Source: Syntrophaceae bacterium
GTDB taxonomy: Bacteria; Desulfobacterota; Syntrophia; Syntrophales; Smithellaceae
Assembly (NCBI GenBank): GCA_009773315.1
Contig: WRPE01000030.1
Span: forward strand, 1 to 37,020
DNA length: 37,020 nt
Direction: 5' to 3'
The translations under genes were made by a program, and so were the position numbers. Position 1 is the stretch's first letter; every line of letters begins with the position of its first letter. This document shows, piece by piece, positions 1 to 37,020 of this stretch. Below the pieces are notes generated by a model. That model saw only the letters and a program-made list of their open reading frames with translations. It searched no databases and was not told where the DNA came from.

Positions 1-1
1 G

Positions 2-217
2 AATCCAAAAGCTTGTTATTTAAACTGCGTTTTGCAAAAATGTAGTGCCAGAAGGAATTTTAATCGCTCCCATCACGCCGTATTTACTGAAGTATTTTTG
101 GGCCGTGTTAAAGATGGGCTAATGACCTCCGCCAAGCAAAAAGCTCTTTTCGAAAACGCGCCTCGCGCGATTGCTGACGCAACAAAGGAAATCCAAATCC
201 GTCATAACAGCAATTGA
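2..217 (+). pseudogene. possible catalase C-terminal remnant
   Basis: An open frame runs in from the window edge and ends at TGA 215-217; a TTG at 32 could start a 61-residue product. The last 30 or so residues (QKALFENAPRAIADATKEIQ, then IRH) resemble the C-terminal helix of monofunctional heme catalases, which commonly reads like ALFxNTARAIGxAxKEIQxRH. The expected continuation (roughly NCxKADPAYG) is missing, because the frame ends at HNSN, and no catalase sequence is recognisable upstream. I read it as a decayed fragment rather than a working gene. The similarity is recalled from the family, not computed. It could equally be a chance open frame. Confidence 0.35.
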
Positions 218-315
218 AGGTAATACGTTCACAGTGTCCCTGTGTCCGTCATCATATTAATTGGGCGCCGCCCTTTATGAATCTAATCGTTTTTTACCGG
301 GTTGAAAAATATTTC

Positions 316-345
316 TTGACAGACAACCTCGGCATCCTGTATTAG
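316..345 (+). promoter_or_regulatory. predicted sigma-70 promoter of fur
   Basis: A perfect -35 box TTGACA lies at 316-321 and a -10-like TATTAG at 340-345, separated by 18 bases. Transcription would begin near 352, so the Fur box at 354-370 would lie just downstream of the start, where a bound repressor blocks initiation. This fits the autoregulation common for fur. Confidence 0.6.
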
Positions 346-353
346 ACAAAATA

Positions 354-370
354 ATGATAATGATTATCAT
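354..370. promoter_or_regulatory. Fur box upstream of fur
   Basis: This is a perfect 8-1-8 inverted repeat, ATGATAAT-G-ATTATCAT, containing the classical 7-1-7 Fur consensus core TGATAATnATTATCA. It ends 20 bases before the fur start codon. Bases 355-377 recur exactly at 1129-1151 in front of the feo genes. Confidence 0.9.
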
Positions 371-390
371 TTGCAATTTGAAAGGGCGCC

Positions 391-831
391 ATGAAAAGCG
401 AAAGAGAAATTTTTGACAATTATCTGATTAAGAAGAATTTGCGAGAGACGCCGCAGCGCGTGATGATTCTCGATGCTTTCCTGAAACGCGAGGAGCATAT
501 CACCGCCGAGCAGCTCTATGACATCGTTAAAAAGCGTGATCCGTCCATTGGACAAGCCACGGTTTACCGGGTCTTGAGGCTTATTGTTGAAGCAGGGCTG
601 GCCCTTGAGGTTGATTTCGGCGACGGCGTGATGCGCTACGAGCATTGCTACAATCATCCGCATCATGATCACCTGGTCTGCAAAGGCTGCGGCAAGACGG
701 TAGAAGTGATGGATTCTGTTATTGAAGAATTACAGAAACGGGTGGCGGAAAGCTTCGACTTTGAACTGATGGATCATGAAATGTACCTTTATGGAAATTG
801 TGGGGATTGCCGGAAGAAGTCGCGGGGGTGA
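391..831 (+). CDS. fur: Fur-family ferric uptake regulator
   Basis: The 146-residue product has the usual Fur length and order: an N-terminal winged helix (about 1-85, with RETPQR at 18-23 and the recognition-helix segment QATVYRVLRL at 55-64) followed by a dimerisation and metal domain. Metal ligands are visible: H85, the cluster H89/H91/H92/H94, C97-x2-C100 and C137-x2-C140, the two CxxC pairs that hold structural zinc in Fur proteins. It is expected to repress iron genes when loaded with Fe(II). A Fur box lies in its own promoter and an identical one precedes the feo operon, so this is most likely the Fe(II) sensor for both rather than Zur or PerR. The start at 391 puts the Fur box directly upstream; a clear Shine-Dalgarno is not obvious (GAAAGGG at 379-385 is possible). 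Confidence 0.93.
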   Translation: MKSEREIFDNYLIKKNLRETPQRVMILDAFLKREEHITAEQLYDIVKKRDPSIGQATVYRVLRLIVEAGLALEVDFGDGVMRYEHCYNHPHHDHLVCKGCGKTVEVMDSVIEELQKRVAESFDFELMDHEMYLYGNCGDCRKKSRG

Positions 832-966
832 ACAATCTAATCGGATAACAAGGTAATTTTAAAACCCCACACTCTCTCCCTATATGAAACAGGGAAGTAA
901 CCGATTGGTCTTTTCCCTCCTTTTCTAACGGAGGTTTAGGGAGTATTTGGAGAGGCACAAAATCTC

Positions 967-995
967 CTCATCCCCCTTTAAAAAAGGGGGATGAG
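967..995. repeat. 13-bp perfect inverted repeat
   Basis: The arms CTCATCCCCCTTT (967-979) and AAAGGGGGATGAG (983-995) pair perfectly around a three-base AAA loop. There is no adjacent T-run on the plus strand; T5 appears only around 1011. It may be a dispersed repeat or help end the fur transcript. Confidence 0.7.
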
Positions 996-1091
996 TCTAG
1001 GCTTTGACAATTTTTCCCCCCTTTTACCCTGGAGGATACGAGAAAATAATGGGTCGATAACGGCTCGTATGCTCCATGGACTGGTTTAACG

Positions 1092-1117
1092 GCTGATTGA
1101 TAAATCAGCATTTTTTT
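1092..1117 (+). terminator. putative rho-independent terminator between fur and feo
   Basis: A 7-bp stem GCTGATT (1092-1098) / AATCAGC (1103-1109) with a GATA loop is followed by one A and seven Ts (1111-1117). It lies just before the feo Fur box, so it would separate the fur transcript from the feo operon. The stem is AT-rich and short, hence moderate confidence. Confidence 0.5.
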
Positions 1118-1128
1118 AATCTTGTAAT

Positions 1129-1143
1129 TGATAATGATTATCA
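1129..1143. promoter_or_regulatory. Fur box upstream of the feo operon
   Basis: A perfect 7-1-7 inverted repeat, TGATAAT-G-ATTATCA, sits 29 bases before the first feo gene. It and the following eight bases are identical to the fur box region. Its position predicts iron-dependent repression of the feoA-like, feoA, feoB and small-protein genes. Confidence 0.9.
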
Positions 1144-1172
1144 TTTGCAATCGAAGCATCAAAGGAGAATAG

Positions 1173-1532
1173 ATGATGTCACCATTGGGTCTATTACAAG
1201 AAGGAGAAACGGCGAATATCGTAGAGCACGATGCAGGGCATGGGCATGGTCACGCACATAAGCACAAACACGGGCGGCAGTTCGAACACACGCAGTATCG
1301 CGAACACGGTGAAAAGACACGCTGCGGACAATGCGATAATTGCTCCTGCCCCGGCGGAGTGCAGAACCAGACTTCGAATCATCTGATGAATATAGGACTG
1401 AGGCCGGGCAAGCTCATCGAGATGATTACAAACAGTGGAACAGGCCCGCTGGTTTTGAAGGTGGATGAGTCCCGGATAGCACTGAGCCGAGGCATGGCGA
1501 TGAAAATTTATGTACGGAGGAATGAAGAATGA
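1173..1532 (+). CDS. FeoA-domain protein with His/Cys-rich insertion
   Basis: This 119-residue protein is built on the FeoA SH3-like fold. The first strand (LGLLQEGETANIVEH, 5-19) and the rest (HLMNIGLRPGKLIEMITNSG, 70-89, to MKIYV, 110-114) match FeoA; its neighbour at 1529 is an ordinary 75-residue FeoA. Between them lies an insertion of about 50 residues with nine histidines (H19, 23, 25, 27, 29, 31, 33, 39, 45) and then C51-x2-C54-x2-C57-x-C59. It probably binds metal ions or an Fe-S cluster and acts on the cytoplasmic side of FeoB, as FeoA is thought to. The function of the insertion is inference. An AAGGAG Shine-Dalgarno precedes ATG 1173; a second ATG follows immediately. The end overlaps the next gene by four bases (ATGA), indicating translational coupling. 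Confidence 0.85.
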   Translation: MMSPLGLLQEGETANIVEHDAGHGHGHAHKHKHGRQFEHTQYREHGEKTRCGQCDNCSCPGGVQNQTSNHLMNIGLRPGKLIEMITNSGTGPLVLKVDESRIALSRGMAMKIYVRRNEE

Positions 1533-1756
1533 CACTGGCGGATTTAAGACCCGGTCAATCCGGAAAAATATTAAAAATTAATGTCGCAGGCGCGCTCAAG
1601 CGCAGGCTGATGGATATGGGCGTGGTCAGTGGCACTAACGTGAGCGTGGAAAAAGTCGCGCCGCTGGGCGATCCCATCGAGGTTCGAATCAAAAGCTATT
1701 CCCTCTCGCTGCGCCGGGGTGAAGCCAAGAATATTGAAGTGGAGGCGACGTTATAG
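1529..1756 (+). CDS. feoA: FeoA ferrous iron transport protein
   Basis: The 75-residue product is a canonical FeoA: MTLADLRPGQSGKILKI, then RRLMDMGVVSGTNVSVEKVAPLGDPIEVRI and a C-terminal LRRGEAKNIEV strand. FeoA is a small cytosolic SH3-like protein needed for full FeoB Fe(II) uptake. It overlaps the preceding feoA-like gene by four bases and ends two bases before feoB, so the three are surely co-transcribed. With two FeoA domains in one operon, this one carries the conserved core without the metal-binding insertion. Confidence 0.93.
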   Translation: MTLADLRPGQSGKILKINVAGALKRRLMDMGVVSGTNVSVEKVAPLGDPIEVRIKSYSLSLRRGEAKNIEVEATL

Positions 1757-1758
1757 CT

Positions 1759-3942
1759 ATGACCAACAAACATAATTCAGAAAATCAAAACAACAGAGCA
1801 ATAAAGAAAAGCCTGACGATCGCGGTCGCAGGCAATCCCAACGCGGGCAAATCCACGCTGATCAATGCTATCGCGGGTACAAAGCTCCATGTCGGCAACT
1901 GGCCGGGCGTAACGGTTGAGAAAAAATCAGCAGACTTTGAGTATAAAGGACGGCGCATCACGCTGGTCGATCTGCCCGGCACTTATAGCCTTAGTCCCTA
2001 TACACAGGAAGAAGTGATCGCCCGTGACTATCTGGTGCATGAAAAACCCGACATCGTTCTCAACGTCGTCGATGCCACCAATCTGGAGCGCAATCTTTAC
2101 TTTACGTTTCAACTGTTGGAGTTGGGAATTCCTTTGGTGATGGCGCTCAACATGCACGATGAGGCCAGACAAAAAGGATTGCGCATCGATGCGGAAAAGA
2201 TGGAATCCATTCTCGGCTGCGCGGTTATTCCGACCGTGGCCACCAAACATGAAGGCATTGACCGGCTGATTGAAACCGCCATCGCCTTTGCCGATGACCC
2301 CGGCCGACACGCGCCCTGCGCCATCCCTTACGGAGCGGATATCGAAGCGGCGGTCAAGACGGTTCTCGGGGATTTGCAGGAGTATCCCCAAAATAATTCC
2401 AACAGTCTGCCAAAGCGCTGGCTCGCCCTCAAATTGATGGAGAGGGATGAACTGGCCCTGAAAGAAAGCGGGGTTCCGGCTGACGCGCCCTTTCTGACCA
2501 AGGCGACCCGGCATCTGAGACAGGCGCACGGCGAGGATATCGAAGCCCTCATGGCAGATGAACGATACGGACTGGCGGCGGGATTGACCCGTGAGGCGCT
2601 CCAAAAACCCGAAAAGAGAAAAAGGGAGTTGACCGAACGGATCGACGCCGTCGTCCTCAACCGGTTTTTGGGCATGCCCCTGTTTCTGGCGCTGATGTAT
2701 CTGGTTTTCTCTCTGACCTTTACCCTCGGAGATCCCCCCATGGGCTGGATAGAAAATTTTTTCGGGTGGTCAGGCAGCATCCTTGCGGGCTTATGGCCGG
2801 AGGGATCGGAAAGCCTGTTGAAATCGCTTCTGGTGGACGGCATCATCGGCGGTGTCGGCGGCGTCATCGTCTTCCTGCCGAACATTCTCCTGTTGTTTCT
2901 GGCTATCGCCATCCTGGAGGATTCCGGCTACATGGCCCGGGTCGCTTTCATCATGGACCGCCTGATGCACAAAATCGGCCTGCACGGCAAGAGCTTCATT
3001 CCCATGCTGATCGGGTTCGGATGCTCCGTTCCCGCAATCATGGCCACCCGTACTCTGGAGAACCGGCGGGACCGGCTGACGACCATGCTCGTGACCCCGC
3101 TGATGAGTTGCGGCGCAAGGCTGCCCATCTACCTGCTCATTATTCCGGCCTTCTTTCCCCCGGTCTGGCATGCGCCCATGCTCTGGATCATCTACGTCAT
3201 CGGCATTCTCATCGCGGTGGTCACTGCAAAACTCCTGCGCAGCACCCTCTTTAAAGGCGAATCCGTTCCGTTTGTCATGGAGCTGCCGCCGTATCGGATG
3301 CCGACGCCCAAAGGTGTACTGATCCACATGTGGGAGCGGGGATGGTTGTATCTGAAAAAAGCAGGAACCATCATTCTCGGCATCTCGATCCTCATGTGGG
3401 CCATGACCACTTTCCCCGGGCTGCCCGACCGCGACACCGCACGTTTTGCAAACGAACGGCAAGCCATCCAAGCCGCAGCCGCAGGGAAGGAAGAAAAGAG
3501 CGAGCAGATGGCCTCCATTGAGAATCAGGCGGGGGAGGAGGCGCTGCGCTACAGCATCGCAGGCCGCATCGGACAGGCCATCGAACCCATTCTCACGCCG
3601 GTGGGCTTTGATTGGAAGATAGGCACCGCGCTGATCGGAGCATTTGCCGCCAAGGAAGTCTTTGTTGCCCAGATGGGAATTATCTACTCCGTGGGGAAGG
3701 CAAACGAAGAGTCCGAAACGCTCAGGGAAAAACTTAAGAATACGTATACGCCACTGATCGGCTTCTGCATCATGCTTTTCTGTCTGATCAGCGCCCCCTG
3801 CATGGCGACCATCGCTGTGACGGGAAGAGAAAGCGGCTCTTGGAAATGGGCGATGCTGCAGCTGGGGGGGCTTACGCTTCTGGCGTATGTGTTGACTTTC
3901 ATCGTCTTTCAAACCGGCACCCTGCTTGGCGTCGGCATTTGA
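1759..3942 (+). CDS. feoB: FeoB ferrous iron transporter
   Basis: The 727-residue inner-membrane protein imports Fe(II) under Fur control. The N-terminal G domain shows G1 GNPNAGKST (25-33), the G2 region VGNWPGVTVE (45-54), G3 DLPG (71-74) and G4 NMHD (131-134), followed by the helical GDI-like region (about 170-290). The C-terminal half holds the membrane helices with two Gate regions; GFGCSVPAIMATRTLENRRD and LISAPCMATIAV carry the conserved cysteines of the translocation path. Length is near the usual 700-780. Its start is two bases after the feoA stop, with GGAGG about 13 bases upstream. The domain order is complete and nothing suggests inactivation. Confidence 0.97.
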   Translation: MTNKHNSENQNNRAIKKSLTIAVAGNPNAGKSTLINAIAGTKLHVGNWPGVTVEKKSADFEYKGRRITLVDLPGTYSLSPYTQEEVIARDYLVHEKPDIVLNVVDATNLERNLYFTFQLLELGIPLVMALNMHDEARQKGLRIDAEKMESILGCAVIPTVATKHEGIDRLIETAIAFADDPGRHAPCAIPYGADIEAAVKTVLGDLQEYPQNNSNSLPKRWLALKLMERDELALKESGVPADAPFLTKATRHLRQAHGEDIEALMADERYGLAAGLTREALQKPEKRKRELTERIDAVVLNRFLGMPLFLALMYLVFSLTFTLGDPPMGWIENFFGWSGSILAGLWPEGSESLLKSLLVDGIIGGVGGVIVFLPNILLLFLAIAILEDSGYMARVAFIMDRLMHKIGLHGKSFIPMLIGFGCSVPAIMATRTLENRRDRLTTMLVTPLMSCGARLPIYLLIIPAFFPPVWHAPMLWIIYVIGILIAVVTAKLLRSTLFKGESVPFVMELPPYRMPTPKGVLIHMWERGWLYLKKAGTIILGISILMWAMTTFPGLPDRDTARFANERQAIQAAAAGKEEKSEQMASIENQAGEEALRYSIAGRIGQAIEPILTPVGFDWKIGTALIGAFAAKEVFVAQMGIIYSVGKANEESETLREKLKNTYTPLIGFCIMLFCLISAPCMATIAVTGRESGSWKWAMLQLGGLTLLAYVLTFIVFQTGTLLGVGI

Positions 3943-3953
3943 TAGGAGACCTT

Positions 3954-4127
3954 ATGCTGGAAACAATCGTTGTTGTTGCCATCGTGGCGGTTGTCCTGGT
4001 TCTGGCGGGAAGATCATTCTACCGGACCCTGGCAGGTAAGAAAGAAGGACCGTGCTGCGGATGCACCTCAGGCAAGTGCGGAAAGAATGAAGATAAGGGG
4101 AAAGACCGGCTGGTGAGGCTTTTCTGA
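3954..4127 (+). CDS. FeoB-associated Cys-rich membrane protein
   Basis: This 57-residue protein begins 11 bases after feoB, behind a TAGGAGA Shine-Dalgarno. It has one N-terminal membrane helix (about 4-20, ETIVVVAIVAVVLVLAG), a basic patch, and then a compact cysteine cluster C34-C35-G-C37-x4-C42 before a charged tail. That layout and place match the small FeoB-associated Cys-rich membrane proteins found after feoB in many anaerobes, which may replace the Fe-S protein FeoC. Its role, perhaps redox or iron sensing or stabilising FeoB, is inferred from context. Confidence 0.8.
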   Translation: MLETIVVVAIVAVVLVLAGRSFYRTLAGKKEGPCCGCTSGKCGKNEDKGKDRLVRLF

Positions 4128-4184
4128 GAATAACCAAAACAGAGCGTTCACCGCTCTACTGAAAAAAGAGAAAAGGAGAAAAGA

Positions 4185-4958
4185 ATGAAGTGTGTGGTTT
4201 TATCGGTCATGGGATTTTTTATGATGATCAGTATTGCGGTAGCGGGACATCCGCTGGTCACGGACGATGCGGGCACACAAGGCAGGGGTAAAGGCCAGAT
4301 GGAGTTCGGTTTGTCTCTCTTCAGAGATAAAGATAAAATTGATGAGTTAACAACCCTGAAGGCCGAAGGCGGCGAGGCGACCATTGGCGTTACGGTGGGA
4401 TTGGTCGATTCGCTGGATGTCGTCCTGAGTGTCCCCTATCTCTGGTTTACCGTTGACGGGAATGATACAAGACTTGATCATGCCAGCGGACTTTCCGATA
4501 TTAATCTCGGCGCAAAATGGCGTTTCCTGGAGAAAGACGGCTGGGCGCTGGCCATTAAGCCCGGCATCAGCCTGCCGTCTGGTGACGAAGATAAAGGCCT
4601 CGATTCCGGACATACCGATTACCGTCTGTTCTTAATCGCGTCTAAGGAATTTGAACCGGTTGCTTTGCATTTCAACCTCGGTTTTATCCGCCATCAAAAT
4701 AATGCGGACGCGCGAAAGGATATTTGGCATGCGTCACTGGCCGCCGAAGTGGCAGTGATCAAAGACCTCAAGCTGCTGGCCAATGTGGGCATAGAACGCA
4801 ATCTGGCGTCCGATAGTGAAACTCATCCGGCATTTGTCCTGGTCGGTATCTCCTATGACGTTTCGGAACGCATAACCGTGGATGCGGGTATCAAGTATAG
4901 CCTGACGTCCCCAGAAACTGACTGGACGTATCTAACTGGTTTGACGATAAAATTTTAA
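4185..4958 (+). CDS. outer-membrane beta-barrel protein, MetA-pathway/transporter family
   Basis: The 257-residue product has a signal peptide (1 to about 20, ending IAVA) and then HPLVTDDAGTQGRGKGQME, a start seen in the outer-membrane family named after the MetA pathway of phenol degradation (Phenol_MetA_deg). The rest alternates polar and hydrophobic residues as in beta strands and ends in Phe, the usual C-terminal signal for outer-membrane insertion. It follows the feo genes by 57 bases, with an AAAAGGAG Shine-Dalgarno, so it may read through from the feo operon. Whether it helps iron or solutes cross the outer membrane is not known. A 6-bp hairpin (4141-4157) in the gap is not followed by Ts. 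Confidence 0.75.
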   Translation: MKCVVLSVMGFFMMISIAVAGHPLVTDDAGTQGRGKGQMEFGLSLFRDKDKIDELTTLKAEGGEATIGVTVGLVDSLDVVLSVPYLWFTVDGNDTRLDHASGLSDINLGAKWRFLEKDGWALAIKPGISLPSGDEDKGLDSGHTDYRLFLIASKEFEPVALHFNLGFIRHQNNADARKDIWHASLAAEVAVIKDLKLLANVGIERNLASDSETHPAFVLVGISYDVSERITVDAGIKYSLTSPETDWTYLTGLTIKF

Positions 4959-5109
4959 AATGGCAGATAGCAGATTCGAAGTTCTTTCTGAACAGATCCT
5001 GCCGCCTGACCGTATCTTTTCGCCATTCCTGCCCAAAGTGCTGAACTTGACACAACGTGTCATTGCGCTTATAGTAATTCCGACCGATCTGAAGAAAGGA
5101 TACCTCTTT

Positions 5110-6087
5110 ATGAAGAAAATTATTTTTATCACAGCCCTGTGTTCATTATTTTTATTGAGCGCCTGTTCAGCGCCCCGACTCAATATTTTTGACACGACTC
5201 CCAACCCCCTCCGGGAATTTACGCTGGAAGGAAAAGGACAAAATAAAATCCTGATCATTCCCATCAACGGGATGATTTCCGATTCGCCAAAACAGGGTCT
5301 GTTCGACACATCGCCCAGCGTTGTGGAACAAGTTGTCGTTCAGCTCAACAAAGCCCAAAACGACTCTTCGATCAAAGCCGTTTTATTGAAAGTCAATTCC
5401 TCCGGCGGAACCATTACCGCCAGTGATCTTTTGTATCATGAAATTTTGTCTTACAAGGTAAAGACCGGGAACAAAATCAGCGTGGTCATGATGGATCTTG
5501 CCGCCTCCGGCGCCTATTATCTATCGCTTCCCGCAGACATGATCATAGCCCATCCTACCACAATCACCGGCTCCGTCGGTGTCATTTTCATGCGACCCAA
5601 AACCGTCGGCCTGATGAGCAAAATCGGCCTGGGGGTTGAAATCAACAAATTCGGCCAAAACAAGGATATGGGTTCCCCTTTCCGCGAATCAAACGAGGAA
5701 GAAAAAATACTGATGCAGAAGACCGTCGATACGTTCGGCAATCGTTTTATTAATTTAGTGCAAAAGCACCGCAATCTTGACGAACAGGCCCTGAAAGAAG
5801 TCTCCACAGCCCGCGTCTTTGTCGCCGACGATGCGCTGAGACTGAAACTGATCGATAAAATCGGCTACATCAGCGATGCGGTCAAAGAGACCAAAACCAT
5901 TGCGGGACTTCCCGATGACGCTCGCGTTGTGATTTACCGACGCAAAGATGTTCCTGAAGATAATTATTACCGGGCAGCAGCCTCCGGAACGGCAAATTTC
6001 TCTTTGATCAATGTTGCCGTTCCGGAAATATTTAACATCAAAGCCGGCTTTTACTATCTCTGGCCTGGCGCAATTATTAATGATTAA
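5110..6087 (+). CDS. sppA: SppA-like signal peptide peptidase, lipoprotein
   Basis: I start at ATG 5110 (325 residues), not at the in-frame ATG 4960, because AAAGGA lies nine bases upstream and a lipoprotein signal begins there: MKKIIFITAL with lipobox L16-S-A-C19. The rest is the short, one-domain SppA (S49 peptidase) fold: NSSGGTITASDLLY (96-109), the serine motif AASGAYY with nucleophile S133, TGSVGVIF, and the general-base lysine K185 in NKDMGSPFRE. Such enzymes cut leftover signal peptides or membrane protein fragments at the membrane. The lipid anchor at C19 replaces the usual N-terminal membrane helix. Both catalytic residues are present, so it is probably active. It is likely monocistronic. 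Confidence 0.88.
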   Translation: MKKIIFITALCSLFLLSACSAPRLNIFDTTPNPLREFTLEGKGQNKILIIPINGMISDSPKQGLFDTSPSVVEQVVVQLNKAQNDSSIKAVLLKVNSSGGTITASDLLYHEILSYKVKTGNKISVVMMDLAASGAYYLSLPADMIIAHPTTITGSVGVIFMRPKTVGLMSKIGLGVEINKFGQNKDMGSPFRESNEEEKILMQKTVDTFGNRFINLVQKHRNLDEQALKEVSTARVFVADDALRLKLIDKIGYISDAVKETKTIAGLPDDARVVIYRRKDVPEDNYYRAAASGTANFSLINVAVPEIFNIKAGFYYLWPGAIIND

Positions 6088-6093
6088 CTGTAG

Positions 6094-6162
6094 TCGTCTT
6101 CCCGGCGGAGGCCGGGAACCCGTTTAGGTAATGCTGGATTCCGGCCTGCGCGGGAATGACGA
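6094..6162. repeat. imperfect palindromic intergenic repeat (REP-like)
   Basis: Two complementary halves (about 6094-6120 and 6137-6162) form a long imperfect hairpin. The segment around GGATTCCGGCCTGCGCGGGA and its AATGACGA end matches a dispersed palindrome seen between genes in many proteobacteria. It lies between sppA and the ABC transporter and probably acts as an mRNA-stabilising or terminating hairpin. Confidence 0.6.
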
Positions 6163-6194
6163 ATGTAAAACAATTATAAGACAATTAACCGTTT

Positions 6195-7172
6195 ATGGCC
6201 ATTATTGAAATCCGATCACTGACGAAAACATTTGGCAAAATTCAGGCTGTGCGCGGCATTGATCTTACAATTGAAAAAGGCGAAATCTTCGGTTTACTGG
6301 GCCCTAATGGTGCGGGGAAAACCACAACTATCGGGATGCTCTGCACCATCGTTCGCCCCACATCCGGCCAATGTATTATCGCGGGTTTTGACATCGCGAA
6401 ACATCCGACGCAGGTCCGGCGCAAGGTCGGCATCGTCTTCCAGGACCCGACTCTGGACACGATCCTCACCGGCCGCGAAAACCTCCAGTTGCACGCCCGT
6501 CTCTATGGAATTCCGTCATCCGTCCGTAATCTCTGGATTGAAGAAATGCTGGAACTGGTTGATCTCAGAGAACGCGCCGATGATCTGACCAAAACGTATT
6601 CCGGCGGCATGAAACGCAGGCTGGAACTGGCGCGCGGCCTTTTGCACCGTCCCGCCGTTTTGTTTCTGGATGAACCAACCCTGGGACTTGACCCGCAAAC
6701 CCGCGCCCGCACCTGGGAATACATCCGAAAAATGGCGCAAAAAGAAGAAACCACCGTTGTGCTCACGACGCATTACATGGAAGAAGCTGAAGCAATGTGC
6801 AACCGCATCGGCATCATTGACGCAGGCCGGATCATCGCGCTCGACACACCCGAAAATATGATCGATACGATGGGCGGAGACATCGTTGCGATTGCCGCAC
6901 CTGAGCCGCCACTGGATAAAATCCGCTCGCTTCCTTATGTGTCACAGGTAAAGAAAGCGGGTGATACGATAGAAATTACGATGAAATCGGCTCATTTACA
7001 CCTGGCTGAACTGCTGTCTTTGATTCCCGCTATTATCAGCGTAGAAATGAGAAAACCGACACTCAGCGACGTTTTCATCAAACTCACCGGTCGAGATATC
7101 CAAGTGGATGCCATCGAAAATGGCGAAAGCTGGGTGGATTCCATTGCCCGCTATCGTCAGAGAGGAAAATGA
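6195..7172 (+). CDS. ABC transporter ATP-binding protein (DrrA-like)
   Basis: The 325-residue ATPase shows Walker A GPNGAGKT (36-43), Q-loop FQD (81-83), signature SGGMKRRLE (135-143), Walker B VLFLDEP (154-160) and the H-loop histidine H192. After the nucleotide-binding domain (about 1-230) it has a C-terminal extension, typical of the DrrA/daunorubicin-resistance and ABC-2 exporter subfamily. The permease starts four bases after its stop, so together they form an ABC-2 exporter for a lipid, polysaccharide or hydrophobic compound; the substrate cannot be told. The Shine-Dalgarno is weak, but the start fits the family's N-terminus (MAIIEIRSLTKTFG). Confidence 0.92.
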   Translation: MAIIEIRSLTKTFGKIQAVRGIDLTIEKGEIFGLLGPNGAGKTTTIGMLCTIVRPTSGQCIIAGFDIAKHPTQVRRKVGIVFQDPTLDTILTGRENLQLHARLYGIPSSVRNLWIEEMLELVDLRERADDLTKTYSGGMKRRLELARGLLHRPAVLFLDEPTLGLDPQTRARTWEYIRKMAQKEETTVVLTTHYMEEAEAMCNRIGIIDAGRIIALDTPENMIDTMGGDIVAIAAPEPPLDKIRSLPYVSQVKKAGDTIEITMKSAHLHLAELLSLIPAIISVEMRKPTLSDVFIKLTGRDIQVDAIENGESWVDSIARYRQRGK

Positions 7173-7176
7173 ATCA

Positions 7177-7941
7177 ATGAATTCCGATTTTATTCAGAGA
7201 GAACTCCTGGGCATTTCCGCCGTTTGGTGGCGGGAGTTTAAAGTCTTCTGGCGAGAAAAAAGCAGAATCGTTTCCAGTTTCGTTCAACCGATGATGTGGC
7301 TGTTTTTGTTCGGCAGCGGCATCGGCGCAAGCATTTCCGTAGGCGACGTCAACTATCGGGACTACATTTATCCAGGCATATTAACCATGTCGGTCATTTT
7401 CGGTTCCGTTTTTTTTGGACTCTACATCATCTGGGACCGCAAGCTCGATGTGCTCAAAGCCGTTCTGATCGCGCCCGTGACGCGCATCAGCATCTTTTTT
7501 GGAAAAGTGATTGGCGGCTGCACCGATGTCCTGATGCAGGTTTTGATCCTTTTTGCTTTCTCATTTCTTTTCCCCTCAGTTAATCCCTGGGGTATTCCAC
7601 TGGCTTTATTGATTTTGCTCATCACCTCGATAGCCTTGGTGTCACTAGGCTTGGCGCTTGGATCTCTCCTGGAGAGCCTGGAGGGTTTTCAGGTGATTTC
7701 CTCCTTTCTGATTTTCCCGCTCTTTTTTTTATCCGGCGCACTTTTTCCGGTGGACGAGCGGCTCCCCTCATGGCTGCAGGCAATGGTGAAAATCAATCCG
7801 CTTAGTTACACCGTGGACGGTGTGCGCGGCGCGCTTCTGGGCATACACACGTATCCGTTTTATATTGATCTCGGCATCATTACCCTCTTTGCCGGAACTA
7901 TGCTGGCACTGGGAAGCATTCTGTTTAGCCGGATGAAATAA
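7177..7941 (+). CDS. ABC-2 type transporter permease (DrrB-like)
   Basis: The 254-residue integral membrane protein is the partner of the upstream ATPase. I start at ATG 7177, with AGAGGAAA upstream, rather than the earlier in-frame ATG 7108, which would lie within the ATPase gene. It has a cytoplasmic N-terminal helix (VWWREFKVFWREKSRIVSSF), six predicted membrane segments, and the ABC-2 signature region FLIFPLFFLSGALFPVDERLPSWLQ followed by INPLSYTVDGVRG. That final motif is conserved in exporters of the DrrB/NodJ class. It would pump substrate out of the cytoplasm. Confidence 0.9.
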   Translation: MNSDFIQRELLGISAVWWREFKVFWREKSRIVSSFVQPMMWLFLFGSGIGASISVGDVNYRDYIYPGILTMSVIFGSVFFGLYIIWDRKLDVLKAVLIAPVTRISIFFGKVIGGCTDVLMQVLILFAFSFLFPSVNPWGIPLALLILLITSIALVSLGLALGSLLESLEGFQVISSFLIFPLFFLSGALFPVDERLPSWLQAMVKINPLSYTVDGVRGALLGIHTYPFYIDLGIITLFAGTMLALGSILFSRMK

Positions 7942-7950
7942 AGGAATATC

Positions 7951-8655
7951 ATGAAAAATATCGGGTTTAAATTATTTGTGGTTTTGGGACTGCTCCTCAT
8001 ATTATCATCAGCTCATGCCTGGCATGATAAAACGCATTTGACTGTGGCAAAGGTCGCGGGGCTTCATTCATGGTACAACGCCGCGGGACCCGACTTGGCC
8101 AAGATCAAAGCCGGCAATATCGAGTCTTATAATCATTTTTTTAATAATAACGCCGAAGCCGAAGTAACTTCCCGGATGGTGCTGGAGCAAATTGAACGAT
8201 ACAATGAACGGAATAAATTGCTCGATTCTGAAGGTCACCTCTATGGAGCGATTATCGGGTCGCTGCGCGCTTATGAAAAGGATCTTCGCGTGGGCAAATA
8301 TGCCAAATATCATCTGGCCTATTGCGCGCATTACATCGCCGATCTGTCTCAACCGCTGCACAACATTCCCTACGATTTTTTTAATCAAACGTTTCATGAT
8401 AATGATGACGGCATTGTGGATGCCACGATCATGGACGAGCCGCAAAAGATTGTTCAGCATATGTATGTCATCACATTGAATCCGGAAAATTTCGAAGAAG
8501 ACCTGGCGCGGGAAATTGCGCGCATCGCCAATATCACCCGCAAGTTGGGCTATAAATTGCGCGCCGAAAATCGAAGCATCACCAAAGAACAGGCCTACGT
8601 GCAATTAGCGCACAGTGCTTCTCTTTTCAAGGCCGTGTTGAAGCATTATCAGTAA
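7951..8655 (+). CDS. secreted S1/P1-type zinc-dependent nuclease/phospholipase
   Basis: The 234-residue product begins with a signal peptide (1-23, cut after AHA) that exposes a mature N-terminal Trp: W24-H-D-K-T-H29. A free N-terminal tryptophan coordinating zinc is the hallmark of S1/P1 nucleases and phospholipase C. The core motif H127-Y-I-A-D131-L-S-Q-P-L-H137 supplies further zinc ligands. It is expected to be periplasmic or secreted and to cleave single-stranded nucleic acids or phosphate esters. It follows the ABC permease by nine bases, so it may be co-transcribed, but it carries its own Sec signal. At about 210 mature residues it is shorter than the eukaryotic S1 enzyme and similar to bacterial homologues. 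Confidence 0.78.
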   Translation: MKNIGFKLFVVLGLLLILSSAHAWHDKTHLTVAKVAGLHSWYNAAGPDLAKIKAGNIESYNHFFNNNAEAEVTSRMVLEQIERYNERNKLLDSEGHLYGAIIGSLRAYEKDLRVGKYAKYHLAYCAHYIADLSQPLHNIPYDFFNQTFHDNDDGIVDATIMDEPQKIVQHMYVITLNPENFEEDLAREIARIANITRKLGYKLRAENRSITKEQAYVQLAHSASLFKAVLKHYQ

Positions 8656-8700
8656 CTCAATCCGACTGATGCGCAGCAAATAGGTCCGGCTCAAAAATAA

Positions 8701-9600
8701 TCATTGCCAACGCCGGCGCAGATCAAGCCACATGATATAAATTATCATAAAAATACTATAGACTGCGGATGGCAGCGCCGCTTCCTTCTCAAATAACGCA
8801 ATGGCCAGACCTCCGGCAATGCCCTGATTTTTCAAAGTGCCCAGAAGCACCAAGCTGAGTATATTCTTTTTATCTGCCTTGACCAAAACGCCGACCTTTT
8901 CAATCGCAAATCCCAAGACAAACGTAGCAACTATCACAACCAGTGCTATCGGCGCGATCAACAGCGGCTGACTGAAAATTAAATCTCTGTTTACACCAAT
9001 CATCGAATACAGGACAATAAAAAAACCCCAATCGGTAAACAATCCGCGAACCGGCGCAATCCGGTCTTGCAGATTAAAGTAAAGAATCATCCGCGACAGG
9101 ATCAGCGGCAGAACAATCAGCAACAACATAATCCGAATAAGTTTAAAGGGATCGGAGAAACTTGTCCCGATAAATATCCAGAACATGAGCGGCATGATCA
9201 GCAAAGCAGCCAGGTAAGAAGCCACCGTTCCCGATAGCGCATAAGAGACATTGCCCTCCAGAATGGCAGAAAAAGGAATAACAGCCACAGCCGGAGGCAC
9301 AGCCGCAATCAATACAAAACCAATCCACATGTTGTGATCGGAAATCAGCAAAGCGGAAGCCGTTAGAATGACGCCCCCCAAAATGACATAAGTCATGAGG
9401 ATACCAAATAGTGACGGCATCAGGATTGTACGCGGTTTCAGGAAATAGTCGTTTTGCACATTCATCGTCGCGAGCGTCATGACCAACGCCAGTGCGGGCA
9501 TCATTAATACCTGAGTCCAGATGGCCAGTTGCGGAAAGACAAGCCCAAGCGAAATGGCCAGAAGAAAAATAAAATTACGGTTACTCAAAAGTCGAATCAT
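8701..9600 (-). CDS. bile acid:sodium symporter (BASS) family-like permease
   Basis: The 299-residue protein is almost wholly hydrophobic, with about nine or ten helices. Features such as LIAAVPPAVAVIPFSAILEGN (mid-protein) and SLVLLGTLKNQGIAGGLA resemble the BASS/SBF fold, whose crossing helices bear Pro- and Asn/Gln-containing breaks. BASS proteins carry organic acids by sodium symport, but distant members include arsenite exporters and transporters of unknown substrate. It is convergent with the S1/P1 gene and divergent from the activase gene. The ATG at 9600 lacks a good Shine-Dalgarno. Neither substrate nor ion coupling can be read from the sequence. Confidence 0.65.
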   Translation of the reverse strand: MIRLLSNRNFIFLLAISLGLVFPQLAIWTQVLMMPALALVMTLATMNVQNDYFLKPRTILMPSLFGILMTYVILGGVILTASALLISDHNMWIGFVLIAAVPPAVAVIPFSAILEGNVSYALSGTVASYLAALLIMPLMFWIFIGTSFSDPFKLIRIMLLLIVLPLILSRMILYFNLQDRIAPVRGLFTDWGFFIVLYSMIGVNRDLIFSQPLLIAPIALVVIVATFVLGFAIEKVGVLVKADKKNILSLVLLGTLKNQGIAGGLAIALFEKEAALPSAVYSIFMIIYIMWLDLRRRWQ

Positions 9601-9749
9601 TTTTGACCATCAATAAAGTGGCATAATTTACACTGATAATTTCATAAACATATGCTAAAATCAGTGGGTAAAGTCAACAAGATAGTCGGGAAGACTGCAT
9701 TTAATGTGAATAATTCGTTGATAAATAAATATAGTATAGCAGGAGCTTT

Positions 9750-12700
9750 ATGTTACACATTGTTGGAATAGATATTGGATCCGTCGCACTGTCCGTTGTC
9801 GTTCTTGATGAAAAAGGCACGGTTATTAATTCATCCTATCAGTTTCATCGGGGGGCCATCGCCGACACGTTGCGGCAAATGCTGGCCGGCCTTGATATTT
9901 CTCAAATCGGCGGCATCGCCATGACCGAGTCCGGGCCGGATATTCTTGAAGACGTGCCGCGTTATGACACCCAGATCGCCATGATTGCCGCCGTTAAAAA
10001 ATATCATGCCGAAGTTGGCAGTATTTTATTTGTCGGCGGTGAAAACTTCGGTCTGATTACGTTTAACGAAAAGGGAGATTATGAACGCTTCCGTTGCAAT
10101 TCATCGTGCGCCGCGGGAACCGGCAGCTTTCTGGACCAGCAGGCCAAGCGTCTCAATCTAAAGAGCATTGAAGCGCTCAGCACCGTCGCGTTTTGCAACC
10201 AAAGCAACACACCGAAAATCGCCACGCGCTGCGCCGTGTTTGCCAAAACCGACCTGATTCACGCCCAGCAGGAAGGCTATTCCGTGGGCCAGATCAGCGA
10301 TGGGCTTTGTGAAGGCCTGGCTAAAAACGTCATCGACACCCTTATTCCCGATTGGAATATCCGCACACCGCTTATTCTGGCGGGTGGCGTCTCGATGAAT
10401 TCCGCCGTGGTCAAGCATTTTCGCAATCTTTTGCAGGCCGAGCCCATCATCGGCGAACACAGTCGTCTCTATGGCGCAATCGGCGCGACCCTGCTCTACC
10501 TGGAAGAAATGGCTCCCGCTCCACTTAGCGTCAAGAATTGGGATGATCTTTTCGTCAAAGAGATCAAAGAAAAGACATACGGCTATCCCCCGCTGAAACT
10601 TTCTCTTTCGACCTATCCGGCATTTGTTACCAACGCCAGTTATCTGTATAAACCCGGCAACAACGCCGACCCCATTGAAGTGGATATTTACCAGCCCCTG
10701 CAAAATAAAGAGGACGTCTATCTGGGCATCGACATCGGATCGACCAGCACCAAGGCGGTTTTGATCAACAGTCGCAATGACGTGCTGATCGGCCTTTACA
10801 CGCAAACCGCAGGCCAGCCCGTCAAAGCGATCCAGGCGCTTTTCGAGGCCATTGAAAACATCACCCAAAAACAGGTCTGTGAATTTATTTTTAACGGCGT
10901 CGGGACCACCGGATCAGGCCGCAAATTCATCGGCCGCATCATCAACGCCGATTTGATTATCGACGAAATCACTGCGCATGCGCGCGCCGCCTATGAACTC
11001 AACAGCGAAGCGGATACAATCATCGAGATCGGCGGCCAAGACGCCAAATTCACCACCATGCAAAACGGCATGGTCACCTCCTCGGTGATGAACAATGTCT
11101 GCGCCGCAGGCACCGGCAGCTTCATTGAAGAACAGGCTGTCAAGCTCGGTGTGAGCCTTGCCGACTATACCGGCCGCGCCCTGAATACCCCCTCGCCTGT
11201 TTCCAGCGACCGTTGCACCGTTTTCATGGAACGCGACATCAATAACTATCTGACGGAAGGATATTCCGTTGATGAAGTGCTGGCAAGCGTCCTGCATTCC
11301 GTATGCGAAAATTATCTGGCCAAAGTCGCCGTGGAAGCCAACATCGGGCAAAATGTTTGCTTTCAAGGCGCCACCGCCCGCAACCAGGCGCTGGTTGCAG
11401 CCTTTGAGCACCGCCTGAACAAACCCATTTTTGTATCCAAATTCTGTCACCTGACCGGCGCGCTGGGCAGCGCACTCATTCTGGTGGAAAATGCCCTTCG
11501 GAATTCCGCTTTCCGGGGGCTCGCGCTTTGCCGCGAAAATATTCCCGTGGAAAATGAAGTCTGCGAGCTGTGTCACAACAACTGTAAGATTAACAAAGTC
11601 ACCGTCCAGAGAGAAATCGTGGCCTTTGGATTTCTGTGCGGACGCGACTACGATACCAAACATTATGTCGGCACAACCATAAAGCACTATGATCTGATCA
11701 AGGAACGAATCAAGGTATTTCCGGCGGCTAAAAAACCCGCCAAGTTCAAAAAATCCGTGCGGATCGGTATTCCCAATGCCCTTTATCTGGCTGAAGAAAT
11801 GCCACTTTGGAAACATTTTTTCGCCACACTCGGTGTGGAAACCGTCACGTCTGAAAATCTCAAGAACGCCATTAAAACAGGAAAGAAACTGGCCGGAGCG
11901 GAATTCTGCGCGCCCATGAATGCCTTCTTCGGCCATGTGCAGCATCTGGTGGACAAGTGCGACTACATTTTTTTGCCTGTATATCTGGAAGCCGAAAAAC
12001 AGAAAGATGAGATTTACCGCTACTACTGCTATTATACGCAGTTTGCGGCCATCCTCTCGGCGGGCACGAAAAGCCTGCGCCTGAAAAACAAAACACTCAT
12101 GCCGGTCATCGACCATCGCTCATTTCAATCGCGCATTGAACTCTTTTCCACCCTTAAATCGATTTTGGATACCAGCTACTGGGAAATTTATAACGCCTAT
12201 GAAGCGGCGCTTTCCTTTTATGACGACGGCCGCAATAGCCTGCTCAATGTCTATGAGCGAGAAAAACCCGGCACAGACAAGATCAGTGTGACGCTTTTGG
12301 GCCGGCCTTACGCCATCATGCAAAACTCGATGAATAAAGGCATACCGGATATCTTCAGCGCGCTCAATACCAAGGCTTTTTATCAGGACATGCTGCCCGT
12401 GACTGAGGAAGACTTATCCGAAATCGATCCTCTGCTCAAAAGAATGCACTGGAATTACGCCGCGAAGATTTTGAAAGCGGCGCTCTATATCGCCCGCACG
12501 CCCGGTCTTTATCCGGTTTATGTCACCTCCTTCAAGTGCAGTCCCGATTCTTTCTGTCTGGAATATTTTAAACGCATCATGGACAAATATAGCAAACCTT
12601 ATTTGATCCTCGAACTCGACGAACACGATTCCAACGTCGGCTATGAAACACGCATCGAAGCAGCCGTACGCTCTTTTAACAACCATCATGAGAACAAAGA

Positions 12701-13967
12701 ACTTCGCCTGATTTCGCCGCGTGCGTTGCCGCTCAATTCCGAAGGCATCTCCAAGATCAAAGACAAAACGCTGCTCCTTCCCTGTTTTGATCCCATCAAC
12801 GCCAAACTGCTGGAAGCGGTATTTATCAAAGAAGGCATCGACGCGCGCCTGGTGCCGCTGACGGAGAAAACTATCCAGCGCGGCCTGCGCACCAATACCG
12901 GACAATGCCTACCGGTCAACCTGATGGCGCAAGGCTACATGGACTACGTTGAAGACAACCTTCTAGACCCGGCGCAAACCGCTGGCTGGTGCTTTGACAG
13001 CCACGTGGCCTGTAACATCCGGTTGTATCCGCAATTGATCAAAGGCATCATGGAAGCAAGCGGCAAAGGTATGGAAAAAATGGACATATATATCGGCAGC
13101 CTGTCGCTTAGCGACATTTCCCTACAGGCCTCCATTGAAGCGTATTTCGCTCACATGTTCGGCGGCATGCTGCGCAAAATCGGCTGCAAGATTCGTCCCT
13201 ATGAAATAGAAAAAGGCATGACGGACAAGTTGATTGCCGAATCTGTGAACATCCTCTACAACACACTCTTGGGCGGCCGAAACAAAGATGATGATCTGAC
13301 TCGCGTCATCAACCTTTTCAAAAAAATCGAGACCGTGCCCGGTCACCGCCCGAAAGTCGCTATCTTTGGCGATATGTATGCCCGCGACAATGACGTGTTT
13401 AATCAGGACTTGATTCACTGCATCGAAGAATACGGCGGCGAAGTCATCACCACCCCGTTTAATGAATTTGCCAAACTGATTGCCAACCCCTATATGCGGC
13501 GCTGGTTTCTGGAAGGAGAGTTCATAGACGTTCTCTTCACCAAAGCGCTTATCACGCTGGTGAACCAACTGGAGAAAAGCTACTATAAAATTTTAAATGA
13601 ATTACTGAATGAACCACCGTTTGGCGCGGCCATTGATTACAAAATAATCTACGACAAGTTTGATGTGACGGTCCAGCACTTCGGGGAATCCTCGGACAAC
13701 CTGCTGAAAATTTCCGCTCTGATGCAGCATCATCCCGACATATCGCTTTTTGTGCAGACCAATCCCGCTTTCTGCTGCGCAGGCCTGGTCACCGAAGCCA
13801 TGGCCTCGCGCATCGAGGAATACACAGGCGTTCCTATCGTCACCCTCAATTACGACGGCACCGGCAAGAATATTAATTCCAAGATCAGTCCGTATATAAA
13901 ATTTCCGCGCCGGAATAATGAAAAGAAAATGCAACGGATGCAGACAATCACTAATGTTATATTTTAA
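9750..13967 (+). CDS. 2-hydroxyacyl-CoA dehydratase activase fusion (BadF/BcrA-type, two ATPase domains)
   Basis: This 1405-residue protein carries two ASKHA ATPase domains of the BadF/BadG/BcrA/HgdC type: one at about 3-255 (VGIDIGSVALSVVVLDEKG; cluster loop C120AAGTGSFLDQQ) and one at about 324-580 (LGIDIGSTSTKAVLI; GVGTTGSGRK, IEIGGQDAKF, C451AAGTGSFIEEQ, DRCTVFMERD). A small Cys motif C605-x2-C608-x3-C612 follows, then a DUF2229-like region (about 671-890) and a C-terminal region (about 1010-1390) resembling 2-hydroxyacyl-CoA dehydratase subunits. In the classic system an Fe-S homodimer uses ATP to drive an electron into the dehydratase. Here activator and substrate-like parts lie in one chain, as known for large activase fusions. 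In domain 1 the canonical GGQDAK motif is GGENFG. The gene stands alone behind AGGAG (9740-9744); no separate dehydratase subunit is seen nearby. The substrate is unknown. Confidence 0.85.
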   Translation: MLHIVGIDIGSVALSVVVLDEKGTVINSSYQFHRGAIADTLRQMLAGLDISQIGGIAMTESGPDILEDVPRYDTQIAMIAAVKKYHAEVGSILFVGGENFGLITFNEKGDYERFRCNSSCAAGTGSFLDQQAKRLNLKSIEALSTVAFCNQSNTPKIATRCAVFAKTDLIHAQQEGYSVGQISDGLCEGLAKNVIDTLIPDWNIRTPLILAGGVSMNSAVVKHFRNLLQAEPIIGEHSRLYGAIGATLLYLEEMAPAPLSVKNWDDLFVKEIKEKTYGYPPLKLSLSTYPAFVTNASYLYKPGNNADPIEVDIYQPLQNKEDVYLGIDIGSTSTKAVLINSRNDVLIGLYTQTAGQPVKAIQALFEAIENITQKQVCEFIFNGVGTTGSGRKFIGRIINADLIIDEITAHARAAYELNSEADTIIEIGGQDAKFTTMQNGMVTSSVMNNVCAAGTGSFIEEQAVKLGVSLADYTGRALNTPSPVSSDRCTVFMERDINNYLTEGYSVDEVLASVLHSVCENYLAKVAVEANIGQNVCFQGATARNQALVAAFEHRLNKPIFVSKFCHLTGALGSALILVENALRNSAFRGLALCRENIPVENEVCELCHNNCKINKVTVQREIVAFGFLCGRDYDTKHYVGTTIKHYDLIKERIKVFPAAKKPAKFKKSVRIGIPNALYLAEEMPLWKHFFATLGVETVTSENLKNAIKTGKKLAGAEFCAPMNAFFGHVQHLVDKCDYIFLPVYLEAEKQKDEIYRYYCYYTQFAAILSAGTKSLRLKNKTLMPVIDHRSFQSRIELFSTLKSILDTSYWEIYNAYEAALSFYDDGRNSLLNVYEREKPGTDKISVTLLGRPYAIMQNSMNKGIPDIFSALNTKAFYQDMLPVTEEDLSEIDPLLKRMHWNYAAKILKAALYIARTPGLYPVYVTSFKCSPDSFCLEYFKRIMDKYSKPYLILELDEHDSNVGYETRIEAAVRSFNNHHENKELRLISPRALPLNSEGISKIKDKTLLLPCFDPINAKLLEAVFIKEGIDARLVPLTEKTIQRGLRTNTGQCLPVNLMAQGYMDYVEDNLLDPAQTAGWCFDSHVACNIRLYPQLIKGIMEASGKGMEKMDIYIGSLSLSDISLQASIEAYFAHMFGGMLRKIGCKIRPYEIEKGMTDKLIAESVNILYNTLLGGRNKDDDLTRVINLFKKIETVPGHRPKVAIFGDMYARDNDVFNQDLIHCIEEYGGEVITTPFNEFAKLIANPYMRRWFLEGEFIDVLFTKALITLVNQLEKSYYKILNELLNEPPFGAAIDYKIIYDKFDVTVQHFGESSDNLLKISALMQHHPDISLFVQTNPAFCCAGLVTEAMASRIEEYTGVPIVTLNYDGTGKNINSKISPYIKFPRRNNEKKMQRMQTITNVIF

Positions 13968-14053
13968 GCCGTACGCCAAATACGGTGGAGGGATGCCCGG
14001 ACTGTTTATGAAAATAACGAAATACCATCTAAACCCTTATCAAGGAGGAATCT

Positions 14054-14791
14054 ATGAGTGAATTCAGTGGCAAAGTTGCCATCGTTACCGGATCGTCAAG
14101 CGGCATCGGCGAAGCAATCGTTCGACGACTGGCAAGCCTTGGTGCATCTGTGGTTGTGAACTCGGCAACATCTGTTGAAGCCGGCAAGCGCATTACTGCA
14201 GATATTGGCTCGAATGCAGTGTATGTGCAGGCCGACATCAGCAACAAGGTGGCGGGTGAGAACTTGATCGCCCAGACCATAGAGCGTTTCGGCAAGCTTG
14301 ACATCCTCATTAACAACGCAGGCTGGACAACGCCCGTTCCACATCAAAATCTGGAGGCACTCACCGACGACATCTTCACTCGCACGTTTGAAGTGAATGT
14401 GACAGGCACATGGCTGCTGACCAAGGCTGCAATGCCTTATCTTAAGCTCAGTGACGACGGCAACGTGGTGAACATTACCTCTATTGCCGGCGTTCGCCCG
14501 GTGGGAAGTTCGATTGCCTACGCTATGACGAAAGCAGCGCTCAATCACATGACTCTGCTGCTCGCCAAGTCGTGCGGCCCCGTGCGCGTGAACGCTGTTG
14601 CACCCGGCCTGGTGGAAACGCCATGGACCAAGGACTGGCAGGCACAGCACGATGGCGTTAAAGCCATGGCGCCACTCAAGCGCTCAGCAACACCCGATGA
14701 TTGTGTTGAGGCAACCCTCGCGCTACTGCGTACCCGCTACGCCACAGGTCATATCTTTGTGGTCGATGGCGGCCTGACACTCTCTATGTAG
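14054..14791 (+). CDS. short-chain dehydrogenase/reductase (SDR)
   Basis: The 245-residue oxidoreductase has the classical SDR layout: cofactor loop T12-G-x3-G-I-G19, NNAG (87-90), and the catalytic set N115, S143, Y156 and K160 (YxxxK). It is likely NAD(P)-dependent and acts on a hydroxyacyl or keto intermediate, by analogy with FabG/BaiA-like enzymes. AAGGAGGA lies just upstream of ATG 14054. It follows the activase gene by 86 bases and converges with the OYE gene, whose stop lies only 14 bases away. The substrate cannot be deduced. Confidence 0.9.
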   Translation: MSEFSGKVAIVTGSSSGIGEAIVRRLASLGASVVVNSATSVEAGKRITADIGSNAVYVQADISNKVAGENLIAQTIERFGKLDILINNAGWTTPVPHQNLEALTDDIFTRTFEVNVTGTWLLTKAAMPYLKLSDDGNVVNITSIAGVRPVGSSIAYAMTKAALNHMTLLLAKSCGPVRVNAVAPGLVETPWTKDWQAQHDGVKAMAPLKRSATPDDCVEATLALLRTRYATGHIFVVDGGLTLSM

Positions 14792-14805
14792 CAAATCGGC
14801 AATCA

Positions 14806-16743
14806 TCATAACGCCCAGGCCGCGCGCGCCCCTTCTTCCGTGGCCTCCAGGATCCGCCTGCACTTGTGGGCATCGCCGACGACGGTAAAGGGGATATTGA
14901 GGTTCTCTAAAACGCCTTTCAGCTTATCCGTCGGTTTCATGCCGGCGGCGACAATGACCTGATCCACGGAGGTAATGGTTTTCTTTTCTCCCGCCAGATC
15001 GACGTCCACGCTGCCGTCGCCGATAGCCTTGACTTCCGCACCGAAGAGCATGTCACAGTTCTTTTCGCGCAGGCGCTTGTGCAGCATATAGCCGTGGGAG
15101 GTGATTTTCAGGACGGGAGAACGCTTCAGCATTTCCACGACGGTCACTTTAACGCCTTTCTCGCTTAGAAAATCAGCTGTTTCCATGCCGATAAGCGCGC
15201 CGCCGATGATGACGACATTTTCTTTGGGAGCGACCCGGCCATCAAGGATTTGCCAGGCATCACAGACGAACGCTTGATCAATGCCCGCAACCGGGGGCAC
15301 AACTTTCTGCCCGCCGGTGGCCAGAATCACGTAATCAGGTTTCCCTTCACGCAGCAGAGATTCGGTTACTTCTGTGTTATTTTTTATTTCTATTTTGGAC
15401 GTCCTGACCTGGCCGATCTGCCAGTCGATCCATTCACCGTAGATTTCCTTATGCGGCGGAACCTGGGCATAGCGGATCTGGCCTCCCAGAATATTATTCT
15501 TCTCGAAAAGGGTTACCTGATGCCCCAGGCGAGAGGCCTCGGTGGCTGCGGTAAGACCGGCGGGCCCTGCTCCCACAACCCACACGTTTTTTGGCTTTGC
15601 CGCCGGCCCTTGGGGATAGATTGATTCCTGTCCCGTTTCCGGATTGATGGAACAGCGGATGTTGCCTTCTCCAAGCATTTCCCGTTCGATGCATCCCTGA
15701 TTACAGGCAATACATAGCCGGATGTCTTCAGGCCGGCCTGCTTTGGCCTTGATAAGAAAATCGGGGTCCGACAAAAACTGTCTGCCGAAGGCAACAAGAT
15801 CAGCGTCGCCCCGGGCGATTACCTCGTCGGCGCATGAAGGATCCGTAAAGCGTCCGACGGCGATAACAGGGACATCGACAACATCTTTCACTTTTCGCGC
15901 CAGCCAGGCATTGAAGCCGGGAACGTATTCGGCGGGCGCCTGGGTGATACCTCCGGGGCTTCCGTGTGTGCCGAAGGAGACGTGGATAATATCGGCTCCG
16001 GCTTTCACCATATCCGGCAGAATAGTTTGCATATCGTCGGCGCTGTAGCCGCCTTTGATAAACTCTTCCGCTGATATTCTGATCGAGATGGGGTAGTCGG
16101 GACCCACCTGCCGCCGGATTTCTTCGATGACTTCCAGAACGAAGCGTGACCGCGCTTTCAAAGTTGCTCCGCCATATTCGTCCGTCCGCTGATTGGAGAG
16201 GGCCGACAAAAACTGTGTTAAAAGATAGCCATGGGCACAATGGATTTCCACGGCGTCGAAGCCGGCCTCACAAGCCCGTCTGGCTGCCGATCCAAAGGCG
16301 GCAACAATTTCCTTGATTTCCGCTATGGTCATCTCGCGTGGCGTTCCCCGGAAAACAATGCTCGGTATTGCCGACGGCGCCACTGCCTTTCCCTTGCCCA
16401 GCATATAAAGACTTTCCCGACCACTGTGATGAATCTGCAAGGCAATCCTACAGCCGGCTTCATGGGCTACCTCGGCCATTTGGCGGAGTCCCGGGATAAA
16501 GCGGTCGTCGTAAGCGGCAAGCTGGTTGGGGCTGACTATGCCGTCCGGGTGAACACCGGTGATTTCCGTAATGATCAATCCGGGTTGTCCTTTGGCCCGA
16601 CGCTTCAGGTAAGCAATGTTCTCGGCGCTGACGGTTCCGTCGGCATTCCCCAGATTCGTCCCCATCGGAGGCATGACCACCCGGTTAGGCAATTCCATTG
16701 ATTTGATTTTAAGCGGTGATAAAATGTGACTTAATGTACCCAT
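14806..16743 (-). CDS. FadH/BaiCD-type NADH:flavin oxidoreductase with 4Fe-4S cluster
   Basis: The 645-residue protein has an N-terminal old-yellow-enzyme TIM barrel (about 1-335; QIHHSGR at 103-109 and EIHCAHGYLLTQFLS with H168 and H171), a 4Fe-4S motif C344-x2-C347-x3-C351-x12-C364, and a C-terminal FAD/NAD(P) module with two Rossmann dinucleotide loops (GAGPAG 391-396; GGALIG 513-518). This is the layout of 2,4-dienoyl-CoA reductase, enoate reductase and the bile-acid enzymes BaiCD/BaiH. Electrons pass from NADH via FAD and the cluster to FMN, to reduce an activated C=C bond. GGAGG precedes the start. It is divergent from the acyl-CoA ligase gene across 243 bases, so the two may be co-regulated. 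The exact substrate is open. Confidence 0.9.
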   Translation of the reverse strand: MGTLSHILSPLKIKSMELPNRVVMPPMGTNLGNADGTVSAENIAYLKRRAKGQPGLIITEITGVHPDGIVSPNQLAAYDDRFIPGLRQMAEVAHEAGCRIALQIHHSGRESLYMLGKGKAVAPSAIPSIVFRGTPREMTIAEIKEIVAAFGSAARRACEAGFDAVEIHCAHGYLLTQFLSALSNQRTDEYGGATLKARSRFVLEVIEEIRRQVGPDYPISIRISAEEFIKGGYSADDMQTILPDMVKAGADIIHVSFGTHGSPGGITQAPAEYVPGFNAWLARKVKDVVDVPVIAVGRFTDPSCADEVIARGDADLVAFGRQFLSDPDFLIKAKAGRPEDIRLCIACNQGCIEREMLGEGNIRCSINPETGQESIYPQGPAAKPKNVWVVGAGPAGLTAATEASRLGHQVTLFEKNNILGGQIRYAQVPPHKEIYGEWIDWQIGQVRTSKIEIKNNTEVTESLLREGKPDYVILATGGQKVVPPVAGIDQAFVCDAWQILDGRVAPKENVVIIGGALIGMETADFLSEKGVKVTVVEMLKRSPVLKITSHGYMLHKRLREKNCDMLFGAEVKAIGDGSVDVDLAGEKKTITSVDQVIVAAGMKPTDKLKGVLENLNIPFTVVGDAHKCRRILEATEEGARAAWAL

Positions 16744-16766
16744 GTTTATTTTCCTCCAACAATTTA

Positions 16767-16796
16767 ATATTACGCAAGTTGTCTATCACATGTTAA
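16767..16796 (-). promoter_or_regulatory. predicted promoter of the OYE-family gene
   Basis: Read on the minus strand, a -35-like TTAACA (16791-16796) and a -10-like TAATAT (16767-16772) are 18 bases apart. The -10 box lies 23 bases upstream of the start codon. Neither box is perfect. Confidence 0.4.
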
Positions 16797-16908
16797 ACAG
16801 GAATTCTGCCATTTTTTAACAAAACAGTGACGACCGGGAAAATCATGCATTTCTTCCCCACAATCCCTCCCCGAAAAATAAAGTTCTTATCAAAACCGAT
16901 AAATGTTT

Positions 16909-16937
16909 TTGACTTATGAAACAGCTTGCCCTATAGT
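16909..16937 (+). promoter_or_regulatory. predicted sigma-70 promoter of the acyl-CoA ligase
   Basis: TTGACT (16909-16914) and TATAGT (16932-16937) are spaced by exactly 17 bases, a good sigma-70 match, 49 bases upstream of the start codon. AGGAGG at 16976-16981 is the Shine-Dalgarno of the following gene. Confidence 0.6.
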
Positions 16938-16986
16938 GTCCGAGTTCTTTCAAATCAAATTTTAATTCAAATATCAGGAGGAAAAA

Positions 16987-18663
16987 ATGGAAACAAAACC
17001 ATGGCATCGTCATTACGATTACAACGTCCCAACAACCATCCGTTATCCGCGTCTGGCCATTCACAATCTTGTTGAACTGCCGGCCAACACCTACCCGGAT
17101 AAAACCGCCCTGAACTATTTCGGCACAGAAATCACTTTCTGGGAACTGCGTACCCAAATCCTGCGATTTTCCAATGCTCTCGGGACCTTGGGGATTAAAA
17201 AAGGGGATCGGGTCGGAATGCATCTCCCAAACTGCCCCCAGTACCCAATCGCTTATTATGCGGCCTTGTCCCTAGGCGCGATCATCGTCAACCTCAATCC
17301 CCTGTATACGCCGGATGAATTGACCATGATGGCAAATACCTCGGGACTGACAACATTGATCACCTTCGACATGGCTCTCCCGGCGATCCGTACATTATGC
17401 AAAAACGTCAGGATACCCCGGGTCATCGTCACCGCGGTGACGGATTACATCAAGGGATTCCCGGTAAGCTCCGCCAAAAGTCTCGATCTGGAAGAGGGGT
17501 GGCTTCATTTTTCGGAACTCCTTGATAAATCGACGTCAACCAAGCGCTCCAAGGTAGAGGTAAGCCCTAACGATCCGGCCTTGATTCAATTCACGGGCGG
17601 CACAACGGGCGTTCCCAAAGGCGCCGTCCTGACCCATGGAAACGTTATTGCGGCAGTCCTGGCCTGCGCCTTATGGGGAACTCCAACCATGAGTCTGATT
17701 TCGCCGGAGAGGCGCAGTGTCCTGGCGGTTCTGCCCTATTTCCATGTCTATGGCAATATCGTCGTCATGAACTGGGCCATGTTTTCCTGCGCAACGCAGA
17801 TACAGGTTCCCCGCTTCAATATTGACGAAATGATGGAGCTTCTGGCCAATTTCAAGGAGATTACCTTCTTCCCGACGGTTCCTACCTTGATCACCGCCTT
17901 GATCAACCACCCCAAAGCGGAAGAGTTAAATCTTGCCAAAAAAATCGGCATGCTGAACTCCGGTGCAGCACCTATGGCCACGGAACTTATTGACAAGGTC
18001 AAGGACATGGGTATTTTTTTCAGCGAGGGCTACGGTCTTTCCGAATCCACATCCGTCGGCATCTCCAACCCGGTTCTAGGCCTCAAGAAGGTGGGAAGCA
18101 TTGGTGTTCCAATCCCCGATAACGATGTTAAACTTGTAGATATCGAAGACGGCAAGACAGAAGTTCCTCAGGGACAACCGGGCGAGATCATCATGAAAGG
18201 TCCCGTCATCATGCAGGGATATTGGAACAATCCGGAAGAAACGGCAGGACAGCTCAAAGACGGCTGGCTCTACACGGGCGACATTGCCATCCGCGACGAA
18301 GAAGGCTATCTCTTTATCGTGGACAGAAAGAAGGATATGATCATCGCGGGCGGATTCAACATCTATCCCCGGGATATCGATGAAGTGCTGTTCCAGCACC
18401 CGAAAGTGGCCGAGGCGGTATCTCTGGGCGTCAAAGACGAGTACCGCGGCGAGACGGTCAAGGCTTTCGTTGTTCTGAAGCCGGGAGAAACGTGTACATC
18501 AGAAGAAATCATCAAATTCTGTAAGGAAAAACTGGCCCCCTACAAAGTGCCGAAACTGATTGAGTTTCGGGAATCGATTCCCAAGTCTGCTGTTGGCAAG
18601 ATCCTCCGCAAAACGCTCCGTGAGGAAGAAGACGCGAAGACAAAACAGAAAAAGCAGGAATAG
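16987..18663 (+). CDS. AMP-forming acyl-CoA ligase (long-chain type)
   Basis: The 558-residue enzyme activates a carboxylic acid to its CoA thioester through an acyl-adenylate. ANL-family motifs are in order: the phosphate loop F202-T-G-G-T-T-G-V-P-K-G212, the YGLSES motif before the middle, TGDIAIRDEEGYLFIVDRKKDMI in the hinge region with GGFNIYPRDIDE, and the C-terminal lysine in SAVGKILRKTL. Length and motifs fit FadD-type ligases. It has its own promoter and terminator and is divergent from the OYE gene. It is likely the first step of the route in this region; aromatic or branched acids are as plausible as fatty acids. Confidence 0.88.
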   Translation: METKPWHRHYDYNVPTTIRYPRLAIHNLVELPANTYPDKTALNYFGTEITFWELRTQILRFSNALGTLGIKKGDRVGMHLPNCPQYPIAYYAALSLGAIIVNLNPLYTPDELTMMANTSGLTTLITFDMALPAIRTLCKNVRIPRVIVTAVTDYIKGFPVSSAKSLDLEEGWLHFSELLDKSTSTKRSKVEVSPNDPALIQFTGGTTGVPKGAVLTHGNVIAAVLACALWGTPTMSLISPERRSVLAVLPYFHVYGNIVVMNWAMFSCATQIQVPRFNIDEMMELLANFKEITFFPTVPTLITALINHPKAEELNLAKKIGMLNSGAAPMATELIDKVKDMGIFFSEGYGLSESTSVGISNPVLGLKKVGSIGVPIPDNDVKLVDIEDGKTEVPQGQPGEIIMKGPVIMQGYWNNPEETAGQLKDGWLYTGDIAIRDEEGYLFIVDRKKDMIIAGGFNIYPRDIDEVLFQHPKVAEAVSLGVKDEYRGETVKAFVVLKPGETCTSEEIIKFCKEKLAPYKVPKLIEFRESIPKSAVGKILRKTLREEEDAKTKQKKQE

Positions 18664-18740
18664 AGTCCGGAATCTTCGGACTTATGAAAGATTAGTCCCT
18701 GTAAAAACCATCCAGGTGCAGGGATCACAGCTAACAGAAT

Positions 18741-18777
18741 GCGGGGAGCCGGTTTGTTAACCGGGCCCCGCATTTTT
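18741..18777 (+). terminator. rho-independent terminator after the acyl-CoA ligase
   Basis: GCGGGG (18741-18746) pairs with CCCCGC (18766-18771), and inside it CCGGTT (18749-18754) pairs with AACCGG (18759-18764) around a TGTT loop. A short T-run follows (18773-18777). Confidence 0.85.
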
Positions 18778-18847
18778 AGCAACCAGCAAGTTGATACACT
18801 GAATGATCAAAAAATAGGAACCTGCCTTTACTTAAGAGAATTGTTTC

Positions 18848-20032
18848 ATGCAAAAAGTTATATTTTTAGTTGACATGAATGCTTTTTTTATAAGTTGTGA
18901 AATGACGCGGAATGAGTCTCTTGTGGGAACTCCAGCCGCTGTTGCCGGTGATCCGAAGAAGCGTTCAGGCATCATTCTTGCCGCAAACTATGAGGCAAGA
19001 TCATGTGGTGTCAAGACGACCATGGTTCTTCATGAAGCCTTAAAACTTTGCCCTAAATTAACTTTAGTACCGCCGGATCATCATTTTTATCAGCAGAAAT
19101 CAAAAGAAGTCATGGATTTGCTGTCGAACTATACTCCCCTTCTGGAACAAAACAGCATTGATGAAGCCTGGCTTGATATGACAGGATGCGAAGGACTTTT
19201 TGGCAATCCTCTCACGGCTGCAAAAGGTATCATGGCTGAAATCAAAGGCAACCTCGGGCTTTGGTGCTCCATTGGAATCGCCGAAAACAAGTTCCTTGCA
19301 AAAATGGCAGCTGAAATGAAGAAGCCCCTCGGCATTACCGAATTATGGGAAGCAGATATTCCAATAAAACTCTGGCCCCTCCCCGTGCAAGAAATGCATG
19401 GCATTGGCGCTAAAACAGCTGAAAAGCTGAACCGCATGGGAATCAAGACGATAGGTAATCTGGCAACGTTTGATGTCAACCTCATCACCAAAACTTTTGG
19501 AAAAGGCGGGAATGAAATTTATCTGCGTGCCAATGGAATAGACAATTTCCCAGTTCTCGCTCGCACGGCTGACGATATGAAGTCAATCGGGCGCTCGACA
19601 ACACTGCCGGAAGATATATCCGACATCGAGAAAGCAAAGCTGGTTCTCATGGAGCTTGCCGATGATATTGGCATGACGGCAAGAAGACATAGCAAAAAAG
19701 GTCGCACCGTTCATATCACCCTGAAATATTCCGATTTTCGATTGGTCACGAAACAGACAACCATTCCTGCAACCTTTACCACCAAGGAAATATACCAGGC
19801 CGGTTGCAGTCTGCTTGAACAAAACTGGGATAGGTCCCACCCCGTAAGATTAATTGGAATAAGTCTGTCGGGCTTTCACGACGATTGCTCTTCGGAGCAG
19901 CTGTCGCTTTTTGATCAAAGAGAAAATACTGTAATAAACGATAAAAATAAACAAATTGACAAAGCTATGGACAAAATAAGAAACAAACATGGCTCTGAAA
20001 CGATAACCTTTGCCGCATTGGTTAAGAAATAA
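18848..20032 (+). CDS. dinB: DNA polymerase IV (Y-family translesion polymerase)
   Basis: The 394-residue protein is a full-length DinB: catalytic D9 in LVDMNAFFISCE, S-I-D105-E106-A-W-L-D, the thumb helix-hairpin-helix GIGAKTAEKLNRMGIKTIGNLA, and the little-finger domain. A beta-clamp binding motif QLSLF lies at 351-355, followed by a basic tail with the usual DKAMDKIRNKHG-type segment. It performs error-prone synthesis past DNA lesions. It is flanked by terminators on both sides (18741-18777 and 20037-20078), so it is an independent unit. I saw no clear LexA box in its short upstream region. Confidence 0.94.
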   Translation: MQKVIFLVDMNAFFISCEMTRNESLVGTPAAVAGDPKKRSGIILAANYEARSCGVKTTMVLHEALKLCPKLTLVPPDHHFYQQKSKEVMDLLSNYTPLLEQNSIDEAWLDMTGCEGLFGNPLTAAKGIMAEIKGNLGLWCSIGIAENKFLAKMAAEMKKPLGITELWEADIPIKLWPLPVQEMHGIGAKTAEKLNRMGIKTIGNLATFDVNLITKTFGKGGNEIYLRANGIDNFPVLARTADDMKSIGRSTTLPEDISDIEKAKLVLMELADDIGMTARRHSKKGRTVHITLKYSDFRLVTKQTTIPATFTTKEIYQAGCSLLEQNWDRSHPVRLIGISLSGFHDDCSSEQLSLFDQRENTVINDKNKQIDKAMDKIRNKHGSETITFAALVKK

Positions 20033-20036
20033 ATTG

Positions 20037-20078
20037 AGGCGCCTCTTCCCCTATCTCGGGGCAGAGGCGCCTTTTTTT
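20037..20078 (+). terminator. rho-independent terminator after dinB
   Basis: A 10-bp arm AGGCGCCTCT (20037-20046) pairs with AGAGGCGCCT (20063-20072); an inner CCCC/GGGG (20048-20051 / 20058-20061) extends the stem. Seven Ts follow (20072-20078). It also lies downstream of the minus-strand gene ending at 20116. Confidence 0.9.
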
Positions 20079-20115
20079 CAGTCTGCAAATATTATAAAAT
20101 AAACGTTTTATCACC

Positions 20116-21567
20116 TCACGCCTTACCGCCCCGGGGAGTGATGCCTGCGGCTCCCATCGCCATAGCCTCGTAACGCTTCAGGGGCGATTCTGCGAGGATC
20201 ATCATCTTCTGCGCTGCCATGGACCCTTCTGCGTGAACGGTTGTGACCTCATGGAAGGCCGATTCATGAGAGCAGACATGCCGCATCGTCTCGTGAATCA
20301 TCATGAGCCGATCCAGCGTGCTGTATTTTTCCGATCCGCCCAGATAATGGTCCAGGTAATCGTGAATGTCCGGGTTCTCCCAGTCTTTTTTATCGGGCGC
20401 CGTTGCCAGGATGCCGCCACCGATGTCCTGAACCAGCTCCATGAAATTGTGGTATTTGCTGGCAAAATGGAGTTTTGCCATATTGCAGATAAGAGGGTTC
20501 GGCACGGCGATGTCGCCGTACATGACAGGGTCTTGAGCCGCTGCATTGGCCAGGGCGCGCAGCGTCTCCACGTATGCGGCTATATCCGCCAGTTTATTCT
20601 GAATGTGGCTTACTTTATAAAGTCCATTGTACTTGGCCATAGCGACGGCACAGCCCGCCATAACCTCCACGGCAGGCACCTTGTAACTGATGGCCGTAAA
20701 GCGGTGGAAGGTGGCGAACGTGTAAGCGAGGAGCATGGAAAACTGCCATTCTCCGCACATGAAAACCCGCTCCCAGGGGACAAAAACATTGTCAAAGACG
20801 ATCATGGCTTCCGTCAGCTCACGCACCGGCCGGTCGGCGTGAAACTCGTGATCCGACCATTTGCCACGCCCGCTGCGACAAATAAAGGTGATACCCGGGG
20901 TGTTGGCCGGGATAGCGAAACTTAAGGCATAATCCGCCTCGTCTTCACGCATCTGCCGGGTAGGTACGACAATGATTTCGTTTGCTGCCGGGGCGCTGGT
21001 AATATGAATCTTAGCCCCCTTCACCACGATGCCGTCCTTGTTCTTGTCCACGACGTGAAGATAATAATCGGGATGCTTCTGTTTGGAAGGTTCTTTGCCC
21101 CGGTCCCCCTTGACGCAGGTGACGGCGCCACAGGTATGGAGATCGTTCTTCCGCAAGTGCTCCAGGAAATTCAAGGCATTGTCCTGATACTGCTTTTTCC
21201 CCATCTGACCGGCAACGACAAAAGCGGCATTAAGACAATCGGTCCCGATATCCTTCCCAAAGGGGAGACCGCCGATCATTTCGATGGATCGCTGGATCAT
21301 CTTGGTGCGATTCATCAGATCTTCCTTGTTTCGCGGCGTAATGAAGTAGCGGTTGACCGGTTCACCTGTTTTTGGATGAGGGGCAACAAAAATGTCCCGC
21401 AACGCCGGATCCGGCAATGAAGTCAATTCATATCCTGCGGCGATGGTGTCGCATGTGATGCCCAGGATCGGGTGTTTGGTGATATCTCCCACTTTTTCCC
21501 CCCGAATGTAAACACGCCGGCCGTCACGCAGACTCTCCTTGTATTGTTCAACCGTACGGATTCCCAT
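20116..21567 (-). CDS. 4-hydroxybutyryl-CoA dehydratase / 4-hydroxyphenylacetate 3-hydroxylase (HpaB) family protein
   Basis: The 483-residue protein matches the acyl-CoA-dehydrogenase-like fold shared by AbfD (4-hydroxybutyryl-CoA dehydratase/vinylacetyl-CoA isomerase) and HpaB monooxygenases: VKGDRGKEPSKQKHPDYYLHVV, DGIVVKGAKIHITSAPAANEIIV, AMIVFDNVFVPWERVFMCGE and a C-terminal SPLKRYEAMA region. AbfD binds a [4Fe-4S] cluster by two cysteines about four apart, a histidine and a cysteine seven residues after it. Here the histidine (H288) is kept, but the following position 295 is Tyr and the N-terminal pair appears to be P102 and D106. It is therefore probably not a true AbfD; a flavin-only relative is likelier. 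This uses my recollection of the AbfD alignment. AGGAGG precedes ATG 21567. It may act on an aromatic or CoA-bound intermediate. Confidence 0.75.
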   Translation of the reverse strand: MGIRTVEQYKESLRDGRRVYIRGEKVGDITKHPILGITCDTIAAGYELTSLPDPALRDIFVAPHPKTGEPVNRYFITPRNKEDLMNRTKMIQRSIEMIGGLPFGKDIGTDCLNAAFVVAGQMGKKQYQDNALNFLEHLRKNDLHTCGAVTCVKGDRGKEPSKQKHPDYYLHVVDKNKDGIVVKGAKIHITSAPAANEIIVVPTRQMREDEADYALSFAIPANTPGITFICRSGRGKWSDHEFHADRPVRELTEAMIVFDNVFVPWERVFMCGEWQFSMLLAYTFATFHRFTAISYKVPAVEVMAGCAVAMAKYNGLYKVSHIQNKLADIAAYVETLRALANAAAQDPVMYGDIAVPNPLICNMAKLHFASKYHNFMELVQDIGGGILATAPDKKDWENPDIHDYLDHYLGGSEKYSTLDRLMMIHETMRHVCSHESAFHEVTTVHAEGSMAAQKMMILAESPLKRYEAMAMGAAGITPRGGKA

Positions 21568-21782
21568 AATTATTTCCTCCTTATATTTTTAGATTATTTT
21601 CATCTGCTCTACTCTTGGCAGTCTTCGGCAAAATGCCGGAGCATTTCTCTTGGATTCAACATAGACTCTTCTTTCTTCTTCTATTATTGTATTGTGCGCC
21701 ACTTGCTGGACATGGCTTTCTTTGATAAGAATTTTTTTGCGGGAAGGAGCATCAATTGAGAATGATGTCCCCCGAATTCAAC

Positions 21783-22682
21783 TCAATGAGGTTTGCGGCC
21801 TTCCTGTTTCATTTTGATCATCTCTTCCATGAGCTTGCTATAGTCCTCGCTGCGAATTTGATTGGGTTCTTCCAGGAGTGAGGCATCAAACATCAACTCC
21901 AGCTTTTTGAGCTGCTCCATGGCTGTCTGGTTCTGGTTGAAGTATCTGTCCATCCGCTCCGCCAGCCCCTCCCCTGCTTGCTTAAGGTCACCCAAGTCGA
22001 TATCCAGGCGGGTGAGGGTGAGGACGTTCTTCAATAGGTCGTAGCAGGTCTTGGCGTTATAATCCTGGATGTATAGCGGCACCCTGGCTGTGATTCCTGC
22101 AGCTTCGATTCCTTGCTCACCGGCAAGAGACAACAACATGGTCGTGAAACTGCACGGCCCTTCATAATTGAGGAAAGGGGCAAAGGTCTTGATCTCATCT
22201 TTCAATCGCGGATGACTCACGACAGCAAAGAATCTTGTTTCCCTGGTGTGAGGCACCTGGTCAAATACGCCGCCCAAAACATAAATCCTGCTGGCCTGGA
22301 AGCGACGAGCCACGTCGAGGATGGCTTGGGCATACTCGGGCCACTGCAAATTCGGCTCAACACCGGAGAAGAGAATCAGATCGTGGCCGGCGCCGCTCTT
22401 CCAGAAGAAGAACTCATTTTGCGCCACGTCGAGCCTCTTGATAACCCCTTCTTCAATTCTGGCATGAGGCCGCAGGCTCTGCTCCGGACTGGAGCTTGGA
22501 ATCTGATAAATACGGAAGTCACGTGACTCTATCTGTGCAAATTTACGCGCATGTAACTTGCGACACAAATAGTCGATACTGCCTGTGGAGACCTCGCCCG
22601 CATTCAGCCAGCCCCGGAAGCCAACCACAACATATGGAGACAAAAGTTCAGGCTGATTTTGCATTACAAGACGACTGTCCAT
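21783..22682 (-). CDS. PAC2 family protein
   Basis: The 299-residue protein has the PAC2 fold signature: VVGFRGWLNAGEVSTGSIDYL near the N-terminus, LILFSGVEPNLQW, IYVLGGVFDQVPHTR and GITARVPLYIQDYNAKT. The family is named after proteasome assembly chaperone 2; bacterial members occur without proteasomes and their function is not known to me. No proteasome gene is in the window. It sits between the AbfD/HpaB-family gene and an SDR, on the same strand. AAAGGG lies upstream of the start. Confidence 0.82.
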   Translation of the reverse strand: MDSRLVMQNQPELLSPYVVVGFRGWLNAGEVSTGSIDYLCRKLHARKFAQIESRDFRIYQIPSSSPEQSLRPHARIEEGVIKRLDVAQNEFFFWKSGAGHDLILFSGVEPNLQWPEYAQAILDVARRFQASRIYVLGGVFDQVPHTRETRFFAVVSHPRLKDEIKTFAPFLNYEGPCSFTTMLLSLAGEQGIEAAGITARVPLYIQDYNAKTCYDLLKNVLTLTRLDIDLGDLKQAGEGLAERMDRYFNQNQTAMEQLKKLELMFDASLLEEPNQIRSEDYSKLMEEMIKMKQEGRKPH

Positions 22683-22765
22683 CCTTTTTTCCCTTTCCGG
22701 AGTAAGTCTGGCAACCTATTTTTCCAGACACGACAGGTTGATATTTGGTTTCTCTGTTTGTGCTG

Positions 22766-23548
22766 TCAGGATTCCAATGTGACTGCCTTGAGCGTGACAC
22801 CGCCATCGACGACAATCGTTATGCCTACGACATAGTCTCCGGCCCGGGAAGCCAGATAGACCGCCGCCCCGGCCATGTCCTCATCGCGCCCGATGCGTTT
22901 TGCTGGAATACCTGCAGCGACCATATCCGAGTGGTCACGAGCGAGCTTGTTCATTTCCGATGCAAATGCCCCCGGCGCGATTCCACTGACAACGATATTG
23001 TCTTTGATCAAGCGAAGAGCCATCCGACGGGTCAAATGAATCAAACCTGCTTTACTTGCGGCATAAGAATAAGTCTCCATGGGATTGACAATGACGCCAT
23101 CAATCGAGGAAACATTGATAATTTTTGCCGGCTGGCCTTCAGCCGCTTTACGCAATGGCTTGATGAGGGCTTTGCTCAAAAAGAACGGCGCCTTCATATT
23201 AAGGTCAACGACCTTATCCCACCCTTTTTCGGAATGGTCATCGAAAGGTTCCCCCCATGCAGCCCCCGCATTGTTCACAAGAATATCGAGCTTTTCTTCC
23301 CGCGAGGCAAACTTACTGGCGAGGACCTTTACTCCCTCTACCGAAGAGACATCAGCCGGTAGAGAAATACACGGACCCAAGGCTGAGAGTTCCGCGGCTG
23401 TCTTATCGCAAGCATCAGCCTTGCGCGATGATATATAGACACGCGCGCCTTGTTCGAGAAATCCCGTTGCGATCATACGGCCAATCCCGCGCGACCCGCC
23501 CGTTATCAATGCCGTGCGCCCCTTGAGAGAAAATAATTCATTCATCAT
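22766..23548 (-). CDS. short-chain dehydrogenase/reductase (SDR)
   Basis: I take the ATG at 23548 (260 residues), because GGAGG lies eight bases upstream of it; the in-frame ATG at 23563 would place that Shine-Dalgarno inside the gene. Motifs: T16-G-G-S-R-G-I-G23, NNAG (92-95), N117, S148, Y162 and K166. It resembles RhlG/FabG-like NADP-dependent reductases. It precedes the PAC2 gene by 83 bases on the same strand, so the transcript may read SDR, PAC2, AbfD/HpaB-family protein. It is divergent from the TRAP genes across about 220 bases that hold a tandem operator-like repeat. Confidence 0.88.
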   Translation of the reverse strand: MMNELFSLKGRTALITGGSRGIGRMIATGFLEQGARVYISSRKADACDKTAAELSALGPCISLPADVSSVEGVKVLASKFASREEKLDILVNNAGAAWGEPFDDHSEKGWDKVVDLNMKAPFFLSKALIKPLRKAAEGQPAKIINVSSIDGVIVNPMETYSYAASKAGLIHLTRRMALRLIKDNIVVSGIAPGAFASEMNKLARDHSDMVAAGIPAKRIGRDEDMAGAAVYLASRAGDYVVGITIVVDGGVTLKAVTLES

Positions 23549-23616
23549 CCGAGCTTCCTCCATGTGGTTAATTAATTGCTTTTTCTTATATTATGGTTAT
23601 TCAAAACGGCATTGTA

Positions 23617-23662
23617 TGTCAATAAAATAATGATCACATAAAATAATGATCACATAAAATAT
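23617..23662. promoter_or_regulatory. 16-bp tandem repeat overlapping a TTGACA box; candidate operator
   Basis: The unit ATAAAATAATGATCAC occurs at 23622-23637 and 23638-23653, and a nine-base third start (ATAAAATAT) follows. On the minus strand the repeat abuts a -35-like TTGACA (23617-23622, as TGTCAA on plus). The sequence GATCATTATnnnATTGACA recurs upstream of the acyl-CoA ligase start at 36156. It lies between the divergent SDR and TRAP genes and may bind one regulator controlling both sides. The binding protein is unknown. Confidence 0.55.
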
Positions 23663-23766
23663 CTTTCAGGCTTGCAAATAATCTATTCTTGAGTTATGCG
23701 CTAAATCCAGCATACTTGACTCCATAAAAATATTGTTTGATTGAATTCAAAGAGAAGGAGGTTGTC

Positions 23767-24960
23767 ATGAGAAAAAAGATTATCAAAAGCGCGTTATTCA
23801 GTTGTTGTTTGTTGGTGGTGCTGGGATTGAGTTCTGTTGTCCTGGCCCAGTCGTTCAAGTGGCCGCCCCTGTTTAGAATCGCAACGCCGGGAACACAGAG
23901 CGCCGCTTTTGCTTCGTCCAACGGCTGGGGAGCCAAATTCGGTGAGGACATGGGCGTGCAGGTCCGGATCATTCCGGAAGACAGCGAAGTACGCCGCTAT
24001 GTCCGTTTTACGGAAGGCAAGGAATTCGAATTGAATACCCAAAGCATTGCCGATACGTCCTATTCCATCCAGGGCTTGATCGGTTACGCCGATAAAAGAG
24101 CTTATCCCTTCCGGGCCGTCTGGCACCACAACGATACCCCGTGGGGCTTCGTCGTCCGCGGCGATTCCAAGTTTAAAACCATTCAGGATCTGAAACAGAA
24201 AGGCGTCCGCGTAGCCGTAGCTATAGGCCAGCCGCCGATGGTCGTGGCAGCCAAAGAAGCCCTGCCTGCATTTCTGGGTTGGACAAAGGAAGAGGCGGAA
24301 AAAAACTGGATATTCGTACCTGCTTCCAGCTACGCGGAAAACTGCCGGAGCGTAACGGAAGGCAAGGCGGACGTGGCCTATGTCGCGACGATCAGCGCCG
24401 TCACGTTTGAAATGGAGGCCCATCCTTCGAAGATCCGCTGGCTGCATATGCCCCTGAAGGACAAGGCAGCCTGGAAGCGATGGCTCCAGGTGCGTCCAAC
24501 CTCCATCCCGACCAAAATCGACTTCGGTGTTCCCTCCTCCATCGGCCTCGAATCCCTGGCATCCAACTTTATTTATTGGACCCGGGCCGACCTTGATCAG
24601 GAGATGGTTTACCAGATGGCCAAGTGGTTCCATCAGAAATATGACAATTATAAAGACACGCACAGCCTGGCCAAAAGAATGAGCGTCCAGCATTTTCGGA
24701 ACTATCTCGATTACGCGTTTCTGCCCGTTCACGAAGGCACGGTCCGCTATCTGAAGGAAATCAAGCAATGGACCGCGGCGGACGACAAATGGAACAACGA
24801 GGCCATCGCCCTGATGGATCGCTGGATCAAGGCCCGCAACGCCACCCTGGATGAAGCGAAGGCCAAGGGCGTCAAAATCCACTGGGAAGACAAGGACTTT
24901 CTGGCTATTCTGGAAAAGCACACCAAGGGCATCCCGGTATTCATGGCCAGAATTGATTAA
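23767..24960 (+). CDS. TAXI-family TRAP transporter solute-binding protein
   Basis: I start at ATG 23767 (397 residues) behind AAGGAGG rather than the earlier in-frame ATG 23737, because a signal peptide begins here (MRKKIIKSALF, cut near VLA-27). Mature-protein features fit the TAXI subfamily: FRIATPGTQSAAFASSNGWGAKF, then WGFVVRGDSKFKTIQDLKQKGVRVAV and VTEGKADVAYVATISAVTFEMEAHPSKIRWL. This periplasmic protein captures a substrate, typically an organic acid, for the TRAP permease encoded downstream. It is divergent from the SDR gene. An attenuator-like hairpin separates it from the permease gene, so it may be made in excess. Confidence 0.9.
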   Translation: MRKKIIKSALFSCCLLVVLGLSSVVLAQSFKWPPLFRIATPGTQSAAFASSNGWGAKFGEDMGVQVRIIPEDSEVRRYVRFTEGKEFELNTQSIADTSYSIQGLIGYADKRAYPFRAVWHHNDTPWGFVVRGDSKFKTIQDLKQKGVRVAVAIGQPPMVVAAKEALPAFLGWTKEEAEKNWIFVPASSYAENCRSVTEGKADVAYVATISAVTFEMEAHPSKIRWLHMPLKDKAAWKRWLQVRPTSIPTKIDFGVPSSIGLESLASNFIYWTRADLDQEMVYQMAKWFHQKYDNYKDTHSLAKRMSVQHFRNYLDYAFLPVHEGTVRYLKEIKQWTAADDKWNNEAIALMDRWIKARNATLDEAKAKGVKIHWEDKDFLAILEKHTKGIPVFMARID

Positions 24961-24969
24961 TCTTTCATC

Positions 24970-25008
24970 AGGAGGGCCGCTTCCAGCGGTCCTCCTATTT
25001 TATTTTTT
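24970..25008 (+). terminator. attenuator/terminator hairpin between TRAP genes
   Basis: AGGAGGGCCGC (24970-24980) pairs with GCGGTCCTCCT (24986-24996), with one G-T pair, and a T-rich stretch follows (24997-25008). It lies in the 68-base gap before the permease gene and likely limits read-through, giving more binding protein than permease. Confidence 0.75.
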
Positions 25009-25028
25009 CCAAATTTTTTGGAGGCCTC

Positions 25029-26981
25029 ATGTCAGTAGACAATACAGCAACGGAAAAACAAGTAGACACCGCTGTGGTTGCCAAGAAGATCGAAGTGGAA
25101 GTGACCCGCTTGAATCATCTTGCCGGCTGGCAGCGGATGATCTTTTTTTTCTTGTCTCTCGTCGGTGTCCTTGTGGCGATTTTCTACATCTTCGGATTCA
25201 CCTTCAGGGGGCAGGTATTAATTCAGGTCCAGTACTACTGGATTTTCATCGGCATTTTTATAGCCTGTGTTTTCATCGCCATGCCGGCCCGGAAGAAGGA
25301 CAAGACCCGATTGCCCTGGTACGACATGATCATCGCCCTGGCGGTGCTGGGCATCTGCATCTTTTTTATGTATAACGCAACGGACATGCAGATCAGCGGC
25401 TGGAAGAACATCCCGCTGGCCATCGCCATCTGGCTGATCATGATGGAGGCGGCGCGGCGGGGAGGCGGTTTTTCTTTTCTCCTAGTCGTCCTCATCCTCG
25501 GGCTGTACCCCCTCATCGCCGACGTCCTTCCCGGCATCATGCACGGCATCCCCTACGACTTTCCGAGCATCATCGATTCCGGCGTCTTCCGGGAGGAAGG
25601 TATGATGGGCATTACGACCAAGATTGTCGCGGAGATCATCCTGGGCTTTCTGGTATTCGCGGGTGTCCTCCTGGCTTCGGGGGCGGGGGATTTCTTCATC
25701 GGCCTGGCCAACGCCCTCTTAGGGGGCGTCCGGGGCGGGCCCGCCAAGGTTTCGGTCATTGCCAGCGCCTTCTTCGGCTCCCTGAGCGGCAGCGTCTTTT
25801 CCAATATCGTGGGGACGGGCGCCATCACCATCCCGACGATGAAGCGGGTCGGCTATCCGCCCCATTATGCGGGCGCTGTTGAGGCCTGCGCCTCGACAGG
25901 CGGGACGATCATGCCCCCCGTCATGGGCGCCATCGCCTTCGTCATGGCCGTGACCATCAACGTGGAATACAGCGTGATCATGGTGGCCGCCATCATTCCC
26001 TCCGTGCTCTTTTATTTCGGCCTCCTCATGCAGGTGGACGCCTATGCGGCCAAGGTTGGGATGAAGGGTCTGCCGAAGGAGGAACTGCCGACAGTCCGGA
26101 GCGTCATGGTCAAAGGCTGGCCGTTTCTGGCTGTCATGATCTTCCTGATCTGGGGCCTTCTGTTCATGCGGTGGGAGTACATGGCCCCGTGGTACGCGTC
26201 GCTGCTGATGATCGTCTTGTCCTTCTTCAGGCGTGAAACGTGGATGACGCCCAAGAAGCTCTTTGCAACGTTCCGCCAGATCGGCGAACTGATCACCCAG
26301 ACGGCGGCCGTTATTATCCCGATTGCCTTTGTCGTCAGCGCCCTGACCATTACGGGCGTCACGGGATCCATGACGGCCGGTCTGGTGAAACTGGGCGGCG
26401 GCAACCTCTTTCTGGTCCTGCTTCTGGGCATCATTGCCTGTTATATCATGGGCATGGCTGGACTGTCCATCGTGGCGTATATCTTTCTATCCGTTACCCT
26501 GGCGCCGGCCATCATCAAAATAGGTGGCCTGGACATGCTGGCGGTCCATCTGTTCATCGTCTATTATGCCATGCTCTCGGGGATCACACCACCGGTAGCG
26601 GCGGGGGCCTTCCTCGCCGGGACCATTGCCGGGGCGCCTCCCATGAAGACGGCCTTCACGGCCATGCGTCTGGGGATCGTCATCTACTTCGTTCCCCTGT
26701 TTTTCGTCTTCCAGCCCGCCATGGTTTTGCAGGGCAACCTATTCCCGCTGCTTTACATCCTGCCCACCTGCGTCGCGGGCATCGCCTTGATCGCAGGGGG
26801 CGCCGAAGGCTACCTCATCGGGGTCGGACCGGTCCAGAGTTGGGCGCGGATTCCTCTGGTGATTGCCGGCTTCCTCCTGAGTTTCCCGACAGTTATGATG
26901 ACCCTGATCGGATTGGCCGCGTCGGCCGTCATGGTCTTGCTGGTGTGGATAGGCAACCGAAAACGGCTCCTCAAGGTATGA
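25029..26981 (+). CDS. TRAP transporter fused permease (DctQM type)
   Basis: The 650-residue integral membrane protein joins the small DctQ-like helices (about 30-160) to the large DctM permease (about 160-640). The DctM part shows GGGFSFLLVVLILGLYPLIAD, IASAFFGSLSGSVFSNIVGTGAITIPTMKR and SGITPPVAAGAFLAGTIAGA, typical of TRAP fused permeases that pair with TAXI binding proteins. It imports substrate using a sodium or proton gradient. TTGGAGGCC precedes the start. It ends just before a terminator. Confidence 0.92.
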   Translation: MSVDNTATEKQVDTAVVAKKIEVEVTRLNHLAGWQRMIFFFLSLVGVLVAIFYIFGFTFRGQVLIQVQYYWIFIGIFIACVFIAMPARKKDKTRLPWYDMIIALAVLGICIFFMYNATDMQISGWKNIPLAIAIWLIMMEAARRGGGFSFLLVVLILGLYPLIADVLPGIMHGIPYDFPSIIDSGVFREEGMMGITTKIVAEIILGFLVFAGVLLASGAGDFFIGLANALLGGVRGGPAKVSVIASAFFGSLSGSVFSNIVGTGAITIPTMKRVGYPPHYAGAVEACASTGGTIMPPVMGAIAFVMAVTINVEYSVIMVAAIIPSVLFYFGLLMQVDAYAAKVGMKGLPKEELPTVRSVMVKGWPFLAVMIFLIWGLLFMRWEYMAPWYASLLMIVLSFFRRETWMTPKKLFATFRQIGELITQTAAVIIPIAFVVSALTITGVTGSMTAGLVKLGGGNLFLVLLLGIIACYIMGMAGLSIVAYIFLSVTLAPAIIKIGGLDMLAVHLFIVYYAMLSGITPPVAAGAFLAGTIAGAPPMKTAFTAMRLGIVIYFVPLFFVFQPAMVLQGNLFPLLYILPTCVAGIALIAGGAEGYLIGVGPVQSWARIPLVIAGFLLSFPTVMMTLIGLAASAVMVLLVWIGNRKRLLKV

Positions 26982-27009
26982 CGGGCTGATTTTTGTTAAA
27001 ATTTTTTGC

Positions 27010-27048
27010 GGGCCGTTGCAATGGACCTTCACTTGCAACGGCCCTTTT
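27010..27048 (+). terminator. rho-independent terminator after the TRAP permease
   Basis: GGGCCGTTGCAA (27010-27021) pairs perfectly with TTGCAACGGCCC (27033-27044), followed by TTTT. The rest of the gap up to the tRNA terminator (27050-27218) shows nothing further. Confidence 0.85.
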
Positions 27049-27210
27049 ATGTTGGATTGTCCTAATCTAGCTCAGAAGCATGGATCAATCGCTTCATTAT
27101 TGCGCCTATCATCTCCCTGCGCAATCCATAAAACTGAAATAAGTCTATCGCCTCATAAACAAATGTCAACAAGAAAAGAGCGTTTTGGGTAAACCTCCAA
27201 TAGATTCGCT

Positions 27211-27253
27211 AAAAAAGAAACAAGGGTTTGACGAAATTCGTCAAACCCTTGTT
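27211..27253 (-). terminator. terminator of the tRNA-fMet gene
   Basis: On the minus strand, 17-bp arms (27237-27253 and 27219-27235) form a perfect hairpin of AACAAGGGTTTGACGAA type around one base, followed by TTTCTTTTTT (27211-27220 read on minus). It lies six bases past the 3' end of the tRNA. Confidence 0.9.
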
Positions 27254-27258
27254 ATTAT

Positions 27259-27335
<77 letters not shown>

Positions 27336-27358
27336 ATAAGACATATTTGAAGGATGAC

Positions 27359-27387
27359 CTTAGACCATTATTTCCTATGTTTGTCAA
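27359..27387 (-). promoter_or_regulatory. predicted promoter of the tRNA-fMet gene
   Basis: On the minus strand, a perfect TTGACA (27382-27387) and TCTAAG (27359-27364) are 17 bases apart. The predicted start lies about 17 bases before the tRNA 5' end. Confidence 0.55.
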
Positions 27388-27417
27388 GGAGTTATTTGGC
27401 CGTTTCGTGCCCCACGC

Positions 27418-27966
27418 CTAGAAAATAAAGACTGCGGCGGCGGCGACGGTGGTAAACCAATTGTTTTTAACAATGGTCGATTGCGTAATATTGCGCGTAC
27501 TGACAATCTTGCCGCTGATTTTGAATATTTCTTTTTTCTCGTCCCAGCTTTCATCAATATTAAAGTCGATGCCCAGCGTCGAAGCCAGCATTGCTGCAGC
27601 CAAATCTTCCGCATAATCGCCTGTCTCTTTTTCCGTTCTGCCAAAAGCGTGATGCTCGCTGATATAACCGTAGGCTTTTTTATCCGCAGGAATGGCTAAC
27701 CCCACGGACGAAGCAAGCAGCCGGCGAGGCTCGTTGCTGCAGCAACGGCTCATCACACAATACGTGATCGCTCCGGGTTGCAGCTCTTTGACGCCTTGTC
27801 CTTTGGAAATAACCTTGCAGCCGGGCGGTAAAATACTGGATACCTGCACCAGGTTGCACTTTTCTATGCCGGCGTCGCGCAGGGCCAACTCAAATGAATG
27901 CAGCTCTTCTTTGTGAGTGCCGACGCCTTTGGTGAAAAACAATTTTCTGGGAACAGTGGGATTCAA
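27418..27966 (-). CDS. pyruvoyl-dependent arginine decarboxylase
   Basis: The 182-residue protein makes agmatine from arginine. The pyruvoyl group arises by self-cleavage at the Ser-Ser pair S43-S44 in VQVSSILPP, the family's key motif; YVMSRCCSN-like and GYISEHHAFGRTEKETGDYAEDLA segments continue the fold. The start codon is TTG (27964-27966): GGAGA lies seven bases upstream, and the nearby ATG in the CCATGG of that leader is out of frame. It lies 41 bases after the agmatinase gene on the same strand, so the two form an operon for arginine to putrescine. The type is common in archaea and some bacteria. Confidence 0.9.
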   Translation of the reverse strand: MNPTVPRKLFFTKGVGTHKEELHSFELALRDAGIEKCNLVQVSSILPPGCKVISKGQGVKELQPGAITYCVMSRCCSNEPRRLLASSVGLAIPADKKAYGYISEHHAFGRTEKETGDYAEDLAAAMLASTLGIDFNIDESWDEKKEIFKISGKIVSTRNITQSTIVKNNWFTTVAAAAVFIF

Positions 27967-28007
27967 TTTTTTATCTCCATGGTAAAATAATTAACTCATG
28001 CGCGAGT

Positions 28008-28853
28008 CTATTTTGTCATATAGCCCATTAAACGATAGATCAGTTTAGCCGCCATGAAATCCGGTGCAACGACACCGGGCAGAGGGGCTAATTCGACCAC
28101 ATCAAACCCGCGGATATGGCATTGGCGCGAAACCAGACGCAGCAATTGCAAAACATCACGCCAGTAGAGACCACCCGGCTCTGGCGTTCCGGTTGCGGAC
28201 ATGATCGACGGGTCGAAAACATCCAGATCAATCGTGATATAAACATCACCCCGCATGGTCTTAGCAACGGTTTCGGCCCAGTTTTTATTTTCAAAAACAT
28301 AATCCGCCGAATAAGATTTGACCTTGCTTTGGGGCAGGTAATCCCCTTCTTCCTTGCTCATGCTGCGAATACCCACCTGAACCAGATCACAAAATTCAGC
28401 CACCTGTCGGCCCACGCAGGCGTGATTATACGGCGTGCCCTGATAGCTGTCGCGCAAATCGGCGTGAGCATCCAGTTGCAGGACGGTTAATTTCGGATAT
28501 TTTTCGGCGACAGCCTGCACGGCACCCAGCGTAATGCTGTGCTCGCCGCCCAGCATGACCGGAATCTTGTCTAATGCGACAATGCGGCTGATTTTTTTGC
28601 GCACGGCGCTGATCATATGCTTCGGCCCGCGGGCGTCCACAGCCACCGGCAACATGGTATGAATACCCGCCAGATAAGTTTCTTTTTTAAGCTCTTCGTC
28701 GTAGAGTTCCATATTGGTGGACGCTTCGATGATGGCGGCCGGTCCCCGGCGGCTGCCGGGCTGATACGTTGACGTCAGATCGTAGGGAACGGGAATGACA
28801 ACAAATTGAGCGTCACGCCGTGAACATTCGGGATATATTCCACCAAAATTCAT
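28008..28853 (-). CDS. speB: agmatinase
   Basis: The 281-residue ureohydrolase converts agmatine to putrescine and urea. Metal ligands for two Mn(II) are in place: H105 in GGEHS, D128/H130/D132 in LQLDAHADLRD, and D209/D211 in TIDLDVFDPS. The SATGTPEPGG segment matches agmatinase more than arginase. AGAAGGA precedes ATG 28853. It is the first gene of a two-gene operon with the pyruvoyl arginine decarboxylase, so the pathway needs no ornithine decarboxylase. Confidence 0.93.
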   Translation of the reverse strand: MNFGGIYPECSRRDAQFVVIPVPYDLTSTYQPGSRRGPAAIIEASTNMELYDEELKKETYLAGIHTMLPVAVDARGPKHMISAVRKKISRIVALDKIPVMLGGEHSITLGAVQAVAEKYPKLTVLQLDAHADLRDSYQGTPYNHACVGRQVAEFCDLVQVGIRSMSKEEGDYLPQSKVKSYSADYVFENKNWAETVAKTMRGDVYITIDLDVFDPSIMSATGTPEPGGLYWRDVLQLLRLVSRQCHIRGFDVVELAPLPGVVAPDFMAAKLIYRLMGYMTK

Positions 28854-28883
28854 GATTGCTTTCCTTCTTCAAATCAACGACCT

Positions 28884-28969
28884 CGCGAGCAAGCTCGCGG
28901 TGAATTAACGCTCGTCCCGCTTAAGCGGGATTAAAACTGCTGCCTAATCAGCCGTTTTCTGCAAAACGG
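28884..28969. repeat. cluster of three short palindromes
   Basis: Three dyads lie between the divergent-free ends of speB and lpxH: CGCGAGC/GCTCGCG (28884-28890 / 28893-28899), TCCCGCTTAAGCGGGA (28915-28930) and CCGTTTT/AAAACGG (28952-28958 / 28963-28969). The 252-base gap holds no supported gene. They may be parts of a dispersed palindromic element or end the lpxH transcript. Confidence 0.55.
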
Positions 28970-29105
28970 GAAAACCCCTTAAAGACTTTGCCCAAAGACA
29001 CAAAATGTTCCTTTTTTCAAAAGAGGGGGTTTCCTAGCATAAAGAAAGAGATATGTCCAGTTTTTCGTCCAGAAAAAGCGATGGAAGATGAATAGAGCCG
29101 GGGAA

Positions 29106-29894
29106 TTACCGGGGCGGATAATAACGCATAAAGAATTTTCTGTTTTCGTAGTAGAGAAATGAGTAGTGCCTGACCCAATCACCTAAAGTAACAAAGGTTT
29201 TCTTCTTGCCTTCCACATCAAAATAACGCAAAACAGGCTTATGACAATGCCCCAGGATCAAGGCATCATAATCTTCACGCAACTTTACGGTCGCAAAGGA
29301 AAGCATCTTTTCAAGCAGAAAATCACTATTATCCGTATTGATCTGTTTGCTCGCATTCGATGTCATGCCGGCCAAGGCCCAGCGCACAGAGGCGGGAATA
29401 AGGCGCTGGACATGGTAGAAAAGACGGCTGCGCAGAATTTTGCGGAACATCATGTAAATGCGATTAGAATCATCCGCCGTATCACCGTGGGAAACCAGCA
29501 CCCGCAATTTATCCAATTTGATGGCAGCCCATTCCTCAAACACTTCCATGCCCAACACGTCCTGGAAATATTCTTTCATGAAAAAATCATGATTCCCTTC
29601 GCACAAATGGATACGAACACCGGTTTTCTGCAACGCCACCAATTGACGGATCACCAACTGGAATTCGGGATGGATATTTTCCTTTCTGCAAAACCAGAAA
29701 TCAAAAAAATCGCCAAGAATATAGAGATCATCAATCGGGGTTTTTTCACATCCCAATTCCTGAGCATCGACGAGCGATCTTACCTTACCTTCCTGGAGAT
29801 CGGCCAGAAACTGGATAAACTGAACATATCGCTCATCTGAAGAGCGCTTCAAGTGGGCATCGGATATAAAAACAGCTTTCATGCTTTCATTCAC
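29106..29894 (-). CDS. lpxH: UDP-2,3-diacylglucosamine diphosphatase-like phosphoesterase (LpxH)
   Basis: The 262-residue enzyme is a calcineurin-type metallophosphoesterase of the lipid A pathway, cutting UDP-2,3-diacylglucosamine to lipid X and UMP. Metal motifs: S11-D12-A-H14, G61-D62-F-F-D-F, E99-G-N101-H102, H136-G-D and G215-H216-C-H218. GDFFDFWF is characteristic of LpxH. The start is uncertain: ATG 29894 or ATG 29882 (MKAVFISDAH), neither with a strong Shine-Dalgarno. It is divergent from kdsD by 177 bases. LPS synthesis genes on both sides show an outer membrane. Confidence 0.82.
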   Translation of the reverse strand: MNESMKAVFISDAHLKRSSDERYVQFIQFLADLQEGKVRSLVDAQELGCEKTPIDDLYILGDFFDFWFCRKENIHPEFQLVIRQLVALQKTGVRIHLCEGNHDFFMKEYFQDVLGMEVFEEWAAIKLDKLRVLVSHGDTADDSNRIYMMFRKILRSRLFYHVQRLIPASVRWALAGMTSNASKQINTDNSDFLLEKMLSFATVKLREDYDALILGHCHKPVLRYFDVEGKKKTFVTLGDWVRHYSFLYYENRKFFMRYYPPR

Positions 29895-30071
29895 TTCCGG
29901 TAAAGATGCGGTTGTTCTTCAGCAGACAGCCGCATGGGAACCATGGTTTATTTTATTTGATCTGTCAAATAGAAATCATGAATTGATTCTTGTTTTGTCC
30001 GGTGTTTTTTGCTAGTTTTGCCACACCGCATTCAAACAGGCGAAAAAATAAATAAAGTGCAGGACAAAAAT

Positions 30072-31067
30072 ATGAGCAATAATCGATCGACTATCCAACG
30101 CGCCAAGGAAGTTCTGAAAATAGAAGCGCAAAGTATTTTGAGTTTGGTGGATAAAATTAATGGGACTTTTACCCGCGCGGTCGATTTGATCTTTCAATGC
30201 AAGGGACGGGTCATTGTCACGGGCATCGGCAAATCCGGCTTAATCGGGCGGAAAATCGTCGCCACCCTGACAAGCACGGGAACGCAGGCGCTCTTTCTGC
30301 ATCCGGTAGAAGGCATTCACGGTGATTTGGGCATTGTGACCAAGACAGATATACTGCTTGCCATCTCCAACAGCGGCGAAACACGGGAACTCATGCCGAT
30401 CATCGGTTCGGTCAAGCACATTGGAGCGCCCATCATCTCCTTGACCGGCATGCTTTCTTCGACGCTGGCCAAAAACAGCGACATTGTCATTGACGTATCC
30501 GTGGAAAAAGAAGCATGCCCTTTCGGTCTGGCGCCGACATCCAGTTCCACCGCGGCACTGGCCATGGGAGACGCCCTGGCCATCGCGCTGATCTACAAAC
30601 GGAAATTCCGTGAAAAGGATTTTTACAAATTTCACCCCGGCGGCTCTCTGGGGGTACGGCTTAAAGCAACGGTCAGCGACGCCATGATTGTGGGGGATAA
30701 AATTCCACGCGTCTTCAGCAAAACAGCCGTCGGGCAGGCCATTTCGGAAATCGACAACAAAAATGTCGGCTTTGTTCTGATTACGGACAGAAAAAACAAC
30801 CTGCTGGGTATCCTGACGGATGGCGATGTGCGACGGATGATCAGCAGGGGCATATCTTTTGAAGGACGGACCATCGACGACGTTATGACGGCCAATCCCA
30901 AGACCATTGACGAAAAAGCGTCGCTGGCGGAAACGGTGGAGTTTATGCAGAAGAAGGAAATCACCTCTCTGGCCGTGGTGAATGAAAAGAAAAAATTAAA
31001 AGGTTATGTCCATCTGCATGACATCTTTGGCCGAGGCGGCTCGGTGAATATTTCCCTGACTTACTGA
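30072..31067 (+). CDS. kdsD: arabinose-5-phosphate isomerase (KdsD/KpsF)
   Basis: I start at ATG 30072 (331 residues), with AGGA eight bases upstream, rather than the TTG at 30009; the length is then typical for KdsD. The N-terminal SIS domain (about 35-185) has TGIGKSGLIGRK, HPVEGIHGDLG, SNSGETREL and KFHPGGSLG with H188 among catalytic residues. Two CBS domains follow (about 205-325). It makes arabinose-5-phosphate, the precursor of Kdo in LPS. It is followed after 15 bases by the gamma-carbonic-anhydrase-like gene, so the two are probably co-transcribed. Confidence 0.92.
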   Translation: MSNNRSTIQRAKEVLKIEAQSILSLVDKINGTFTRAVDLIFQCKGRVIVTGIGKSGLIGRKIVATLTSTGTQALFLHPVEGIHGDLGIVTKTDILLAISNSGETRELMPIIGSVKHIGAPIISLTGMLSSTLAKNSDIVIDVSVEKEACPFGLAPTSSSTAALAMGDALAIALIYKRKFREKDFYKFHPGGSLGVRLKATVSDAMIVGDKIPRVFSKTAVGQAISEIDNKNVGFVLITDRKNNLLGILTDGDVRRMISRGISFEGRTIDDVMTANPKTIDEKASLAETVEFMQKKEITSLAVVNEKKKLKGYVHLHDIFGRGGSVNISLTY

Positions 31068-31082
31068 CAGCAAGGTATTGAT

Positions 31083-31607
31083 ATGGCTCTTTATGAATTT
31101 GAAGGTAAAAAACCGCAGATCCCATCCGATTCTTTTGTTCATCCGAGCGCTGTTGTGATTGGCGATGTTCGCATCGGGCATGAATGTCTGATCGCGCCCG
31201 GTGTCTCCATCCGCGCGGACTTCGCTCCGGTCATCATCGGCGACCGTTCCAGTATTCAGGACAACGCGGTCATTCACGTCTATCCCGGCTCACAGTCCAT
31301 CATCGGGGATGACGTCACCGTGGCGCACGGCGTAATCCTGCATGACGTCCACATCCATTCCCGGTGCATGATCGGCATCGGCGCCATTGTCCTTTTTAAT
31401 GTCGTCTGCGAAGAAGATGTTTTTGTTTCAGTGGGCTCGCTGGTTCCCAAAGGCACGCATATTCCCGCCGGCAAAATTGTCGCGGGAAACCCCGCTAAAA
31501 TCACCCGCGACGTTACCGAAAAGGATAAAGCAACCGCCAAAGACGGCATTGAAGCTTATCGGTATCTTTGCCGGCAGTACCTGGCCACGATGAAGACGAT
31601 CCTATAG
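31083..31607 (+). CDS. gamma-carbonic-anhydrase-like hexapeptide-repeat protein
   Basis: The 174-residue protein is a left-handed beta-helix of hexapeptide repeats (about 20-145), with IIGDRSSIQDNAVIHVYPG, IIGDDVTVAHGVILHDVHI and IGIGAIV in order. Histidines at the expected spacing (in AVIH, VAHG and ILHD) match the three-histidine zinc or iron site of gamma carbonic anhydrases and YrdA/PaaY-like proteins. A C-terminal helix closes the fold. It may hydrate CO2 or act as a thioesterase; the sequence does not decide. It begins 15 bases after kdsD. Confidence 0.85.
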   Translation: MALYEFEGKKPQIPSDSFVHPSAVVIGDVRIGHECLIAPGVSIRADFAPVIIGDRSSIQDNAVIHVYPGSQSIIGDDVTVAHGVILHDVHIHSRCMIGIGAIVLFNVVCEEDVFVSVGSLVPKGTHIPAGKIVAGNPAKITRDVTEKDKATAKDGIEAYRYLCRQYLATMKTIL

Positions 31608-31618
31608 CTATAGACGTG

Positions 31619-31635
31619 AAACCCCTTCGGGGTTT
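31619..31635. terminator. short bidirectional terminator-like hairpin
   Basis: AAACCCC (31619-31625) pairs with GGGGTTT (31629-31635) around TTC between two convergent genes. A/T bases flank it on both sides. It is short, so weak. Confidence 0.5.
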
Positions 31636-31642
31636 ATAAACC

Positions 31643-32890
31643 TTACCCAATCGATTTCATTATATACTGTACTGTACCGTCCTGAATGACACAGGCCCTT
31701 GCCGCTCCCGGGTAGTCGCGCTCCAGGATCGCGAGAACCTTCTGCCAGGACTTTACCACCACCACATCATCAATATGGCCAACCCAGTCCAGGCAGGTCG
31801 GTGTGGGGTGAGGATTCAGAACGATCAGTTTCTTCATGAATGATGAAACAAAGCCTTTCGGCCGGTAGTTGAAGTGCCGTCCCCCATAACCTGTGCCCCA
31901 GGAGCCGAAGACATAGTGGGACACCTGCCCTTCCGGTGCATCGGAGATGATGACCCCCGTTCCTGCAGCACCCGGCTTCAGCACCATCCTGGCCAATAAC
32001 ACGGCTATGGCGGATTCGTTGGCTTTTCCATAGGCATTGGAAACGGCGATGTCGTAACCACCTGAAAAAGGTATACCGTAATGCTCCTTTCCTTCCTGAC
32101 CGCCAAGGGAGTGCGTGGCGCGAAACGATCCGGCATAAAGGCTCGCGATCTCCCCGCGCCGGTTGACAAGGCAATCGACCTTGAAATTGAGGCCCGCCAG
32201 ATCGCCTGCGGCATCACACTCTTCGCGCATGATGTTATTGTCGAAGTTTCCCAGGCCGGTCCGCGACTGGTCATGGTAATACTGGTTGTGGAACTGATTG
32301 ATCGATTCTATGCCGGCAACGCCCGGCAGGATTATTTTGGCTCCGCCGCCGAACCCTGCATGAACATGCGCCGTGATGCAACCTATGCCGATTTTCAGGT
32401 CGCACGACATAAACCCCCGGTTGAACCAGAGCTCAACCCCTTTGGGGGTCCTGCCGATCCTTATCGTATTCTGGAACGCGTCATGATTATACACCGCATA
32501 GTTTTCGACAATCTTGTCGCCTAATTTTTTTCTGGCGGCAATCATATCGTATGTGCCGTGGCTGCCCAGGGCCCAGAGAAAACGGATCTGGTCTTTCTTC
32601 ATCCCGGCGCGGTGAAGCGTTTCGAGAACATGGCTCGCCACAGCCTTTACCGGTGTCGGTCTTGTCATATCGTCAAAGACGATGACGGCCTCTTTCTTCC
32701 CCCTGGCCAATTCCTCAAGAGCGGGACCGTCTACTGGATTATTGATCCGTTCCCTGATCTGTTCCGGGGTGAGGCCCGGCTTCTCGAAGCCCGGGGATGT
32801 GAGGTTGTCCACCTCCCATGCATCCGGGAAAGAAAGCTCACGCTCTTCATTATCATACCAGAGCCGCGATGGTACCTTGATAGTTTTCAT
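31643..32890 (-). CDS. LarA-like (DUF2088) nickel-pincer racemase family protein
   Basis: I start at ATG 32890 (415 residues) because MKTIKVPSRLWYDNEERELSFP looks like the family N-terminus; an earlier in-frame ATG at 32971 would lengthen it by 27 residues. The family is that of lactate racemase LarA: EAVIVFDDMTRPTPVKAV, ALGSHGTYDMI, and the pincer-cofactor region IGIGCITAHVHAGFGGGAKIILPGVAG with its lysine in GAK. Such enzymes racemise or epimerise 2-hydroxy acids with a nickel-pincer nucleotide. No larB, larC or larE for cofactor synthesis is in this window. It follows the D-2-hydroxyacid dehydrogenase gene by 82 bases. Confidence 0.85.
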   Translation of the reverse strand: MKTIKVPSRLWYDNEERELSFPDAWEVDNLTSPGFEKPGLTPEQIRERINNPVDGPALEELARGKKEAVIVFDDMTRPTPVKAVASHVLETLHRAGMKKDQIRFLWALGSHGTYDMIAARKKLGDKIVENYAVYNHDAFQNTIRIGRTPKGVELWFNRGFMSCDLKIGIGCITAHVHAGFGGGAKIILPGVAGIESINQFHNQYYHDQSRTGLGNFDNNIMREECDAAGDLAGLNFKVDCLVNRRGEIASLYAGSFRATHSLGGQEGKEHYGIPFSGGYDIAVSNAYGKANESAIAVLLARMVLKPGAAGTGVIISDAPEGQVSHYVFGSWGTGYGGRHFNYRPKGFVSSFMKKLIVLNPHPTPTCLDWVGHIDDVVVVKSWQKVLAILERDYPGAARACVIQDGTVQYIMKSIG

Positions 32891-32972
32891 TTGTTTTCTT
32901 TCTAAATAACAAGACTTGCCAGGTTTCCCATATTGCCTTTCATCATCTCTCCTGGAACCAAATATTAACATG

Positions 32973-33950
32973 TTAAAAAGGGTTCAGCACCCAGAGGGGC
33001 TTCTCGCCTCTCAAGGCCCGTCCCATATTGTCCAAGGCCATGTTGATGATGCGGACGGCCGACTCCAGGGTGGAACCGGCAAGATGGGGAGTAAGGATGA
33101 CATTCTCCAGGCCAAAAAGGGGATGATTCCTGGGCGGTGGCTCTTGACTGAAGACGTCCACAGCTGCAGCAGCCAGCTTCTTGCTGCGAAGAGCCTCTGC
33201 CAGTGCCGCTTCATCCACCAGAGGCCCTCTGCCGACGTTGATGAGTACTGCCGTAGGTTTCATCAGTGCCAGCATCGAAGCGTCGATTATCCCCTCGGTC
33301 TCCCGGGTGAGGGGCATGTGCAGGCTCACCACGTCAGCAGTCTTCAATATCTCCTCGAGTGGAGCATAGGCGGCATGATATCTCTTTTCGTCCTCTGCGC
33401 TCATCCGTACGATGTCGTAATAGAGCAGACGGACCCCAAAGGGGACAATGCGCTCCGCCACGGCTCTGGCAGTCCGGCCCATACCCAGAAGCCCGTATAT
33501 CTTGCCGTTGATCTCGAACACCCCTATTTCCCGCCTCCGATCGAAGAGCCATTCTCCCTCATGGGTCTTGGTGTTGAAAAGGGGAAGCTTTTTGAGACAG
33601 GCCAGAGCCAGCATCACCGTGTGCTCGGCCACGCCGATGTCGTTGGCCCCCGGCGTGTTGGCCACGGGGATACCGAATTCTTTGCAGGCATCTATGTCAA
33701 TATGATTGTAGCCTACGCTAGGCTGCTGGATGAGTTTGAGTCTCCCGGCCGCCTTCACAATGGGACGGGTGATCGGGGTACCGCCGGTATAGTCCCCCAG
33801 CAGAAGATCCGTATCTGTCACCTCGACCATCAGCCTGTCCTCCGGAAGTCTGTGAGCGTCTACGATAGAATACACCAGTCCGGGGACCCTGGCCTCGATC
33901 CCATCTTTAAAAAAGGCGCCGGGCACCGGGGTGGTATTGAGTATCTTCAT
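32973..33950 (-). CDS. D-isomer specific 2-hydroxyacid dehydrogenase
   Basis: The 325-residue NAD-dependent enzyme interconverts a 2-hydroxy acid and a 2-oxo acid. The Rossmann loop GLLGMGRTA (153-161) is followed by Y178-D179, whose acid favours NAD over NADP. Catalytic residues are R241 (INVGRGPL), E270 and H289 (LTPHLAGST). The substrate could be phosphoglycerate, glyoxylate or lactate; the sequence does not say. GGGAGG precedes ATG 33950. It lies in a minus-strand series: VOC protein, this gene, LarA-like protein. Confidence 0.9.
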   Translation of the reverse strand: MKILNTTPVPGAFFKDGIEARVPGLVYSIVDAHRLPEDRLMVEVTDTDLLLGDYTGGTPITRPIVKAAGRLKLIQQPSVGYNHIDIDACKEFGIPVANTPGANDIGVAEHTVMLALACLKKLPLFNTKTHEGEWLFDRRREIGVFEINGKIYGLLGMGRTARAVAERIVPFGVRLLYYDIVRMSAEDEKRYHAAYAPLEEILKTADVVSLHMPLTRETEGIIDASMLALMKPTAVLINVGRGPLVDEAALAEALRSKKLAAAAVDVFSQEPPPRNHPLFGLENVILTPHLAGSTLESAVRIINMALDNMGRALRGEKPLWVLNPF

Positions 33951-34001
33951 ATGTCCTCCCTGATAGCTTCAAACACAGCTATTGAATTGTTAGTTGTGGA
34001 G

Positions 34002-34412
34002 TCAGGTTCTTTTCGCCATCAGTTCAAAGATGGCGCCACCGGGACCTCCAGCATCCACATAGGCAAATCGTCCCGGATCATGGATAAGGAGTTTGGCCCC
34101 GTCTTTCACCAATGAGACCACTTCGGCATCGACATCATCGACAAAAAAACCGAGGTGATGGATACCCTCGCCCCATTTATCGATAAATTTGGACTGAAAT
34201 ATTTTACCTTCCGTACACTGGACAAGTTCGATCTCCACAGGCCCCATATAAGCAAAAGCCATGCGTATTTTCCAGGGACGTCCCTTAACATCCGCACCGC
34301 CGTTTTCCTTGAATGTCCAGGGTCCAATGCCATAAAGCCTTGACCAGGATTCGATCACTTTGTCAATATCGGTTACGGCATAGCTGATGTGATCAACGGA
34401 TTGAAGATTCAT
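34002..34412 (-). CDS. VOC/glyoxalase-fold protein (methylmalonyl-CoA epimerase-like)
   Basis: The 136-residue protein has paired beta-alpha-beta-beta-beta modules of the vicinal oxygen chelate superfamily: VDHISYAVTDIDKVIESW with H8, then IELVQ, GIHHLGFFVDDVDAE and GGAIFELMA. The His/Glu positions fit a metal site. Length and pattern are close to methylmalonyl-CoA epimerase, but glyoxalases and dioxygenases share the fold. AGGAGG lies upstream. It is the first of three minus-strand genes and 51 bases from the next. Confidence 0.75.
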   Translation of the reverse strand: MNLQSVDHISYAVTDIDKVIESWSRLYGIGPWTFKENGGADVKGRPWKIRMAFAYMGPVEIELVQCTEGKIFQSKFIDKWGEGIHHLGFFVDDVDAEVVSLVKDGAKLLIHDPGRFAYVDAGGPGGAIFELMAKRT

Positions 34413-34572
34413 TGTTTTCCTCCTATTACAGAAAGAATAAATATTAGAATTATTACTGATAAAAATCTTTTTCCTGTAAGCGATTTCATTCTAGCCTCCC
34501 TTGTTTTTTGATAAGATATTGCTTATTCATGGTTGGAAGGTCTCATTTCCTATGATGGGAAAAACCATCGAT

Positions 34573-34602
34573 TTCTTATCCTTACTCTCATAAGGATAAG
34601 AA
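34573..34602 (-). terminator. hairpin downstream of the second CoA ligase
   Basis: TTCTTATCCTTA (34573-34584) pairs perfectly with TAAGGATAAGAA (34591-34602) around a six-base loop. On the minus strand it lies 16 bases after the ligase stop and is followed by TTTTT some bases later (34556-34562 region), so it may end or stabilise that transcript. The rest of 34413-34617 holds no supported gene. Confidence 0.5.
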
Positions 34603-34617
34603 TGCTTCGGAGCGTTT

Positions 34618-36156
34618 CTATTTGGGTGTTTCTCCGCGGAGAACATTCTTCAAAACCTTCTGCATGGCATTTTTCGGCAGAGTTTCCACAAATTCCACGA
34701 TTGCAGGTTTCTTATAACTGGCCAACTTTTCGCGGCAATAATCCATAATCTCCTCCGGAGTGGCCTGCTGTCCCGGCTTAAGAATGATGACCGCTTTCAC
34801 GATCTCTCCCCAATATTCGTCCAGGATACCAACGACGGCCGATTCTAAAACCTTGGGGTGGCCATGCAATACATTTTCGATTTCTACGGGATAAATGTTT
34901 TCCCCTCCGCGAATGATCATATCTTTTTTTCTTCCCGCAAGGTAGAGATATCCATCCTCATCCATGCTGGCCAGATCACCTGTATGCAGCCAGCCGCCGC
35001 GCAGAGTTTCTGCCGACGCTTCCGGCTTGCCCCAATAGCCCTTCATGACCTTTTTGCCACGGGCAATGATTTCGCCGACAGTACCGATCGGGAGATCATG
35101 ATCCTGATCGTCAACGATCCGCACCTCCCCTTCGGGAATGCAATGACCGATGCTGGCCAGGCGCTTTGTTTTTTTCGCTATCTCCTCCGGGCTGCCTTCC
35201 AGGAGATGATCCTCGGGAGATAGCACGGAAATAATGCCCGTAGACTCCGTCATGCCGAAAAAATTCGTATAGTCGGCCTGAAGGAGTTTCTTAGCTTGCA
35301 TGAGAAGTTTGACGGGCATGGGGGAAGCACCATAGCCGATATTTCTTAAAGAACTGAGGTTTTTCTTCGGAAAATCCGGATGATCCAGGATGCCCTGAAG
35401 CATGGTGGGAACCAGATAGGTTGTGGCCACTTTCTCTTTTTCGATGATATCCAGACAGGCCCCTGTCTCGAACTGGGGAAGGATAACTTGGGTATCTCCC
35501 CGATAGAGGGGAAGCAAGGTGCTGATGACGCCGGCAATGTGATACATGGGAACGTTCAAGAGCAATGTCCCCGCGGCGAAGGTGTGCCGATCCGTGATGG
35601 GGGTCACGACATTGGCTTGGGTCAACATGGCGCCCTTAGGAAAGCCCGTTGTTCCACTGGTATAGATGAGGCAGGCCGTGTCGCTGTCCTGAACAGGAAC
35701 GCTGGGGAAAGGCGCCGACGACTGCTGTGCAAGCAGGTGTTCGTAACTTTCCATATCCGCCGCAGGCTCCCCGATAACCACATACTGCTTGATGGATGGC
35801 AGATTGGCCCGGATACCATTGATAAGCTCTATATAGCGATCACCTAAAATCAGCACCCTGGGGGTGCAATTATTTAAGATGTAAGAGACTTCTTCTCCAC
35901 GCAACCTGAAGTTCAAGTTGGCGGAAATACCACCGACTTTGCCGATGGCATATGTTATTTCGCAAAAATGAAAACAGTTCGTTTGAAAGACGGCTACACG
36001 GTCACCGGGTTTAACACCCATTTTAGTCAAGGCCGTGGCCAAGCGGTTTGCCCTTTCCTCCATCTGTTTGAAGGTTAGCCTTACGTCATCATGGACGACA
36101 CAGATTTTATCGGGATATGTTTTACAGGTCTTTTCGATGATTGAAGCGAAGTTCAT
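34618..36156 (-). CDS. AMP-forming acyl-CoA ligase (second copy)
   Basis: The 512-residue enzyme has the ANL motifs: IYTSGTTGFPKGAML, FFGMTESTG, HTGDLASMDEDGYLYLAGRKKDMIIRGGENIYPVEIE, and near the C-terminus PKNAMQKVLKNVL with the catalytic lysine position kept. The usual Gly before that lysine is Gln. It is a medium- to long-chain or aryl-acid ligase; the substrate is unknown. AAAAGGAG precedes ATG 36156. About 100 bases upstream lies a sequence shared with the SDR promoter region at 23617. It is followed by the VOC, hydroxyacid dehydrogenase and LarA-like genes on the same strand. Confidence 0.88.
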   Translation of the reverse strand: MNFASIIEKTCKTYPDKICVVHDDVRLTFKQMEERANRLATALTKMGVKPGDRVAVFQTNCFHFCEITYAIGKVGGISANLNFRLRGEEVSYILNNCTPRVLILGDRYIELINGIRANLPSIKQYVVIGEPAADMESYEHLLAQQSSAPFPSVPVQDSDTACLIYTSGTTGFPKGAMLTQANVVTPITDRHTFAAGTLLLNVPMYHIAGVISTLLPLYRGDTQVILPQFETGACLDIIEKEKVATTYLVPTMLQGILDHPDFPKKNLSSLRNIGYGASPMPVKLLMQAKKLLQADYTNFFGMTESTGIISVLSPEDHLLEGSPEEIAKKTKRLASIGHCIPEGEVRIVDDQDHDLPIGTVGEIIARGKKVMKGYWGKPEASAETLRGGWLHTGDLASMDEDGYLYLAGRKKDMIIRGGENIYPVEIENVLHGHPKVLESAVVGILDEYWGEIVKAVIILKPGQQATPEEIMDYCREKLASYKKPAIVEFVETLPKNAMQKVLKNVLRGETPK

Positions 36157-36499
36157 GACATCTCCTTTTATTCATTTCTGCTTATGGAAAAGGATGATAT
36201 TTGATGATGAATCCACATACACTTGTTATTATGTAACATAAAATAAGACGTTTTTTTGTCAATGCGATAATGATCGAAGAAAATAGGCGCGCATCTATGA
36301 ACGCCAAACGAGCCATTTGACCGCAGCTGCGGCGCCGACACCCGAGATGATCATCTGCCGAGGAACACCAGCTTATCCCTGAAATTAAATATATAACTCG
36401 GTCATGAATGTCAAGATGGGATTATGTGATTGAATCACGCTAGTGTAGTGCGTCATCAATAGCTTGACATAAGAGCTTAGGTATGTGATATGATTCTCC
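36157..36499. other. 343-base intergenic region before the transposase
   Basis: Besides the operator-like site at 36257-36275, a 25-codon minus-strand frame with no start (36301-36378 approx., ending VKWLVWRS) is short and unassignable. From about 36441 the sequence probably belongs to the insertion element: a TA dinucleotide, then GTGTAGTGCGTCATCAAT. A TTGACA (36464-36469) and TATGAT (36489-36494) with 19 bases between may drive the transposase. Confidence 0.4.
36257..36275 (-). promoter_or_regulatory. shared operator-like sequence and -35 box of the second CoA ligase
   Basis: On the minus strand it reads GATCATTATCGCATTGACA, matching GATCATTATnnnATTGACA at the SDR promoter (23617). TTGACA at its end could be a -35 box, with a weak TATGTT 16 bases on as -10. 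Confidence 0.5.
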
Positions 36500-37020
36500 A
36501 TGAGCCGAACAACAAAACCCATCATCCTCGAAAGCGTGGAACAAGCGACACTGGAAACATGGTCACGAAGTCGCTCATTGCCCTTGAGGCAGGTTCAGCG
36601 AGGCAAAATCATCCTTATGGCCGCAGGCGGCAAGAGCAATCAGGATATAGCCGCTACGTTGGGTTTGTCGCGTCCGACCATACAACTCTGGCGAGAAAGA
36701 TTTTTAGCCTTGCGTTTGGCCGGTCTCGAAAAGGATGCTCCCCGTCCGGGCCGCAAGCACCGCATCAAGCCAGCCCAAATCAAAGCTGTTGTCGAAGCCA
36801 CCTTGCATACGAAACCTCAGAATGCCACGCATTGGAGCACGCGCAGCATGGCCAAGGCACAGAAATTGTCAGAGGCCAGCATTCGTCGCATCTGGCGAAT
36901 GCACAATCTCAAGCTCCATTTAATAGAGACTTTCAAGCTCAGCCGCGACAAACAATTTGTCGAGAAGCTGACCGATGTCGTGGGCCTGTATCTGAACCCG
37001 CCGGAGAAGGCGCTGGTTTT
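36441..37020 (+). mobile_element. IS630-type insertion sequence, 5' part only
   Basis: The element enters at about 36441, where a TA dinucleotide suits IS630 target choice, and runs off the window with its transposase gene incomplete. The right terminal repeat lies outside, so the exact ends cannot be fixed. Confidence 0.6.
36500..37020 (+). CDS. IS630-family transposase, N-terminal part (truncated by window end)
   Basis: The frame is open from ATG 36500 to the last base (173 complete codons). It begins MSRTTKPIILESVEQATLET, then has helix-turn-helix segments (LMAAGGKSNQDIAATLGLSRPTIQLWRERF and RPGRKHRIKPAQIKAVVEAT), and reaches FVEKLTDVVGLYLNPPEKALV, the stretch that in IS630 transposases comes just before the catalytic DDE domain (next usually a CVDEKSQ motif). 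The catalytic acids are therefore beyond the window. It binds terminal repeats and moves the element into TA sites. Confidence 0.85.
   Translation, partial: MSRTTKPIILESVEQATLETWSRSRSLPLRQVQRGKIILMAAGGKSNQDIAATLGLSRPTIQLWRERFLALRLAGLEKDAPRPGRKHRIKPAQIKAVVEATLHTKPQNATHWSTRSMAKAQKLSEASIRRIWRMHNLKLHLIETFKLSRDKQFVEKLTDVVGLYLNPPEKALV

Follow-up and report, generated by a model that had tools for sequence, protein, structure and literature searches.

Organization of the feo locus

The window analysed in this work, a stretch of 37,020 nucleotides (contig WRPE01000030.1) from a Syntrophaceae bacterium, carries a fur gene followed by a feo operon whose first gene, feoA1, encodes a FeoA protein with a Cys/His-rich insertion. 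The features of the locus and the evidence for each are as follows.

356-371, + strand: Fur-box-like palindrome upstream of fur, exact GATAATGATTATCATT
391-831, + strand: fur, Fur family regulator (PF01475, 118.1 bits)
1092-1109, + strand: terminator-like stem with a T tail, downstream of fur and ahead of the feo operon (consensus scan only)
1130-1148, + strand: Fur-box-like site, 43 nt before the feoA1 start (16 of 19 consensus positions)
1173-1532, + strand: feoA1, FeoA with Cys/His-rich insertion (PF04023 match, relatives, structure model)
1221-1367, + strand: insertion region of FeoA1 from strand 1 to helix 1, residues 17-65 (low-confidence stretch of the model)
1227-1307, + strand: nine-His stretch, residues 19-45 (translation)
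1323-1349, + strand: CGQCDNCSC cluster, residues 51-59 (translation)
1368-1520, + strand: FeoA core from helix 1 to the last strand, residues 66-116 (Pfam, model)
1529-1756, + strand: feoA2, an ordinary FeoA that lacks Cys and His (PF04023, 85.9 bits; sequence)
1759-3942, + strand: feoB, Fe(II) transporter (TIGR00437, 625.9 bits)
3954-4127, + strand: FeoB-associated Cys-rich protein (PF12669, 36.7 bits against a cut-off of 27, over the stretch 3945-4115; gene start picked by eye)

The start of feoA2 overlaps the end of feoA1 by 4 nt, and feoB and then the PF12669 gene lie within a few bases of the genes preceding them, so that feoA1 is encoded with feoB, two genes upstream of it. The first-pass annotation had described a plain FeoA directly after feoA1, a small Cys-rich protein after feoB and the lack of an ordinary FeoC, and this description holds: the small protein belongs to PF12669, and no protein of the genome exceeded the cut-off of the FeoC model PF09012 (best score 11.7 bits against 21).

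Exact GATAATGATTATCATT palindromes, each matching the other strand as well, occur in the window at 356-371 and 1130-1145, against a mean of 0.01 in shuffled sequence. The gap between fur and feoA1 measures 341 nt and each gene has its own Fur-box-like site; the one ahead of fur suggests self-regulation of that gene. Terminator-like sites numbered 7 in 3.5 kb compared with 4.1 (sd 2.1) in shuffles.

Sequence and structure model of FeoA1

The translated feoA1 product has 119 amino acids, with nine loop histidines (19, 23, 25, 27, 29, 31, 33, 39 and 45), a further histidine at position 70 and cysteines at 51, 54, 57 and 59. The Pfam FeoA model (PF04023) covers only residues 66-115 (49.6 bits, cut-off 23). 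In the AlphaFold2 model, built with 54 relatives, the FeoA barrel is confident (means of 88-95 over blocks of ten residues) and includes a strand at 13-19 and a helix at 66-73, between which the means fall to 47-61 (ten-residue blocks, 21-70), and the split was for this reason placed after strand 1. Translation, Pfam range and model thus agree with the proposal that the FeoA fold is split after its first strand by a His-rich, four-Cys insertion; in the model, the Cys/His stretch is a disordered loop joining strand 1 and helix 1.

The best Foldseek matches of the model were chains of FeoA 3E19 (TM-score of 0.90 by target length for 3E19_D), followed by DtxR-type regulators and FeoA 7R7B. FeoA1 therefore has the same SH3-like barrel as known FeoA proteins (PF04023; B. 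fragilis FeoA 7R7B, 3E19) and is, like them, encoded with FeoB, but differs from the neighbouring feoA2 product, an ordinary FeoA, by 42 additional, Cys/His-rich residues between strand 1 and helix 1. FeoC (PF09012), too, is a small Feo partner in the cytosol and carries a Cys motif; it belongs to a different family, and FeoA1 gave no match to its model. The PF12669-type proteins, one of which is encoded in the window operon, are also small Feo proteins that have a Cys motif, but they are membrane peptides downstream of feoB whereas FeoA1 is FeoA-folded and has no evident membrane segment. By fold, family match and context FeoA1 is a FeoA and not a FeoC, and its loop is a new variation on FeoA; no description of a FeoA loop of this kind was found in the open-licence literature searched. 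A search of FeoA1 against phage families returned no matches.

The same single open reading frame recurs in other genomes, with seven relatives aligned almost over their full length at 48-70% identity, which excludes the joining of two genes or a sequencing or assembly error, the artefact foreseen in the first-pass annotation. Raw Cys+His density was rejected as proof of the loop, since the density of FeoA1 (14 Cys+His per 58 residues) is equalled by one other among the window's 258 stop-to-stop ORFs with 58 aa or more; the case for the loop consequently rests on relatives. That other frame, on the minus strand from 9146, has 143 residues and is a candidate ORF by the density scan only. Read in its other frames, the loop DNA encodes 3 and 2 Cys+His (forward) and 5, 13 and 6 (reverse).

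Distribution of the FeoA1 subfamily

Mapping FeoA domains with such an insertion, as had been suggested, placed relatives within Syntrophales, among further families of its phylum, and in the phylum to which L003, a Nitrospirae MAG, belongs. The subfamily profile searches covered these two phyla, and a wider contig scan used a single-protein query that reaches close relatives only. Matches at E <= 1e-10 were found in 35 of 295 genomes of the L003 phylum, weaker and fused ones counted; the L003 protein itself groups with those of Syntrophales, and the bin it comes from may be mixed. All aligned members (54/54) match FeoA at E <= 0.01.

A loop-trimmed core model (A4) was built from members recovered by the first profile (A2), its rows retaining at most 9 residues before the end of helix 1, some of them including Cys or His. 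High scorers were retrieved with it in 16 of the order's 154 genomes (at least 80 bits, the next at 63) and in 9 of the 395 of the phylum sample (at least 77 bits), none of them new in either case. Because A4 recovers the same high scorers, their detection was not driven by loop composition. Three proteins of the counted set, L062, L064 and L066 (G280, G375 and G182), are missing from the A4 list at E <= 1e-13.

The counted set was obtained from 71 distinct sequences, 62 of which could be split into loop and remainder, and comprised the 56 scoring at least 60 bits (six fell below). The nine unsplittable rows were L005, L143 and L153 (above 60 bits), L070 and L075, whose loops are Cys/His-rich, and L068, L069, L072 and L073, which look ordinary. 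For L064-L066, the length and composition counts use loop borders misplaced by about two residues.

Within the window's family, FeoA matches occur in 49 of 51 genomes, mostly inside long ORFs, and the loop-bearing FeoA1 in eleven genomes, the interrupted copy of G023 included, by which the window operon is taken as a second, patchily distributed Feo system. The window's own genome has a further FeoA domain, its third, at G000:C4:100433-100633, in such a long ORF of 749 residues; by its size this is probably a FeoA-FeoB fusion, and the genome would then have two Feo systems.

Some copies appear to be decaying. In G023 (L005/L017/L097), the FeoA1 gene has an in-frame TAA and about 4.4 kb downstream of FeoA2 contain no FeoB, and in G025 (L020) the loop FeoA breaks off behind its loop and another FeoA follows. 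A FeoA with a His-rich and Cys-containing loop, YGHRHCHRHRHC, was also seen in G523 (L075/L113), with a score below the limit of the counted set.

Length, ligands and composition of the loop

Relative to feoA2, the loop varies from -3 to +42 residues among the 56 members, that of the window being the longest, and reaches +20 or more in 18. Cys is present in 49 of the loops, His in 43, at least two Cys in 40 and neither residue in 4, from which we conclude that the arm is dispensable to the subfamily. At least three Cys together with at least five His were found in 11 of the 56, ten from Syntrophales and one, L055, from another family. A +8 loop containing Cys/His, in which CH immediately precedes helix 1, is found in many members from the L003 phylum. 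In the model of one such protein, residues 22-28 have confidence below 50, the helix begins at residue 32 and the mean confidence of block 31-40 is 73.

The pattern CGxCxx[CY]xC is restricted to 6 of the 56 members, every one in the window's family, and in the closest relative, L001 (69-70% identity), C57 is replaced by Tyr. This closest pair is identical in 6 of 18 Cys/His loop columns and in 16 of 29 other loop columns, so there is no single conserved loop site. The nine-His plus CxxCxxCxC arrangement emphasized in the first-pass annotation is therefore not a conserved site, and a strictly conserved His9-Cys4 module was rejected.

What persists is composition. Cys and His make up 15.7% of the loop residues (274/1749) and 0.6% of the remainder of the same 56 proteins (18/3238), a 28-fold excess with an odds ratio of 33. 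Counts were 145/1026 in the loop against 10/1969 elsewhere for the 34 sequences remaining at <80% identity, and 77/757 against 6/1621 for the 28 of these scoring below 120 bits. Dropping low-scoring rows left the enrichment unchanged: 256/1526 against 16/2888 in the 50 rows of at least 75 bits, and 102/840 against 8/2068 in the 36 of those rows with inserts shorter than 20. In the 37 FeoA2-type proteins of the fetched loci, Cys+His amounted to 24/2755. By counts and model, FeoA1 thus combines a folded barrel with a disordered loop enriched in His and Cys over the fold. To judge from these alignments, the composition and place of the loop are kept among relatives and its geometry is not. Variation in length and ligands had been named beforehand as an outcome that would speak against the insertion; this does apply to length and ligand positions, while the composition endures, and the proposed metal-binding role is strengthened by the excess of ligands.

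Of 11 pairs for which dN/dS was computed, L016/L036 and L064/L065 were unusable, and the loop value was below 1 in eight of the other nine: 0.33 for L006/L001, 0.42 for L011/L034, 0.40 for L012/L034, 0.40 for L012/L013 (core value unusable), 0.12 for L057/L058, 0.03 for L131/L135, 0.75 for L135/L136 and 0.15 for L145/L147. The shorter-loop pair L137/L138 gave about 1.6. In the three usable long-loop pairs, dN/dS was 0.33-0.42 in the loop and 0.15-0.19 in the core. On a 65-column tree, the distribution of long and short loops needed 3 changes, only 1 of which is forced by the starred branches, and L055 sits among short-loop rows with supports of 91/92.

Gene order and upstream sites

In 46 of 48 fetched loci with a subfamily member of at least 60 bits, a selection from all matches, FeoA2 and FeoB directly follow FeoA1; the exceptions are L090, truncated by the end of its contig, and the apparently decayed L097. 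A small Cys-rich membrane protein is encoded next in many of these loci. None of the FeoB proteins of these loci has more than one Cys among its last 40 residues, a few of the ORFs being cut. The nearest labelled upstream gene, at any distance, is fur in 24 of the 48.

Upstream regions of 55 of the 56 members (one was too short) were scanned for Fur boxes against 200 mononucleotide shuffles. At least 14 of 19 positions matched in only 17 of the 55, and the Fur box was rejected as a general feature of the subfamily. Fifteen of these sites, with 14-17 matches, are placed between -43 and -53 and belong to the window's group (14 Syntrophales and L003), and those of L145 and L067 near -210 to -220.

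Two genomes encode Fur-FeoA1 fusions of the subfamily beside feoB, G596 (L151/L223) and G617 (L153/L224), in neither of which a separate FeoA2 was labelled within the fetched 8 kb. These fusions suggest a link between FeoA1 and Fur.

Proposed role of the FeoA1 loop

Ligand-rich loops on metal-uptake proteins have precedents, such as the His-rich loop of ZnuA, a periplasmic zinc protein with a fold unrelated to that of FeoA. According to excerpts of PMC8561739, the His-rich loops of zinc-free PA4063 are disordered and a few of their residues become ordered upon zinc binding; the disordered, ligand-rich loop on a folded metal-uptake protein recalls FeoA1, but PA4063 is periplasmic, binds zinc and has an unrelated fold. 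In E. coli, the Cys/His region at the C-terminus of FeoB (CCAASTTGDCH in the excerpt of PMC10647171) was proposed as a cytosolic Fe(II)-binding region (excerpts of PMC4847171 and PMC10647171). The FeoB encoded here lacks such a tail, and the ligands are on FeoA1 instead. For B. fragilis, excerpts of PMC8980893 describe a FeoA clamp formed by two helices, protection of clamp residues together with parts of NFeoB in a GTP-like state, and a slowing of GTP hydrolysis by FeoA, with faster hydrolysis when FeoA is removed. This contact is not directly transferable, since the window FeoB has no PxxP within its first 290 residues.

As the loop is predicted to be disordered, is rich in ligands and stands behind a Fur-box-like site beside an Fe(II) importer, we read it as an iron arm. 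Under this proposal, the Fur-box-like site would have FeoA1 made together with FeoB under iron starvation, and the FeoA1 barrel would dock on the GTPase domain at the cytosolic side of FeoB, by analogy with B. fragilis FeoA. The arm stands immediately ahead of helix 1 and is His-rich, closing with four Cys in some members of the window's family. It would bind Fe(II) loosely through His and more tightly through Cys, next to the mouth of FeoB on the cytosolic side, where it could catch and buffer incoming iron; once loaded, it might shift how FeoA1 sits on FeoB and so provide product feedback on transport. Metal binding by the loop is likely, judging by its composition, and we infer the identity of the metal, the docking on FeoB, the feedback step and hence the regulation of FeoB by FeoA1. 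Overall, we give about an even chance to the reading in which FeoA1, docked on FeoB, has in its loop a labile arm for Fe(II) by which iron coming in is buffered or sensed. A fuller version, in which the arm picks up Fe(II) coming out of FeoB and its loading both sets the FeoB GTPase and passes iron status to Fur, is possible but rather doubtful.

Instead of a labile arm, the four Cys might hold an Fe-S cluster that makes FeoA1 a substitute for FeoC, signalling the iron or oxygen state to FeoB. This idea is in keeping with the CxxCxxC that the window shares with L011, L012, L013 and L034 and with a genome lacking FeoC at the cut-off, but a cluster would call for Cys conserved across relatives, and both the restriction of the full pattern to 6/56 and the Tyr of L001 run against it, as do the lack of a FeoC match and the weakness of the only Fe-S match of FeoA1 (PF13746, 15.8 bits against 27). 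We consider it unlikely as a general function, an Fe-S cluster being perhaps present within the window's own family; a composition kept without geometry is best read, from the sequences, as a labile Fe(II) arm rather than a dedicated cluster. FeoA1 might also work mainly with Fur, as an SH3-like domain that, loaded with metal, passes iron or iron status on to the regulator, much as DtxR-type regulators carry an SH3-like domain on the same chain. The fusions in G596 and G617, the 24 of 48 loci with fur upstream and the resemblance of the model to DtxR-family chains (Foldseek ranks 5, 7 and 8) agree with such a role, which we nevertheless find improbable, given that FeoA2-FeoB follows FeoA1 in nearly twice as many loci and that in the window fur and feoA1 stand 341 nt apart, each behind its own Fur-box-like site.

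His-rich and Cys-rich loops often prefer Zn, Cu, Ni or Co, and the loop could be a sink for these metals that shields FeoB or FeoA from the wrong ones. Models of Co/Ni efflux, urease accessory and Ni/Co efflux proteins do match the loop region, weakly (10-12 bits, far under their cut-offs), but the Fur-box-like sites of 15 loci and the FeoB-type Fe(II) importer encoded in the operon point to iron, and we think such a sink quite unlikely. Least of all do we favour a low-complexity expansion devoid of function. The variable length and ligand positions, the loop dN/dS above that of the core in the three long-loop pairs and the value of about 1.6 for L137/L138 would suit it, yet Cys+His remain enriched in the reduced set of 34 sequences and in its 28 lower-scoring members, loop dN/dS is below 1 in eight of nine usable pairs and many genomes in the phylum of L003 share the short Cys-His loop, so that we hold it to be very unlikely.

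If the fuller version of the iron-arm reading is true, the two FeoA genes would be kept because they share the work, FeoA1 as the metal reader beside a plain FeoA2. In the subfamily, found in the two phyla searched, one FeoA of the pair often has a metal-ligand loop by the helix presumed to contact FeoB, and the natural long, short and ligand-free loops offer a ready series with which both the paired-FeoA role and iron reading become testable.

Regulators of the Fur-FeoA and DtxR-FeoA types share the FeoA domain with FeoA1 but have it fused to a DNA-binding regulator. Ordinary FeoA domains fused to Fur were seen in L071 and L079, and many FeoA matches in ORFs of 228-281 residues may be Fur-FeoA proteins, or DtxR-FeoA proteins as in L118 and L120.
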